Shown here: positions 1-54,646 of the stretch, one piece after another
How the letters are laid out: every line of letters starts with the position of its first letter
How positions within the stretch are numbered: the first letter of the stretch is position 1
IMG/VR virus record: IMGVR_UViG_3300042312_000318
Coordinates: 1 to 54,646 of that record
Reading direction: 5' to 3' (one strand)
DNA: 54,646 bases
Origin: a virus
Notes under the pieces: generated by a model
The model's database searches: none
What the model saw: the letters and a program-made list of their open reading frames with translations, nothing else
What the model was told of the DNA's origin: nothing
Translations under genes and position numbers: made by a program

Positions 1-978
1 GGTCTTCTCAGCCAGCGGCCGGGGCCGGTCGAAAATCGTGCGGCATGGGATCGACCAATCAATGCAGTCGGCGGCGGACACAGCCGGCAGCAGGCCAACT
101 TGACGATTTGCGCAAGTTGCCGATTTGTCGAAAATCGTGCGGCATGGGATCGACCAATCAATGCAGTCGGCGGCGGACACAGCCGGCAGCAGGCCAACTT
201 GACGATTTGCGCAAGTTGCCGATTTTCGGCCATGCGTTGGCGCCGGCCACACGATGGGCGCGCCATCGCGGCGCGCGATCATGAACAGGCGTTCGCGCGT
301 GGTGCCCGCGCCGTAATCGCTGGCGACCAACCGCCGCCATTCGACGGCGTAGCCCATGCCGCTCAGCGCAGCGACGAAGGCGCGCCAAGTGCGGCCGGCG
401 TGGCGCTTGTCGGGAATCAGCCATTGCTGGCGCACCGGGACGCGCTCACCGCGCGCGGCAACCGTCCAACCGCCGGCGCCATCGCGGCGCAGCACGCGCC
501 CGGTCGCTGGGTCGCGCTTCGCGATCAGAGGCCCCCAGTGGAGGATTTGGCGGACGTTCTCAAGGCTGATGATCCGCGGCGCGCGGCCGGCGCGGTGCAG
601 GCTGCCGGCCCACTTGAGCACGACCCACGACAGCGAGCGTGTGGCGCGGTCGCGTGGCTGGCCGCCCTTCGCTTGGCTGAAATGGGTGCAATCGGGCGAG
701 GCATGCAGCCAACCCACCGGGCGACCTGCGACCTCAGCCACGGGGTCGGCATGCCACACGTCCTCGCAGTGATGGCGCGTGTAGGGGTGGTTGGCCGCGT
801 GCATGCCGATCGCGTCGGCGTCGTGATTGATCGCGATGTCAGGATCACGCCCGAGTGCTTGGCGAAGCGCCTCGGACGCGCCGCCCCCGCCAGCGAACAA
901 ATCGACAACGATCTCGCCCGGGCGTAAGCGGCTGGTGCCCGTCATGGGCATGTGAAATGCGTTTTGTGCTGCTGTCAT
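1..978 (-). CDS. DNA (cytosine-5-)methyltransferase, N-terminal part (gene continues at 54646)
   Basis: Transfers a methyl group from S-adenosylmethionine to C5 of cytosine in DNA. The start at 978 forms an ATGA overlap with the upstream gene. Visible motifs are the SAM-binding DLFAGGGGASEAL (from residue 26), the catalytic loop SPDCTHFS with Cys97, ENVRQI, and the motif VIII-like TTRERLF. The reading frame runs off position 1 and resumes in the same frame at 54646. Joining 229 to 54646 gives a 661-residue protein. This linear copy carries a 99-base in-frame duplication (28-225) that would add 33 residues inside a conserved stretch and is probably an assembly product. It is the last gene of the recT operon. 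Target sequence unknown. Confidence 0.93.
   Translation of the reverse strand, partial: MTAAQNAFHMPMTGTSRLRPGEIVVDLFAGGGGASEALRQALGRDPDIAINHDADAIGMHAANHPYTRHHCEDVWHADPVAEVAGRPVGWLHASPDCTHFSQAKGGQPRDRATRSLSWVVLKWAGSLHRAGRAPRIISLENVRQILHWGPLIAKRDPATGRVLRRDGAGGWTVAARGERVPVRQQWLIPDKRHAGRTWRAFVAALSGMGYAVEWRRLVASDYGAGTTRERLFMIARRDGAPIVWPAPTHGRKSATCANRQVGLLPAVSAADCIDWSIPCRTIFDKSATCANRQVGLLPAVSAADCIDWSIPCRTIFDRPRPLAEKT
28..225. repeat. 99-bp tandem duplication, two perfect copies
   Basis: Bases 28-126 and 127-225 are identical 99-bp units. The same unit occurs once near the right end of the window (from 54545), where it is followed by TCG, as copy 2 is here, and not by GTCG as copy 1 is. Because 99 is divisible by three, the methyltransferase frame stays open. 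The simplest reading is a contig-end overlap left over from assembling a circular or circularly permuted genome; a real 33-residue duplication is the alternative. Confidence 0.9.
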
Positions 979-1223
979 GGATTGTTCTCGGTGCCCGGAC
1001 TGCCGCCGGGCTCGGTGGCCGGAGCGTCTGGCGCGGCGTAGATGCCGAGCGCGACGATCGCGGCGATGGCGAGGATGGGATACACCGTTAGGCTCAAGGG
1101 CCACAACCAACTGATCGCGGTCAGGTCGAACGCGACCAGCGCGCCGATGGTCAAGCCGGCGTGTATCGCCGGCTGGATCGTGTGCACGAGGGCGCGCGCG
1201 GTGAGCTTGGCGGCTTGTTTCAC
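975..1223 (-). CDS. Small membrane protein, two predicted transmembrane segments
   Basis: 82 residues, unrecognised. The GTG start at 1223 overlaps the stop of the preceding gene (GTGA), and the stop overlaps the ATG of the methyltransferase (ATGA), so the gene is tightly coupled in the recT operon. Hydrophobic stretches cover about residues 22-40 and 44-63 (key residues TIGALVAFDL and ILAIAAIVALGIY). A Pro/Glu/Gly-rich polar tail follows. It probably sits in the inner membrane; the function is not apparent. Confidence 0.75.
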   Translation of the reverse strand: MKQAAKLTARALVHTIQPAIHAGLTIGALVAFDLTAISWLWPLSLTVYPILAIAAIVALGIYAAPDAPATEPGGSPGTENNP

Positions 1224-1362
1224 GACGCGGCCCTCAATGCGAAGTACAGCGGCGAGGAAGCGACCAGCACCGCGCCGATAATCGAGCCGATGCCGAAACG
1301 GTGCCGGCGGCGGCGGTAGTGTCCTGGATATGCATGCGGATGATGTCGGGATGGAGGCGCAC
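1220..1362 (-). pseudogene. Small membrane protein split by a frame change
   Basis: After the stop of the preceding gene (1365) a GTG at 1362 has a strong Shine-Dalgarno (a run of eight G's). The first frame reads MRLHPDIIRMHIQDTTAAAGT. A convincing hydrophobic segment (FGIGSIIGAVLVASSPLYF) follows in another frame and ends at 1220, exactly overlapping the next gene's GTG. One missing base near 1296-1298 (AAA on plus, TTT on minus) would join the two halves into a single-TM protein of about 47 residues. It may be a sequencing indel, a genuine mutation or a recoding site. Confidence 0.45.
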
Positions 1363-1364
1363 GG

Positions 1365-1556
1365 TCAGCCCCCCCCTGCCCACGAGCCCGGCCCCGGTGA
1401 CGGTGTGAGCCGCACCGTGCGCACGAACCTCGGGGCGCCGTCTAAACCGCGGCTTTCGTGCTGCATCAGATTGATTTCGCTGATAACCATTTTCTGATCG
1501 CGCTCGACCTGACTCAATATCGCTTGGATGCGGGTCTGTGCCTCGGCGATGGTCAT
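1365..1556 (-). CDS. Hypothetical protein, 63 aa
   Basis: The start at ATG 1556 overlaps the upstream stop (ATGA). The N-terminal half is a predicted helix rich in Gln, Glu and Ile (AEAQTRIQAILSQVERDQKM); the C-terminal half is basic and Pro/Gly-rich, ending GSWAGGG. No recognised domain. Its 3' end contains the G8 run that also serves as the ribosome-binding site of the next gene. Confidence 0.7.
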   Translation of the reverse strand: MTIAEAQTRIQAILSQVERDQKMVISEINLMQHESRGLDGAPRFVRTVRLTPSPGPGSWAGGG

Positions 1557-1909
1557 GCCCATGGCAGTTCTCCACGCCCTTCGCGCACTCGGTTCGCGAG
1601 GTCTTCGCTTACCACAAAGATCGCAGCGAACAGCGCCCAAGCAATCGCGGAAGCAAAGGCGCCATGCCAAGCCAAAAACAGCACGACAGCGATACGCCAC
1701 ACGTTGCCGCCGTGCTCCTCAATGGCCGAGGCCGGGTCGCGGTTTGCGCGATCCATGACGGCGCCCTTGGTCAGCATCAAGGGGCTAAGGACCGCGCCAA
1801 ACCACACGAAAAACAGCGCGATGTTGCGTGCCCCGCCCACGTCATGGACGAAGCCAAACCAGAGCAGCGAGGCAAAAATGGCACGGGACACCCAATTGAT
1901 CGCGTGCAT
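1553..1909 (-). CDS. Predicted multi-pass membrane protein
   Basis: 118 residues beginning two bases after the RdgC stop. Three to four hydrophobic segments are visible: FASLLWFGFV, NIALFFVWFGAVLSPLML, and IAVVLFLAWHGAFASAIAWALFAAIFVV near residues 68-98. The C-terminus is charged. It belongs to a run of small membrane proteins between RdgC and the methyltransferase. The family is not recognised. It could alter the envelope early in infection, but there is no direct evidence for that. Confidence 0.75.
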   Translation of the reverse strand: MHAINWVSRAIFASLLWFGFVHDVGGARNIALFFVWFGAVLSPLMLTKGAVMDRANRDPASAIEEHGGNVWRIAVVLFLAWHGAFASAIAWALFAAIFVVSEDLANRVREGRGELPWA

Positions 1910-1911
1910 GG

Positions 1912-2907
1912 TCAGCCCTCCGCCGTCGAGAACTTGAACGGCCCGGCCAGCGTGCGGAACAACTGGCGCACTTCGCCCGACATCAGCGCGAACCGGGCAT
2001 CTAGTTCGGCGCGGAAGTCGTCGCGGTCGCCGGTGTCGAGCGATTCCAGGGCCGCGTCGAGGAACTTGAGCTTACGCACGACCAAGTCCTCGTCGAAGGT
2101 GAACGATAGGCGGTCGTCCAACGTGTCGCCCAGCGTCAGGCCGAGGCGCGTGCACTGCATGCCGGTTTCAATGTGTTGCCGGATCTCTTCTGCCCCCAAC
2201 TCCAGGCGGTCGAGTTTCACCACGCCGCCGTCGTCGCGCCCATCCTGCAGCGTCGCCGAGTCGTCGAGATACAGTGAGCCAGGGCCGAAGTTGCCCTGGG
2301 GCAGTTCGCCGGTCGTGAGCCATTCGGTCAAAATTGCGCGAGGCGGTGCTTCGGCATTCAGAGGCAGCGCGGGGAACGATCCCAGCGTGTGCCGCAGGTG
2401 AGATACGAACCCCTCGCCCGCCTTGCGACTGCCGGTGTCCACCGCCAGGAAGCATTCCTGCAGGTCGATGTAGCCGGTGATGCGGAACGGTTTGACCAGC
2501 GCGCGCGGCAGCAGGTCGTGCACGATATCGTCGCGCAGCGCCTTGCGGGCACGGCCGCCAAGCTTACGGCCTTCGCGCTGCTCAATCTCGGCGATGCGTT
2601 TCTGCACGGCCGCCTTGACCGCGGATCCGGGCAGTATCTTGTCCTCGCCGCCGAGCGTCAGCAGGATGCAGTCACCGATTTGCTGGAACATGGCATCGGC
2701 ATCGCCGCCGAAGGGCGAGACCCAGCCACGACTCGACAGCTCCATGGAACCGCAGGGCTTGGCTGCCAATTCGGACAGCAGCGCCTGCAAGGAGTACTGA
2801 TCGGGCATCGCCTGCGCGTCGTGACGCGGATCGCGCGCGGCGGCCTCGCGGATGGAATCGGCGGTAGCGGAGGGGAAGCGGAAAAACGTCAGGTTGCGAA
2901 AATACAT
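1912..2907 (-). CDS. rdgC: RdgC-like recombination-associated DNA-binding protein
   Basis: 331 residues, close to the family's usual size of about 300. The opening MYFRNLTFFRF matches the typical RdgC start (M-[WY]-F-[KR]-N-L). It also has the GWVSPFG motif and the SSELF-like C-terminal region. RdgC is a ring-shaped protein that binds double-stranded DNA and inhibits RecA filament activity. In the same operon as recT, an exonuclease and SSB, it probably biases repair toward phage annealing or protects replicating phage DNA from RecA. Confidence 0.88.
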   Translation of the reverse strand: MYFRNLTFFRFPSATADSIREAAARDPRHDAQAMPDQYSLQALLSELAAKPCGSMELSSRGWVSPFGGDADAMFQQIGDCILLTLGGEDKILPGSAVKAAVQKRIAEIEQREGRKLGGRARKALRDDIVHDLLPRALVKPFRITGYIDLQECFLAVDTGSRKAGEGFVSHLRHTLGSFPALPLNAEAPPRAILTEWLTTGELPQGNFGPGSLYLDDSATLQDGRDDGGVVKLDRLELGAEEIRQHIETGMQCTRLGLTLGDTLDDRLSFTFDEDLVVRKLKFLDAALESLDTGDRDDFRAELDARFALMSGEVRQLFRTLAGPFKFSTAEG

Positions 2908-2917
2908 GGTCAGGCCC

Positions 2918-3439
2918 TCAGTGGAATTTAACGCAACCGCCAGCAGCTACCTTTTCGAAAGCATGGCGCCACAGCGCGTATTTCTCGCGGAATCGAGCGT
3001 CAGGATGTGCGTCGGCCTTCGCTTGATGATCGGCAAAGTCGGCCGCGAGTTTCGCTGACACTGCAGCGCCGATGGTGCCCTCGCAATCGCTGAAATTGAT
3101 CAGCTCCGCGAAGGGGCCTGTCGTGCCGTTCCAGCATGAAACGCAGTGGCTTTCCCAGGGGCCTCCGTATTGCTCGTACTGGGCTTTCGGATAGCCTGCA
3201 AGCTCTGCGAGTTGGTCACGCCATACGTTGTAGCCGCGGTAGCTACCGGCCGCGAATGTACCGCTCTCCTCTGAACAGTAGGCCGCGCGACCCTCAATTT
3301 CGTCGGCGCGACCCGAGAAGTCGCCATTGATGTAAAGCTGGAACCAGTCGTCGTCGTAGCGCAAATCGCCGTGCTCGTCGAATGCTTCGTTGCCGACGGC
3401 CTTGGTCAGGTTGCGGTGCCAGGTGATGTCGAGGCCCAT
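2918..3439 (-). CDS. Conserved-looking phage hypothetical protein
   Basis: 173 residues, acidic and aromatic-rich, beginning MGLDITWH, a start seen in many uncharacterised phage proteins. There are no signal peptide or membrane segments. Cys residues occur at about 54, 100, 103 and 119, in patterns such as HCVSCWNG. It lies between the clamp-like gene and rdgC in the recombination operon, with a 3-base gap upstream. The function is unknown. Confidence 0.8.
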   Translation of the reverse strand: MGLDITWHRNLTKAVGNEAFDEHGDLRYDDDWFQLYINGDFSGRADEIEGRAAYCSEESGTFAAGSYRGYNVWRDQLAELAGYPKAQYEQYGGPWESHCVSCWNGTTGPFAELINFSDCEGTIGAAVSAKLAADFADHQAKADAHPDARFREKYALWRHAFEKVAAGGCVKFH

Positions 3440-3442
3440 AGC

Positions 3443-4102
3443 TCAGCCTTCCCCGGTCATCGTGGCCAGTGCCGGCGCCGTGAAAGCTTCGGCCGGAATG
3501 ATGCTGGTGATTGATGGCGGCGCGCCTTCGCGCAGCGGCATCACGCCGCCGAATATCCGGTCGCCGATCGTGAACATGCCGATGCCGGCCGCCTGATCGC
3601 GACCGCCCTTGTCGCGCCTAGTCCAGAACCGGACGTATTCGTACCGCCCCACTTCGTCGATCAGCTTGAGGTCGCAAAGCGCGAACGGCGACGCAATGCC
3701 GGGCTCGTACTGCTCGGCGCTGCCGAACACTTTCTGGATGTCAGGGAACTTGCCGTCGATCTGGCTTTCGGGAACTATGAAAGTCACCTCGTCGCCGACC
3801 TCGGTGAAAATGGCGCCTTCGTCGGTCATGCGGACGGTGCCGTTCTTTTTGAGAGCCGGCTTATTGCGCTTGCTCGTGATCGGAAGGATCACGGTCTGGC
3901 TGGCGAAGCCTTCCGGGTCGCGCACGCAGACGATCGCGTGCCCGTTCGTCGCAACCGCCAACACGCTGCCGGATGCAAGCGGGATCACGGCAATGCCGTT
4001 GAGGTAGGAACGTATATCCTGGTGTGCCGCGAACGGGGCGGCCTTGGTCAGCGCGTCTACGCTGACCTTGAGCGCGTGCGGCCTCTGCATGAGGTGCTGC
4101 AT
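3443..4102 (-). CDS. Sliding-clamp-like (DNA polymerase III beta-like) protein
   Basis: 219 residues. The start at ATG 4102 is preceded by AGGAGA at good spacing. The N-terminal pattern with AAPFAAHQDIRSYLNGI, VLAVATNGH and SQIDGKFPDI resembles clamp domains (YLNGI.. VATDGHRL.. IDGRFPDY). At about 220 residues it is shorter than a bacterial beta clamp (about 370), as in short phage clamp-like proteins. It may load polymerase or repair factors on phage DNA next to SSB. The family assignment is from motif recall only. Confidence 0.55.
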   Translation of the reverse strand: MQHLMQRPHALKVSVDALTKAAPFAAHQDIRSYLNGIAVIPLASGSVLAVATNGHAIVCVRDPEGFASQTVILPITSKRNKPALKKNGTVRMTDEGAIFTEVGDEVTFIVPESQIDGKFPDIQKVFGSAEQYEPGIASPFALCDLKLIDEVGRYEYVRFWTRRDKGGRDQAAGIGMFTIGDRIFGGVMPLREGAPPSITSIIPAEAFTAPALATMTGEG

Positions 4103-4230
4103 TTTTTGGTCTCCTGGTGGGGCCGCGAACGGGCCTCGGGTGGGATTGGTGCCGGGCTTGTGCAGACGACGGCCCGGCGCGCCGTGTGGAGACCCCTGCA
4201 CTGGGGCGCGGAACGTGCTGCGGTCAAGCC

Positions 4231-4746
4231 CTAAAACGGAATGTCGTCATCCGAGAAGTCGTCCATCGGCGGCGGCGCCGATTGCTGGCCACCGCTACGC
4301 TGGGCGCGGCCTTGGGTGCCGTAGCCCTGCTGCGGCGGCGCCTGCCGCTGCTGCCGGCCGCCGCCCTCGTCACGCAGCGCGCGCTGCTGACGTTCGCCGC
4401 CACCCTCGCCGCCGCGGCTGGCGAGCATCTGCATCTCGTCGGCCAGTATGTCGGTGGTGTAGCGCTCGATGCCCTCGCGGTCGGTGTACTTGTCGTAGCG
4501 CAGCGAGCCCTCGACGTAGACCTGCGAGCCCTTCCGCAGGTACTCGCCGGCGATCTCGCCGAGCCTCCCGAACATCTTGACGCGGTGCCACTCGGTGCGT
4601 TCTTGGGTGTTACCGTCGCAATCCTTTCGAACGCTGGTAGTGGCGAGGCTGATCGTGGTGATGGCCATGCCGCCTTGAGTGTACTTCGTTTCAGGGTCGT
4701 TACCGAGGTTGCCGACCAGAATCACCTTGTTTACGCCGCGGGCCAT
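4231..4746 (-). CDS. ssb: Single-stranded DNA-binding protein
   Basis: 171 residues. The start at ATG 4746 (MARGVNKVILVGNLG) matches the usual SSB start. The OB-fold contains the TEWHRVKMFG and GSQVYVEGSLRYDKY motifs. A Gln/Gly-rich linker follows, and the acidic tip DDFSDDDIPF is the docking signal for host repair and replication proteins. It coats single-stranded DNA during phage replication and annealing recombination, consistent with the neighbouring recT and exonuclease genes. Confidence 0.97.
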   Translation of the reverse strand: MARGVNKVILVGNLGNDPETKYTQGGMAITTISLATTSVRKDCDGNTQERTEWHRVKMFGRLGEIAGEYLRKGSQVYVEGSLRYDKYTDREGIERYTTDILADEMQMLASRGGEGGGERQQRALRDEGGGRQQRQAPPQQGYGTQGRAQRSGGQQSAPPPMDDFSDDDIPF

Positions 4747-4748
4747 GG

Positions 4749-6470
4749 TCAAGCCTCCACCTTGGCCGACGCGTCGCGCAGGACACGGGTCAGCGAATTG
4801 AAGATGTGCGGCAGGTCAACCCCCGCGTACAGCTTGGCCGAACGCTGGTTGCCCACCGGATTGATGCCGATGGATGCCAGACCCTCGGCGGTGACGGAGA
4901 GCGGGGCGATCAGCGTATTGATCTCGCCGAGCCTGATCGTGGCGCCGTCGGTGCAAGGCAGTTGTGCCTTGTCGCCGCCTGCCGCGACGGGAGAACCGGG
5001 TCTGCTCCAAGGGTCTGACGAGTAGACATCGCCATACGCCAGATCCATTGGATCGCGTGAAACTGTATTCCCGGGTTTCGCTTGTTCGCGAATTTGCTCC
5101 ATTTCCGCGTCCGCGGCGGCCTTGGCTTCCGCTTGGCGCTGCAGACGTTCGCGCTCCTCGTTCACCCGGGTCGCCGCGAGGTTGCGCAGATCATCCGGCG
5201 CCTTGGTTGCACAGAGCTGGACGCGATCCGCGAAAAGGTGCGCGTAGTCTTCGAACTCGGCGAGCACGGCGATGTTTCCCCGCACGCGCTCGGCCTGCTG
5301 GCTTGCCGTGATCTTGGCGTTCGCCGCGGCGGCATCGGCAGCATCGGTGATGCTTGACAGGGTCTTGCGGCCCTTGATCGCGGCGCCGATCTCGGCGGTG
5401 AGCGATGCGGGGATGCCGATGGCGTGCTCGCCGAGCGTGGCATTGATTGCTCCGATGTGAGCGATCACCGAATTGCGCGCGCGCTCGACAATCTCGGCGC
5501 GAATGGTTTCCTTTCGGGCCTTTACCAGCCTTTCGAGCTCCAGGCGCTTTGCGCGCGCCTCGTCCTTGATCTCGTCGATCGCGCGGAAAAGGGCTTCGAT
5601 GCTTTCGGTCTGCGCGAGCGCGGCGGACTTGGCGAGGTCCAGCTTGTCCTCAATCTCGCCGCACCACTTCACCGTCTGCTCGGCGTCGGCGAAATCCTGG
5701 TCGGTTTTGAGTTCGCTTCGGATGCCGCGGAATATCTTGACCGCGCGCTCTTTGAAATCCGTCAGGTTCGATTCGGTCACCATGCCGGTGAATTGGATGC
5801 GCAGCGCGGGCAGCGATTCCGGCGCACGACCGACTGCGACCGACGCCGTTACAGCCGCAGTAGGGTCGGGCTTGTAGGCTTCCAAGTCGGCGGCGAACTG
5901 CTCCCATCCGGCGATGATGCGCGCGCGCAGGTCGGGGTCGGGGTAGTACCAGCCCCAGTAGCGTTCGACCTCCTCCCCGGCCTGCTTCGATGCCATGAAC
6001 AGCACGCGCTCGGCGCCAGACACCATGCACTGATGCTCCATCTGTGCCCGATAGGAGATGTGCAGAAAATCCATGGCGATCTTCTCCACCCCATTCGGTT
6101 CCGTGAACACGGCAGAGCGGATAGTATCGTTCAGCGTCTTGTGCTCGAACGCGGTGTCGTAGAGCATCGTCAGGCCGTCGAAGCTGGCAGAATACCGGCC
6201 TTCGACGCCGACGCACGGATACAGGTCTTCGCCGATCGATTGCTCGGCGATGGGGCGCGCCAGCGCTTCCAGCCGGTGGCCTTCGTCAAACCGCCGCTGC
6301 GTGGTCGCATCGACTTCCTTGGCCACGCCGGTGGCGTGCTCGCGCAGCAACTCGGCACGCGACTTGTAGGGTGAAACGCCAAGCATCGCCGGCGCATCGG
6401 AAGCGTTGAAATGGGCCGCGCGGTGCGCGTGCCATTCGGGGGTGCCCTGGGTGAGGCTCACGATCTTCAT
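4749..6470 (-). CDS. YqaJ-like recombination exonuclease with long C-terminal extension
   Basis: 573 residues. The start at ATG 6470 overlaps the recT stop (ATGA). The N-terminal 210 residues are a lambda-exonuclease/YqaJ nuclease: GTPEWHAHR, NASDAPAMLG, and the catalytic pair ASFDGLTM and FEHKTL (D and ExK). It should resect double-stranded ends to provide 3' tails for RecT. The remaining 350 residues are unusual in length: helical, rich in Ala, Glu and Lys (KDEARAKRLELERLVKAR), with a separate C-terminal region. That part may mediate oligomerisation or partner contacts. Confidence 0.88.
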   Translation of the reverse strand: MKIVSLTQGTPEWHAHRAAHFNASDAPAMLGVSPYKSRAELLREHATGVAKEVDATTQRRFDEGHRLEALARPIAEQSIGEDLYPCVGVEGRYSASFDGLTMLYDTAFEHKTLNDTIRSAVFTEPNGVEKIAMDFLHISYRAQMEHQCMVSGAERVLFMASKQAGEEVERYWGWYYPDPDLRARIIAGWEQFAADLEAYKPDPTAAVTASVAVGRAPESLPALRIQFTGMVTESNLTDFKERAVKIFRGIRSELKTDQDFADAEQTVKWCGEIEDKLDLAKSAALAQTESIEALFRAIDEIKDEARAKRLELERLVKARKETIRAEIVERARNSVIAHIGAINATLGEHAIGIPASLTAEIGAAIKGRKTLSSITDAADAAAANAKITASQQAERVRGNIAVLAEFEDYAHLFADRVQLCATKAPDDLRNLAATRVNEERERLQRQAEAKAAADAEMEQIREQAKPGNTVSRDPMDLAYGDVYSSDPWSRPGSPVAAGGDKAQLPCTDGATIRLGEINTLIAPLSVTAEGLASIGINPVGNQRSAKLYAGVDLPHIFNSLTRVLRDASAKVEA

Positions 6471-7243
6471 GCCGCGCTCTCCCCGGTGGCGGGCTTGGCA
6501 TTGCCAGCGGCTCGGATCTTCTTGCGCTGGTCGTCGCTTAGCTGGCCCTTCGTCTCGGCCAGCGCGATGATGTCGTCGGCGGTGCGCTTGCCGTCCGCGA
6601 TGACCTTCTGCCACTTCGGCAGGTTAGCTTCGAAGTCGGCCTCAGGGTATGCCGGGCGCGAATCGGTCACCGGAGTAGCGACCACGTCAATGACATCGGA
6701 CTCAATTTCGTCTGGGGTGTATACACCCAGCAGCGCCTCGGGCGCGTAGCGGCGCGCCCATTGGCGCGTTCCTCGGTATACAAGCATGTCCTCGGGCATC
6801 TTGTCCCATGCGTTGTCGATTCGGTTGCCCTGCTTGTCCTTCCCGTAGGTGCGCCAATCCTTGACCGAGCCGGTGACGGTTTGGGGGCCTTTGCCGCCCT
6901 TCGGCGTGCCGGTGACTGTTATGCTGGCGTTCTGGCCGCTGCCCTGGATGTCGTAGTGCAGGCGGCCGTCGAGGGCGCCCATGGCGTACAGCGCAGCGGC
7001 GACGAGCTTACCCTCGTAACATAGCTTGCCGTGCACGACGCTGGTGCTCTGGGCGACACTCACCGCGTCCATGCCCCAACGCTGGGCCTGCATCACGATG
7101 AGCAGGCAGTCGCCGGGCTTGCCTCGCAGATGGTCGGGGATGAGGTTGGCGGCCGACATGACGTTGGCCAGTTCCAGAGCCTCGCTGATGTTGCGCGGCA
7201 CGAGCGCGTTGGCGCTCTGCTGCGCGGTCACAAGCTGGTTCAT
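6467..7243 (-). CDS. recT: RecT-family single-strand annealing protein
   Basis: 258 residues. ATG 7243 is chosen because GCGGAG lies seven bases upstream; a second ATG at 7249 is too close to it. Typical RecT features are LIPDHLRGKPGDCLLIVMQAQ, VHGKLCYEGKLVAA and the YRGTRQWARRYAPEALLGVYTPDE region. It anneals complementary single strands made by the adjacent exonuclease, forming a Red-like system with SSB. It is the first gene of the minus early operon, directly downstream of a promoter with an embedded operator (7287-7315). Confidence 0.93.
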   Translation of the reverse strand: MNQLVTAQQSANALVPRNISEALELANVMSAANLIPDHLRGKPGDCLLIVMQAQRWGMDAVSVAQSTSVVHGKLCYEGKLVAAALYAMGALDGRLHYDIQGSGQNASITVTGTPKGGKGPQTVTGSVKDWRTYGKDKQGNRIDNAWDKMPEDMLVYRGTRQWARRYAPEALLGVYTPDEIESDVIDVVATPVTDSRPAYPEADFEANLPKWQKVIADGKRTADDIIALAETKGQLSDDQRKKIRAAGNAKPATGESAA

Positions 7244-7286
7244 TTGCATCTCCGCATGCCGAGGCACCATGCCCCGGGACGGATTT

Positions 7287-7315
7287 ATACTACCGCCGGT
7301 AGAAAAGAAATGCAA
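7287..7315 (-). promoter_or_regulatory. Early leftward promoter with embedded repressor operator
   Basis: On the minus strand a -35 TTGCAT (7315-7310) and a -10 TAGTAT (7292-7287) are separated by 17 bases. The spacer and -10 contain the perfect palindrome CTACCGCCGGTAG (7290-7302), matching the operator repeated elsewhere in the window. Binding there would block RNA polymerase. It drives recT and the downstream recombination/methyltransferase operon. Confidence 0.75.
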
Positions 7316-7370
7316 GCGGGTAGCACCCCGGGATTTAGGGGCTACCAGACGAACGGTCAGATGCTGCCGG

Positions 7371-7517
7371 CTATTCCGAGATCAGGGCGACGAAAGCCGC
7401 CAGCCCGAGGCCGGCGGCGACGCCGATCAGGAACAGCCTAAATCGTAGAGGGATTCGCCTCGATTCTTCGGCCACGAGCTCGGCCGCGCGCCGACGTAGC
7501 GCGTCTTCTTTCGACAT
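7371..7517 (-). CDS. Small single-pass membrane protein co-transcribed with the repressor
   Basis: 48 residues, starting six bases after the repressor stop. The N-terminus is highly charged (SKEDALRRRAAELVAEESRR) and is followed by one strong transmembrane segment, FRLFLIGVAAGLGLAAFVAL. Lying immediately downstream of a phage repressor, it would be made in lysogens. Small membrane proteins in that position often exclude superinfecting phages; that role is inference from location, with no family match. Confidence 0.68.
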   Translation of the reverse strand: MSKEDALRRRAAELVAEESRRIPLRFRLFLIGVAAGLGLAAFVALISE

Positions 7518-7523
7518 TCTTGC

Positions 7524-7979
7524 TCACCTGTTCAGGGCTTTTAGGGTGGCCGCCACACTGGCCGCAGACGGCAAACTTCCGTCGCGCGCCTCCAGGTATA
7601 GGCCGGAAACCAGGTGTGCAAGGCTCTCGTTGCTCAGAGCTACCCCGGAGGTGCGTTGCGCGTCCGTGACGGCTTTGATACACGATTCAAGCAAAACAAC
7701 GTCCACGTCGCTTTTTGCGTCCATGCCGCCCTCGCCGTAGGCGAGCCATGCCGGGGAAACCCTGAGCCAGCGCGCAAGCAGCCGGATCGCCTCGGGCTTC
7801 GACGTCGCGAGCCCCTTGGCATAGCGGCGAGCCATTTCGTAACTGGCGTCGATCGCCGCGGCCAGGGCGACGACATCCACGCCCGACCGGCTGCGGCCCG
7901 AGGTCAGGCCGCGCGCGTGGGCGGCTTTCTGGAGTCGCTGCGCGAACTCCTCGGCCGAAACATCCCTGTTTATCCGCAT
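7524..7979 (-). CDS. CI-like helix-turn-helix phage repressor without protease domain
   Basis: 151 residues from ATG 7979. An alternative ATG at 8015 abuts the operator and could give a nearly leaderless start. The HTH region contains ALAAAIDASYEMARRYAKG, followed by the repressor-typical LARWLRVSPAWLAYGEG. No S24/LexA-type peptidase or Ala-Gly cleavage site is seen, so induction would differ from lambda CI. It is divergent from the Cro-like gene with operators between them. It is the best candidate binder of the dispersed CTACC-N3-GGTAG sites. Confidence 0.85.
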   Translation of the reverse strand: MRINRDVSAEEFAQRLQKAAHARGLTSGRSRSGVDVVALAAAIDASYEMARRYAKGLATSKPEAIRLLARWLRVSPAWLAYGEGGMDAKSDVDVVLLESCIKAVTDAQRTSGVALSNESLAHLVSGLYLEARDGSLPSAASVAATLKALNR

Positions 7980-7983
7980 CGGG

Positions 7984-8049
7984 CGGATGGTAGTTGAAAT
8001 TCCGGCGCCGGTCATCTACCATCGGTAGCACTTCCACGCTACAAGGTAG
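7984..8049. promoter_or_regulatory. Repressor/cro divergent control region with clustered operators
   Basis: CTACCATCGGTAG at 8016-8028 is a near-perfect operator overlapping the -10 (TACCAT, 8017-8022) of a plus promoter whose -35 is TTGAAA (7994-7999, 17-base spacer). A shorter dyad CTACAAGGTAG lies at 8039-8049, just before the cro start, and a half site (GATGGTAG) near 7986-7993. The spacing resembles a lambda-type switch with several operators of graded quality. Repressor and Cro probably compete here. Confidence 0.75.
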
Positions 8050-8056
8050 GATTGCA

Positions 8057-8350
8057 ATGCCCCCGAAGATGCACATTCCCGCCGACGATAAACGCAGTCG
8101 GCTGATCCGCGCCGCGATCACGGCCATGGGCGGGATCACGAATGCGGCCAAGGCCCTCGGCTATAATACCGGCGAGCGCGTCCGGCACTTTTACGCCCCT
8201 GGTCTCCCGGTTCCCGCCGAGAAATGCCGCGACTTTGTCCGATTGTCGCACGGCATCGTCGATCTGCGCACCATCCGCCCGGACCTCTACGGCGACCTGA
8301 CGGCTCAGGAGCTGGGCTACGAAGTGCGCGCCGATCAGAGCGCGGCATGA
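8057..8350 (+). CDS. Cro-like transcriptional regulator
   Basis: 97 residues, beginning seven bases after a short operator dyad. The HTH is MGGITNAAKALGYNTGERV with the Cro/YdaS-type ending VPAEKCRDFVRLSHG and DLRTIRPDLYGDL. It is the first gene of the rightward early operon and divergent from the repressor. It probably represses the repressor promoter and commits to lytic growth. Confidence 0.82.
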   Translation: MPPKMHIPADDKRSRLIRAAITAMGGITNAAKALGYNTGERVRHFYAPGLPVPAEKCRDFVRLSHGIVDLRTIRPDLYGDLTAQELGYEVRADQSAA

Positions 8351-8378
8351 TCGGGATACGCAAGCCCGGGAGGGCTCG

Positions 8379-9149
8379 ATGGGTCGGTTCTCAATAATCC
8401 CAGCATCAGCCGTCACCGACGAGCGTCTGAGCCTGCGCGACCTTTCGGTGCTGGCCGCGATAGGCCTGCACACTGACCGCGACGGATGGTGCTATCCGAC
8501 GCTCGGGCGCATCGGCGAGTTGCTGGGCGTCACGAGGCAGGCGGTGCAGAAGTCGATGCGCGTGCTCTGCGACTGCGGCTACATCGAGACGCGCGAGCGT
8601 CGCCGAGATGACGGCGGGCAGGCATCGAACCGCATGCGCGTGCTGTACGACACGGAGCATCCCGCGTCCGTGCTGCGCGCTATCGCATCGCCCACCCCTG
8701 CAACTCCTGAGGTTGCACCCCCTGCAACTCCTGAGGTTGCACCCCCTGCAACTCCTGAGGTTGCACATAACGTCCCATCTAACGATATCAACCCTAAGGG
8801 GTTGAACAAGGGCGCGCGCGCAACGTCTGCGCAGATGTTTGAACTGCCCGAATGGGTGCCCGCCGACCTGTGGGCATCATGGCTCGACGTGCGGAAAAAG
8901 ATACGCGCACCGAACACGCAGGACGCTATGCGTTTCAACGTGCGCGCGCTTGAGAAGTTGCGCGCCAATGGACAAGACCCGGCCGCCGTGCTTGAGCAGT
9001 CAATCGCACGCGGCTGGCGCGGCCTATTCCCCGTGAAACCTGAGACCCCTTCACATGAAACAAATCACCCCTCGGGCCGCCGCGAGAGCGTTGCGGAACG
9101 CGCGGAGCGAATCAACCGTGAGCACGACGCCCGCGAAGGCCTCTTCTGA
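8379..9149 (+). CDS. Replication initiator, lambda O-like, winged-helix N-terminus
   Basis: 256 residues with GGGAGGG before the ATG. The N-terminal 80 residues form a winged-helix (LSLRDLSVLAAIGLHTD, then RIGELLGVTRQAVQKSMRVL) like phage O and DnaD-type initiators. A linker with three PATPEVAP repeats follows, encoded by the iterons at 8699-8765. The C-terminal half (EWVPADLWASWLDVRKK) would contact the helicase loader encoded next. The organisation parallels lambda O, where the origin also lies inside the gene. It overlaps the P-like gene. Confidence 0.78.
   Translation: MGRFSIIPASAVTDERLSLRDLSVLAAIGLHTDRDGWCYPTLGRIGELLGVTRQAVQKSMRVLCDCGYIETRERRRDDGGQASNRMRVLYDTEHPASVLRAIASPTPATPEVAPPATPEVAPPATPEVAHNVPSNDINPKGLNKGARATSAQMFELPEWVPADLWASWLDVRKKIRAPNTQDAMRFNVRALEKLRANGQDPAAVLEQSIARGWRGLFPVKPETPSHETNHPSGRRESVAERAERINREHDAREGLF
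8699..8765 (+). repeat. Putative replication origin: three 24-bp iterons
   Basis: The 19-base dyad TGCAACTCCTGAGGTTGCA occurs at 8699, 8723 and 8747, an exact 24-base period with CCCCC between copies. Each copy is an inverted repeat (TGCAAC / GGTTGCA). The run lies in the linker of the O-like gene and adds 8 residues per copy in frame. Iterons inside the initiator gene are how lambda-type origins are built, so the initiator probably binds here. Confidence 0.75.
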
Positions 9150-9765
9150 GCCGCCAGCGCCGCCGGTGTGGTTGCGCCGGCTGTGGGAGCGGATGATCTC
9201 GGCATACCCCCATCGTTGGGCTCCGACGATGGGCGAGAGCCCGCAGCATCCCGCAACGCTGCCCGACGGCCGGCCCCACCCGAAGGCCGGCCAGCTCACC
9301 GTTGCCGGCGACACCTGGGCGCGCGGCTTGGCCGGCTTCACCGGCGAGCAGATGGCGCGCGGTTTGGAGGGCTGTATCAACTCCGGCAAGGAATGGCCGC
9401 CGTCGCTCACCGAGTTCAAGATGCGAGCGCTCGGCATCCCATCCTTCTCCGAGGTCGCCGCAGACTCCGCGCGCGAGAACGCGCGACGCATGCCCTTCAC
9501 GATCGCCGTATTCCAGCGCATGGACCCCTGGAGCTATCGGCACGCGCCCGAGACGGGCGCCGAGAAGCTGCTGCGTCGCGCCTACGACGACACCGTCGAG
9601 GCGGTCATGAACGGAGCGTCGCTGCCCGATCCGTTGCCCGAGATCACACATCAGCCGGCGGCACCGAAGGCCCGCACCCCCGAAGTCGCCCGCGCCGCGA
9701 TCGACGAGATCCTGACGATGCTAAAGCCCGCCGCGGACGCAGAGCCGGAGACACCGAATGGCTGA
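9118..9765 (+). CDS. Replication protein P-like helicase loader
   Basis: 215 residues from GTG 9118 (GGAG about ten bases upstream); an ATG at 9055 in the same frame is possible but overlaps O by 95 bases. The region LWERMISAYPHRW, GLAGFTGEQMARGLEGC and WPPSLTEFKMRALG matches the lambda P family pattern, in which the protein recruits the host DnaB helicase to the initiator complex. The C-terminal helix carries Glu and Ala. Its position right after the O-like gene supports the call. Confidence 0.8.
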   Translation: MSTTPAKASSEPPAPPVWLRRLWERMISAYPHRWAPTMGESPQHPATLPDGRPHPKAGQLTVAGDTWARGLAGFTGEQMARGLEGCINSGKEWPPSLTEFKMRALGIPSFSEVAADSARENARRMPFTIAVFQRMDPWSYRHAPETGAEKLLRRAYDDTVEAVMNGASLPDPLPEITHQPAAPKARTPEVARAAIDEILTMLKPAADAEPETPNG

Positions 9766-9829
9766 CCTTCTTCTGATTCTTGCGCTGATCGCGCTAATCC
9801 TGGGGACGTATCCCTGGGGCCGACGTTGA
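9758..9829 (+). CDS. 23-residue membrane microprotein (candidate)
   Basis: The ATG at 9758 overlaps the end of the P-like gene and the TGA overlaps the TTG start of rusA, so its position is that of a coupled gene. The product is essentially one transmembrane helix (ADLLLILALIALILGTYP) followed by WGRR. Its size and composition resemble very small phage membrane proteins. No family can be assigned at this length. Confidence 0.5.
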   Translation: MADLLLILALIALILGTYPWGRR

Positions 9830-10302
9830 ACGCGGTGACCTTCATCGTGCCCTTTACCCCGGTCGCGTGGCAACGAGCGGGCGTGACGTGGACGAACCAA
9901 GGCACGAAGCACTTCACGAGGCCGGAGACGCGCGCCTGGAAGCAGACAGTCGCAACCTATGCGCGATCCGCGATGCGCGGAGCGGTGCCGCTGAACGGCC
10001 CGCTCAAGCTTGAGCTCGCGTTCCTCCTGCCTATCCCTCCCAGCTGGCCGAACTGGAAACGCGAAGCCGCCGAGCGCGGCCAGATTGCGCCAACCGTCAA
10101 GCCGGATTTAGACAATCTTGAAAAGGCGGTCAAAGACGCGATGAACAAGATCGTGTGGATCGACGACGCGCAGGTCATCCGGTGCGAGAAGGAAAAGGCT
10201 TTCAGCGCGCGGCCCCGCGTCGTCATCACCATCACCACTCTACCCCTGCTGCCGGCCCAGGTCTCGCGCCGGCCCACGTCTGGAGAATGCAATGCGCAAT
10301 GA
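9826..10302 (+). CDS. rusA: RusA-family Holliday junction resolvase
   Basis: 158 residues. TTG 9826 overlaps the previous stop (TTGA) with GGGG upstream; GTG 9835 is an alternative. The signature KPDLDNLEKAVKDAMN with VWIDDAQVI contains the catalytic aspartates of RusA. The basic N-terminus VPFTPVAWQRAG is also typical. It cleaves four-way junctions formed during phage replication and recombination, complementing the recT/exonuclease operon. Confidence 0.93.
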   Translation: MNAVTFIVPFTPVAWQRAGVTWTNQGTKHFTRPETRAWKQTVATYARSAMRGAVPLNGPLKLELAFLLPIPPSWPNWKREAAERGQIAPTVKPDLDNLEKAVKDAMNKIVWIDDAQVIRCEKEKAFSARPRVVITITTLPLLPAQVSRRPTSGECNAQ

Positions 10303-10573
10303 AATCAAAATCACCTATGCTCCATTTGGGGCTAAAGCGGCATGCGTGGTGATAGCCAATCTATCCCACCAAATCCAAAGAACGCAAAGAAGGCTCCGAA
10401 AGTCAATCGAATCCACGAACGCAATGCGGCACGCTCTGGGCGCCGAGTGCATGGCGCGCAGGCTGCGGAACATGGGAGACATCCGTGCGGCTGAGGTCTG
10501 GGAACACCACGCCGCGCGATGCCGCCGCGTCGGCGCCCGCATCGACTTCGGGGGCGCGCCATGCACGCCGTAA
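10292..10573 (+). CDS. Hypothetical protein, 93 aa
   Basis: It starts inside the end of rusA (GGAG upstream of the ATG) and overlaps the next gene by 13 bases. The product is basic and helical, rich in Arg, Ala and His (IQRTQRRLRKSIES, ARRLRNMGDIRAAEVWEHHA). No membrane segment or recognised domain. Its place in the rightward early operon suggests a replication-phase accessory role. Confidence 0.7.
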   Translation: MRNEIKITYAPFGAKAACVVIANLSHQIQRTQRRLRKSIESTNAMRHALGAECMARRLRNMGDIRAAEVWEHHAARCRRVGARIDFGGAPCTP

Positions 10574-10860
10574 GCGAATTCGAACCGCGCACTCATGCGC
10601 GCGCCACCGACCCCGAAACCAGCCACGCAGCCGCGACGAGCGTCGCAGAATTCGCCGGCTCTCATTGCGACCGGATCATCGCGTGCCTGAAACTCTACGG
10701 GCCGCTGACCAAGGACGAGATCGCGACGCGCACCGGGCTGACCTCGGTGCAGGTTGACCGGCGCCTACCCGACCTGGAGCGTCAGGGTTTGGCCGAACCC
10801 ACCGGAGGCACCCGGCCATCGCACGCCGGCCGCGCCGAACGCATCTGGAGATCGGTATGA
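10561..10860 (+). CDS. Winged-helix DNA-binding protein
   Basis: 99 residues from ATG 10561. The opening ATDPETSHAAA is common in a family of small phage HTH proteins. The winged helix is LKLYGPLTKDEIATRTGLTSVQVDRRLPDLERQGL with a basic tail. It probably binds DNA in the early operon; the target is unknown. It overlaps both neighbours by a few bases. Confidence 0.75.
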   Translation: MHAVSEFEPRTHARATDPETSHAAATSVAEFAGSHCDRIIACLKLYGPLTKDEIATRTGLTSVQVDRRLPDLERQGLAEPTGGTRPSHAGRAERIWRSV

Positions 10861-10964
10861 CCGAAGCCCCACCGCCCGAGGTATCGAAGACGGCCGCTGC
10901 ACTTATCGATTATCTGCAGTGGCGCGATGCCGAAGGCCTCAATGGTGAGGCGTCAAAACCGTGA
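10857..10964 (+). CDS. 35-residue hypothetical protein
   Basis: The ATG overlaps the preceding stop (ATGA) and the stop overlaps the next GTG (GTGA), a coupling that supports translation. The product begins with a Pro-rich acidic stretch, then an amphipathic helix (TAAALIDYLQWRDAEGL). Function unknown. Confidence 0.6.
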   Translation: MTEAPPPEVSKTAAALIDYLQWRDAEGLNGEASKP

Positions 10965-11329
10965 GCGCGAGCGAGATCGATCAAGTCATCGCCGTTATCG
11001 GCATGCCGGCTCTGATCGGCCTAACGCGGGTCTACGGTGGGGACATGCTCCGGGTGCCGGTGTCGGTTCGCGATGAGCATCCGCTGTGCGTGGCGATCGG
11101 CGTCGATGCCGCGCGCAAGCTGTGCGAGGCCTTCCCCGACGTGGAGATCTACGTTCCCGCCGAGCGCACCGCGCTGATTCGTGCACGCAATGACGCCATC
11201 GTTACCGCGTACCTCGCCCGCGAAGCAATCAGTAAGATCGCGCGCGAAAACCGGATAAGCCCGCGGATGGTGCGAAAAATCCTCGGCGCTGCAGGGGTTC
11301 AGGGGCGCGCGGCAATGGTCCCACCGTGA
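10961..11329 (+). CDS. Mor-like transcription activator (late-gene switch)
   Basis: 122 residues from GTG 10961. The arrangement VYGGDMLRVPV, then VEIYVPAERTALIRARNDAIVTAYL, then the HTH ISKIARENRISPRMVRKIL, follows the Mu Mor/C family (a YGG..Y.PK region, an RN.AI helix and a C-terminal HTH). Such proteins activate the middle or late promoters of Mu-like phages. It is the last gene before the lysis and structural region, where a Q-like late activator would be expected. Confidence 0.75.
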   Translation: MSASEIDQVIAVIGMPALIGLTRVYGGDMLRVPVSVRDEHPLCVAIGVDAARKLCEAFPDVEIYVPAERTALIRARNDAIVTAYLAREAISKIARENRISPRMVRKILGAAGVQGRAAMVPP

Positions 11330-11347
11330 CCGGGACCAGTTCTTACG

Positions 11348-11360
11348 CTACCTTCCGTAG
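11348..11360 (+). promoter_or_regulatory. Degenerate operator-like dyad before the late region
   Basis: CTACCTTCCGTAG differs from the operator CTACCATCGGTAG at two positions and is flanked by G...C, giving GCTAC/GTAGC arms. It lies 19 bases before the first lysis gene and just after the Mor-like gene. No clear -10/-35 is visible, which suits an activator-dependent late promoter. It could be a weak repressor site or the target of the Mor-like protein. Confidence 0.45.
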
Positions 11361-11379
11361 CACTCCAGAGGACGTTGAC

Positions 11380-12363
11380 ATGCGCGACAAGCTGACCGCT
11401 GCAACCCGCTGGCTACGCACCCATATCGAACTGACCGCCATCCTGCCGCTATTGCTTGCGGGAATGGCGGGCGCATGGTTCGTGACCTGGGCGCGCGGCC
11501 TTCCCGTCATCGAGATCGGCCCGATCCTGGTCGATTACCTCGTCGGCTTGGTGCCGACTGCCCTGCTCGGCTACCTCGCGTGGCGATGGAAAGCCGAGTA
11601 CTGGCACGACCTGAGCGCCGACGAAGAGCGCGAACTGCACTCGGCCGCGCGCGACGGCAACCGCAGCGCGCTGTGGCTGATCGTCAAGGACCGGCTCGAA
11701 TGGATCACGATCTTCGTGCTGCTGCTGATCGCCTTCGGCACGTTCTCGGGCGCGGCGAACGCTCAGGACGGCGCGCGCGACCTGATCGTGCGATGGGAGG
11801 TCGGCGGCAAGGGCCGATACGTCGCGGACCTGCAGCGGCCCATCTGGCCGGGCGGCGCCTCGGGCGTCACCTGGGGCATCGGCTACGACGGCGGTCACCA
11901 GCACCCGGACACGATCCGGCGCGACTGGGCCACGCACCCGGCCGCCCCGCGGCTGGCTACGACCGCGGGCTTCACCGGCACCGAGGCGCGCGCCATCCTG
12001 CCCCGCTACCGCGACATCATCGTCAGCTGGGCCGACGCAATCCGCGTGCTGGATTCCAGCAGCATCCCCGTCTACCGAGCCCGCGCGCGACAGGCCTACG
12101 GCCGCGCCTTCGACATGGCGCCGATCGGTGTGCAGGACGCGCTGACCTCCGAGGTCTACAACCGAGGTCCGGGGATGGCGGGCAGCCGGCGCGAAGAGCG
12201 CCGGGTCATCCGGGACGTATGCTTGCCCGCCCGGGATGTCGAGTGCGTTGCTCGGCAGCTGGAGCGCAGCTGCCGGGTTTGGGCCGGTACGCCCAATGGC
12301 CGCGGCCTATGTGGGCGCCGGCAGGACGAGGCGCGCGTCGCCCGAGCGGGAGGTGTTGCTTGA
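11380..12363 (+). CDS. Holin-like membrane domain fused to a muramidase endolysin
   Basis: 327 residues, GAGGA before ATG 11380. Two hydrophobic segments fill residues 17-37 and 47-66 and a third 108-124, ending in a signal-peptidase-like SGAANA|QD near 128. The C-terminal enzyme domain starts DLIVRWEVGG, with candidate catalytic Glu140 and GVTWGIGYDGGH, resembling GH24-type lysozymes. Phage endolysins usually lack the first 80 residues, so this looks like a holin or other membrane protein joined to a secreted endolysin. Cleavage at ANA would release the muramidase into the periplasm. No internal ATG restarts the enzyme. Confidence 0.75.
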   Translation: MRDKLTAATRWLRTHIELTAILPLLLAGMAGAWFVTWARGLPVIEIGPILVDYLVGLVPTALLGYLAWRWKAEYWHDLSADEERELHSAARDGNRSALWLIVKDRLEWITIFVLLLIAFGTFSGAANAQDGARDLIVRWEVGGKGRYVADLQRPIWPGGASGVTWGIGYDGGHQHPDTIRRDWATHPAAPRLATTAGFTGTEARAILPRYRDIIVSWADAIRVLDSSSIPVYRARARQAYGRAFDMAPIGVQDALTSEVYNRGPGMAGSRREERRVIRDVCLPARDVECVARQLERSCRVWAGTPNGRGLCGRRQDEARVARAGGVA

Positions 12364-12644
12364 ACTCCAACGAGATTAAGCCCCGCGACCGCTTTTACAT
12401 CACACGCGATCGGGCGATTGCTCTCGGCTTCACCCATGAGGGCAGCCTGTACGGCGCGCCGTCGTGGATGATCCCAGAGGGCGACGATGCCGGCGTCGGC
12501 GTGCCGAAGTTTGTCCCGATGTTGGCCTGGGTCTTCCTGTGCGAGGCCGTCGCCGATTTGTTCACTTGGTTCATGACCGAAGACCAAGTGCTTAAGCTGC
12601 CGATCCATGTGCGCGGACGCATCGACGGAGCCATTCAGGCATGA
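12360..12644 (+). CDS. Hypothetical protein in lysis region, 94 aa
   Basis: TTG 12360 overlaps the endolysin stop (TTGA) with a strong GGGAGG five bases upstream. The N-terminus is polar, followed by one hydrophobic stretch (FVPMLAWVFLCEAVADLFTWFM, about residues 58-79) and a short basic tail. A lysis role such as holin or antiholin is possible from position, but the single weak membrane segment gives no proof. Confidence 0.68.
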   Translation: MNSNEIKPRDRFYITRDRAIALGFTHEGSLYGAPSWMIPEGDDAGVGVPKFVPMLAWVFLCEAVADLFTWFMTEDQVLKLPIHVRGRIDGAIQA

Positions 12645-13075
12645 TCATCCCCGCCCTCGCCACCCTCACCACCGGCCAGCGCATCGCCGGCGCCGCCCTG
12701 GGCATCGCTCTGTGGCTGCTGCCCGCCCTCGGCGTTTGGCTCTACATGGCCGCCAAGGCCGACGCGGCCGAGGAACTCGGCAAGGCCACGGCGCAGGCCG
12801 AGTGCGCCGAGCGCCAGACCGAGGCGCTGGCCACCGCGATCAAAGAGGCCCGAGAGGAATGGGTGAAGACCCAGAAGGGCATCGACGATCGCGCCGAGCG
12901 CGATGCGCGCGAGATCGCTCGCTTCCTCGCCGACGCCCGCCGTTCCGCCGCCAGAATCTCTAAGGACATGCAGGCCCATGCACAAGCGAATCCCCTATCT
13001 CCTGGCTGCCGCGCTGACCCTGAGCGTGTCCGCATGTGGAACCAATCCCGTCGTGGTGACCCCCCCGAAGGCTGA
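12641..13075 (+). CDS. Inner-membrane spanin (Rz-like)
   Basis: 144 residues; ATGA overlap upstream. One N-terminal transmembrane helix (AGAALGIALWLLPALGVWLYM) is followed by a long coiled-coil periplasmic domain rich in Ala, Glu, Lys and Arg. This is the Rz layout, with a predicted N-in topology. The outer-membrane partner is encoded in another frame inside its 3' end. Together they fuse the inner and outer membranes at the end of lysis. Confidence 0.85.
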   Translation: MIIPALATLTTGQRIAGAALGIALWLLPALGVWLYMAAKADAAEELGKATAQAECAERQTEALATAIKEAREEWVKTQKGIDDRAERDAREIARFLADARRSAARISKDMQAHAQANPLSPGCRADPERVRMWNQSRRGDPPEG

Positions 13076-13295
13076 GCCGCTCGACCTGCGATGCGACGCG
13101 GATCAAGCCGCCATGTGCTCCGGCGACTGTGCCGAGCTGCCCATATGGCAGCCCGACGCAGACGGAACGGGCAATTTCGACAGCCTCCTGCAGCTTGGGC
13201 CGCAGGATCGCGTCGTGACCGCCGACTGCCGCGCGAAGCTCCGAGCGTGCCAGGCGTGCCTAGATCGCGGCCGCAAGGCGGGGGTGATCCGGTGA
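12978..13295 (+). CDS. Outer-membrane spanin lipoprotein (Rz1-like)
   Basis: 105 residues, starting within the Rz-like gene in a different frame, the classical Rz/Rz1 overlap. The N-terminal signal KRIPYLLAAALTLSVSACG ends in a lipobox with Cys20 as the lipidated residue. A PxxPP-type stretch (VVVTPPKAEP) follows. The C-terminal half has several Cys residues (LRCDAD, MCSGDCAEL, CRACQAC-like) and is longer than most Rz1 proteins. Confidence 0.85.
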   Translation: MHKRIPYLLAAALTLSVSACGTNPVVVTPPKAEPLDLRCDADQAAMCSGDCAELPIWQPDADGTGNFDSLLQLGPQDRVVTADCRAKLRACQACLDRGRKAGVIR

Positions 13296-13669
13296 CCGAC
13301 AGCGTCCTGCATCATCGCGTGGACCACCTTGAGCGGTCGCATCAATCAATCGCGAAGAGCTTGGAGGCCCTCGTCCGCCTTGAACAGCACCATGCAGACA
13401 CCCGCTCGGGGCTTGAGCGCGCATGGAAGGCCATCGAGACCTACCGCGAGCGCATGGGCGAGATCGAGGACCGCATCCCGAAAAAACTCGACGACCGCCT
13501 GCAGGCCATTGAGCGCGAGATGCCCAGCCTCAAGGAGACATCCCGCTGGGTCAAGCTCGGCGTGCTGGCCGTGGTCAGCATGGCCGGGACTCTCGTCTGG
13601 TCAACGATCACAGAGCAAAAGGAAGCGGCGCCCCAGTCCGTGCAGGCTGCGCCCGCCCCCAAACAGTGA
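13292..13669 (+). CDS. Coiled-coil protein with C-terminal membrane anchor
   Basis: 125 residues from GTG 13292 (GTGA overlap). A charged coiled coil (HHRVDHLERSHQSIAKSLEA, ERMGEIEDRIPKKLDDRL) precedes one transmembrane helix (WVKLGVLAVVSMAGTLVW, about residues 87-104) and a short Pro/Ala/Gln tail. This architecture recalls XhlA-type hemolysin/holin helpers. Given its place after the spanins it may assist lysis; that is inference. Confidence 0.7.
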   Translation: MTDSVLHHRVDHLERSHQSIAKSLEALVRLEQHHADTRSGLERAWKAIETYRERMGEIEDRIPKKLDDRLQAIEREMPSLKETSRWVKLGVLAVVSMAGTLVWSTITEQKEAAPQSVQAAPAPKQ

Positions 13670-14154
13670 GCTGGCGCAACCGCATCGTAGGTGAGGCCGT
13701 CGTCGATCCAGGCGAGCTCGCAGACAACCCGGCAAACTTCCGCCGGCACGATGAGTACCAGCAGGCGGCCATGGACGGTAGCCTGACCGAGTTGGGATGG
13801 ATCCAGCGCGTCATCGTCAACCGCAACACCGGGCGCATCATTGACGGCCACCTGCGCGCGCAACTGGCGCGCGATGCCGGCGAGTTGGTGCCGGTCGTCT
13901 ACGTGGACCTGACCGAGAGCGAGGAACGCCTTGCGCTCGCCAGCATTGACCCGATCGCCGCCATGGCCGAGACCGACCAAGCCGCGCTCGACGAGTTGCT
14001 CGGCGGTATCGAAGTAGATCACGCCGGCCTTGCGATGCTGTTCGACAGCCTGCGTACCGCGGAGCCGCCGCAGAATCCCGGCGGCGAGGGCGACCAGGGC
14101 CGCCTTGACCGCAAGACGATGCACACCTGCCCAAACTGCGGGCATGAGTTCTGA
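13666..14154 (+). CDS. ParB-like nuclease-domain protein with zinc ribbon
   Basis: 162 residues; GTG start overlapping upstream stop. The ParB N-terminal fold is seen in DPGELADNPANFRRH, GSLTELGWIQRVIVN, GRIIDGHLRAQLA and VPVVYVDLTESEERLALA. The C-terminus ends in a CPNCGHEF zinc ribbon. In phages such proteins commonly sit just upstream of terminase or modification genes. No ParA partner is present, so plasmid partition is unlikely. A DNA nicking or packaging-linked role is a guess. Confidence 0.8.
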   Translation: MSWRNRIVGEAVVDPGELADNPANFRRHDEYQQAAMDGSLTELGWIQRVIVNRNTGRIIDGHLRAQLARDAGELVPVVYVDLTESEERLALASIDPIAAMAETDQAALDELLGGIEVDHAGLAMLFDSLRTAEPPQNPGGEGDQGRLDRKTMHTCPNCGHEF

Positions 14155-14395
14155 CCTGCGTATGGACTGGGCGACCCACGCCGCCGCCGTGTACGCATGC
14201 CGACACTGGCACTACTCCGGCTGCATGCCGGCCGGAAAGACGGTTAAGGTCGGCGCATGGGAACTCGGCCGCTTCATCGGATGCGTCATCTTCGGCCGCG
14301 GGGCGAACAACAATTCGACACCGACCCGAACGCTCCACCCATCACAGTTCGCCGCGCTACCCGTGGAAGCCCGCGTAGGCTCCGTGCTACGTTAA
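14144..14395 (+). pseudogene. Truncated Mom-like DNA-modification protein
   Basis: 83 residues, overlapping the ParB-like gene. The segment AVYACRHWHYSGCMPAGK, VKVGAWELGRFIGCVIFG, RGANNN closely matches the N-terminal region I know from Mom-type phage proteins, which in Mu make N6-methylcarbamoyl adenine. Family members run on for about 100 more residues (an EVCELVRVAL-like region and more). Here unrelated sequence (PTRTLHPSQFAALP) follows and the frame stops at 14395. It looks like a 3'-deleted remnant just before terminase. Confidence 0.62.
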
Positions 14396-14459
14396 AGCGG
14401 ACCCCAGGGGCGGCATAAGCCACCCGGGGGCGTGAACACCCCCATGCAGTGAACAGCCC

Positions 14460-14987
14460 ATGCCCGGCGAAAAGCGATCAAAGGCCCAGAAGATCAAGGA
14501 CCGCGAGACTATCTCGCGCCTGCGCCTGCGCGGCCGAACCCTGAGCGAGATAGCGGCCGAAACCGGCCTGAGCGTCATGACGGTGCGCCGGGAGTTGAAA
14601 GCGCTGGTCGGCGAATGGCAGAAAAGCGCGGCCGAGGACATCGCCGCGGTCAAGGCCCGCGAGTTGCGCCGGCTGGACGCAATTGAGGCCGAGACGTGGT
14701 CCGAGTGGGAGCGCTCGAAGAAAGATTACGTTAAGAGGGTCGCCGAGAAGGGCGGCAAGGAAGGCAGCAAGTCCAAGATTGAGACCGGAGGCCAGTGCGG
14801 CGACCCGCGCTACCTGACCGTTTTGGTCAACATCGGCGAGCGCCGGGCGAAGATCCTGGGCATGGACGCGCCGCAAAAGGTCGCCCCGACCGATCCGAGC
14901 GGCGAACGCGAATACTCGTCTTACTCCGACGCCGAGATTGAGGCGCGCATCGCTGAATTGACGGCGAAGTACGGCACGCCGAAGTGA
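14460..14987 (+). CDS. Terminase small subunit
   Basis: 175 residues. An N-terminal HTH (LRLRGRTLSEIAAETGLSVMTVRREL) is followed by a long charged helical region (KARELRRLDAIEAETWSEWERSKK). It directly precedes and overlaps the large subunit (GTGA). It should recognise the packaging site and deliver DNA to the motor. The 64-base gap before it has a GGGGG/CCCCC hairpin (about 14426-14444) but no identified pac or cos site. Confidence 0.82.
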   Translation: MPGEKRSKAQKIKDRETISRLRLRGRTLSEIAAETGLSVMTVRRELKALVGEWQKSAAEDIAAVKARELRRLDAIEAETWSEWERSKKDYVKRVAEKGGKEGSKSKIETGGQCGDPRYLTVLVNIGERRAKILGMDAPQKVAPTDPSGEREYSSYSDAEIEARIAELTAKYGTPK

Positions 14988-16582
14988 GTGCGCTGGCGGC
15001 CAGCGACCGCCGGGACCGTGAGCGGCTGCTAAAGCTGCTGGAGGAGCGCCGTCGCCGGCTAGCCCGGGACGACCTGAACGCATACTGCAGGTACATCGAG
15101 ATCCCGGGGGCGCCGATCAATGACGAGGACCCCGACTGCGCCGAGTTCTATCGCGATACCGTCACGCCGGCCGAACATCACCAGCTGATCAATCGGACCC
15201 TGATGCGCGTCGAGGCCGGCGAGATGCGCCGGATCATGATCTTCATGCCCCCTGGCTCGGCCAAATCGACCTACGGCACCGTGACCTTTCCGACGTGGTT
15301 CATGGGCCGCAAGCGCGGCCGGCACGTCATCACGACCAGCTACGGCGCCGACCTCGCCCGCAAGTTCGGCCGAAAGTGCCGGCAGATCGCGCGGTCAAAG
15401 GAGTATCGCGAGGTGTTCGGCACCGGCCTCGTGTCGGACAACAAGGCGGCCGACGACTGGGCGCTTGATTCCGGGTCGAGCTTTATGGCGGCCGGTATTG
15501 ATGCCGGCATCACGGGCAACCGCGCCGACGGCATTGTGATCGATGACCCGCTCAAGGGCCGCCAGGACGCCGACAGCGAGACGATCAGGAATCGCATCTG
15601 GGAGGAGTACAAGGCCAGCGTGCGCACCCGTCTAAAGCCGGGCGGGTTTATCCTCATCATCCAGACCCGGTGGCACGAGGACGACATCGCCGGCCGCATC
15701 CTGCCCAAGGACTGGGACGGCGAGTCGGGTTGGGTGACAGCTCAGGATGGCGAAAAATGGTACGTGCTGTGCTTGCAGGCGCAGTGCGAGCGGCAAGATG
15801 ACCCGCTCGGCCGCGAGATCGGCGAATGGTTGTGGACCGACTGGTTCACGCCGGAACACTGGGAGCAGGAACGGCGCACGCAGGGCTCCCGCAACTGGGC
15901 CGCCCTGTACCAGCAGAAGCCGGCGCCCGATGATGGCGGGCTGTGGAAGCTGTCCTGGTTCGGTCGATACAAGGGCCTGCCCGAAGACCGCATCATGGTC
16001 GTCCAGTCCTGGGACACCGCGAACAAGGCGGCCGAGATCAATGACCCCAGCGTATGCACAACCTGGATCGTAAGTCGCCGCGGCAAGTTCATCGCGCACG
16101 TCCTGCGCGAGCGGATGGAGTACCCGGCCCTGCGCCGCACCGCGATCGCCCACGCCAAGGCATGGAACCCGGACGCGGTGCTGATTGAGGACAAGGCCAG
16201 CGGCCAGCAACTTATCCAAGACCTCAAGGACACGACCTCGCTACCCGTGATCGCGATTGAGCCCGAAGGTGACAAGGTCACCCGCGCGAGCGTGGTCAGC
16301 CCGACCATCGAATCGGGTCAGGTGTATCTGCCCGAGGAAGCCGACTGGTTGCTGGATTACGAGATGGAGGTCGGCCGCTTCCCGCTGTCGAAGCACAAGG
16401 ACCAGGTGGATAGCACCTCGCAGGCCCTGCGCTGGATGCAGGACCGCGTGAGCATCACGGGCGTCGCCACGTCAGGCGATCAGCGCGTCGGCTACGGCGC
16501 GGGCGCCTCTACTAGTTCCGGTAGCGCGTTCGGCTTTGGTAGTATCGGCGGCGGCACCGACACCTCGGGATTCATCGTATGA
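14984..16582 (+). CDS. terL: Terminase large subunit
   Basis: 532 residues from GTG 14984. ATPase motifs are Walker A-like FMPPGSAKST and Walker B GIVIDDPLKG, followed by the coupling stretch ILIIQTRWHEDD. The nuclease domain shows VQSWDTANK, VLIEDKASGQ and DQVDSTSQAL, with the aspartates expected of an RNase H fold. A Gly/Ser-rich tail ends the protein. It cuts concatemers and pumps DNA into the prohead. Confidence 0.97.
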   Translation: MSALAASDRRDRERLLKLLEERRRRLARDDLNAYCRYIEIPGAPINDEDPDCAEFYRDTVTPAEHHQLINRTLMRVEAGEMRRIMIFMPPGSAKSTYGTVTFPTWFMGRKRGRHVITTSYGADLARKFGRKCRQIARSKEYREVFGTGLVSDNKAADDWALDSGSSFMAAGIDAGITGNRADGIVIDDPLKGRQDADSETIRNRIWEEYKASVRTRLKPGGFILIIQTRWHEDDIAGRILPKDWDGESGWVTAQDGEKWYVLCLQAQCERQDDPLGREIGEWLWTDWFTPEHWEQERRTQGSRNWAALYQQKPAPDDGGLWKLSWFGRYKGLPEDRIMVVQSWDTANKAAEINDPSVCTTWIVSRRGKFIAHVLRERMEYPALRRTAIAHAKAWNPDAVLIEDKASGQQLIQDLKDTTSLPVIAIEPEGDKVTRASVVSPTIESGQVYLPEEADWLLDYEMEVGRFPLSKHKDQVDSTSQALRWMQDRVSITGVATSGDQRVGYGAGASTSSGSAFGFGSIGGGTDTSGFIV

Positions 16583-18081
16583 CGCAGATCGCCAAGCCGG
16601 TCACCGAAGAGCTGGCGCAGACCGATGCCGCCATCCTCGGCCGGACTATTCTCGGGGCCGCCCCCTACACCGACCTGCTCATCCCGAGCGACACGGTTCT
16701 GGCCCAGAAGGGCCGCGACTACAACGTGTACCGCGAGGTTCTGCGCGACGACCAGTGCAAGGCGACGTTCCAGCAGCGCCGCGACGCGGTGATCGCCTGC
16801 AACTGGGACGTCGAGCCCGGCGGCAAGCGCGCCATCGACAAGGCGGCCGCTCAGTTCATCAAGGAGCAACTGGAGGCCATCGACTTCGACCGGGCGACGA
16901 ACGGCATGCTGCATGGCGTGTGGTACGGCCACGCCGTGGCCGAATGCATGTGGCGCACCGGTGGCCGCTACGTCGAACTTGACCGCATCATCGTGCGCGA
17001 GCGGCACCGCTTCGCCTATGGCGTCGATGGTTCGCTGTGGCTCAATCGCCCCACGGGCTATGCGCAGATGCCCGAGCGCAAGTTCTGGACGCTCAACACC
17101 GGCGCCGATCACGACGACGAGCCCTACGGCCTGGGCCTCGCGCATTACTGCTACTGGCCGGTTTTCTTCAAGCGCAACGACATCAAGTTCTGGCTGGTGT
17201 TCCTGGAGAAATTCGCCTCTCCGACCGTGAAGGGCGCTGCGCCGAAGGCGATCATCGACGACCCGGTCGAGCGCAACAAGGTGCTGGCTCAACTGCGCTC
17301 GTTCGCCCACGACACCGCTATCCTGGTGCCCGAGGGCGTCGAGGTCGGGTTGCTCGAAGCGGCGCGCACCGGCGTCTCGTCCTACGAGGGCCTTTGCAAG
17401 GCGATGGACGCAGCGATCGCGAAGATCGTGCTATCGCAGACCATGACCACGGACAACGGCAGCAGCCGATCCCAGGCCGAGGTTCACGAGGGCGTGCGCG
17501 ACATCGTGGTCAAGTCCGATGCCGACCTGTTGTGCGGTTCGCTGAACCAAGGGCCGGTAAAGTGGCTCACCGAGTGGAATTTCCCCGGCGCGATGCCCCC
17601 GCGCGTATGGCGCAACGTCGAGCCGCCCGAAGACCTGAACAGCCGCGCCGAGCGCGATGCGAAGATTTACGCGCTGGGCTACGAGCCGACCGAGGACTAC
17701 ATCACAGAGACCTACGGCGAGGGCTGGCAGAAAAAGGCCGTGCAGCAAGGCGTTCTGCCCGATCAGCTGGGACAGATCCCGAGCCAGCTGGCCGCCGAGT
17801 TCGCGGAGCTGGGAGCGATCGCCGCGCTGCGCGGCTCCAAGCGTGCCGATCAGCAGCAGATTGCGGATGCCGCCCGCCGGTTCGCCGCCCGCTACGAGGG
17901 CGTGATCGGCGATCGCGTGTCGCAGATCCTCGCCTTCGCCGAGCAGTCCGGCGACTACGTGACCGCGCGCAAGCACCTGGCTGCGATGATGGCCGAGGCA
18001 CCGCCGGCGCAGTCGGTCGAGGCCGTCGCTGATGCCGGCATCCTGTCCCGGCTGCTCGGCTGGTTCCGCGGGCAGCGCTGA
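16579..18081 (+). CDS. Portal protein, Mu gp29-like (DUF935)
   Basis: 500 residues, ATGA overlap with terL. Family signatures visible are LRDDQCKATFQQRRDAVIAC, WPVFFKRNDIKFWLVFLEKFASP, a SQTMTTDNGSSRSQAEVH region and a helical C-terminus. It forms the dodecameric ring through which DNA enters and leaves the head. A Mu-type portal beside a lambda-type capsid shows a mosaic head module. Confidence 0.93.
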   Translation: MTQIAKPVTEELAQTDAAILGRTILGAAPYTDLLIPSDTVLAQKGRDYNVYREVLRDDQCKATFQQRRDAVIACNWDVEPGGKRAIDKAAAQFIKEQLEAIDFDRATNGMLHGVWYGHAVAECMWRTGGRYVELDRIIVRERHRFAYGVDGSLWLNRPTGYAQMPERKFWTLNTGADHDDEPYGLGLAHYCYWPVFFKRNDIKFWLVFLEKFASPTVKGAAPKAIIDDPVERNKVLAQLRSFAHDTAILVPEGVEVGLLEAARTGVSSYEGLCKAMDAAIAKIVLSQTMTTDNGSSRSQAEVHEGVRDIVVKSDADLLCGSLNQGPVKWLTEWNFPGAMPPRVWRNVEPPEDLNSRAERDAKIYALGYEPTEDYITETYGEGWQKKAVQQGVLPDQLGQIPSQLAAEFAELGAIAALRGSKRADQQQIADAARRFAARYEGVIGDRVSQILAFAEQSGDYVTARKHLAAMMAEAPPAQSVEAVADAGILSRLLGWFRGQR

Positions 18082-18089
18082 GCGTCGCC

Positions 18090-19901
18090 GTGAAGATCGG
18101 CGCCCTGCTCGAATTCCTAGACTCGCCGATCACGATCGGCTGGGACACGAAGCCGAAGGACGCGCTCGCGTTCCTGCGTTCGCGCGGGCTTTCCGAGTTG
18201 TTCAGCTACGCCGACATGGTGGGCGAGGAGCGCGCGGCCGCGTCCGTGATCGCGAAGATGATGGACACGGACCTCCTGGCGACCGTGCACCAAAGCCTGA
18301 TCGATGCAGCGGAGCGCGGCACGCCGTATCAGGAGTGGGCGCGCAGCATCACGCCGATGCTGCAGGAAAAGGGATGGTGGGGCCGGCGCGAAGTCATCGA
18401 CCCGGCCACAGGCCTCAAGGTCACCGCGCAACTGGGGGCACCATACCGCCTGCAGACGATCTTTCGGACCAACATGCAGACGGCCTACGCCGTGGGCATG
18501 TGGCAGCAGATCGCCGCCCAGGCCCAAGACGCGCCCTACCTGCTGTACGATGCCGTGGACGATCACCGCACGCGGCCTGATCACGCGGCGTGGGATGGCA
18601 CGGTGCTGCCCGTGTCGCATCCCTGGTGGCGCACGCACACCCCGCCGAACGGCTGGAATTGCCGTTGCAGTATCATCCAACTGTCTAAAGACGACCTGGA
18701 CGACCTCGGCCTGCAGGTCACGGCCGTGCCGGCGCAGGGCACCTACGACTGGACGAACCCGCGCACTGGCAAAGTCGAGCGCATCCCGCTCGGCATCGAT
18801 CCGGGGTTTGACCACAACCCGGGCGCGAAGCGGCTGGAGGAGTTGCGCCGGCTCGCGGGCGAGAAGATTGAGGCGCTGCCCGCGGAGATCCGCGAGGCTG
18901 GGCGGGAGGGGCTGCGGGCGGCGCAGCGCACGGCCGACCTGCAGTTCAATGCGTCAACCGCTGCCGGCGCCTGGCACGTCAAGTCGTGGCGCGGCGCGCA
19001 GGAATGGCTGATGCCCATCGTCGTGCGCGAGCAGGCGGTGAACGTGACCACGCTCCCCGGTGGCGCCTATGCGACCTTCGGCTCGTCGGTCAACATGCCG
19101 CCGGCCTACACGACCGCGAGCCTTGAACACCTCGCGACTTGGCGCCACAAGTTCGGCCACATCCTCGACGTGCGCATCGGCAGCCTGGCCAGCTCGGGCG
19201 GCACACGAGCGCTTGGCCGCGTCTCGGCCGGCGATGCGTTTACCAATGCGATGCGCGCCGATGCCCGCGACCTGATTAAACAGGCGCACATGGGCGGGGC
19301 GAAGGACATGCCGAAGCGTGCGGAGCTGGTCGAGACCTACCGCCGCCTGCAGCCGACCCTGATCGACATGACGCCCGAGGGCCGGCGCGAGTACCTGCAG
19401 CAGCGTGCCGGCGCCCTGGGCATTGATCTCGCCGCGCTCCGCGCCGAACTCAAGGCCAACAGCGCTGCCCTGTTCGACACGCTGGCCGGCGACATCCGCA
19501 TGGCGCGGATTCTGGAGGCGATCGAGCGGCGAGACGTTGAGCGCTTCGTCGCCGAGGCCGCGGGCATGGACACCACGGGTCAGCTGGTCGGTGCATCTGT
19601 CGATGATCGCCGCGCGCACTTCATCGCCGTCCGCGACAGTTGGAACAAGGGTATGCTCGGATCGTTCGCCGACCTGATCGGTGCCGCGACCCGCAACAAA
19701 CTGGCGAGCGTCGGGGCCGGCTTCCCCGGCCACACAGAGGCCTACTACCGTAAGCGCGCGGGCTTCGGACAGCAAACCGAGGCGTTCGCGAACCTGACGG
19801 CGTCCGCCGGTGCGCCGAGCGCGCTGTGGTGGGAGCTGGCCCGGCGCTTTTTCCCGCGCATGGCGCGCGAGTTCGAGAGGATTGTTCGCAATGGCGACTG
19901 A
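18090..19901 (+). CDS. MuF head morphogenesis protein with large C-terminal zincin-like domain
   Basis: 603 residues from GTG 18090. The MuF/SPP1 gp7 core is at about 125-200 (YRLQTIFRTNMQTAYAVGMW, YDAVDDHRTRPDHAAWDG, PNGWNCRCSI). About 300 residues follow that plain MuF proteins lack. This extension contains WRHKFGHILD, with the HxxxH of a zinc protease at His353/His357 but Lys354 where Glu is expected, and TEAFANL near the C-terminus, a possible third ligand. MuF proteins are known to carry toxin or effector domains. Catalysis here is doubtful because the Glu is missing. Confidence 0.85.
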   Translation: MKIGALLEFLDSPITIGWDTKPKDALAFLRSRGLSELFSYADMVGEERAAASVIAKMMDTDLLATVHQSLIDAAERGTPYQEWARSITPMLQEKGWWGRREVIDPATGLKVTAQLGAPYRLQTIFRTNMQTAYAVGMWQQIAAQAQDAPYLLYDAVDDHRTRPDHAAWDGTVLPVSHPWWRTHTPPNGWNCRCSIIQLSKDDLDDLGLQVTAVPAQGTYDWTNPRTGKVERIPLGIDPGFDHNPGAKRLEELRRLAGEKIEALPAEIREAGREGLRAAQRTADLQFNASTAAGAWHVKSWRGAQEWLMPIVVREQAVNVTTLPGGAYATFGSSVNMPPAYTTASLEHLATWRHKFGHILDVRIGSLASSGGTRALGRVSAGDAFTNAMRADARDLIKQAHMGGAKDMPKRAELVETYRRLQPTLIDMTPEGRREYLQQRAGALGIDLAALRAELKANSAALFDTLAGDIRMARILEAIERRDVERFVAEAAGMDTTGQLVGASVDDRRAHFIAVRDSWNKGMLGSFADLIGAATRNKLASVGAGFPGHTEAYYRKRAGFGQQTEAFANLTASAGAPSALWWELARRFFPRMAREFERIVRNGD

Positions 19902-20076
19902 GGCTTTCGCTGCCCTCATGGGGCGCTACATTGATGCTTTCGGGCAGGCTCCGCTTCACGTCATCGGCATGGATGACGACACGCTCGCCGGGCTCATGAC
20001 CGAGGCCCTGGACAGGGGCCGGCCGATCTCAGAAGAGGACTACGACCGCGACCTGCCCGAGGGCGCGGATCGCTGA
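19891..20076 (+). CDS. Small acidic hypothetical protein
   Basis: 61 residues, overlapping the MuF stop by 11 bases. It has a helical N-terminus (TEAFAALMGRYIDAFG) and an acidic C-terminus (SEEDYDRDLPEGADR). It is the last plus-strand gene before the antisense cluster and ends five bases from the convergent gene. Function unknown. Confidence 0.68.
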   Translation: MATEAFAALMGRYIDAFGQAPLHVIGMDDDTLAGLMTEALDRGRPISEEDYDRDLPEGADR

Positions 20077-20080
20077 TCGG

Positions 20081-20374
20081 TCAGTCCTCGTCGTCCTGGC
20101 GCACGGGGTTCGGCGGCAGCAGGCGCTTCCGCGGCACGGGCGGCACGTCGAACCCGAGCGCGCGACACATATCATCGAAGGTCTCGGCCTCGTCCGTCGG
20201 CAACCAAGTACGCACGCCGATCGCCAGCTTGCGCACGCGCTCCGGCGACGGCCCAGCATGTTCGCTCGGCGTGTGGCCGCTGGCCGGCCATCGCCAAGAC
20301 ACAGCGGGGCGCGGCAGGAACATCACCGCGGCGATGATCGCACCGAATACCGCGATATAGACGATCTCGTGCAT
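20081..20374 (-). CDS. Membrane-anchored hypothetical protein
   Basis: 97 residues, AAGGAA seven bases before the ATG. One N-terminal transmembrane helix (IVYIAVFGAIIAAVMFLPR) is followed by a soluble Pro-rich domain (LPTDEAETFDDMCRALGFDV). It is the last gene of the antisense cluster and convergent with the head operon. Family not recognised. Confidence 0.72.
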   Translation of the reverse strand: MHEIVYIAVFGAIIAAVMFLPRPAVSWRWPASGHTPSEHAGPSPERVRKLAIGVRTWLPTDEAETFDDMCRALGFDVPPVPRKRLLPPNPVRQDDED

Positions 20375-20556
20375 GGAATTTCCTTTCGCTTTTCTGCTGC
20401 GTATTCACCCTCACGAATGCGGCCGGCCCTCTCCGCGAGGGTAGCCTGTCGGGGCTGGTTAGGGACCGACATCCCGTATCCAACCGCATGCGTGAAGATG
20501 CTTAGAAGGTGCCCGGCATCTTGGGACCGGGCACCCATTGCAATGTGTTGCGTCAT
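20323..20556 (-). CDS. Candidate small protein with coupled 4-codon leader
   Basis: 77 residues. A strong AGGAG precedes a mini-frame encoding only MKDE (20570-20556), whose stop overlaps this ATG. The N-terminal part contains the hairpin at 20508-20535, and the 3' end overlaps the next gene by 52 bases. The sequence is low in hydrophobicity and unrecognised, so coding is uncertain; the region may instead be a leader for the membrane protein downstream. Confidence 0.4.
   Translation of the reverse strand: MTQHIAMGARSQDAGHLLSIFTHAVGYGMSVPNQPRQATLAERAGRIREGEYAAEKRKEIPCTRSSISRYSVRSSPR
20508..20535. other. Strong hairpin
   Basis: GGTGCCCGG and CCGGGCACC form a perfect 9-bp stem with a 10-base loop. 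There is no T-run on either side, so it is probably not an intrinsic terminator. A related stem (TGCCCGG/CCGGGCA) sits directly before the ribosome-binding site at 24328, suggesting a recurring leader structure in this cluster. Confidence 0.55.
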
Positions 20557-20739
20557 TCGTCTTTCATCGCGATCTCCTGCTGTGCTCTTTAGGGGGTCGG
20601 ACTCGGGCCGGTGCTGCTATCGACTTCTATCCGGCTTGATTGGATTCCCGACGTGTGGGACCTGACTGAAACAACCCACTCCGTACCGCTCGCCCGTCAC
20701 TACGCATCAGCCTGCGCATTCCGAATCCGCCCCCCTAAA

Positions 20740-20763
20740 GACGCCACGATGGGGCGTGGCGTC
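20740..20763 (-). terminator. Possible weak terminator of the antisense operon; gap 20557-20839 otherwise empty
   Basis: GACGCCAC/GTGGCGTC forms an 8-bp stem followed on the minus strand by TTTAGG, a poor U-tract. It lies 77 bases after the stop of the 21181-20840 gene. The 283-base gap 20557-20839 shows no other convincing gene, apart from the short MKDE leader next to 20556. Confidence 0.35.
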
Positions 20764-20839
20764 CCTTGCTCTCTGCATGTTGCGGCGCTCATGCTGGCCG
20801 TTACGGTGTCTTCGGCGCTCTCCTTGGGATAAGTCGGGA

Positions 20840-21181
20840 TTACAGCGATTGCGCGTATTCTTTCAAATCTTCCCATGCAGCCGGACTGTGGTCGTACCAT
20901 CTGTCGCCTTCAAGATACCAATGCTGGCTGCCTTCGTCGTAATGGATACTCAGCTTGACCGCTCGGCCTTGCACATAATCGAGGCGTATTTTCTTGTGAT
21001 CGGTGAGCTTTGCTTCGTCAGCACTGGCTAAAATCCAGCTAAGCTCATCTTCTGGGATGGGGCCGGGCATGAAATGGAGAATTCCCATCCCCTGCGGCTT
21101 GGACAGGTCGAATGCCTTCGCGATGACCTTCGGGAGATTCTCGCGGTTGATCTGGATTCGTGTTGCTGTTTGTGTGCTCAT
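20840..21181 (-). CDS. Hypothetical protein, 113 aa
   Basis: Soluble, with a mixed charged and aromatic composition. The C-terminal half is Trp-rich (QHWYLEGDRWYDHSPAAWEDL), the N-terminal half helical (RENLPKVIAKAFDLSKPQG). It belongs to the antisense cluster, 56 bases downstream of its neighbour. No known domain was recognised. Confidence 0.72.
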   Translation of the reverse strand: MSTQTATRIQINRENLPKVIAKAFDLSKPQGMGILHFMPGPIPEDELSWILASADEAKLTDHKKIRLDYVQGRAVKLSIHYDEGSQHWYLEGDRWYDHSPAAWEDLKEYAQSL

Positions 21182-21237
21182 ATCGCCCTCACTGGTTGGA
21201 ATAAGTGTCTAGATTGACGGCTGCGGCCGGCCATTTC

Positions 21238-21513
21238 TCAATGGTTAACCCTCCCGGGCTCTGTTGGGGCGGATGCCTCCGAATCGTCGCTGCCCAGGTG
21301 CAGCTTGAACTTCGGCAACTCGCCCGGCTTCGCGCGCCGGACTTCGAACGCCTCGACGGCGTTAACCCATGGTCGCCCCGCGCTGTCCTGGGTCATGATG
21401 TCGTAGCGCACGGAGCCGCCGAGCTTCATGTGCGTTTCGACGACATAGCCGATCGCCGACGGGGTTTCGGACACGCGGACGACGGGCGTCCCGGGTAGAT
21501 AGTAGTCGGCCAT
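21238..21513 (-). CDS. Hypothetical protein, 91 aa
   Basis: Beta-rich and soluble: MADYYLPGTPVVRVSE, GYVVETHMKLGGSVRYDIMTQ, then a basic and Pro-rich C-terminus. It begins two bases after the KTSC gene stop, indicating one transcript. Function unknown. Confidence 0.72.
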   Translation of the reverse strand: MADYYLPGTPVVRVSETPSAIGYVVETHMKLGGSVRYDIMTQDSAGRPWVNAVEAFEVRRAKPGELPKFKLHLGSDDSEASAPTEPGRVNH

Positions 21514-21515
21514 AC

Positions 21516-21776
21516 TTAGGCGTCCTCGGCGATGCGCGCGTAGCGGAACTTGCCTGGATACGGCTTGATGTGGCGGTAGAAGTGCGAGCCCATCGACTCG
21601 GCATCGCGGAACGCAGCCCAGTCCTCGGGCGACACGTCGTCGTAGTGGTAGAGCGATCCGGGCGAGTCGCCCTTGCCCTTGAACCGGATCGCGAGGGTCC
21701 GGCTGTCGGCGTCGTAGCCGATGGCGGCAATCTGCGAGGAATCGACGGGGGTAAGCGGGATATTGGGGTAGGACAT
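21516..21776 (-). CDS. KTSC-domain protein
   Basis: 86 residues. The pattern SSQIAAIGYDADSRTLAIRF, then YHYDDVSPEDWAAF, then SMGSHFYRHIKPYPGKFRY matches the KTSC domain, a small beta-rich domain found alone in phages and fused to other domains in bacteria. Its biochemical role is not established. The gene is mid-operon in the antisense cluster. Confidence 0.85.
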   Translation of the reverse strand: MSYPNIPLTPVDSSQIAAIGYDADSRTLAIRFKGKGDSPGSLYHYDDVSPEDWAAFRDAESMGSHFYRHIKPYPGKFRYARIAEDA

Positions 21777-21815
21777 ATTGGCCTCGTGGTGTGCGGCTTC
21801 GCCGCGGTGGGTGAA

Positions 21816-22106
21816 TCAGGGCCGCTTATTCGCTTTGATCGCGAGCAGCTTCTGCGTCATTTCGACAGCCATCTGTTTTCCGTCGTGGCGGTCGGGGTGG
21901 CACAGCAATAACAACTTTCGCGGGTCATCGTCCGATAGCGATGGGTCGCCATGGACAATTCGCGCGCTTACAAGGAACCTTTCCCCGCCGAGATTATTGA
22001 TCCGCCCGACGAGCTTGTTCCATTCTTCCAATAGGCCTTTAAAAGCCGCGATTAGAGCGGAGTGCTCGGCACGTAGGCGATCGTACTTTGCAGACGAAGT
22101 CAGCAT
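21816..22106 (-). CDS. Coiled-coil protein with J-domain-like HPD motif
   Basis: 96 residues from ATG 22106, which overlaps the previous stop (TGATG). An N-terminal helix (KYDRLRAEHSALIAAFKGLL) is followed by RKLLLLCHPDRHDGKQ and MTQKLLAIK, the HPD-centred segment seen in a family of phage DnaJ-like proteins. The HPD tripeptide stimulates Hsp70 ATPase activity in true J-proteins, so it may recruit host DnaK. The full J-domain is not complete. Confidence 0.7.
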   Translation of the reverse strand: MLTSSAKYDRLRAEHSALIAAFKGLLEEWNKLVGRINNLGGERFLVSARIVHGDPSLSDDDPRKLLLLCHPDRHDGKQMAVEMTQKLLAIKANKRP

Positions 22107-22582
22107 CACCCAGCCTCGGCGCCGCGCACCATGGTCCGGTCTAGGGATTCAATCGCGGCCACCGCCAGCGCGGCGATTTTCACCATTCGCTCACGGTAAT
22201 TGAGCGCTATGGGATAGTGGGAAAGTGCTGCATAGCTGGCCTGTTTGTCGATAAGCTTCAGCCAGTCAGCAAAGGTGTTGGCATTGTCGTTCTCGGAACC
22301 GCCCCACTGCCGGTCCTGGCGCACGCGCTCGGCGATCACCTCGTCGTACACCGTCGGATAGGCCCGCGTGACCGATCCATCTTCCGCGTTCACGATGAAC
22401 GCCGGCGGCTCCGTCGCACCCTGCAGTGCCACGACGACGGGCTTGAGCAGCAGGTTTGCGTCGCAGGCCTTGATTGCCTCGCGCGTGGTCTGGACGACTA
22501 GCCGCGGCTGGCCATCGTCGTCGTCGCCGATCTCGATCAGTTGGCCATGGATGGCGAAGGGGAGCAGGTTCTCGTTGGGCAT
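22106..22582 (-). CDS. MazG/DUF550-like putative nucleotide pyrophosphohydrolase
   Basis: 158 residues. The C-terminal half reads YDEVIAERVRQDRQWGG, then NTFADWLKLIDKQASYA, then ERMVKIAALAVAAIESLDR. This resembles phage proteins of the DUF550 type, grouped with dNTP pyrophosphohydrolases. The N-terminal half is beta-rich and may be a separate domain. It could adjust nucleotide pools. The substrate cannot be inferred. Confidence 0.6.
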   Translation of the reverse strand: MPNENLLPFAIHGQLIEIGDDDDGQPRLVVQTTREAIKACDANLLLKPVVVALQGATEPPAFIVNAEDGSVTRAYPTVYDEVIAERVRQDRQWGGSENDNANTFADWLKLIDKQASYAALSHYPIALNYRERMVKIAALAVAAIESLDRTMVRGAEAG

Positions 22583-22727
22583 GCGTGCGTTCTCAGAGGG
22601 ACGCCCCCGCCGCGGTCGGGGGCCGGGTGTCTACGCTACAGCCGCCACGGTCGGCTGCGCGGGGTACGGGCTGGAGAAGCCCGGCACGGGTGACGACTTG
22701 GCGGCCCCGCGTCGGCCTGGGGATGGG

Positions 22728-23117
22728 TTACGACGCTTCGTTCGCCTGGCTGCTGTAGCCGATCGCGTCGAGGCCGTAGGGCTCGGACGACGCCGGTTTG
22801 TAGGCCATGTAGTCGCCGACCACAAGGTAAAACGGCTCGCCCTCGCCCTCGGCTATGTGGGTCATGTCGAGCTTATTCAGATTTCCCTGGCTGTCGATCA
22901 GATAAAGATCGAGGCCGGCACCCGGCGGCACTCGCTGCCCGTTGGGCGCGGTCAGCATCATGCCGATGCGAGTGGGTACGTTCGCAAACGGATTCACGCC
23001 GCCGGCGGCGAGCTGCGGTGCAACGCGGAACGGGGCAGACCATGTCTCGGCAGTCGTCGGCGCAATAATGGGCGCGGCGAGCGCCGAGGGCTGTATGGGA
23101 TTTGGCGGTGGCAGCAT
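22728..23117 (-). CDS. Hypothetical protein, 129 aa
   Basis: The N-terminal third is Pro/Ala-rich and probably disordered (LPPPNPIQPSALAAPIIAP). The rest is a compact beta-rich segment (RIGMMLTAPNGQRVPPGAGL, EGEPFYLVVGDYMAYKPA). It lies in the antisense cluster between two gaps of 41 and 145 bases; the larger (22583-22727) holds a G/C-rich hairpin and no clear gene. Function unknown. Confidence 0.65.
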   Translation of the reverse strand: MLPPPNPIQPSALAAPIIAPTTAETWSAPFRVAPQLAAGGVNPFANVPTRIGMMLTAPNGQRVPPGAGLDLYLIDSQGNLNKLDMTHIAEGEGEPFYLVVGDYMAYKPASSEPYGLDAIGYSSQANEAS

Positions 23118-23158
23118 CGGGTGTTTCCTCAGTTGTGGCCCGGGTTTTCCGGGCGGGC

Positions 23159-23326
23159 TTATTTGGCGCCGGAGACGGCACCGATGACCAGCAGCAGCCA
23201 GAACGCATAAACGGCGAGGAAGCCGGCCAAGTCGCGGGCTGTAAAGCTGGGGTTCGGGTTGGCGCGGCGCGCGGCCTGGATCAGAGGCAGCAGCCAGCGC
23301 GGGCGGCGGATGGCCTTGGCGGTCAT
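23159..23326 (-). CDS. Small single-pass membrane protein
   Basis: 55 residues; ATGA overlap with the HTH gene. A basic amphipathic N-terminus (TAKAIRRPRWLLPLIQAARR) precedes one transmembrane helix (LAGFLAVYAFWLLLVIGAVSG). Overlap and codon use support it. It is one of several small membrane proteins outside the lysis region. Confidence 0.7.
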   Translation of the reverse strand: MTAKAIRRPRWLLPLIQAARRANPNPSFTARDLAGFLAVYAFWLLLVIGAVSGAK

Positions 23327-23676
23327 GGGGCGCGGTCCGTAAGCGTTTGAGCGATTCGACCTTTTTGATTCTTGCGGCCTCTTGCGGCCTTTGGTTTTCG
23401 CCTTTCGCTTATCGGCAAAGAATCCGCGGGCCGGAGAATCGTCATAAGCATGGTGCGAATGCCAGCCCCCACCTCGGGGCCACGCTTCATATTCACCTGC
23501 ATTGCTAAGCCTGCTTTCTCGGCTCGTTCGATATAGCGGTAGGTTGTGGCTCGGCCCAGCCCGAGGTCTTGACTAATCTGCTCTGGCCTTATCCATCCGC
23601 CGTTGGCTTGTGTCGGAGAAAGCACATAAAGCAGGAATTCAATCCACTTTTCTTGAGACACGGTCCGCTTCATCAT
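23323..23676 (-). CDS. Helix-turn-helix protein with basic tail
   Basis: 117 residues, ATGA overlap upstream. The winged helix (GGWIRPEQISQDLGLGRATTYRYIERAEKAGL) is typical of replication or regulatory HTH domains. The C-terminus is strongly basic (ERRKPKAARGRKNQKGR). It probably binds DNA. Its place in the antisense operon suggests regulation of this cluster or of overlapping late transcription, without direct evidence. Confidence 0.75.
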   Translation of the reverse strand: MMKRTVSQEKWIEFLLYVLSPTQANGGWIRPEQISQDLGLGRATTYRYIERAEKAGLAMQVNMKRGPEVGAGIRTMLMTILRPADSLPISERRKPKAARGRKNQKGRIAQTLTDRAP

Positions 23677-24137
23677 TTCGCCCCGTCCGTCAGTGTTTCA
23701 ACAGCTTCCCAAAGGGCGCAGAGCGCATCGCCTTCGCCTTCGCTGCCGAGGGCCTGCATCGAAGTTGCGTTCAGCGTGGCCAACTCCGCAAACACGCGGT
23801 CTTGCTCGTCCGCCAACTTCACCAATCGGGCCGCTAGGGCCGCGGCAACATCTTCATCTGGTGCGCCGGTCAGCAGCTCGGCAGCTTGGCGCGCAGCTTC
23901 GGTCAGGGTGGTTGGCCCGCTCACGGCCGCAACTCGACCGGCGCGGGCGACATGTTGCGCGATGCGCATCGCGTCAAGGGCGTAGCCCTGAGCGACTTTG
24001 GTGAGGCCTGCCCATGCGAAGGTTTCGGCGAAAGATGCACAGTGGCGCACGGCTACAATGGCTCGGCGACGAGTGATGCGCTCGCCTGCGTCGATCGCGG
24101 CGATGGTCGCAGTCGGCATATGGCTGTCGTGGATCAT
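23673..24137 (-). CDS. Alpha-helical hypothetical protein
   Basis: 154 residues, coupled to both neighbours by ATGA overlaps. Ala-rich helices dominate (GYALDAMRIAQHVARAGRVA, AAALAARLVKLADEQDRVF). There are no membrane segments or recognised motifs. Function unknown. Confidence 0.7.
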   Translation of the reverse strand: MIHDSHMPTATIAAIDAGERITRRRAIVAVRHCASFAETFAWAGLTKVAQGYALDAMRIAQHVARAGRVAAVSGPTTLTEAARQAAELLTGAPDEDVAAALAARLVKLADEQDRVFAELATLNATSMQALGSEGEGDALCALWEAVETLTDGAK

Positions 24138-24328
24138 GCCGCAGCGCCTTCGGTTCTGTGCATCGCGTCCAGTCGCGCGGCGCGGCGCAAATGCAGAGGC
24201 CGGGCGTCGTTTTCCTCGGCTAGGTGCGCGTCGAGGCCGGCGCGGATGCGCGCGGTCAGTTCGGCATCGGCCTCGAATTCGAGCGGAACGCTGGGGTCGG
24301 GCGGGTCCAGCGGAAAAAAGGCTTTCAT
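24134..24328 (-). CDS. Small acidic hypothetical protein, first gene of the antisense operon
   Basis: 64 residues from ATG 24328, preceded by GGGCAGGAGATCACG. A TGCCCGG/CCGGGCA hairpin ends right at this ribosome-binding site and could modulate translation. The protein begins KAFFPLDPPDPSVPLEF and ends in a helical charged region. The promoter with operator lies 40-70 bases upstream. Confidence 0.7.
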   Translation of the reverse strand: MKAFFPLDPPDPSVPLEFEADAELTARIRAGLDAHLAEENDARPLHLRRAARLDAMHRTEGAAA

Positions 24329-24365
24329 CGTGATCTCCTGCCCGGTCCTGCCGGGCACGATGGAT

Positions 24366-24396
24366 AAGCTACCGTCGGTAGCATGCCAATGTCAAC
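24366..24396 (-). promoter_or_regulatory. Promoter with perfect 15-bp operator for the antisense operon
   Basis: Minus-strand -35 TTGACA (24395-24390, consensus) and a -10 near 24372-24366 (GTAGCT or TAGCTT, spacer 17 or 18). The operator GCTACCGTCGGTAGC (24368-24382) is a perfect palindrome filling the spacer and -10. The 29 bases 24368-24396 match 48443-48471 with one difference, so the two promoters share an origin and presumably regulation. Confidence 0.8.
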
Positions 24397-24483
24397 TATC
24401 CGCCGCAACCGTCCGTCGGAAATGGTCCCACCTGTTAAATCTGCGACATGCGTGCGACATTTCGCGCGACCCCGGGAGGGCGC

Positions 24484-25584
24484 ATGCAGCACTTCGAAAT
24501 TTTCAAGCCGGGCAAGCACATCGCCGCCAGCGGTCACGCTCTCAGCTTCACCGAGTCGGACCTGGAGGCATCGATCCGTGCCTACGATCCGGCGATCCAC
24601 GAGGCGCCGATCGTCGTCGGACATCCGAAGGACAACGGCCCGGCCTACGGGTGGGTGTCGAAGTTGGAGTACGCCGACGGCGCAATGGTCGCTCATTCTT
24701 CGCAGGTCGATCCGCAGTTTACCGAGATGGTTGAGTCCGGCCGCTTCAAGAAGCGCAGCGCATCGTTCTACGCACCGGATGCCCCGAACAACCCGGTCCC
24801 GGGCACCTACTACCTGCGCCACGTCGGGTTCCTCGGCGCGATGCCGCCGGCGATCAAGGGCCTCAAGGACGTTTCTTTCAACGAGGACGAGGAGGGCGTA
24901 ATCGAATTCGCCGACTCGACACGTTGGGCTTGGTCGAGCGTCAGCGCGTTACTGCGTGGTCTGCGCGACTGGCTCATTGCCGAAAAGGGTGTAGAGATCG
25001 CTGATCGCACTCTGCCGAACTACTACCTGTCCGACCTCGATGCAGCCGCACGCGAACCGAGCGAGCCCAGCGAGTCGATCAGCAACCCCATCCCATCCTT
25101 TACCGAGGCCACCGATATGACCCTCACCCCCGCACAGATCGCCGAACTGCAGGTCAAGGCCGCGCGCGCCGATGCCGCCGAAAACGAACTCGCCAAGGTC
25201 AAGGGCGAACGCGACAAGGCCGTGGCCGACTTCTCCGAACTGCAGACCGAGCACACGAAGATCGTGAAGCAGGTCTCGCTCGCCGGCATCAAGGCCGCGA
25301 TCGATCCGCACGTCAAGGCCGGCCGCGTACTGCCCGCCGAAGTCGATCAGCTGGCGGAATTCGCCGCCACGCTCGACGACGGCTCCGCGACGTTCGACTT
25401 CGGCGAGGGCGACGGTGCGAAAAAGGTCACTGCGCGCGGCATGTTCCTGGCGCAGTTGGGCATGCGCCCGAAGGTCGTCGAGTACCGCGAGGTCTCCAGC
25501 CCCGAGCTTTCGGCCGAACAAAAGAGCATCGCCGACGCGCAGGCGTCGATCATGGCGCAGGTCACCGGCGCCGCGGCCAAGTAA
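24484..25584 (+). CDS. Capsid maturation protease/scaffold, Mu I-like
   Basis: 366 residues, GGGAGGG before ATG 24484. The N-terminal protease region has KHIAASGHALSFTESDLEA, APIVVGHPKDNGPAYGWV and FYAPDAPNNPVPGTYYLRHV, like Mu gpI. The C-terminal third (from residue 212) is a charged helical scaffold. The protein should assemble and process the prohead. An internal in-frame start probably also makes the scaffold alone. Confidence 0.88.
   Translation: MQHFEIFKPGKHIAASGHALSFTESDLEASIRAYDPAIHEAPIVVGHPKDNGPAYGWVSKLEYADGAMVAHSSQVDPQFTEMVESGRFKKRSASFYAPDAPNNPVPGTYYLRHVGFLGAMPPAIKGLKDVSFNEDEEGVIEFADSTRWAWSSVSALLRGLRDWLIAEKGVEIADRTLPNYYLSDLDAAAREPSEPSESISNPIPSFTEATDMTLTPAQIAELQVKAARADAAENELAKVKGERDKAVADFSELQTEHTKIVKQVSLAGIKAAIDPHVKAGRVLPAEVDQLAEFAATLDDGSATFDFGEGDGAKKVTARGMFLAQLGMRPKVVEYREVSSPELSAEQKSIADAQASIMAQVTGAAAK
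25117..25584 (+). CDS. Scaffold protein from internal start (Mu Z-like), candidate
   Basis: ATG 25117 lies in frame within the protease gene, with GAGG eight bases upstream, exactly where the helical scaffold begins (TLTPAQIAELQVKAARADAA). Mu makes gpZ from inside gene I in the same way. The product would be 155 residues, rich in Ala, Glu and Lys. The call rests on position and ribosome-binding site. Confidence 0.55.
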   Translation: MTLTPAQIAELQVKAARADAAENELAKVKGERDKAVADFSELQTEHTKIVKQVSLAGIKAAIDPHVKAGRVLPAEVDQLAEFAATLDDGSATFDFGEGDGAKKVTARGMFLAQLGMRPKVVEYREVSSPELSAEQKSIADAQASIMAQVTGAAAK

Positions 25585-25629
25585 CCGCCGCCCGCTACTC
25601 CCGAATCACTCTTTCCCGAGGAACCCCTC

Positions 25630-26013
25630 ATGACGACTTACACCGAACCGCGCCGCCCGTTGGAGTTCCTCTCCTGGGAAGCCGAGCACCATCTGACCCG
25701 CGAAGAAGGCACCCTCGCCGCCAACCAGGGCGACCTGCTCGCCGGCACCGTGCTCGCAAAGCTCACCAGTGGCGGACAACTCGTGGTCTACGACAACGCC
25801 AGCGCCACCGCCGGGGTGGCCTACGGCATCCTCGCGTACCCGGTCGCAAACAGCAGCTCGACGCAGAAAGTGACGGTCATCGAGCGCATGGCCGTGGTCA
25901 AAGCTTCGCTCATCTCCTGGCGCACGAACGACGGCACCGGTATCGCCAGCGGCAAGACCGACCTGCTCGGCAAGAACATCCGCTTCATCGATCCCTCCGG
26001 CACCGGCGTCTGA
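25630..26013 (+). CDS. Head decoration protein, lambda gpD-like
   Basis: 127 residues between protease/scaffold and capsid genes. It has the family features YTEPRRPLEFLSWEAEHHLT, TLAANQGDLLAGTVLAKL and GVAYGILAYPVANSS, and a GLD-like C-terminal beta region. It trimerises on the expanded capsid and stabilises it against packaged DNA. The gene order protease-D-E is lambda-like. Confidence 0.9.
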   Translation: MTTYTEPRRPLEFLSWEAEHHLTREEGTLAANQGDLLAGTVLAKLTSGGQLVVYDNASATAGVAYGILAYPVANSSSTQKVTVIERMAVVKASLISWRTNDGTGIASGKTDLLGKNIRFIDPSGTGV

Positions 26014-26060
26014 CCGCCGCCTCACCTCATTCCTAACCCACCATCCAGCCGAGGACTCTC

Positions 26061-27029
26061 ATGGATATCTACCGCGACTATTTCACCCGCGAGGAGCTCG
26101 TCCGCGTCCTCGCGCAGACGCCCTACACCCCGGGACTCCTGGGCGAGCTGGGCCTGTTCGAGCCGGTCCCGCTCACCGGCACGACCTTCGCCGTCGAAGA
26201 AGAAACGAAGGACAGCGCACGCGTCCTGATCGCGCATCCGCGCGGCGCTCCGCGCGATCAGACGACTCTCGACAAGCGGAAGGTGCATAACTTCGCCGTG
26301 ACCGACGTCTACGGCGACCAGGGCAACGTGTTCGCGGACGAAGTGCTGGCCGCTCGCGGAGCCGGCACCACCGGCGCAAAGGAAGTCCTCACCGATCGCC
26401 GCAATCGTCTCGTGGCGAAGCTGCGCCGGGATATCGACCTGACGCACGAAAACCTGCGGATGCAGTGCATCCTGAGCCCGGCGAGCACCGAGTTCGGCGC
26501 CGCCGCGTCTTCGGTTGCGATCGCCGTGCAGACCGACACCACGAAGCTGCGCCAGGAGATCTTCAATAAGATCACCCTGCCGATGGAAGCCGCGCTGGAC
26601 GGCCTGTCGTTCGGCGAGCCGCTGGTGTTGTGTTCGAACGGCTACTGGGCCGATCTGATCGAAGCCAAGTCGATCAAGGATACCTATTTGAATTATCAGG
26701 CCGCGGCGGAACTGCGCGGTGCGGTGGCAGAAGAATTCGTGTTCGGCGGCGTGCGCTGGCGCCGTTACCGCGGCTCGGGCAACGTCAAGATCCCGGACAA
26801 CCAAGCGCGCGCGATCCCGACCGGCGTGAAGGGCACGTTCTGGCTGCCGATGGCCCCGAACGACACCATGGAATCGGTCGGCACCGGTGCGCTGGGCCAG
26901 CCGTACTACATGGGCAGCAAGCCGTTCGGCGACTCGCAGGGCACGAAGGGCTGGGAAGTTTCGATCCAGTCGCACGTTCGCGCCATCTGCGGCCGACCGG
27001 CCTGCATCATCCCGATCACCAAGTCGTAA
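26061..27029 (+). CDS. Major capsid protein, lambda gpE family
   Basis: 322 residues. Recognisable features are LVRVLAQTPYTPGLLGELGLF, DKRKVHNFAVTDVYGDQGNV and DTMESVGTGALGQPYYMGSKP. It forms the HK97-fold icosahedral shell together with the decoration protein. Its pairing with a Mu-type portal and MuF indicates past module exchange. Confidence 0.93.
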   Translation: MDIYRDYFTREELVRVLAQTPYTPGLLGELGLFEPVPLTGTTFAVEEETKDSARVLIAHPRGAPRDQTTLDKRKVHNFAVTDVYGDQGNVFADEVLAARGAGTTGAKEVLTDRRNRLVAKLRRDIDLTHENLRMQCILSPASTEFGAAASSVAIAVQTDTTKLRQEIFNKITLPMEAALDGLSFGEPLVLCSNGYWADLIEAKSIKDTYLNYQAAAELRGAVAEEFVFGGVRWRRYRGSGNVKIPDNQARAIPTGVKGTFWLPMAPNDTMESVGTGALGQPYYMGSKPFGDSQGTKGWEVSIQSHVRAICGRPACIIPITKS

Positions 27030-27039
27030 CGGGATCGGG

Positions 27040-27450
27040 ATGCCGTACTGCACCGCCACCGCGTTCAAGGAGCGATTCGGGACCGAGGAGCACGATCAGC
27101 TGATCGCCTCGGGCTCGGACCGCACCTACGCCTCGGCGTCTGCGGATGCGGATTCGCTTATCGACGCGGCACTGGTCTCGGCGGGTTACGCCATCCCGAT
27201 CGCGACCGTGCCGGCCTTCATCGTCGGGATTGCGGCGGACCTCACCCGTTACGAGCTGTACGACGAGGCGCCGACGAACGAGGTGCGCGAGCGCCGTAAG
27301 CTGGCGATGGATCTGCTGCGCGACATTCGCGACGGCAAACTCTCGGTCGTCGGCGCGACGCGAACGGAGACCGTCTCGACGATTGCCGTGTCCGCCGCGC
27401 CGATCACCTTCGATACCGCGACGACCGATCGATTCATCGGGGGGCTGTGA
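27040..27450 (+). CDS. Head-tail joining protein, Mu gp36-like (DUF1320)
   Basis: 136 residues, ten bases after the capsid gene. The helical pattern FKERFGTEEHDQLIASG, ADSLIDAALVSAGYAIPI and IVGIAADLTRYELYDEAPT is typical of this adaptor family, which sits below the portal and connects head to tail. The start is ATG 27040 with CGGGAT upstream. Confidence 0.85.
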   Translation: MPYCTATAFKERFGTEEHDQLIASGSDRTYASASADADSLIDAALVSAGYAIPIATVPAFIVGIAADLTRYELYDEAPTNEVRERRKLAMDLLRDIRDGKLSVVGATRTETVSTIAVSAAPITFDTATTDRFIGGL

Positions 27451-28055
27451 TGTCCCGCATCAATGTCTCTGCCGACACTCGCGAGGTCGATGCGACGCTG
27501 CGCGATTTGCGGGAACGGGCGCAAGACCCGACGCCGGCCTTCGAAGCAATCGGCCGCCTGCTGGTCAACCGCATCCGGCTGTGCTTCCGTCAGTCGCGCT
27601 CGCCCTGGGGCGTTCCCTGGTTGCCGATCAAGTTTCGCGCGCCCGCGGTGCAAAAGATCAAAAAGGACGGAACGCCGGCCTTCACTGCGTCCGGCCGCAA
27701 GCAGCTTGCAGCAAACAACCTCGCCGCTCAGGCAAAGGGTTCTGCCGGCAAGCCGCTCGTAGACTCCGGCGCGCTGCGCAACTCGCTGACCTATTCCGCA
27801 GACCGCGACGGCGTCGAGATCGGCACCGTCGCAAAACAGGCCCGACTGCAGCACTTCGGTGGACGCATCGTGCCAAAGCGCGCGAAGGTGCTGGCGTTCG
27901 CCGGACCAGGCGGCGAGCTGATCTTGTCGCGCGGCGTCACGATCCCGGCCCGACCGTTCATGCCGATCAATCCGCAGGGCCAGCTGATGCTCCCGCCGTC
28001 ATGGAGGAAGGGCGTGCTCGCCGAAATCGCCAAGCACTTCGAGGCCGTGTCGTGA
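27450..28055 (+). CDS. Virion morphogenesis protein, Mu gpG-like
   Basis: 201 residues. ATG 27450 follows the upstream stop (TGATG); GTG 27447 is an alternative. The pattern PLVDSGALRNSLTYSADRDG, then LQHFGGRIVPKRAKVLAF and IPARPFMPIN is characteristic of the tail-completion/virion morphogenesis family. It probably acts at the head-tail interface. Confidence 0.87.
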   Translation: MSRINVSADTREVDATLRDLRERAQDPTPAFEAIGRLLVNRIRLCFRQSRSPWGVPWLPIKFRAPAVQKIKKDGTPAFTASGRKQLAANNLAAQAKGSAGKPLVDSGALRNSLTYSADRDGVEIGTVAKQARLQHFGGRIVPKRAKVLAFAGPGGELILSRGVTIPARPFMPINPQGQLMLPPSWRKGVLAEIAKHFEAVS

Positions 28056-28504
28056 GCTGGTCCGAACTCGAAGCCGCCATTGTCGAGCGCCTGAAGGATC
28101 GCCTCGGGGCCGCCGTAAAGCAGGTCTACACGACCGCCGAATACGGCGACCTTGAGGAAAGTTCGCAGGTCACCCCGAGCGTCGCCGTGATTTATCAGGG
28201 CTACGCCCCCGTTTCGACGCCCGGCGCGGTGTACGGCGCCCGCGTGCAGCAGGTCGAGAAGACCTACTACGTCGTGGTCGCCGTGCGCAACGCGCGCAAC
28301 ACACGAACCCGCGAAGGCGCCCGCGAGGCATCGGCGCCGATCGTCGAGGCCGTGATGTCCGCGCTCACCGGCTGGCGGCTGACTGACCTTCCCGACGAGG
28401 GGCCGCTGCAATTGGCCCCAGCGCCGGGCGCTGCGTTCACGGACGCCGGTTACGCCTATTACCCCATCGTTTTCACCAATCGCCGCACGTACCGCGGCAC
28501 CTGA
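28052..28504 (+). CDS. Tail terminator/completion protein, Mu gp37-like (DUF1834)
   Basis: 150 residues from GTG 28052 (GTGA overlap). The N-terminal LEAAIVERLKDRLG and the central beta region QVTPSVAVIYQGYAPV, KTYYVVVAVRNARN fit the family placed between gpG-like and tail tube genes. It likely caps the tail tube before head attachment. Confidence 0.82.
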   Translation: MSWSELEAAIVERLKDRLGAAVKQVYTTAEYGDLEESSQVTPSVAVIYQGYAPVSTPGAVYGARVQQVEKTYYVVVAVRNARNTRTREGAREASAPIVEAVMSALTGWRLTDLPDEGPLQLAPAPGAAFTDAGYAYYPIVFTNRRTYRGT

Positions 28505-28517
28505 CGAGGAACCCACC

Positions 28518-29267
28518 ATGGCCACCGACCACAGCTACATCGGCACCGGCAACATCCTGATCCGCGAATACGGTGCCGCGGCGCCCTTCGTCGGGGTCGG
28601 CAATTGCTCCGCGCTCACCCTGTCCCCTCAGGAGGACGTGAAGGAGTTGCAGGACTACACCACGCCCGGCGGAGGCAAGCGTAACGAGGTGCGTCGCCTG
28701 ACCGGCGTCGAGATCGGTTACACCTTCCACGACTTTTCTGCGGAAAACTTCGCCCGCGCCCTGCGCGCGCAGACCACGAACACCGCTTCGGGCAACGTCG
28801 TCGATGAACAGGTCGTCGCGTACAAAGGCGGATACACCCCGCTCGCACACATCGCGTCGTCGATCACCGCGGTGCGCCCGGCTGGCGGAATCACGCCGTT
28901 CGCGGCCGGCACCGATTACCAGCTGATCGACGGACAGCTCTATATTCCAAGCACTTCGACGGTCACTGATCCGGTCGCTGGCGCTGCGAACATCGAGGTG
29001 GACTACGCCCGCGCGGCGCAGAAAAAGGTGCAGGCCCTAGTCGATTCGAACAAGCAGTACGAGCTGGTGTTCATGGGGCTGAACGAAGCGCGCAGCGGCA
29101 AGCGCGTTCGCGTGCGGTGCCACAAGGTCAGCGGCGGCCTCATCTCGCAGTTCGCGCTGATCGGCGACGACTACGGCGCGGGCGAGGTCACCGGCGCGCT
29201 GCTCTCCGACACCACGAAGACCGGCAGCGGCATCTCGAAGTACATGACGGTCGAGATGGAGGACTGA
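28518..29267 (+). CDS. Major tail tube protein
   Basis: 249 residues, AGGAAC before the ATG. It has the arrangement expected of a siphophage tube protein: the N-terminus TGNILIREYGAAAPFVGVGN, a beta-rich body (YQLIDGQLYIPSTSTVTDP) and the C-terminal SGKRVRVRCHKVSG, MTVEMED. It lies directly before the tail-assembly chaperone and tape measure. No sheath gene is present, supporting a non-contractile tail. Confidence 0.85.
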   Translation: MATDHSYIGTGNILIREYGAAAPFVGVGNCSALTLSPQEDVKELQDYTTPGGGKRNEVRRLTGVEIGYTFHDFSAENFARALRAQTTNTASGNVVDEQVVAYKGGYTPLAHIASSITAVRPAGGITPFAAGTDYQLIDGQLYIPSTSTVTDPVAGAANIEVDYARAAQKKVQALVDSNKQYELVFMGLNEARSGKRVRVRCHKVSGGLISQFALIGDDYGAGEVTGALLSDTTKTGSGISKYMTVEMED

Positions 29268-29271
29268 TCGC

Positions 29272-29751
29272 ATGACCGATCGGGCCCATAGCGACGACAG
29301 CGCCGTCCTCGATCCGCCTGCGGTAGAGGTTCGGTTCTTGGGCGAGCAGGTCACCGTTCGCCCGCTGCAAATCCGGCAGATCCCGCCGTTCACGCGCCTC
29401 GTGCGGATGGCGGCCCCGGCGCTGATGCGGCTTTACGCTGCGCGCGGCGCCAAAGACGGGAGCTACGAGAGCGCCTTCCTCGATCTGATCGCGGACCACG
29501 GCGAGACGATAATCGCCGTATGCGCCGTGGCCGTCGATCGCGATGCGGCGTGGGTCGATACGGGCAACGTCGATGAGTTGCTGGCGCTGGTGATCGCGAT
29601 CGTCGAGGTGAATCAGGATTTTTTCGCGAAGCGGGTGGCGCCGATGCTGTCCAAGCTCCAGGCGTCCCCCGCGGCCCAAGCGATGGCCGAGGTCGTCGAA
29701 GCGGCCCACCCCTCCCAGAGTGGGGATGGGCCAACGCCATCGACCACCTGA
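29272..29751 (+). CDS. Tail assembly chaperone (gpG-like)
   Basis: 159 residues, soluble and helical (VRPLQIRQIPPFTRLVRM, VDELLALVIAIVEVNQDFFA). It lies between the tube and tape measure genes. Its 3' end overlaps a second frame extending to 29939, giving the usual chaperone pair through -1 frameshifting. Chaperones coat the tape measure during tube polymerisation. Confidence 0.82.
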   Translation: MTDRAHSDDSAVLDPPAVEVRFLGEQVTVRPLQIRQIPPFTRLVRMAAPALMRLYAARGAKDGSYESAFLDLIADHGETIIAVCAVAVDRDAAWVDTGNVDELLALVIAIVEVNQDFFAKRVAPMLSKLQASPAAQAMAEVVEAAHPSQSGDGPTPSTT

Positions 29752-29939
29752 TCGCAGCAGGCCACCACCGCGAAGAAATCCTGCGTTACACCCTCGCCGA
29801 GTTCAGGGCCTACGGCCGCGCCGCAGCGCGCCGCCAGCAGCGCGAGCGCCTCAATCGAGCGCGCGACTTGCGCGCCGCACAGTACGACAGCGCGAACTGG
29901 AAGAAGTACCACAAGGCCCTGAGCGATGGCATCGAATAG
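29709..29939 (+). CDS. Tail chaperone frameshift extension (gpT-like)
   Basis: The -1 frame relative to the chaperone reads EWGWANAIDHLIAAGHH, then EEILRYTLAEFRAYGRAAAR and NWKKYHKALSDGIE, and stops inside the tape measure start. It has no good start of its own, so it is probably reached by slippage. Candidate sites are the C-run (CAC CCC TCC, 29707-29715) and the GGGG at 29722-29725; neither is a textbook slippery heptamer. The fused product would be about 222 residues. Confidence 0.72.
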   Translation, partial: PLPEWGWANAIDHLIAAGHHREEILRYTLAEFRAYGRAAARRQQRERLNRARDLRAAQYDSANWKKYHKALSDGIE

Positions 29940-32900
29940 CACCGAGTTCAAGTTCCGGTTCACCGGCGACCTGCGCGACCTGCAGAAGCAACTGCAGGAG
30001 CTGGGGCGCGACCTCGGCGATGCGAAGAAGCAGGGCGCGGGCGTTGCCACCGGCATGCAGACCGGCGTCAGCGGCATCAAGAACGCCGTCGAACAGGCCC
30101 GCTCAAACATCAAGGGGCTCGAAAGCGACCTGAAACGCGCGCAGGCCACTGCGGCGAAGACCGTCGCGGATGCAGGGGGCTCGCCGACGCGCCCACGCGC
30201 AGACTCTGCCGCCGCCATCGCCGACAGCGATGCGGCCCAGCGCCTACTGGAGATCAATCGCCGCGCCGATGGGCTGGAGCAGCGCCTGGCCGCCACCCGA
30301 TTGCGCGGTGCCGCCGCGTCACGCACGGCCGCCAGCGCTACGAAGCAGCAGGCCGCCGCGACCCGTGAGCTAAACCGCGACATCGCGCTCGCAGCGCCGC
30401 AGCTGACCGACATCGTTACGAGTTTAGCCAGCGGTCAGTCGCCGTTCCTTGTGGCGCTCCAGCAGGGCGGCCAGTTGCGTGACATTTTTGGCGGCCTGCG
30501 CCCCGCAATCGGCGCGCTTGGCGGCGCCATCCTCTCGCTCGTCAACCCGATCACCATCACCATCGGCGCGCTGGCGCTCGTTGGTGCCGGGTTCGTAAAG
30601 GGGCAGGAGGAAGGCCTGCGCTTCGCGCGCATCATTGAGCTGACGGGTGGGGCCGCTGGCGTTACCGCTGACGAGCTCGGCGACATGGCATCAAGCCTTG
30701 ACCGGCTTGAGGGCTCGACGCGCGCGTCGGCCGCCGAAACCCTGGGGCGGATCGCGGAGAGCGGAAAGTTCACGGCCGAGCAGTTTGGTCTCGTCGCGAA
30801 AGCATCCGAGCAGATGCGCAACGCGACAGGCCGAGACGTGCAGGCGACTATCGCCGAGTTCGAGAAGATCGCCGACAGCCCTGTCGATGCACTTGAACTG
30901 CTGAGCCAGAAATACAACATCGTCAACGGCAACATTCGCGACCAGATCACGACGCTGGTGGAGCAGGGTCGGGAGCAAGAAGCGTCCACGATCCTGATGC
31001 GCGAGTACGCGAATGCCGTTGACCAGCGCACGCCGGGAATCCGTCAGAACCAAGGCTTGATCCTGCAGGGATGGCGGGCGATCACCGAGTCGATGCGTGA
31101 TCTTGGCGACGCATTCTTGGACATCGGCCGCCAACAGACCGGACGAGAGCAATTTGATAAGTTGTTTCGCGAGCGCCAAAGTCTTCTAGACGAGGCGAGC
31201 TCGGGAAACAAATTTGCGCGCACGCGCATTGCTGACATTGAAACCCAGCTGCGGCAGTTGCAGGACGCCGAGGTAGAGGCTCAGAAAGACGCGCAGCGCA
31301 AGCGTGCGCAGCGCACGGCGGTATCGCTCTCGGCTGAACTCCAGAGCGAGGCAAAACAGTACGAGAGCAAGGAGCAGAAGCGCGCGCGTGCCCGCGTGGC
31401 CGCAATCAATCGCGCTAATGCCGCCATCGAAGCCGCCACCACTGCGGGCGATGCAAAGGCGGCCGAGCAGGCCAAGGCCGCGCGGGCGCAAATCATCGCC
31501 GGGCTCGACAAGGAGGAGGCCGAAGAGGCGAAGCGTCGCGCCGACGCGGGCGCCCGAACCTCGGCCGCCGCGGCAAAGAAATCGGCTGAGGCACGTCGGC
31601 AGGCCGCCGCCCTGGTGCAGATCGACGCTCAGTTGATCGTCGATGCGACCACGCGCGCGCTGGCAGAGCTCGACCGGCTCTATGCCGAGGGCCAGGTCAA
31701 GACCGCGGACTACTACGCGCAGCGCAGCGCGCTGCAGTTGCAGGCGATCGATGCCGAGATCAAGGCAGCCGAAGCCCAGCGCGATGCGGCGGTCGAGATC
31801 GACGAGCGTAAGCGTGCCGAGGCCGACTTGGTCCGCCTGTCGCGCGAACGTGCCGAGATCGGCCCCAAGGCGGCCCGGGAACAGGCGGCGGCCGAGCGCG
31901 AACTGAATCAAGAGCTAGACCGGCTCCGCGCGCGACTCGCGGACGCCACCGGCTCGCTTGGAGAAACCGATCGCGTGCGCCTGGAGCAGGAGCGCGACGC
32001 GCTACTGCAGCGATTCGGAGCCGCCGACCCGCGCGCGCAGGAGCTGGTGCGCCAGCTGTTCGACGTGGAACTGGCCCGCTCGCGTTCGGAGGCAATCGCC
32101 AGTGAATCCGACCGTTTCATCGGCCTGTTGACCACGCGCAGCCAGTTCCTCGCCTCGCAGGTGCAGGTGGGCGCGCTTACGCAGACGCAGGCCGAGCAGC
32201 AAATCCGTGTCGAACGGGAGGCGACGATCCGCCAGCTGGAGGATCTGCTGGTGAAGGCCCAGGCCGCGATGAACGCGAAGCCCTCGCCCGAGACCATCGC
32301 CGCGGTCGATCAGCTCAAAACCAAGATCAATGAGCTCAAGGCGGCCAAGCAAACGCTTGGCGATGCCGCCCAGGAATCGGGCATGAACGCTCTGCGCGGG
32401 CTGTTCACTGACCTCGCATCGGGCGCCGTGTCCTTTGAGGACGCGATGAAACGCGCCGTGGTCGCCTTTGTGCAGGGCATGGCTGAGATGGCGGCGGCGG
32501 CGCTGGCGAGGCAAGCCATCGAGGGCATCACGAGCCTGTTTGGTGGCGGACAGGGCGCGGGCGGGCCGGACATCGGCCAGTCGGCCGCCGCGGGCGCAGC
32601 CTACGCCGCGCCCATTACCGCGGCCGCCGCTGCGCTGGGCTCTGCCGCAACCGCTGGCTCGGCGGGCTTCCAGGCTGTCGCCTTGACCCTGCCGACGGCA
32701 GTGGGCACCTCTGCGAGCGCCCTGGGCGTCGCTGGCGGCGTTGTCACCAGCGGCGCGATAGCGCTGCAACTGGCCGCCGCGCAACTGCAGGTGGCCGCTA
32801 ACACGCTGCTGGTCGCGAATTCGGTCGGGAGCGCCACGGGCATCGCGCACTCGGGCGCCAAGGTCGGCGCGGGCTTCTCCGCGTACCGCCGAGTTCATCC

Positions 32901-33192
32901 GGCTGCCTTCATCGGTGCGCCGCGGTTCCATTCGGGAACGGGTGGCCCCATCGGGCTCAAGCAAGACGAGGTGCCGGCGATCCTGCAGACCGGCGAGCGC
33001 GTGCTGAACCGCAAGGAGACGATGGCCTACGAGCGCGCGCAGCGCGGGACGGCTGGCGGTGATGCAACTCGCGTCGTGAATGTGTTCGACTCCGCATTTG
33101 TGCCCGATCAGATGGACAGCGCGGCAGGTGAGCGGGTTATCCTGAATGTCATAGGCCGCAACCCTGGCCGCGTGAAACAGATGCTCGGATGA
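29926..33192 (+). CDS. Tail tape measure protein
   Basis: 1088 residues, by far the longest gene. The first 150 residues are coiled coil, then a hydrophobic region (IGALGGAILSLVNPITITIG, about residues 195-220). Long Ala/Arg/Glu helices run from 400 to 800 (AKQYESKEQKRARARVAAIN). A lambda H-like C-terminal segment (FTDLASGAVSFEDAMKRAVV) and Gly/Ala-rich stretches follow. It sets tail length, which by the usual 1.5 Å per residue would be about 160 nm. It starts within the chaperone extension. Confidence 0.95.
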   Translation: MASNSTEFKFRFTGDLRDLQKQLQELGRDLGDAKKQGAGVATGMQTGVSGIKNAVEQARSNIKGLESDLKRAQATAAKTVADAGGSPTRPRADSAAAIADSDAAQRLLEINRRADGLEQRLAATRLRGAAASRTAASATKQQAAATRELNRDIALAAPQLTDIVTSLASGQSPFLVALQQGGQLRDIFGGLRPAIGALGGAILSLVNPITITIGALALVGAGFVKGQEEGLRFARIIELTGGAAGVTADELGDMASSLDRLEGSTRASAAETLGRIAESGKFTAEQFGLVAKASEQMRNATGRDVQATIAEFEKIADSPVDALELLSQKYNIVNGNIRDQITTLVEQGREQEASTILMREYANAVDQRTPGIRQNQGLILQGWRAITESMRDLGDAFLDIGRQQTGREQFDKLFRERQSLLDEASSGNKFARTRIADIETQLRQLQDAEVEAQKDAQRKRAQRTAVSLSAELQSEAKQYESKEQKRARARVAAINRANAAIEAATTAGDAKAAEQAKAARAQIIAGLDKEEAEEAKRRADAGARTSAAAAKKSAEARRQAAALVQIDAQLIVDATTRALAELDRLYAEGQVKTADYYAQRSALQLQAIDAEIKAAEAQRDAAVEIDERKRAEADLVRLSRERAEIGPKAAREQAAAERELNQELDRLRARLADATGSLGETDRVRLEQERDALLQRFGAADPRAQELVRQLFDVELARSRSEAIASESDRFIGLLTTRSQFLASQVQVGALTQTQAEQQIRVEREATIRQLEDLLVKAQAAMNAKPSPETIAAVDQLKTKINELKAAKQTLGDAAQESGMNALRGLFTDLASGAVSFEDAMKRAVVAFVQGMAEMAAAALARQAIEGITSLFGGGQGAGGPDIGQSAAAGAAYAAPITAAAAALGSAATAGSAGFQAVALTLPTAVGTSASALGVAGGVVTSGAIALQLAAAQLQVAANTLLVANSVGSATGIAHSGAKVGAGFSAYRRVHPAAFIGAPRFHSGTGGPIGLKQDEVPAILQTGERVLNRKETMAYERAQRGTAGGDATRVVNVFDSAFVPDQMDSAAGERVILNVIGRNPGRVKQMLG

Positions 33193-33201
33193 GAGATTGA
33201 A

Positions 33202-34806
33202 ATGTCCACCAAGACCGGAACCGCCGCGAACTATGCCGCCCTCCTCGACGAGTTGGACGCCTTCCTCTGCACCACTGGCCACGCCTGGGGCCTGACCTAC
33301 GCCGGAACCGGCACCGGTCGGCTGACGGGCTACTTGGGCACAGCGACCACGGCCACCGAGACGATCACCGTGACCGCGACCAGCGCGACCAGTTTCACGG
33401 TCGTCGGCACCGTGTCCGGCTCGCTCGGCACTGCGACGGTCGGGACGCCGTTCGCGTCTTCTGTCATCAGCTTCACCATCACCGCCGGAGGCACCGCGTT
33501 CGTGGCGGGCGACGTTTTCCAGCTCAACACCGGGCCGAAGTGGACGCGCCTGCGCTATGGCGGGTGCATAGAATCAATCTACCGAACCGCGAACTTCTCA
33601 AACGTCGATCGGTTGTTCGACAACACGTTCAACACGACATCGACGATGACGACGACGACGGTGTTCCCCGCGACGGTCACGGTGCAGATGCACAAGGCGA
33701 CCGAGGTTCGCGCGTTTTCCATCTGGAACGGAAACTCGATTGCAAACTCGCCGGCTGCGTTTGGCCTGCAGTGGTCCGACAATGGCACCAGTTGGACGAC
33801 CGCGCAATCGTGGTCCGGGCAGACATGGACGCAGACCTACCAGCGTCGCGACTTCGTGCTGGCCGCCTCGGCCGGCGCGCATCTTTACTGGCGCCTAAAT
33901 ATCACCGCGGCAAATGCGGCGACGCTAAACCTGACCGAGGTCCGGCTGTTCGCGGATGCCACGCTGAAATGGGACGTGTCGTCGCGGTTCGAGTACGCAT
34001 GGGAGGCCCCGGGAGTCGATGGCTCGCAGGAGATCTACGTCGCCGGCTACACGGTCACCGAAAACGGGGCCGACCGTTACAACCTCGGCTTTCGTGGCTT
34101 CCGCTACTGGGTCGATCCGGCGTCGTCCGTCATCGACGTGCCGAACAACAGCCAGGACAAGTTCCTGCTGCTGTCGAAGACGCCGACAGCCTATTGGATC
34201 GTGGTTAACGGCGGTCGATTCGTGATCGCTACGCGCACGTCGTCCGTCTACGAGTTCGCTTACTGCGGATTCGGGCTGCCTTATGAGACCCCAAGCGCGC
34301 ACCCCTACCCCATGCTGATCGGTGCGCCGCACACCGACAACACGAAACGCTGGGACGCATCGAACGACGGCGGCTATCGCAATCCATCGGACCCCGGCGC
34401 ACAGTCGCCCACCGATGGGTCGAACACAACGCTCGCCGCATACATGCCCGACGCAAGTTGGTTGCAGATATCAAACCGCCTGCAGGGCACGGCGAGCGAG
34501 GGCAACTCCATGTCGGGTTCCGACACCCGTGGTCGGACTTGGCCCTACGCGCTTTCGGACACCGGGGCAGTGCAGACCGATCACCTTCGCGACTGCATCG
34601 ACGGCACAAAGCCGCTGCTGCCTGTTGTGGTGATGCGAATCAATGGTCAGCAGCATATGTGGGGCGAGTTCGACGGCGTCTACTGGACGACGGGCTTCGC
34701 GACCTCTGCCGAGGCCCTGATTCGAGACGGAGCGATTGATCACCTGATTGTTCCAAACGTCAATCGTTCCTCGATCAATTCCTTTTGCGCGATAGCGCTG
34801 GACTAA
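33202..34806 (+). CDS. Distal tail protein with discoidin-like (F5/8 type C) domain
   Basis: 534 residues. The N-terminus (LLDELDAFLCTTGHAWGLTY) is followed by a Thr/Ala-rich beta region (to about 110). A likely discoidin-fold module follows (FDNTFNTTSTMTTTTVFPAT, EVRAFSIWNGNSI, WSDNGTSWTTAQSWSGQTW, NLTEVRLF; about 135-255), and then a larger C-terminal domain. Discoidin folds bind sugars, so it may contact surface polysaccharide. It shares its opening pattern with the next gene. Confidence 0.75.
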   Translation: MSTKTGTAANYAALLDELDAFLCTTGHAWGLTYAGTGTGRLTGYLGTATTATETITVTATSATSFTVVGTVSGSLGTATVGTPFASSVISFTITAGGTAFVAGDVFQLNTGPKWTRLRYGGCIESIYRTANFSNVDRLFDNTFNTTSTMTTTTVFPATVTVQMHKATEVRAFSIWNGNSIANSPAAFGLQWSDNGTSWTTAQSWSGQTWTQTYQRRDFVLAASAGAHLYWRLNITAANAATLNLTEVRLFADATLKWDVSSRFEYAWEAPGVDGSQEIYVAGYTVTENGADRYNLGFRGFRYWVDPASSVIDVPNNSQDKFLLLSKTPTAYWIVVNGGRFVIATRTSSVYEFAYCGFGLPYETPSAHPYPMLIGAPHTDNTKRWDASNDGGYRNPSDPGAQSPTDGSNTTLAAYMPDASWLQISNRLQGTASEGNSMSGSDTRGRTWPYALSDTGAVQTDHLRDCIDGTKPLLPVVVMRINGQQHMWGEFDGVYWTTGFATSAEALIRDGAIDHLIVPNVNRSSINSFCAIALD

Positions 34807-34809
34807 ACC

Positions 34810-35772
34810 ATGGCTTACGAAACCGCATCTGCTTCCGGTGTCGCCGACCTTCTCGACAAGTTGCGCGTCTTCGCGACGGCGAACGGCTGGACGCAGAACT
34901 ATTTCGGCGCCCGCACCTCGGGGGCGGGCACGGCCCTGCAACTCACGAAGGGCACGCAGTACGTCACTTTCATCGCTGACACCGGAGCGGGCTTATCGAC
35001 GGACCCGGGGCCGTTCTTCGGCGCGTACTCGCACAACGTATATTCCGCGGGCAACGGCACCGAGAACCAGGCGCAGGGCTCGACCAAGCTATACTCGAAC
35101 GCGATGAGCGGACCCTTTGTCGCCTATCACTTCATGACTGGCGCCGAGCGCGGGTGCGATTACCTATACGTTGTCATCGAGACAAGCTCGGGCGTCTACA
35201 AGCACACCGGCGTCGGTAAGCTGGTGAGCCTGGGCGCGCTGAATACGGGCATGTTTGCCTACGCCTGCAGATGGAGCTATTCGACCAGCAGCGATACGAT
35301 AAACACCCCGAACAGCACGCAGCACGGCGTGCCTTGGGACAGTCGTTGTACGAGCGTTGGCCAGAGCACGCAGGTGCGCGCAGACAGCGATGGCGTTGTA
35401 CCTCGCTGGTATGACGCGAACAGTGGTGGATCGTTTGGGAACCGCATGGGTGGCGGCGTCCGCGATGCTGGCCCGGCGAGCGCGGGCAGCGTGCGCGGCA
35501 CGCTCCAAACTGCGGGGCTGTGCGCAGCAAGCTCCATCACCGGGCGCACCGTGCTCCTGCCGCCATGGATGTACGGCGAGCGCACGTCGAACCTGGGCAG
35601 CCCGCTCGGCTACCCGCCCCACCTGCGGTGGGTGAGGCTTGATTACCTGTCCCCTGGAGACGTGCTGACGATTGGCTCGGATCAGTGGAAGGTGTTCCCG
35701 GTGATTCGGAAAGACGGTGGCGTGGGTCAGGTCAACAGCGGTAAGTACGGCTACGCTTACAAGGTCAATTGA
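34810..35772 (+). CDS. Tail protein, paralogue-like partner of the preceding gene
   Basis: 320 residues, starting three bases after the neighbour. The opening VADLLDKLRVFATANGWTQNYF parallels LLDELDAFLCTTGHAWGLTY of the preceding protein, and both have Trp/Tyr/Gly-rich C-terminal domains about virion surface size. It probably forms part of the distal tail or baseplate. A specific homologue was not recognised. Confidence 0.7.
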   Translation: MAYETASASGVADLLDKLRVFATANGWTQNYFGARTSGAGTALQLTKGTQYVTFIADTGAGLSTDPGPFFGAYSHNVYSAGNGTENQAQGSTKLYSNAMSGPFVAYHFMTGAERGCDYLYVVIETSSGVYKHTGVGKLVSLGALNTGMFAYACRWSYSTSSDTINTPNSTQHGVPWDSRCTSVGQSTQVRADSDGVVPRWYDANSGGSFGNRMGGGVRDAGPASAGSVRGTLQTAGLCAASSITGRTVLLPPWMYGERTSNLGSPLGYPPHLRWVRLDYLSPGDVLTIGSDQWKVFPVIRKDGGVGQVNSGKYGYAYKVN

Positions 35773-35775
35773 GCC

Positions 35776-37440
35776 GTGCCCATCATCGGTTTCCTCTGGG
35801 ACTACTCGCCGGGTCCGCCCTTTCAGGCAGGGGCCTCGTTTGACCCCACCAAGGGTGCGGCGATGTCCTTGCGGGTCGCCTCCTCGGTGCTGACATTTGG
35901 CCGAACCGATGCGCCGCTGGCGCTCGCTGGCGCAACGCAGCCGATGTTCGGCATCGACTTCTACAACCGATTCCATTTCAGCGCGCTAGCGTTCGAGCTC
36001 GGGAACGTCGTAGGCGAGCAGCAGCGCACCGTCGTCGTCTGGAATGCGTACCGGCGCGCTCGCGTCCTAGAATCGCTGGTGAAGGAAAACGCGGCGGGTA
36101 TCTCCATCGGCGGCCATCCGCTGCCCCCGCTGCAGTTTGCCCCGCAGCAGGAGCGAACCTACACGATCACCATCGGCACCAATGGTCCGCCGGTCATCCT
36201 CGCAACGATCACCTTCGACTTCGATGAGGCGCAGGCGGTCAGCATTGAGCTGACCGGCACGCGCGTGACGGCGTGGTCGTGGCGCCCGAACTGGGCGAGC
36301 CCGATGCTTGAGCGGCTGGAGTGGCTGACGGACGTGTTGCGCGCGTACCGCGGCGAGGAGCAGTCTCGATCGCTGCGCCTGAACCCGCGCCAGTTTCTGG
36401 AATTCGGCATGCTGCCGGATGGTCAGGAGCGCCGGCACATGGAAGCGGCGATATGGTCGCTGGGCGCCCGTGTGTGGGCCGTGCCGCTGTGGTTTGACGG
36501 CGCCGATCTGACCGCACCGCTGCCGATCGGGGCGACCAGCATCCCGACCAATACGGCCGCCCGAAACTATCGCGCAGGATCGTTCGGTATGTTGCTGGGC
36601 GAGTCGTCGCGCGTGTTCGAAATCGTCGAGATCCAGTCGGTCAATCCTACCGAGCTGGTGCTGGCACGACCAACTGCAAAGGCTTGGCCGGTTGGGGCGC
36701 GCATCTATCCCGCGCGAGCCGCGCGCATCGACGATAACCTCATGCTGTCTCGCTTCACGGGCCGGGCGAGCGACCTGCGCGTGCGCTTCGAAATGATCGA
36801 GCCGGAGCAGTACGCGGCCAGCGCCGGCGGCGTGACCTATCGCGGATACCCGGTGCTGACCGCGCGCCCCGATTGGTCCGAAGACCCGACCGCGACCTAC
36901 GAGCGCAAGCTGGCCGTCTTCGATCCGGGCACTGGGCCGGCGGCCACCGAGGACGAGGCCGAGATGCCGATGGTCGAACAGAGCATGCGGTGGGTACTCG
37001 ACAGCCGCGCGGAGATTGATCGCCACCGCAAGCTCGCGTTCGCCCTCCGCGGCAAGGCCGGCCGTATCTGGGTTCCGACTTGGGCCGATGACCTGATCGT
37101 GGTCGCGGCGATCGGCGACAGCGCGCTGGCGATCAATGTCGAATGGACCGGGTACACGGAATACTACAAGATGGACCCGAACCGTCGCGACCTCCGTATT
37201 GAGCTTGTGAGTGGCGCTGTTTACTATCGCCGAGTCACTTCAAGCAGCGTCCTTGACGAGAACACCGAACGACTGGTGATCGACTCGGCGCTGGGTGTAA
37301 ATGTTCAGCCGCTAGAAATCGTGCAGGTGTCGTTCATGGCGCTCTCCCGACAGTCGGGAGACGCGGCCGAATTCGCTTATTTCAGCGGTGAGGTGGCCGA
37401 GGTCGCGACCTCCATGAGGAGCACACGTAACGATGTCTGA
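35776..37440 (+). CDS. Distal tail assembly protein
   Basis: 554 residues from GTG 35776. Beta-rich with a helical centre (PMLERLEWLTDVLRAYRGEE, RKLAFALRGKAGRIWVPTWA). The domain order and its place before the DUF2163 gene are usual for the tip complex of this kind of siphophage, where a protein of about 550 residues precedes DUF2163. The function (Dit-like or Tal-like) is not resolved. Confidence 0.75.
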   Translation: MPIIGFLWDYSPGPPFQAGASFDPTKGAAMSLRVASSVLTFGRTDAPLALAGATQPMFGIDFYNRFHFSALAFELGNVVGEQQRTVVVWNAYRRARVLESLVKENAAGISIGGHPLPPLQFAPQQERTYTITIGTNGPPVILATITFDFDEAQAVSIELTGTRVTAWSWRPNWASPMLERLEWLTDVLRAYRGEEQSRSLRLNPRQFLEFGMLPDGQERRHMEAAIWSLGARVWAVPLWFDGADLTAPLPIGATSIPTNTAARNYRAGSFGMLLGESSRVFEIVEIQSVNPTELVLARPTAKAWPVGARIYPARAARIDDNLMLSRFTGRASDLRVRFEMIEPEQYAASAGGVTYRGYPVLTARPDWSEDPTATYERKLAVFDPGTGPAATEDEAEMPMVEQSMRWVLDSRAEIDRHRKLAFALRGKAGRIWVPTWADDLIVVAAIGDSALAINVEWTGYTEYYKMDPNRRDLRIELVSGAVYYRRVTSSSVLDENTERLVIDSALGVNVQPLEIVQVSFMALSRQSGDAAEFAYFSGEVAEVATSMRSTRNDV

Positions 37441-37452
37441 TGGAGCGCGCCA

Positions 37453-38265
37453 ATGACCTACGACGGACGAGAGCGCAGCGCGGACCAGGCTCGCCCGGTC
37501 GAACTCTACACTTTCAATCGCGATTACATCGCGTGGCGCTACACCAGCGCGGACGCCGATCGCGTCATCGACTTCATTACCTACACGCGGGCGCCGATTA
37601 GGCGTTCGGACATCGAGCAGGGCCAGGAGTTGAATCGGTCCAGCCTAAAGCTGCGCGTGCCTCGCGACTTCGAGGTCGCTGCGCTTTACGCCATATCCCC
37701 GCCGTCCGACACGATCACGCTGACCTTGAGGCAGTACCACGAGGGCGACGCAGAGGTGGCGACCATCTGGACCGGGCGCATCCTGAGCGTCCGCTTTGAG
37801 GGCTCTGAGGCCGAGATCACGCTGGAACCGCTGCAGACGAGCATCCGCCGGAATGGCCTGCGGCGCTACTATCAGCGCATGTGCCCACACGTCCTGTACG
37901 GCGCTGGGTGCGGGTTGAACCGCAGCGCGTTTCGCCTAGTCGCCACGGCCGACACGGTTGCAGGCATCAAGATCACGGCGACCGAGATCGCGACGCAGCC
38001 CGATGGCTACTGGGCCGGCGGCTACGTCGAGTGGGCGGTGGCGACCGGGGTTTTCGACCGGCGCTACATCATCGCGCACGCAGGGCCTAGCATCGACCTC
38101 GACATCGCCCCAGTAGGGTTGACGGCTGGGATGCAGGTAAATATCTATCCGGGGTGCGATCGCACGGACACGACGTGCGACACGAAGTTCGACAACATCA
38201 TCAATTTCGGCGGCATGCCGTATATGCCTCTCAACAACCCGTTCGGAAATGAGCCTCTTTACTAG
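37453..38265 (+). CDS. Tail-tip protein, DUF2163/BR0599 family
   Basis: 270 residues. The N-terminal half (VELYTFNRDYIAWRYTSADA, ITYTRAPIRRSDIEQGQELN) and the Cys-bearing C-terminal half (RMCPHVLYGAGCGLN, YPGCDRTDTTCDTKFDN, FGGMPYMPLNNPFG) match the DUF2163 plus BR0599 pattern. Conserved Cys at about 145, 153, 236 and 241 suggest metal binding or disulphides. It belongs to the hub at the tail tip. Confidence 0.88.
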   Translation: MTYDGRERSADQARPVELYTFNRDYIAWRYTSADADRVIDFITYTRAPIRRSDIEQGQELNRSSLKLRVPRDFEVAALYAISPPSDTITLTLRQYHEGDAEVATIWTGRILSVRFEGSEAEITLEPLQTSIRRNGLRRYYQRMCPHVLYGAGCGLNRSAFRLVATADTVAGIKITATEIATQPDGYWAGGYVEWAVATGVFDRRYIIAHAGPSIDLDIAPVGLTAGMQVNIYPGCDRTDTTCDTKFDNIINFGGMPYMPLNNPFGNEPLY

Positions 38266-38650
38266 AAAACTCGTCACGCTTCTCACCCGCGCGAACCGCG
38301 TAAGGTTGCCCTTGATCATGACGATTGTCGTGGTCTGGGCGGCAGTGGAGGAGATCACCGGCTATCGCCTCATGTCCGTCATCGACCCTGCGGCTGGCGA
38401 GAACGTGCACCGCGCACTGGGCTGGGTTGCCATGGTGATCGTGCTGATCGCCTCAACGGTCATCAGCTATGCGCTGCAACCGAAGCCACCGAACGCCCGC
38501 CCCGCGGCACTGGCCGACTTCGACGTGCCGACGGCCGAAGAGGGCCGCCCGATCCCCGTGATCTTCGGCACCGTCTGGGTCAAGGGGCCGAACGTCCTCT
38601 GGTACGGCGACCTAAACACCATCCCTATCAAGTCGAAGTCCGGTAAATGA
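38249..38650 (+). CDS. N-terminal part of tail-tip (gpJ-like) protein, membrane segments
   Basis: 133 residues. Two hydrophobic segments (LPLIMTIVVVWAAVEEI; ALGWVAMVIVLIASTVISYAL) precede the soluble motif DFDVPTAEEGRPIPVIFGTV, WVKGPNVLWYGDLNTIPIKS. That motif is what I expect at the start of the large tail-tip protein of related phages. The large protein itself starts at 38861 with the sequence that should follow, so the hub protein seems split in two. Confidence 0.65.
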   Translation: MSLFTRKLVTLLTRANRVRLPLIMTIVVVWAAVEEITGYRLMSVIDPAAGENVHRALGWVAMVIVLIASTVISYALQPKPPNARPAALADFDVPTAEEGRPIPVIFGTVWVKGPNVLWYGDLNTIPIKSKSGK

Positions 38651-38874
38651 CCGAGCCCGTCGTCCATCTTCGCCACGTCCGCATGATGCTGCGAAACGGC
38701 CGAAAGCCGCTATGCGCGGACGGCATCCTCGCGTGGTGCGAACGCCACGGCGTAGACATCGAACAGCTCGGCACGACTGGGATCCCAGGCGAGCGCGCGC
38801 TGGAGATCGGCGACGCTTTCTCGCTGCGCGCGCTTGAGTTTGCACGGCAGGAGGCGGCCGATGGGCAAGGGTAA
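38647..38874 (+). CDS. Small tail-region protein between the split hub halves
   Basis: 75 residues; the ATG overlaps the upstream stop (ATGA) and the end overlaps the hub gene by 14 bases. It reads VVHLRHVRMMLRNGRKPLCA and DGILAWCERHGVDIEQLGTT, with three Arg/His-rich helices. Small proteins of this kind occur before the tail-tip gene in similar phages. Function unknown. Confidence 0.7.
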   Translation: MTEPVVHLRHVRMMLRNGRKPLCADGILAWCERHGVDIEQLGTTGIPGERALEIGDAFSLRALEFARQEAADGQG

Positions 38875-41383
38875 GAAATTCGTTTCGGGCTACTGGTACA
38901 AGCTGGGCATGCACCTCGGCATTTGCCACGGGCCAATCGACGAGATTAGCGAGATTCGCATTGGTGGGCGCATGGCTTGGGCCGGCTCGGTCACGACCAG
39001 CACGCAAATCGTCATTGATGCACTCAATCTCTTCGGCGGCAAAAAGCGCGAGGGCGGCGTGCAGGGCACGCTCGACGTGATGATGGGCGCCGCCGATCAG
39101 GCGCCGAACAGCTACCTCGCAACCGCGCAGGGTGCGGGCTCTCTGCAGCCTGCGTACCGTGGAATTCTGGGCCTTGTCTGGCGAGGCGGCATCGTCTCAG
39201 CGAACAATCCCTACGTCAAGCCGTGGTCGTTTCGCTGCAAGCGCATCACGGCCGGATGGGATGGTGCGGTGTGGTATCCGGCGAAGGCGGCCGTCGATGT
39301 CTCCGAGGTCGGCACCGGCGCGCTATTCGCAGCCAACCCCGCCCACATCATTTACGAGTGCCTGACAAATTCGGAGTGGGGGCTGGGCTATCCGGCCGGC
39401 ACCATCGATACCGTGTCGTTCACGTCGGCGGCCGACACCTTCCACGCGGAAGCCTTCGGCCTGTGTATACAGTGGTCGCGCCAGGAGAGCATCCAGAACT
39501 TTATACAGTTGGTGTGCGATCACGCGGGCGCCGCGTTAAGCCAAGATGTCCGCACGGGGCTCTGGCGGTTGCGCGCGATCCGCGACGACTACGACCTCGA
39601 AGAACTGCCGGTGTTCAGCGAGGAAAACGGCACGATCATGACTATGGAGAGCTTCGAGCGTGCGAGCCCGAGCGAGACGATCAATGAGCTGACAATCAAG
39701 TTTAGCGACATCCTGCTGGCTAAAAACGGTGCGGTGACCGTCCATCATCTGGCGAATATCACCTCGCAAGGCTACGTCGTCGCGCAGACGCAGGAATACC
39801 CGGGGATTCCTACGCACAAGATCGCCGCGCGCATCGCGGAGCGCGACATCCGCACGTTCGGCTCGACGATCGCCCGCGTGCGGTTTTACGCCACGCGCGC
39901 GGCTTACGGCCTGCTGCCGGGCGACGTGATCCGCTTCTCGTGGCCCAGGCTTGGCATCCAATCCATGGTCTTGCGCATCGGCAAGATCAACTACGGCACC
40001 CTGACCGAGGGGAGAATTGAGATTGAGGCGGTCGAAGACTCGTTCGGCCTGCCGCTGAATAGCTACCTTCAGCCGCCACCGCTCGGCTGGCAACCGCCCA
40101 ACACGACCCCGTCGCCGGCCGAGCACTACACCGCCTTTGAGATCCCTTACCGTGAGATCGCCGCGACCGAGGGCGCGGCCAATGCCGCGGCGCTGCCCAG
40201 TACTTCCGGCTACATTGCGGGCGTTGCACGAAAGCCGCCGGTGCTCAGCTTTTCTTTCGAGTTGCGCACAAAGATCGGGGCCGCGGCCTACGAGGAGCAG
40301 GGAGAGGGGCCATGGACGCCGACGGCAACGCTGGCCGCCAACCTATCGCGCACCGCGACCACGGTGCAACTGTCCAACGCGATCGATCTAGACCAAGTAG
40401 ACACGGGAACCGCCTGCCTGATCGGAACGGAGATCGTGCGAATCGATGCGGTCAATACGGGCACGAACACCATCACCGTCGGGCGCGGTTGCGCGGATAC
40501 CGTTCCGCAGGCCTGGGCGACCGGCACGCGCGTGTGGTTCTACGACAGCTGGGCGGTCCCGGATCAGACCGAGTACGTGCTGGGCGATGTCGTCGATGCG
40601 AAATTTGTGACGATCACCGGCACCGGCGAGCTGGCAGAGGGCTCGGCACCGACTTCAACGGTAACTCTCAATCGCCGGGCCGCGCGGCCGTACCCGCCGG
40701 GCCTTTTCCGCATCAATGGCGCAGCCTATCCGGCCACGGCATACGCGCGCCTTGCGCTGACTTGGGCGCACCGCGATCGGCTCGTACAGCAGGATGACTT
40801 GATCGACCAGGGCGCGGTTAGCATTGGCCCCGAGGCCGGCACGACCTACACCGTTCGAATCTACCAGCAGCCCTCGACGCTGCTGCACACGCAGACCGGC
40901 ATCACCGGCACGGCCTTGACCTACGAGCACGAGCTGAATGCAGACCTGCGCGTCGAGGTTGAGGCGGTTCGCGACGGCCTCGCAAGCTGGCAGATACAGA
41001 GCCACGTAATCACCTGCACGGGTGGAACCGTGGTCGTCAACGGCTCATTCGCCGCGGACACGGACTGGACCAAGGGCACGAGATGGACGATCGCGGCCGG
41101 CGTCGCCACGAAGGCCGCAGGCACCGCCAGCGACCTATCGCAGGCGGTCGCATTCGTCGCCGGCGGTGTCTACCTCGTCGAGTTCACGGTGAGCGGCTAC
41201 AGCGCGGGCACGGTGCTTGCGCGCTTCGTCGGCGGTGCGCCGGTCAGCGGGGGCGCGCGCAGCGCGAACGGGACTTACACCCAGGAGCTCACCGCGGCCA
41301 GCGGCAACAATGCCCTGCACTTCGTGGCCGACTCAGCATTTGCAGGGAGCATCGACGCGGTGCGCGTGCGTCGCGTCGCGTGA
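38861..41383 (+). CDS. Tail-tip/host-specificity protein (gpJ-like)
   Basis: 840 residues from ATG 38861, chosen for the strong GGAGG upstream. The N-terminal hub region (GKGKKFVSGYWYKLGMHLGI, EIRIGGRMAWAGSVTTST, WSFRCKRITAGW, AHIIYECLTNSEWGLGYPAG) matches gpJ/Tal-type proteins. The middle has beta repeats. The last 130 residues form a carbohydrate-binding-like jelly roll (VVNGSFAADTDWTKGTRWTI, YLVEFTVSGYSAGTVLARFV). It probably makes the receptor contact and ends the late gene block. Confidence 0.88.
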   Translation: MGKGKKFVSGYWYKLGMHLGICHGPIDEISEIRIGGRMAWAGSVTTSTQIVIDALNLFGGKKREGGVQGTLDVMMGAADQAPNSYLATAQGAGSLQPAYRGILGLVWRGGIVSANNPYVKPWSFRCKRITAGWDGAVWYPAKAAVDVSEVGTGALFAANPAHIIYECLTNSEWGLGYPAGTIDTVSFTSAADTFHAEAFGLCIQWSRQESIQNFIQLVCDHAGAALSQDVRTGLWRLRAIRDDYDLEELPVFSEENGTIMTMESFERASPSETINELTIKFSDILLAKNGAVTVHHLANITSQGYVVAQTQEYPGIPTHKIAARIAERDIRTFGSTIARVRFYATRAAYGLLPGDVIRFSWPRLGIQSMVLRIGKINYGTLTEGRIEIEAVEDSFGLPLNSYLQPPPLGWQPPNTTPSPAEHYTAFEIPYREIAATEGAANAAALPSTSGYIAGVARKPPVLSFSFELRTKIGAAAYEEQGEGPWTPTATLAANLSRTATTVQLSNAIDLDQVDTGTACLIGTEIVRIDAVNTGTNTITVGRGCADTVPQAWATGTRVWFYDSWAVPDQTEYVLGDVVDAKFVTITGTGELAEGSAPTSTVTLNRRAARPYPPGLFRINGAAYPATAYARLALTWAHRDRLVQQDDLIDQGAVSIGPEAGTTYTVRIYQQPSTLLHTQTGITGTALTYEHELNADLRVEVEAVRDGLASWQIQSHVITCTGGTVVVNGSFAADTDWTKGTRWTIAAGVATKAAGTASDLSQAVAFVAGGVYLVEFTVSGYSAGTVLARFVGGAPVSGGARSANGTYTQELTAASGNNALHFVADSAFAGSIDAVRVRRVA

Positions 41384-41384
41384 G

Positions 41385-41705
41385 GCCAAGAACGGCGAAC
41401 CGCGCGACGTGCCGCTATCGCCCCGGGCGCAGGAGGCCCTGCGGGCGATTCCCCGGCGCCTTGACGGTCTCGTGGTCGGGTTGACGGGCGACGGCCTCAC
41501 GCAGGCCTGGGCGCGCGCGTGTGCCGCCGCCGGCGTCACTGGGCTGCGCCTGCACGACGTGAGGCATGAGGCGATCAGCCGGCTATTCGAGCGCGGCTGG
41601 AGCGTGTCCGAGGTCGCGGCAGTCAGCGGTCACCGCACATGGACCCAACTCCGGCGCTACACGCAACTGCGCGCCGAGTCGCTGGCGCGCAAGCTGGCCG
41701 CTTGA
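41385..41705 (+). pseudogene. Tyrosine recombinase (integrase) C-terminal remnant
   Basis: This frame begins right after the tail-tip stop, with AKNGEPRDVPLSPRAQEAL. It contains the beta-hairpin Lys, LHDVRHEAISRLFERGW (HxxR box), AVSGHRTW and the nucleophile in RRYTQLRAESLARKLA. The first catalytic Arg, the N-terminal domain and any start signal are missing, so it cannot recombine DNA alone. It is a 107-codon fragment of an integrase, from an ancestral phage or from host DNA captured at an attachment site; a tRNA lies 284 bases downstream. Confidence 0.8.
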
Positions 41706-41771
41706 CTGTCGGCGATGCCGCGGGCATATTGATCCGGCGCCGCCCCCTTCGGCGTGTCCCGTGCAGTACCG

Positions 41772-41800
41772 CGCCCCCGGCTCCCCACCGGGGGCGTTTT
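41772..41800 (+). terminator. Strong intrinsic terminator after the late genes
   Basis: CGCCCCCGG and CCGGGGGCG make a 9-bp GC stem with a 7-base loop followed by TTTT. It closes the plus-strand late transcription unit. Bases 41706-41771 hold no recognised feature. Confidence 0.85.
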
Positions 41801-41815
41801 CATTTGACCCCACGC

Positions 41816-41845
41816 TTGACGGCGATAGGATGCTGGCGGAATACT
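41816..41845 (+). promoter_or_regulatory. Candidate promoter before tRNA(CAT)
   Basis: TTGACG (41816-41821) and AATACT (41840-41845) are separated by 18 bases. It sits between the late terminator and the tRNA, so it could drive the tRNA independently. No gene is apparent in 41846-41988. Confidence 0.4.
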
Positions 41846-41988
41846 TGGCGCGCGGTAAGCCCCCAAGAATCGGCGAAGCGTCTGCAGCGCGAGGTCGGGA
41901 GATACGGGGCGCCTCGGTCGAAACGCGGGTCGCTCCCGCGCAGCCTAGCCCGACGCGGTCGCCCGTTGCGAAATACGGTCGAGAATTC

Positions 41989-42064
41989 AGCGAGTGTGGA
42001 GCACCGGCAGCTTGCCAGGCTCATAACCTGGAGGGACGGGGTTCGATTCCCTGCCTCGCTACCA
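41989..42064 (+). tRNA. tRNA with CAT anticodon (Met or Ile2)
   Basis: 76 bases with encoded CCA. The anticodon stem CCAGG/CCTGG closes the loop CTCATAA with CAT at 42022-42024. The T-arm is CGGGG/CCCTG with loop TTCGATT. Acceptor AGCGAGT/CCTCGCT pairs at six of seven positions. The D-arm GAGC/GCTT is shifted by one base, so the 8-10 linker has three bases, slightly irregular. The stem lacks the three G:C pairs of initiator tRNA. A Met elongator or lysidine-modified Ile tRNA are both possible. Confidence 0.8.
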
Positions 42065-42148
42065 AACGTGATGCGTCTGCGGCTTGAAACCGTTGACTGC
42101 CGGGGATGGGTAGGTGCCCGCCGGCGACGCACCTTGGCGCATTACTGA

Positions 42149-42173
42149 GCCCCGGGCACCCTCGGGGCGTTTT
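42149..42173 (+). terminator. Intrinsic terminator after the tRNA
   Basis: GCCCCG/CGGGGC stem (42149-42154 and 42163-42168) followed by GTTTT on the plus strand. It ends the tRNA transcript and adjoins the stop of the convergent rhomboid gene. Confidence 0.75.
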
Positions 42174-42664
42174 CATTTCGGCCGGCGCCACCATCGGATC
42201 ACCGCCCAGCCGGTCACCGCGCCGCCCAGGTGCGCAAATTGCGCGACGCCCGGCTGCAGGGTCGCGACGATCAGCAGCAGCGCGATCGCCGCGAAGACCA
42301 GCCGGCGCAGTGGCCGAACCGGATGCAACGTGCCGTAGGCGATCAGCAGGCCGAACGCGCCACCGGACGCGCCGACGACCGGGTGAGTCGAGAGCGCGGC
42401 ATGCGCGAGGCCCCCGCCAGCCACGCAGGCGAGGAAATACTGCGCGAGGCGACGCGCTCCGATCGCGCGCTCCAGCGGCGCGCCGAGGGCGGCAATCGTC
42501 AACAGGTTCGGCGCCAAGTGTGCGAGGTTGACGTGCAGGAGGGCGTAGGTCAGCAGTTGCCACGGCATAAAGCCGGAGCCGGTCTCGCCTAGCGGCCACA
42601 GCATCAGCCGCTCGGTCGGCAGCGCGCGCTGCGCGGTAAAGGCCACCGCGATGACGATCAGCAT
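42173..42664 (-). CDS. Rhomboid-family intramembrane serine protease
   Basis: 163 residues from ATG 42664. The protein is mostly hydrophobic, with about six membrane segments. Catalytic features are HLAPN (oxyanion Asn53), the serine motif GASGG (Ser100) and AHLGG (His145), with HVNLAHL at 44-50. This is the minimal six-helix rhomboid core. Rhomboids cleave membrane proteins inside the bilayer. It is the last gene of the minus arm, 26 bases after the helicase stop, with a weak ribosome-binding site. Rhomboids are uncommon in phage genomes. Confidence 0.85.
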   Translation of the reverse strand: MLIVIAVAFTAQRALPTERLMLWPLGETGSGFMPWQLLTYALLHVNLAHLAPNLLTIAALGAPLERAIGARRLAQYFLACVAGGGLAHAALSTHPVVGASGGAFGLLIAYGTLHPVRPLRRLVFAAIALLLIVATLQPGVAQFAHLGGAVTGWAVIRWWRRPK

Positions 42665-42690
42665 CGTCGTAGTGGCTCTGCCCGCGGCTC

Positions 42691-43809
42691 TCAAACGATC
42701 ACCGTGACGCGCTCGGATGCGCGCGTGATCCCGGTATACAGGTGCTTCTCGCGGTCTTCGCGGAACACCTGCGACTCGTCGAACAGGATCACGTCGTTCC
42801 ACTGCGAGCCCTGCGACTTATGCACGGTCAGCGCGTGGCCAAACGTGAACTGATCCGTCCCCCTGAGGTCGTCCCATTCCAGCTTCTTTTCTTCGCCGGT
42901 GAAAAACTCCTCGCGCACGACCACGTCGGTCTGCGGTATGGTTAGGTCGTCGATCGAATTTACTCGCATCTCAATGCGCGCGCCATTGGCCTTGACCTGC
43001 GTCGCCTCCCACAGCGAGCCATTCAGGACACCGTTTAGGCGGTTGTTCCGCAGACACACCAGACGCTCGCCCTTGACGGGGTGATGCGGCGCCGCGGTGC
43101 CAGCGTGGCCGCGCAGATGGCGAATCCGCGCGTTGTACGTCTGCCGCGTCATGTTCCGGCCGCACAGCAGTTGGTCGGCGCCCAGCACCAGCTCGCGCAT
43201 CTCGTCGCGGCCGATGCTGTCGCGCCGGATCACTCGGCTTTTGCCGTAGTCGCCGACTTGCAGTCCCCGCCCCTCGCGCACGTCCATGCTCATGCGGATG
43301 ATCGGATTCTCTGCCGCCTGCCGGTGCACCTCGGTCAGCATGACATCGGGGAAAGAGTTTATGAAATACCCTTCGCCCTTCACCGGCGGCAGCTGCGCAG
43401 GGTCGCCCAGCACCAGCACCCGCTTACGGAACGACAGCAGATCGGTAGCCAGATCCTCGCCGACCATCGACACCTCGTCGATGATAAGCAGGTCTGCGAA
43501 CGCGGCCGCGCTCTCGCGGTTCAGTACAAACTTCGTTTTCCTGGTCTCGGGGTCTTCGCGCGGCGTGTAGATCAGGCTGTGGATTGTTGACGCGCCCTCG
43601 CAACCCTTCGTGCGCAGAACCTGGGCGGCCTTTCCGGTGAAGCACGCATAGAGCACCGTACCCCTGACGCCGGCGGCGAGTTCCTTCGCGAGCGTTGTTT
43701 TGCCGGTCCCGGCATATCCGAACAGTCGGAACACCTGCGGCCCTTTCTTATTGGCCAGCCAGTCGCGCACGGCCTTGATTGCTTCCTCCTGTTGCGGGCT
43801 CCAAGTCAT
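42691..43809 (-). CDS. RecD/Dda-like superfamily 1 DNA helicase
   Basis: 372 residues, ATGA overlap upstream. Motifs are the Q-like WSPQQEEAI, Walker A FGYAGTGKTTL, Ia FTGKAAQVLR, II LLIIDEVSMV, III LVLGDPAQLPPV, V FGHALTVHKSQGSQW and VI LYTGITRASERV. A short SF1B helicase like T4 Dda, it probably unwinds DNA during phage replication or recombination. No primase or polymerase gene is present, so host enzymes are presumably used. Confidence 0.93.
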   Translation of the reverse strand: MTWSPQQEEAIKAVRDWLANKKGPQVFRLFGYAGTGKTTLAKELAAGVRGTVLYACFTGKAAQVLRTKGCEGASTIHSLIYTPREDPETRKTKFVLNRESAAAFADLLIIDEVSMVGEDLATDLLSFRKRVLVLGDPAQLPPVKGEGYFINSFPDVMLTEVHRQAAENPIIRMSMDVREGRGLQVGDYGKSRVIRRDSIGRDEMRELVLGADQLLCGRNMTRQTYNARIRHLRGHAGTAAPHHPVKGERLVCLRNNRLNGVLNGSLWEATQVKANGARIEMRVNSIDDLTIPQTDVVVREEFFTGEEKKLEWDDLRGTDQFTFGHALTVHKSQGSQWNDVILFDESQVFREDREKHLYTGITRASERVTVIV

Positions 43810-43976
43810 GGGCTTCGGTTCTCCGAGGCGACATGCGTCACGCCGACGAGCGAAACGCGATCAAGCATCGCCTCCCATAGCCCGCGCTCTGCGTCGTTCG
43901 GCGCCAGTCGCAAACCTTCACGTATCGCAGCTTCGGCGGCGTCGCAGGCCTTGATGTACTGATTCGTCGCGCTCAT
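43806..43976 (-). CDS. Small hypothetical protein, 56 aa
   Basis: The ATG overlaps the upstream stop and the stop overlaps the helicase ATG (both ATGA); GGGGGAGCG precedes the start. It is a helical protein (QYIKACDAAEAAIREGLRLA, ERGLWEAMLDRVSLVG) with no recognised domain. Its position suggests it accompanies the helicase. Confidence 0.72.
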   Translation of the reverse strand: MSATNQYIKACDAAEAAIREGLRLAPNDAERGLWEAMLDRVSLVGVTHVASENRSP

Positions 43977-45475
43977 CGCTCCCCCTTGCCGGCTAGATGC
44001 CGGGCGTCGTCCACGATCGCGGCCAGAGGCTCAGTCGCGCGCGTCTCGTCCAAGCCGAGAGCCTCCAGCATGCGTTCGCTGCGACCCGTGGTGAGTTGGC
44101 CAAACAGGTCGGAAACAAAACGCCAGCGATTGGCATTGGCTAGGGTCTGCGCATCCGCTGGCGGCGCTCCGGCGTAGAGCGGAACGTCATGACCTCGGTC
44201 TCCAGCACAGACGCCGGCGGCTGCTCCTGTCTTTCCAGAGTTGGCACGCAAAAAGTCAAATTCCCGGCGACTCACCCACGCCACCGCCTCCCCGCTGCTA
44301 GCGGTCAAGATCACCCCGCCGATACGCTCCTTAATCCCTTCGATCGCGGCCTCGGCGTCGTCAAGGTACAAGCGATACCAGCGGGAATTCCCTTGGCGCA
44401 CCTGGCTAATCGCTTTTGCGGCGGACAGCGCTAGATCGGATTGTTCCACCGCCCCGCTGCCGGCGGGAGCGGCCATGGCGAGCTTTTGTTCCATCGCCAT
44501 GAAGGTCACGACCAAAGATTTCAGCAGGTCTTCGGGGCCGCCCCCTTCGCAGACGCGAATCGCATGCGGGCTGCGGTCAAGCAAGCAACGCGCATTCGCT
44601 TCCCAGCCATTGTCATCCGCCCCGCCCTCGGCGGCCTTGGGCTGCGCAATGTCTGAGAATCGCCGATCCACTGAGCGCTGCCACTTCGGCTTTGAATAGC
44701 CCATGCGCATAGCCCAATGTTCGGGGATAGAGCGCTTTCCGGTTAGAACACCAGAGACGTAGGCAGGGCTGACCTTGTACTCTTTCGCAAGTTCGGCCTG
44801 AGAGCCAAGAATCTTTGCATACGCCTTAAGATCGGCGATGACATCGGCGTCCGAATACTCTCGATCATCCACCCCCTCCTTGGCGTTGGCCTCTGGCCGC
44901 TCGCTTGCGTCGATGCCGGCGTATCCTAGCTTCCTGAGCTCGGTCTCGGCTCGCTGCGCGCGACGCTTCCATTCAAGCGGGTCTTCGCGTGCTCCCGCGT
45001 AGGCGTCGCGCATGTCCGCACCGGCGGCTTCGGGCTTGGGCTGCGCATGCCGGAACTGCAAAGATTCGTCACGATTATTTTCGCGAAAGTATTGGTCGGT
45101 GCATTGTTGCCACTGGGTCCACGCACCATCGCCGCTACACCATCGCCGCACTTCGTATGTTGCATCAGCCCCCGCGGTTTCGGGCTGCGCGTGCCAAGCC
45201 CCGCACGAACATGGGACTCCGCCATTCGGGGCATCACAGGGTTCCGTCGCTCCGTTGCTGTCCGGGTTGTGGGCGACCGCCTCCGCCTTGGCCTCGGGCT
45301 GCGTTCCGTATTGGCATACTTCTTCCGTTTCGCAATCGCACTCGGGGTATCGGTCTCGGCCATCGCGCGGCGCACCGCAGGCCATCTTGCTGTCCAAATG
45401 CTGCGCCGGATTCTCCGGGCACGGATGTTGCAAAGACCTATCACCGCCCGGGCATGTGCAGTTGTTTGTGGTCAT
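43973..45475 (-). CDS. Mosaic phage protein, Ea22-like, with Cys-rich N-terminus and HTH
   Basis: 500 residues. The first 150 are Cys-rich (CTCPGGD, PECDCETEEVCQYG, VPCSCGAWH), a possible zinc-binding region. The middle has an HTH (GSQAELAKEYKVSPAYVSGV) and the C-terminus the phage motif GEAVAWVSRREFDFLRANSG with VPLYAGAPPA. Such modular, recombination-prone proteins are known in lambda-type early regions (Ea22-like). No function is established. It is coupled to the 54-residue gene upstream. Confidence 0.7.
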   Translation of the reverse strand: MTTNNCTCPGGDRSLQHPCPENPAQHLDSKMACGAPRDGRDRYPECDCETEEVCQYGTQPEAKAEAVAHNPDSNGATEPCDAPNGGVPCSCGAWHAQPETAGADATYEVRRWCSGDGAWTQWQQCTDQYFRENNRDESLQFRHAQPKPEAAGADMRDAYAGAREDPLEWKRRAQRAETELRKLGYAGIDASERPEANAKEGVDDREYSDADVIADLKAYAKILGSQAELAKEYKVSPAYVSGVLTGKRSIPEHWAMRMGYSKPKWQRSVDRRFSDIAQPKAAEGGADDNGWEANARCLLDRSPHAIRVCEGGGPEDLLKSLVVTFMAMEQKLAMAAPAGSGAVEQSDLALSAAKAISQVRQGNSRWYRLYLDDAEAAIEGIKERIGGVILTASSGEAVAWVSRREFDFLRANSGKTGAAAGVCAGDRGHDVPLYAGAPPADAQTLANANRWRFVSDLFGQLTTGRSERMLEALGLDETRATEPLAAIVDDARHLAGKGER

Positions 45476-45636
45476 TGTCTCTTACCCTTGCGTTTAACCG
45501 GCCGGCTAGCGGCGCTGTGCCATCGAGTGATGGCGGTGTTTGCGATTACAAACTGCACACGAAACCAAAAAAAATAACGAGCTGCTCTGCGCCAAGCCGC
45601 ACGCGCCATCTGTGGTTTCTTGCTTCGAAGTCTCAT
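45472..45636 (-). CDS. Small basic protein with hydrophobic segment
   Basis: 54 residues, joined by ATGA overlaps to both neighbours, which strongly supports it. A basic start (RLRSKKPQMARAAWRRAAR) precedes YFFWFRVQFVIANTAI (about 21-36) and a basic tail (SRPVKRKGKRQ). It may be a membrane-associated peptide. It fills the gap 45476-45632. Confidence 0.72.
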   Translation of the reverse strand: MRLRSKKPQMARAAWRRAARYFFWFRVQFVIANTAITRWHSAASRPVKRKGKRQ

Positions 45637-46766
45637 GAATCACCGCCTGTCGAATTGTCCTTGGCGTGCCGACCATCGACGTTACGCAGGATGTCCGCCC
45701 GACCGCGAAGGGAATCGGCGACCCCAGCGGCGAAGTTCCCGGCGCGCGTGTCTCGCTCGATCAGCTCAGAGGCGATGCGGTCTAAAAAGTCTGGAAGAGA
45801 TTCCGGGCCGGGCTGCGGCTCCGCGTTACTTAGCGGCGCATCGGCCGCAGTAAGTAACGGCTGCGGCGAGGCGCGCACAGGCTGCCCGTGGACAGCGCCC
45901 GGCGGCTTGGAGTCATGGCAGCGGGGGCACGTTGCCCGTCTGTCGTGATTCACAGGGCACAAGTTGAGCCAGACCTCCGGCGCATCCTGTGCAACAGCCG
46001 ATGAATCCTTGGCAGCTGCGGGCTGCGGCGCGGCGGCGAGCATAAGGAACGCCTGAAGTGCCTTCCATTCGTGGTTTCTGTGGCCGCTTTCGACGTAGGT
46101 GCGATACAGGCCGCTGTGCTTGCGCTTTTCGTACTCGACGCGCTCTTTGGCAGCCTCATAGCTGAGGTACGCATCGACAAACTGCCACCTTGCCCTGTAC
46201 TCGATGCGCTCAAATCGCTCGGGTAGTGCCCAGCCGCGGCCTGATCGTCGCTCCAGCCTTGCGGCCTTACGCTCCTCGACTTCCTCGCCGTCTTCAACCC
46301 ATATGAAACCATCGCCCTCGCCGTCTTGCACGCGATAGATGCGATCCTCGCGCTGCACGGTGTAGATCGGGTCCGCCGTGAAGTGATCATTCTGCATTCG
46401 ATCTGCGATCAAGCGCCGACCGATTTCGATCAGCCCCTCCGGCACCGCCACAGCCGCAGCAGCGCGGGCGTCGCCGTAGGTGCGGAGTGAGTCGCGGCTG
46501 TAAAGGTAAGTAATTTCGGGGTATTGATCGAGGCCATGCGGGTCTGCCCCTTGGGCAAACAAGTTGAAGTCTTCTTCCTCGCTATCATAGAACCCGAACG
46601 GTTCCGGCAGCCCCACCTCGCCACCCGGCGCGGGCTGCGCGGCGAGGGCGTCCTCGATCTCTCGCGCAAGCTCCAACGGTTCATTGCTGCCGTCGTCGTC
46701 GTATTTCGCGCCCTCGTCTTGCAGGTACGGGATCGCCTTTTTCAGCAGTTCGCGCAGGTCAGTCAT
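45633..46766 (-). CDS. Modular phage early protein, Ea22-like
   Basis: 377 residues, acidic at the N-terminus. The region PFGFYDSEEEDFNLF with ITYLYSRDSLRTYGDA resembles the phage module that ends in 'LYT' or 'PLYS'. A helical charged centre follows (EAAKERVEYEKRKHSGLYRT), then a Cys pair (LCPVNHDRRATCPRCHDS) as a candidate zinc finger. It looks like a recombination-built protein like its neighbour. No function assigned. Confidence 0.68.
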   Translation of the reverse strand: MTDLRELLKKAIPYLQDEGAKYDDDGSNEPLELAREIEDALAAQPAPGGEVGLPEPFGFYDSEEEDFNLFAQGADPHGLDQYPEITYLYSRDSLRTYGDARAAAAVAVPEGLIEIGRRLIADRMQNDHFTADPIYTVQREDRIYRVQDGEGDGFIWVEDGEEVEERKAARLERRSGRGWALPERFERIEYRARWQFVDAYLSYEAAKERVEYEKRKHSGLYRTYVESGHRNHEWKALQAFLMLAAAPQPAAAKDSSAVAQDAPEVWLNLCPVNHDRRATCPRCHDSKPPGAVHGQPVRASPQPLLTAADAPLSNAEPQPGPESLPDFLDRIASELIERDTRAGNFAAGVADSLRGRADILRNVDGRHAKDNSTGGDS

Positions 46767-47130
46767 GGTGAGGTTCCTTCGAAAGTTCCCTCGTCAATCG
46801 GTCAATCTCGTCCAACTTCCGCTGCCTCTCGGCCTTGGATGCCGCGTCCTTCCGTTCTTGCGCGCACTCTCGCGCTGCGGCGACAGGGTCATCTGCCGTC
46901 CAAACTTTCAGAGGGATGCGTGTCTCATGCTCGTAGGGACCACCGCTGCGGTGGTGCGTGTGCCGGATCGTGAAGAACCCAGCAGGCCACCTTTCGATGC
47001 TGTCGATGCAGTAGACGCCGCCGAAATGCTCTGCAATCGGTAGGATCGCTGCGCGCATTGCGTCATGTGCGCCTTCCGTGATCTCGACCATGCGCTCCCA
47101 GCGTTCGACTTTCTTGATGTGGTTAGCCAT
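46759..47130 (-). CDS. Hypothetical protein, 123 aa
   Basis: Soluble. The centre is GVYCIDSIERWPAGFFTIRH with several His residues, and the C-terminus is a charged helix (RKDAASKAERQRKLDEIDRL). It overlaps both neighbours by 8 bases, indicating one operon from the promoter at 48443. Function unknown. Confidence 0.7.
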   Translation of the reverse strand: MANHIKKVERWERMVEITEGAHDAMRAAILPIAEHFGGVYCIDSIERWPAGFFTIRHTHHRSGGPYEHETRIPLKVWTADDPVAAARECAQERKDAASKAERQRKLDEIDRLTRELSKEPHHD

Positions 47131-47530
47131 GGCTTTCGGCCTCCGTGCTGGTCGGGTTCAGGGCGGCGGTGAGTGCGGCTTGGGCATCGCCCTTGTGCAT
47201 TTGCCACTGCACACAAAAAGTGCCGTCTGGATTCTTGGACCTGGTCATGGTGCCGGAGTAGTAGACGGGGGCGTCTGGATTCCAGCCGTTTGCTATGCAA
47301 ATTCCGCGAGCACCACGCTCCACCCTCGCCTCATCCACCTGCGGGCGCAACTGGCGGGCAAAGTCTGTGAGTTCTTGGGCGGTGAATGCGTACAACGGCG
47401 CGCCGAGATTGATTTTTCCCTCGGGATAAAAGATGCCGACTTTTGCGGCCAACGCCTCTACGCTGGTCTGGGCTGTGGGCTCGTCGGCCTTGCTTTCAGC
47501 GGCGATCGTGGTGAGGCGTTCGATGTGCAT
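47123..47530 (-). CDS. Hypothetical protein, 135 aa
   Basis: GGAGAA precedes the ATG. The sequence is mixed helical and beta, with the motif APLYAFTAQELTDFARQLR, often seen as a shared module in phage early proteins. It follows a 145-base gap (47531-47675) that holds an 8-bp CCGGCGTT/AACGCCGG hairpin and no gene. Function unknown. Confidence 0.68.
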   Translation of the reverse strand: MHIERLTTIAAESKADEPTAQTSVEALAAKVGIFYPEGKINLGAPLYAFTAQELTDFARQLRPQVDEARVERGARGICIANGWNPDAPVYYSGTMTRSKNPDGTFCVQWQMHKGDAQAALTAALNPTSTEAESHG

Positions 47531-47675
47531 TGTGTTCTCCGGGATGGGGTGCCCCGGCGGGAAACGGGGCGGCGGGGATGTGTGGTGGACGCGGCCGGGC
47601 TACGTAGTTACCGGCTCCGGCGTTCGCGTGCGCGCAACGCCGGCTGCATTGGACGTTCGCACCGCGCCCGTGGGA

Positions 47676-48413
47676 TCAGTCGCGGCTGGCGATGCGGCGT
47701 TCGCGGCGGGCCTGCTGCGCGTCGAACGCCGCGCGAACCTGCGGATACAGCGGGTGCACCGGCAGCACCTGGATGCGGTCCTTCTCGAAATAGTCGGTCA
47801 TGCTGTCGCTTTCGTTCTTGACCTCAAAGCAGGTGCGCACCAGCGCTGAAAATCCGGTGTATTCGTGGCTGTAGATCGTGATCGTGTCGGCGGCCATTTC
47901 GGCCGGGACGTTCGTGTAGCCGCCCATCGAGTAATGCGCCTTCTGCAGCTTCTCGCCCTTGGCATCCTTGATGCCGTTCCAGAAGAAGACCGGCGCGGTC
48001 TTGATCACGACGCTGCGCTGCGCATCGGCCAGGTCGTGCTTTGCCTTCTCGCGGGCCAGCAGCTCGTCGGCTTCGCGCTTCGCGGCAGTTTTGCGGGCAA
48101 CTTGAATCAGCGCGTTGCAATGCACGCGATCGACGAGGCGGTAGCCGATACCGATGCCGCCGAAGCTGGACTGCTGCACGGTGGCGCGGCGGCCGTCGAA
48201 CAGGATCACTTCAACGTGGCAGTCGTTTGAGCGGATAACGCGGCGGGCGCCGCCGAGGGTCGTTTGCGCCGGCTCCGGGTTCGGCGTACCGTGCACTGCG
48301 ACGATCAAGCCGTCGCAGTCCTCGCCGAAGAGGCCTCCATGGAAGCGGACACGGCGGCCGACGGTGATAGCCTCGGCGGCCGCTTCGATCTCGGGCAGTT
48401 GGACGATGGTCAT
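47676..48413 (-). CDS. Hypothetical protein, first gene of the 48.4-kb operon
   Basis: 245 residues. The N-terminal half is beta-rich (GRRVRFHGGLFGEDCDGLIV, VILFDGRRATVQQSSFGG), followed by a charged helix (AKREADELLAREKAKHDLAD). The C-terminal part (SMGGYTNVPAEMAADTITIY) resembles a fold in phage single-strand-binding-like or hypothetical proteins. No firm family. It follows 30-60 bases after the operator-promoter. Confidence 0.65.
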   Translation of the reverse strand: MTIVQLPEIEAAAEAITVGRRVRFHGGLFGEDCDGLIVAVHGTPNPEPAQTTLGGARRVIRSNDCHVEVILFDGRRATVQQSSFGGIGIGYRLVDRVHCNALIQVARKTAAKREADELLAREKAKHDLADAQRSVVIKTAPVFFWNGIKDAKGEKLQKAHYSMGGYTNVPAEMAADTITIYSHEYTGFSALVRTCFEVKNESDSMTDYFEKDRIQVLPVHPLYPQVRAAFDAQQARRERRIASRD

Positions 48414-48440
48414 GGCGTGGTCTCGGGTGGCGATGTGGTA

Positions 48441-48471
48441 ATGCTACCGTCGGTGGCATGCCAATGTCAAC
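48441..48471 (-). promoter_or_regulatory. Promoter with operator for the leftward 48.4-kb operon
   Basis: Minus -35 TTGACA (48470-48465) and -10 TAGCAT or GTAGCA (48447-48441). The operator GCTACCGTCGGTGGC (48443-48457) differs at one position from the perfect palindrome at 24368. It drives the genes from 48413 down to the rhomboid and helicase, under probable repressor control. Confidence 0.78.
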
Positions 48472-48501
48472 CAGTCAGCACGCCGTTCGTCGGGTCGGCC
48501 C

Positions 48502-48531
48502 TTGACGATGGCATGCGCCCCCCGGTATCTT
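48502..48531 (+). promoter_or_regulatory. Promoter of the tRNA cassette
   Basis: TTGACG (48502-48507) and GTATCT/TATCTT (48525-48531) with a 17- or 18-base spacer, on the plus strand and divergent from the operator-promoter at 48443. No operator lies within it, so the tRNAs may be expressed even when early operons are repressed. Confidence 0.65.
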
Positions 48532-48545
48532 GTAAGAGCTCGATG

Positions 48546-48617
48546 CGCTCGGTAGCTCAATGGTGGAGTACCTGTCCACGGAACAGATGGTTGCAGGTTC
48601 GAGTCCTGCCCTAGCGA
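48546..48617 (+). tRNA. tRNA-Arg(ACG)-like, unusual C33
   Basis: 72 bases. The acceptor CGCTCGG/CCTAGCG pairs at six of seven positions, the D-arm is GCTC/GAGT, and the T-arm GCAGG-TTCGAGT-CCTGC is perfect. The anticodon stem CTGT/ACAG holds the loop CCACGGA, giving anticodon ACG at 48578-48580 with C instead of the almost universal U33, and one mismatched stem base. The CCA end is not encoded. It resembles bacterial tRNA-Arg(ACG), but the anticodon arm is degenerate. Confidence 0.68.
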
Positions 48618-48624
48618 TAGCGTC

Positions 48625-48700
48625 AGCCTGAATAGCTAAATGGCGAAGCGCCGGCCCAAAAAGCCGGAGGATGTAGGTTCGAGTCCTTCTCAGGTTGCCA
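48625..48700 (+). tRNA. tRNA-like gene, atypical anticodon loop (nominal AAA)
   Basis: 76 bases with encoded CCA. The acceptor AGCCTGA/TCAGGTT pairs fully (one G:U), and the T-arm GTAGG/CCTTC has the canonical TTCGAGT loop. The anticodon stem CCGGC/GCCGG is perfect but the loop is CCAAAAA: C33 and nominal anticodon AAA (48658-48660), which is essentially not used in bacteria. It may be a decayed tRNA or one with a non-translational role. Confidence 0.6.
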
Positions 48701-48708
48701 GCTTCACC

Positions 48709-48794
48709 GGATCGCGTTACCGGATGGGCGCCGGGCCTGACTGTAAATCAGGCGAGCATGCTCTCGCATCGTTCGACTCGATGGCGATCCACCA
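48709..48794 (+). tRNA. tRNA-Tyr(GTA)
   Basis: 86 bases, class II with a long variable arm (CGAG/CTCG). The acceptor GGATCGC/GCGATCC is perfect, the anticodon stem CCTGA/TCAGG encloses CTGTAAA (GTA, normal U33), the T-arm is CATCG-TTCGACT-CGATG, and CCA is encoded. The D-arm CCGG/CCGG is slightly shifted. The downstream 48795-48964 shows no convincing gene or further tRNA. Confidence 0.88.
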
Positions 48795-48964
48795 ACTGCG
48801 GGTGCGGCGAATGCCGCGAGGACTACATGGCATTGATGTCCTCGCACAACTCGTCGCCGCGCCGGCTTCGGAAACACCGTGGCGAGCGAGTGGCACCGGC
48901 CTTGGATCAAAGGCTGACACCTGAGAAAGCGCAGGCGTTGCCGGGATCACGTAGCCCGGCCCCA

Positions 48965-49001
48965 AAGGCCCCGGAATTGTTCCCCGGGGCCTTCTTTTTT
49001 T
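48965..49001 (+). terminator. Terminator of the tRNA cassette
   Basis: AAGGCCCCGG/CCGGGGCCTT (48965-48974 and 48984-48993) makes a 10-bp stem, and a run of Ts follows. It bounds a transcript of about 460 bases from the promoter at 48502 and separates it from the convergent minus genes. Confidence 0.88.
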
Positions 49002-49140
49002 CCGACGAACGGCGATTGCAGATGCGCCCACGCGCGCGGCATGCTCAGGGCTCGACGCCGCCCCACCGCCACCGACCGGAGTCCGCCATGAAGTAGACGC
49101 AGCCGGCCCACCGACAAACCGGCACCCGAGACGACGACAG

Positions 49141-49163
49141 AGGCCCCGCCACGCGCGGGGCTT
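49141..49163. terminator. Possible hairpin between convergent units
   Basis: AGGCCCCGC/GCGGGGCTT forms a 9-bp stem with a 5-base loop, just past the stop of the AlpA-like gene. There is no T-run on either side, so termination would be weak. Confidence 0.35.
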
Positions 49164-49168
49164 CTGCG

Positions 49169-49357
49169 TTATCGGGCTCGGTGCTCTCGGTCTTCAAGGA
49201 ACTGCAGCACACTCGTGCGGCGCCAAGCGAGCTTCGCGCCGAGTTTGAATCCCTTGGGGATGGCGCCGCTGCGGCGATAGTAGTGCCCACGCACCGCGGC
49301 CTCCGTCATGCCGAGCATGCGGGCCAGATCAGCAATGAAAAGGACTTCCGTGTCCAT
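49169..49357 (-). CDS. AlpA/excisionase-like DNA-binding protein
   Basis: 62 residues from ATG 49357 (ACGGAGGAACG upstream). The MerR-like winged helix LFIADLARMLGMTEAAVRGH, IPKGFKLGAKLAWRRTSVLQ, FLEDRE is the layout of AlpA-type regulators and phage excisionases. With only an integrase remnant in the genome, an Xis role is doubtful. It may instead regulate transcription or be a vestige. Confidence 0.8.
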   Translation of the reverse strand: MDTEVLFIADLARMLGMTEAAVRGHYYRRSGAIPKGFKLGAKLAWRRTSVLQFLEDREHRAR

Positions 49358-49409
49358 CGTTCCTCCGTGTTCAACACACCGGGTCACTCTGCGAGCAAGG
49401 AGATCAGCG

Positions 49410-49523
49410 CTATTCCCCTACCCAGACGGGACAGAGCCCCGGCTGCCGGTGTTCGGGCGTGTCCTGCGCTTCACCCGTAGCACCTCCGGCTGGCCAGCGC
49501 GTGAAGTGCGCCACCCTTCGCAT
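49410..49523 (-). CDS. Candidate 37-residue protein coupled to the Ref-like gene
   Basis: The ATG overlaps the Ref-like stop (TAATG), which favours re-initiation. The product (RRVAHFTRWPAGGATGEAQD...LCPVWVGE) has no recognised domain. Support is positional only. Confidence 0.4.
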   Translation of the reverse strand: MRRVAHFTRWPAGGATGEAQDTPEHRQPGLCPVWVGE

Positions 49524-49879
49524 TATCGGTACAGCATCAGCAATTCGTTCTGGTATTGCAAGAGCAGATCATCGCCGCCGTAGCGTTCCGTGAACGCGGT
49601 CGCATGGTGATGCCAGCTCGGCCCGTAGGACGCGGCCATGTCCTCAATCGACCAGCCCTCGCGGCAAACTCCTCGATGGTGCCAGCCACATAGGCCGATC
49701 GTGTCGTCGTGCCCGCGCCGGCGGCCGCCGTGCACCCCGCCCTCGTTGAGGTGATGCACCTCGCACGGCACCGCGCCCATCCCTTCCTTGCGGCAGCATA
49801 TGCAGCCGATGCGCTGGATCTCGAAGAATCTGAGTTCTTGGGCCGGCGTCGGCGTGCCGGTGCTGCGGCCCTTCCTCAT
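49523..49879 (-). CDS. Ref-like RecA-dependent HNH nuclease
   Basis: 118 residues from ATG 49879 (ATGA overlap). The zinc/HNH core is IGCICCRKEG, CEVHHLNEGG, LCGWHHRGVC, followed by YGPSWHHHATAFTERYGGDD. This matches the P1 Ref superfamily, whose founding member cuts DNA where RecA filaments form displacement loops. Several Cys/His zinc ligands are present. It suggests targeted cleavage during phage recombination. Confidence 0.82.
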   Translation of the reverse strand: MRKGRSTGTPTPAQELRFFEIQRIGCICCRKEGMGAVPCEVHHLNEGGVHGGRRRGHDDTIGLCGWHHRGVCREGWSIEDMAASYGPSWHHHATAFTERYGGDDLLLQYQNELLMLYR

Positions 49880-50082
49880 GATGGCACCCCAAGGCGGGCG
49901 CGCAACCCTGTAAGGATCTCGTCCTGCGCGCGATTGATCAGCTCGCGGTAGCGTTCCGGGTTGCCCGCACCCTCGCACGGCTCCGCGAGGTCACGGACGC
50001 ATCCAAGGTGCCCTATCCGCGCATCGTGCGCGATGATGTAGAGCGGGCAGTTCACCGGGCCTGGGCAACCGTCGTCGCTCAT
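49876..50082 (-). CDS. Cys-containing hypothetical protein, 68 aa
   Basis: It reads DDGCPGPVNCPLYIIAHDAR with further Cys in LGCVRDLAEPCEGAG, four cysteines in the first 36 residues and a possible metal site, then a helix. It is coupled to the Ref-like gene (ATGA). Function unknown. Confidence 0.65.
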   Translation of the reverse strand: MSDDGCPGPVNCPLYIIAHDARIGHLGCVRDLAEPCEGAGNPERYRELINRAQDEILTGLRARLGVPS

Positions 50083-50117
50083 GCATGCACCCGGTTCAAT
50101 AGCGACGCGGGCCTCAT
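50079..50117 (-). other. 12-codon coupling frame
   Basis: A frame encoding MRPASLLNRVHA starts in the stop of the preceding gene (ATGA) and ends in the next start (ATGA). It bridges two genes and may only carry ribosomes across; it is unlikely to be a functional protein. Confidence 0.35.
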
Positions 50118-50251
50118 GGGAAATTTACCTCTTTGCCGTTCAAGTAGTAGCGATAGCCCACGACGACCTTTACCCAAAGCAATCCGCGCTCGCGCGCGTA
50201 GATGTGCGGCCACCAGAATCGACGGTATACCTTCGTTATCTTGAGTTTCAC
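50114..50251 (-). CDS. Small basic protein, 45 aa
   Basis: GTG 50251 overlaps the preceding stop (GTGA). It is basic and aromatic (KLKITKVYRRFWWPHIYARE; GLLWVKVVVGYRYYLNGK), consistent with a small beta-hairpin nucleic-acid or membrane-surface binder. Function unknown. Confidence 0.62.
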   Translation of the reverse strand: MKLKITKVYRRFWWPHIYARERGLLWVKVVVGYRYYLNGKEVNFP

Positions 50252-50487
50252 GCATGCACCCGCAGTCCCAGCGAACACGCCAGCGGCCCGGACTCGGTCG
50301 GCAAGTGGATTGCCCACCGATTCAATCGTCGCACCCGCGCCCTCGCTCTTTGGCCGGGAGTGGGGCCGAACAGCGCCCACCTTACGTCTTTGGCGTAGAT
50401 GTTAAGATGACCTGCAATCTCTGCGATGCTGCACCCCTCGTGGTGGTGCAGGCGGCGGATCAGAGCGGCGCGGGTTTCTGTAGTCAT
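50248..50487 (-). CDS. Small HTH protein, 79 aa
   Basis: ATGA overlap with the DUF1367-like gene. The N-terminal HTH is RAALIRRLHHHEGCSIAEIA with GHLNIYAKDVRWAL, followed by a basic C-terminus. It probably binds DNA or RNA. Position in a modification/recombination operon; target unknown. Confidence 0.68.
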   Translation of the reverse strand: MTTETRAALIRRLHHHEGCSIAEIAGHLNIYAKDVRWALFGPTPGQRARARVRRLNRWAIHLPTESGPLACSLGLRVHA

Positions 50488-50951
50488 TCGTCCTCCATCA
50501 TGCTCGCCAGCTCGGCCACCTGCGCCTCGGACATGCCGGGCAGGTAGTCGCGGGAGATCACGCGGTTCATTTCTTTGTGGAACAGGCTGAAGTCCCCCTC
50601 CTCCATCGCGTCGAACGCGATCGATTCGGGGATGTAGTAGACCTTGCCGCTCGCGCTGTCGATGAAGGTCTCCACGCGGCCCATCTTGATTTTCAGGATG
50701 CTTAGCAGCTGGTATTCGGTCATCGGGGTGTCGAGGTTGTCGATCACCTTGCGCAGCGTCGCGAATACTAGGCGGTGATGCTTCGGATACCTCGGCTTCG
50801 ACAGCTCCGCGCGCACCAAGTCGCCGACGCGGTACTTCTTCGCGCGCAGCATCTGCCGATACAGCTGCGATGCCGGCTCGAAGGTGCCCTGCGGCGTCAC
50901 TCTCAGATAGAGCGGCTCCTTGCGCGTTTTAGCTCGTGCTGGGCGGGCCAT
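50484..50951 (-). CDS. DUF1367-like phage protein
   Basis: 155 residues. The pattern YRVGDLVRAELSKPRYPKHH, RLVFATLRKVIDNL, LLSILKIKMGRVETF, and VYYIPESIAFDAMEEGDF is like DUF1367 proteins of lambdoid phages, which are conserved in replication regions but of unknown role. It overlaps the next upstream gene by 23 bases. Confidence 0.75.
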   Translation of the reverse strand: MARPARAKTRKEPLYLRVTPQGTFEPASQLYRQMLRAKKYRVGDLVRAELSKPRYPKHHRLVFATLRKVIDNLDTPMTEYQLLSILKIKMGRVETFIDSASGKVYYIPESIAFDAMEEGDFSLFHKEMNRVISRDYLPGMSEAQVAELASMMEDE

Positions 50952-51189
50952 CGGGGCTCCCCTTCAATCGGCGGACGACGCGCATCCGGGCGGCAATGCC
51001 GCGCAGGTATTCCTCGGCGCCGGCACGGTGTTCCTCGGGCACCTTTTCGAGTTGCTCGCGCCATTTGGACATGTCGTAGCGGCGGTGGATATGCAGGCCC
51101 CAGCCGGTGGCGTCTTGGGGCTCTGGCCAAGGGTGGGCGTCAATAACGATCGCCGGCGCGGGCGCCTTCGCCTTGCGTGCGCGTGTCAT
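50929..51189 (-). CDS. Hypothetical basic protein, 86 aa
   Basis: ATG 51189 overlaps the adenine methyltransferase stop and has GGAGG upstream. The N-terminus is Lys/Ala-rich, followed by an aromatic segment (GLHIHRRYDMSKWREQLE) and a basic tail. Function unknown; probably nucleic-acid associated by composition. Confidence 0.66.
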   Translation of the reverse strand: MTRARKAKAPAPAIVIDAHPWPEPQDATGWGLHIHRRYDMSKWREQLEKVPEEHRAGAEEYLRGIAARMRVVRRLKGSPDGPPSTS

Positions 51190-51704
51190 CGCAGCAGACC
51201 CTCCGCTACCGGCACGGTCACCCATCCGCTCATGAACGATCCGCGAATGCCGGATGTCCGCAGCGCATCGGCATTCTCTGCGCCATAGGCGATCAGCACG
51301 CTGGGGGCGCCTCCGTTGGCCTCGGCTCGCCTGCCATCGACGTGATGAAAATGCAAGCGACCCTCAAGGAACAGCAGCGCGTCGGCTTTCAGCCAGACGT
51401 GCTCAAAAAACATCGCCGTCTCGGTGCGTGCGAAGATCAGGGCGATCGTGTTGCGATGCGCAGCGCAGCGTGCCAGCCACGCCGCAGCTTCTCGGCCGTA
51501 AGGCGGATTGCAGAAAACGCGGCCGTGCCAGTCCTTGACCAGGCCGTTGTCGAGCATGGTGTAGTGGTTCTTGGCCGTGTCCCATGGGCGATTAACCGGC
51601 GCGCAGGGATCAAGGTCGAACTCGCCAAGTGCTCGCAGTATTTCCGGTGGCGTCAGCCACTCGTCTTTGCCCATCCGGTGCGACTGGTGTCCGCCGATAC
51701 TCAC
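51186..51704 (-). CDS. DNA N6-adenine methyltransferase (phage Dam family)
   Basis: 172 residues. FDLDPCAPVNRPWDTAKNHY, FCNPPYGREAAAWLARC (catalytic NPPY at about 66-69) and LIFARTETAMFFEHVW match the phage N6-adenine MTase family, with the SAM site split between N- and C-terminal parts. Methylation may protect phage DNA from host restriction. It lies in the 53.3-kb operon downstream of a second adenine methyltransferase. Confidence 0.92.
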   Translation of the reverse strand: MSIGGHQSHRMGKDEWLTPPEILRALGEFDLDPCAPVNRPWDTAKNHYTMLDNGLVKDWHGRVFCNPPYGREAAAWLARCAAHRNTIALIFARTETAMFFEHVWLKADALLFLEGRLHFHHVDGRRAEANGGAPSVLIAYGAENADALRTSGIRGSFMSGWVTVPVAEGLLR

Positions 51705-53263
51705 GCCGGCATCCTCGCGACGTAGACGCAGACCTTGACCGACACGCCTGGAAATTTGATCGGATCAGACCAGTAGTGCGACTCGGCGCGGCCGATCTTG
51801 AACTTGCCCGCGAGGCTCGCCGGCAAGATCGCGCCGAGTCGTCCGCCCGGGGCCAAGAGGCCGGCCGCTGCGTAGGTGTGCGCCTCCGCGCGACCCTGCG
51901 AAAACGGCGGGTTCATCGCGATCACGTCGTACTTCGGCGCGGTCTTCGCCCACTCCAGGAAGTCGGCACGCTGAACGTCGGCGATGCCGCGCGCGGTCAG
52001 GATCTTGCAGTGCAGGGCGGACAGCTCGACGCAGGTCGTGCGGTCGGCGGGCAGCAGCTGCGCGATTGCGCCCTGGCCCGCTTCAGGCTCCAGGCACTTG
52101 TCGCTCGGGCCGATGTCCAGGCGCGACACCAGCTCGCGCGCCAAGTCCGCCGGCGTCGGGTAGTACTGGTGAGTCACCTCGTCGGGCAGCGTACCGACCA
52201 TGCGGATGTGCCGCAGGGCGTCGTCGGGGTCGTAGTCGTAGTCGTAGTCGCCGCGGCTGTTCTTGACGCCACCGATCGCCTGCAGCACGTCCTCGACCTG
52301 CGCGCGCAGGTGCTTGTCCTCGATCCATGGCACCTCTGCGGTGTTTGCCTTCTTGCTGACACACTTCCCGACATACTCGCGCACCTCGGCCGGCAGAGGG
52401 CGTTCGATGGTCGCGAAGTTGCGCGGTCTCGCCTTCGACGGCTCGCGGAACCGCGACGGGATCGCCAGCGGGTTAAGGTAGGCCAGCACGCGGTTCAGGC
52501 GCCACGCCATATCCGGGTGCACCTCGATGTGCGCATTGCCGTTGAGGTAGGCCCGGATGCGCAGCGTGCCGCCGTCCAGCGGCGCCCAGGTGCCGGTGCG
52601 CGGGATCGCGCACAGCAGGCTGTAGGTGCTGTCCCACGGCGGATCGGGCATGCCCATGAACCGGGCGATGACCATGCGCAGGTCGTGCATGTAGCCCTGG
52701 AAGCCATCGTAAGGGTAGCTGTGCATGCGCCCGCCTCTGAATGCGTATGTCAGAATGAACCTCTTACCGAATCCCTCGGGGCTGTTGGTCAGGTGCCCAG
52801 GTGACAGCCGTCGGAAAATGCCATCGACCTTTTCGGCGAAAAACCGCTCGCGACTCGCCAGCAGGTCGGCGATCGTCGGCTCGATCCATTCCGGCGAGAA
52901 GGGCGGCGTGGTCATCTTCTCAATGTCATCGTCCCAGCCGTCGCGACGCGCCTGCGGCATGATCTCGCGCACGCCGGTCAGGTCAAGGGCGCGGCGCCAA
53001 TAGTAGGCGTCGAGTGCTTTATAAGCCCCTTCGGACTTGAACAGCTCCTCGGTGGAAAGGCGGCCGCCGCGGCGGCCGCCGTCGCTGTTTGCTTTTAGGA
53101 AGTAGGGCACAGCGCCGCCCATCTCACCTTCCATCAGCGCGGCTAGGCTGCCGATCCGGTCGCGCATCTTGGCGTGCTCCATCAGCAACAATTCAATCGC
53201 GCCCTCCTTTGCGGGCAAGAAGAATTCGCCAATGTCGGAAGCGATGACGGCGGTATCTGTCAT
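51701..53263 (-). CDS. DUF4942 protein fused to adenine-specific methyltransferase
   Basis: 520 residues. Residues 1-330 resemble DUF4942 (FRGGRMHSYPYDGFQGYMHD, GNAHIEVHPDMAWRLNRVLA). The C-terminal 160 residues are an N6 methyltransferase: the FXGXG-type region CLEPEAGQGAIAQLLPA and the catalytic AMNPPFSQGRAEAH. First gene of the operon from the promoter at 53291-53320. Two adenine enzymes in tandem suggest different target sequences. Confidence 0.9.
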   Translation of the reverse strand: MTDTAVIASDIGEFFLPAKEGAIELLLMEHAKMRDRIGSLAALMEGEMGGAVPYFLKANSDGGRRGGRLSTEELFKSEGAYKALDAYYWRRALDLTGVREIMPQARRDGWDDDIEKMTTPPFSPEWIEPTIADLLASRERFFAEKVDGIFRRLSPGHLTNSPEGFGKRFILTYAFRGGRMHSYPYDGFQGYMHDLRMVIARFMGMPDPPWDSTYSLLCAIPRTGTWAPLDGGTLRIRAYLNGNAHIEVHPDMAWRLNRVLAYLNPLAIPSRFREPSKARPRNFATIERPLPAEVREYVGKCVSKKANTAEVPWIEDKHLRAQVEDVLQAIGGVKNSRGDYDYDYDPDDALRHIRMVGTLPDEVTHQYYPTPADLARELVSRLDIGPSDKCLEPEAGQGAIAQLLPADRTTCVELSALHCKILTARGIADVQRADFLEWAKTAPKYDVIAMNPPFSQGRAEAHTYAAAGLLAPGGRLGAILPASLAGKFKIGRAESHYWSDPIKFPGVSVKVCVYVARMPA

Positions 53264-53290
53264 GGTCTTGTTCTTGTTTGGGTTGCGGGA

Positions 53291-53320
53291 ATACTACCAT
53301 CGGTAGTATACGGAGCGCAA
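53291..53320 (-). promoter_or_regulatory. Promoter with extended operator for the methyltransferase operon
   Basis: Minus -35 TTGCGC (53320-53315) and -10 TAGTAT (53296-53291), spacer 18. The operator ATACTACCATCGGTAGTAT (53291-53309) is symmetric except at the central triplet and covers the -10 and spacer. It is the longest dyad of the set. Nothing else is recognisable in 53321-53410. Confidence 0.78.
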
Positions 53321-53410
53321 GCCCCCTAATGGCTGAAAACTGCGCGGATTGGACGGGCGGTTTTTACTTGCTGGTCGCCTTTGGGTGAGAAGGGCGGTAT
53401 CTCTCGGCCG

Positions 53411-54646
53411 TCACGCTGCGATCCGCCCCGCATTAACGACGGGATCAAGATTCGCCTCAGCGATCGCTCGCAGCGGCGGCGGGCTTACGCTGTTGCCCAC
53501 CATCTTTACCTGCGCTGCTTTCGGCAAACGGCGGCCGTCGGCGGTCCGGTCGATGATGTATTCGGGCGGGAACCCTTGGGCGCGGTACAGTTCGTGCGGT
53601 TCCAGCATGCGCAGGCCGATATCGACGATCACGTAGGGCACGCCGCGGATGTGCACCGTGACCAGGGCCAAACGGTCCTTGGTGGTGATGGTGGCGAGCG
53701 GTTCGCGCAGGTCGCCGTGCTGACCGCCTTCGCCGTAATAGCGCATCAGGAATGCCGCCACGCGCAGCGCGCCGGCCTCGGCTTCCGGGCTCAGCTGGCA
53801 CTCGACGACCGCATGGTGCGTGCCGCCGGCAAGGATTGAACCGACCGGATCGCGCGCGGCGGCGCCCGGGCTGTGCTGCTGCATCGGTTGCATGTGCGCC
53901 GCCACAAGCCGCTGCAGGCCGCCTTGTGCGCAGATGGTCGGCTGTGGGTTGCGTAGGTCGCTGCCGGCGCCGGTGTAGTTGCCGCCGTTGGCTTGTTCAA
54001 GGAATGCGGTGGTCACGCCGAAGCGCGTCGCGCCGGCTAACACGGTCGGCAGCGGGTCACGTGCATCAATGCCAACGACGTTCTGCGCCATCGCGCACAG
54101 GTGCGCGGAGACCAAGCCCATCGCATGCGCGGCGCCCGCCGGCCGCGCCGCACCGGCACCGCTGGTAATGGTGGGCAGGGGTTCGTCTGCGGGCACGCCG
54201 CCGCTCTCGCCGCGGAATTTGACCAAGTGCGGGGCGCATAAGGCGAACGACCCACCACCGGCGGGAATAGTGCCGATCGGCGCGGCGGCATCGTGTGCGC
54301 CGCTTCCTCGGCGCGCGGTCGCGCCCTGGCCTTCGCCGTAAGCGGTCTGCACCAGCACGGGCGCGCACACGGCCGCATCAGCCTTGGCGGTGATGGTCTG
54401 CAGAGGGCCGGAGGCGGGCCGCTCTAAGGTGTCGCCTATGCGGCCGCCGACGCCCACGATAAAGGGCTCGGCCGCGCCGAGCACGAACCGATGCACGCCG
54501 CGCGCGATTCGGCGCATGGTCTTCTCAGCCAGCGGCCGGGGCCGGTCGAAAATCGTGCGGCATGGGATCGACCAATCAATGCAGTCGGCGGCGGACACAG
54601 CCGGCAGCAGGCCAACTTGACGATTTGCGCAAGTTGCCGATTTTCG
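53411..54646 (-). CDS. DNA (cytosine-5-)methyltransferase, C-terminal part
   Basis: Continues the gene starting at 978. It contains SAADCIDWSIPCRTIFDR and PLAEKTMRRIARG, then a long repeat-rich recognition region with at least six units of the form DPLPTI-xAG spaced 30-65 residues apart. The end is MLEPHELYRAQGFPPEYIID (motif IX) and MVGNSVSPP (motif X, which binds SAM and the target base). The stop is at 53411. The repeats suggest several target-recognition elements. Confidence 0.93.
   Translation of the reverse strand, partial: RKSATCANRQVGLLPAVSAADCIDWSIPCRTIFDRPRPLAEKTMRRIARGVHRFVLGAAEPFIVGVGGRIGDTLERPASGPLQTITAKADAAVCAPVLVQTAYGEGQGATARRGSGAHDAAAPIGTIPAGGGSFALCAPHLVKFRGESGGVPADEPLPTITSGAGAARPAGAAHAMGLVSAHLCAMAQNVVGIDARDPLPTVLAGATRFGVTTAFLEQANGGNYTGAGSDLRNPQPTICAQGGLQRLVAAHMQPMQQHSPGAAARDPVGSILAGGTHHAVVECQLSPEAEAGALRVAAFLMRYYGEGGQHGDLREPLATITTKDRLALVTVHIRGVPYVIVDIGLRMLEPHELYRAQGFPPEYIIDRTADGRRLPKAAQVKMVGNSVSPPPLRAIAEANLDPVVNAGRIAA
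54518..54646. repeat. Terminal direct repeat (circular closure)
   Basis: Its first 126 bases match 1-126 exactly, and its last 99 bases match 130-228, so the sequence closes on itself. This shows a circular or circularly permuted genome in the assembly, not a biological terminal repeat necessarily. Confidence 0.85.

Follow-up and report, generated by a model that had tools for sequence, protein, structure and literature searches.

A compact phage rhomboid with an intact active site and a probable Lysobacteraceae-type origin

Introduction

Orphan inner-membrane proteins are established substrates of bacterial rhomboids, which cleave unstable transmembrane helices such as those of HybA, FdoH, and FdnH (PMC7232013). 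Rhomboids have also been annotated in phages: one is listed among the moron genes of the Stenotrophomonas phage-plasmid DLP5 (PMC5834331), one is annotated in the genome of Stenotrophomonas phage DLP3 (PMC7326821), and Stenotrophomonas phage Summit carries another. The phage and giant-virus models in BFVD likewise include rhomboids. The literature searched yielded no functional study of any phage rhomboid, and a 2025 review of the family mentions neither phages nor viruses. Here we describe a rhomboid gene in a 54.6-kb virus record with a 129–130 bp terminal repeat; the window, as used below, is this whole stretch of 54,646 nucleotides. Phage rhomboids are already annotated, and this one is a further example of a kind of gene that is uncommon but catalogued.

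Like the window's protein, the rhomboids of DLP5, DLP3, and Summit (Delepquintavirus) are phage-encoded, of similar size (175 aa), and have the same catalytic residues; however, they are only ~34% identical to it and adjoin PIG-L deacetylase and sugar genes rather than a helicase. A capture shared with Delepquintavirus is unsupported, because the placement of those sequences is a long-branch one. Escherichia coli GlpG shares its fold over the whole phage model, as well as the catalytic dyad and oxyanion residues, but identity is 25–27% and the phage protein lacks the N-terminal cytosolic domain. The nearest sequences are those of Lysobacteraceae (Luteimonas, Lysobacter; 40–46% identity, up to 53%), which have the same motifs and fall in the same clade; the phage rhomboid is shorter than these, with its N-terminus and the L4/TM5-start region trimmed, has a longer branch, and sits in a phage operon.

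Results

The window encodes a full head and tail set, a CI-like repressor, an O-like replication protein, and RecE/RecT-type recombination genes. A second contig of 6582 bp, which may be from the same strain, is identical over the stretch from the tail-tip gene to the rhomboid; this argues against a chimera and partly confirms the phage genome. Tandem repeats of ~100 bp occur at both ends (1–228 and 54518–54646, the left end consisting of two adjacent copies) and join the genome ends, yet leave exact closure ambiguous. Three consecutive DNA methyltransferase-family genes occupy 51186–54598 on the minus strand. Features around the rhomboid gene are as follows:

41384..41705, plus strand: orphan C-terminal tyrosine integrase fragment (Pfam PF00589, phrog_1)
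41989..42064, plus strand: tRNA-Met(CAT), predicted by ARAGORN
42149..42168, plus strand: terminator-like hairpin and T run from a scan (fold z only −0.95), behind tRNA-Met and past the rhomboid stop
42173..42664, minus strand: rhomboid intramembrane serine protease, 163 aa from ATG (Pfam, alignments, AlphaFold2 model, GlpG superposition)
42173..42694, minus strand: probable full rhomboid frame (173 aa from TTG), in which the start and the helicase stop share the bases TTGA
42691..43809, minus strand: Dda/RecD2-like SF1 helicase directly upstream of the rhomboid (phrog_325, E 3.6e-100; Pfam AAA_30, UvrD_C_2)
43973..48413, minus strand: five more co-directional genes of the block, mostly of unknown function, one HTH-like (ORF and codon-position analysis, PHROGs, Pfam)
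48441..48470, minus strand: sigma70-like promoter TTGACA-18-TAGCAT preceding the block (consensus scan, 10/12; a consensus match only)

The ORF at 42664..42173 on the minus strand encodes a real rhomboid. It matches Pfam PF01694 with an E-value of 1.1e-22 (81.3 bits against a curated cut-off of 22.6) and E. coli GlpG at ~1e-6, and its frame alone of the six is clearly phage-like in codon use. Scores against narrower models fall below their cut-offs, both for the GlpG equivalog TIGR04239 (37.3 bits; cut-off 250) and for Rhombosortase TIGR03902 (33.2 bits; equivalog cut-off 84), and no model of known anti-phage defence proteins in PADLOC-DB matches. The existing phage family PHROG 16931, which has no named function, is matched weakly (E 4.7e-8) over nearly the whole protein.

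Alignments place all three residues named in the initial annotation (Asn53, Ser100, and His145) at exactly that numbering. S100 lies in GASGG at the start of TM4 and H145 in AHLGG of TM6; the oxyanion residues H49 and N53 are present in the TM2 HxxxN motif, and H44 is also kept. These five residues (N53, S100, H145, H44, and H49) are invariant across 63 aligned rhomboids. In the same alignment, 17 positions are shared by at least 97% of relatives, and the phage protein retains 16 of these, while among variable positions it has the majority residue at just 49 of 155. Judged by this pattern, it is apparently a working, catalytically competent protease. Compared with bacterial relatives, ~13 residues are missing between TM4 and TM5, from the L4 loop and the start of TM5; the missing stretch is distant from the catalytic dyad in sequence. 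Well-conserved L4/TM5 positions (P, P, A, E128, and G132) are also lost. The loop before the catalytic serine is also short. The alignments thus present the phage rhomboid as a stripped-down version of its bacterial relatives, and the lost L4/TM5 positions, together with the long branch described below, could mean altered or reduced activity.

The start codon is more likely TTG 42694 than ATG 42664. This TTG is the sole other in-frame ATG, GTG, or TTG between ATG 42664 and GTG 42802; it extends the protein by 10 residues (MRAAGRATTT), two of them arginines on the cytosolic side, and makes TM1 complete. The profile match continues upstream of the ATG, and the score, from a profile built without the window sequence, rises from 139.3 to 141.3 bits, a difference of just 2 bits between the two starts.

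The AlphaFold2 model of the core, computed from the 63-row alignment, reached a pLDDT of 89.7 and a pTM of 0.85, as compared with a pLDDT of 58 from single-sequence AlphaFold. Its helices include residues 2–11 (TM1, from the ATG start), 100–113, and 142–159; TM5 is the least certain part (block pLDDT 65–80). The closest solved structures are those of GlpG, with Foldseek TM scores of 0.66–0.77 for E. coli GlpG and VIA superposition Z scores of 17–19 (best Z 19.3 over 155 residues, rmsd 2.8 Å). The six-helix core is accordingly predicted to be intact, as first described, with TM1 short when read from the ATG. iRhom and Derlin-1 also superpose on the model, with Z scores of 13–17.

In a search covering one genome per bacterial species, Luteimonas and Lysobacter rank first (40–46% identity). 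The phylogeny for host origin called for in the initial annotation gave a bacterial origin, with the phage rhomboid nested inside the Lysobacteraceae chromosomal rhomboids at support of 98/93. The nesting is also recovered in a tree without the extra close rows; because the rows added to the 98/93 tree were chosen for similarity, the exact sister is uncertain. The phage sequence has a very long branch (2.28). Together, this branch and the nesting make an old capture from a Lysobacteraceae-type host probable, and the donor was probably a Lysobacter- or Luteimonas-type bacterium. A chromosomal relative is present in 279 of 297 sampled Lysobacteraceae genomes. The best relative found for the tail-tip protein is also in Lysobacteraceae (51% over 608 aa, versus 42% in named phages); given this and the rhomboid nesting, Lysobacteraceae are a plausible host for the phage.

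Seven co-directional genes run along the minus strand (48413..42173) behind one promoter-like site, and the rhomboid closes the series. It adjoins the helicase, and its initial placement at the end of an early operon is borne out as probable. Three tRNAs (Arg, Phe, Tyr) are clustered on the plus strand at 48546–48794, just upstream of this leftward operon. Among 80 viral loci that encode a related helicase (36–72%), none carries a rhomboid in a flank of up to 6 kb, and the gene right after the helicase varies among the loci inspected. For this reason the rhomboid looks like cargo (a "moron"), and the slot behind the helicase looks like a cargo slot.

Between the rhomboid and the convergent tail-tip gene lie tRNA-Met, terminator-like hairpins, and the integrase fragment, which points to recombination in this interval. 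The fragment, which has no N-terminal part, continues from the tail-tip gene in a different frame. No other integrase match was detected in the phage genome, and the phage could be a derivative without int or a phage-plasmid. We also considered whether aberrant excision had lifted the integrase fragment, tRNA-Met, and rhomboid from a host together, an idea prompted by contig L012, in which an integrase abuts a rhomboid. This origin was rejected as unsupported: no tRNA was found at L012/L114, L134–L140, or the other rhomboid loci checked, and DNA of 41384–42170 gave just short chance-like stretches and diverged tRNAs against the 297 Lysobacteraceae genomes. The L012 rhomboid was itself rejected as a phage gene, as it belongs to the host flank of a Roseateles-type genome.

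The statement that rhomboids are rare in phages is a fair one. The query matches 8 of 50,697 phage records, and a strict motif recovers 35 stretches in 2.9 million viral contigs, most of them rhomboids; megablast of phages returned no match, and narrow-pattern viral scans returned few rhomboid relatives. The rhomboid tree must switch between viral and cellular labels about six times, so that several separate acquisitions by viruses are likely. Fifteen viral-contig rhomboids form a separate clade with 99% support (IMG/VR contigs L099, L101, L102, L104, L106, L110, L111, L112, L120, L124–L127, L130, and L132). In about 10 of these contigs, the locus also has a short conserved gene encoding ~140 aa (MMRDLAxSLRDVLxxTDDxYIExEPEDAFVDLAARLV), possibly forming a two-gene unit with the rhomboid, and two contigs of the clade have phage-type helicase or polymerase/primase genes. 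A six-member viral clade (L004, L006, L107, L116, L121, and L123) includes two members from genomes larger than 630 kb; in L107 and L123 (27% GC), the rhomboid is near a topoisomerase II gene.

Discussion

These data suggest, with reasonable probability, that the gene encodes a competent, loop-trimmed rhomboid captured long ago from a Lysobacteraceae-type bacterium and carried as phage cargo that changes the turnover of inner-membrane proteins. Its translation would be coupled to that of the helicase, in the final position of a leftward operon that is probably early, and the product would insert into the inner membrane of the infected cell. There, it would use a Ser100–His145 dyad with an Asn53/His49 oxyanion hole to cleave unstable single-pass transmembrane helices, either inside the helix or beside it; as the likeliest effect, one or a few proteins of the inner membrane would be turned over differently during infection or carriage.

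Rhomboids work in the inner membrane, where they cleave transmembrane helices, and beta-barrel receptors of the outer membrane are inaccessible to such an enzyme. A porin or other outer-membrane receptor is therefore an unlikely target. The initial annotation had proposed cleavage of a host receptor or an envelope defence, and this part of its interpretation is unsupported; the intact active site, the helicase neighbour, the probable early operon, and the bacterial origin all stand, while the substrate does not.

Other roles for the gene must be weighed against cargo that shifts protein turnover. The protease could instead act in a carrier cell as a lysogenic-conversion or superinfection-exclusion factor, removing an inner-membrane protein on which DNA entry by competing phages depends. 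The CI-like repressor and O-like replication gene make a carried state plausible and favour such a role, as does the moron listing of the DLP5 rhomboid; however, the window's gene lies in the helicase block and not beside the repressor, and a full integrase was not detected, leaving exclusion a rather unlikely explanation. A little less likely still is a change of specificity behind the trimmed loop and the fast divergence, by which a housekeeping membrane protease of the host became a dedicated counter-defence or exclusion protease of the intramembrane class, directed at a particular protein of the host inner membrane (either a defence sensor or a factor for DNA entry).

A neutral or decaying passenger that recombination brought into the region separating the tail module from the helicase operon would account for the adjoining orphan integrase fragment and tRNA, the long branch, and the absence of rhomboids from the flanks searched beside helicase relatives. 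Against this, conserved positions are preferentially kept and the TTGA overlap with the helicase is neat. In neutral simulations, in which two bacterial relatives were mutated to 49% identity by substitutions only, an open frame and the three catalytic residues survived in just 7–8 of 2000 runs (0.35–0.4%); such survival at ~50% identity is rare under neutrality, so retention of the rhomboid is unlikely without selection, and the passenger explanation is improbable. The superposition on iRhom and Derlin-1 could likewise be read as that of a non-proteolytic rhomboid-fold protein acting as a membrane chaperone or dislocase, but the Ser, His, and Asn residues and the GASG motif are all intact and the closest sequences are bacterial rhomboids with a full active site, making a derlin/iRhom-like protein very improbable.

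A benefit shared among phage rhomboids is possible, because the tree suggests several separate entries into phages. The phage described here carries a compact rhomboid with an intact site, and members of its apparent donor family almost all have a counterpart on the chromosome; the finding therefore raises the question of what a second, altered copy does.
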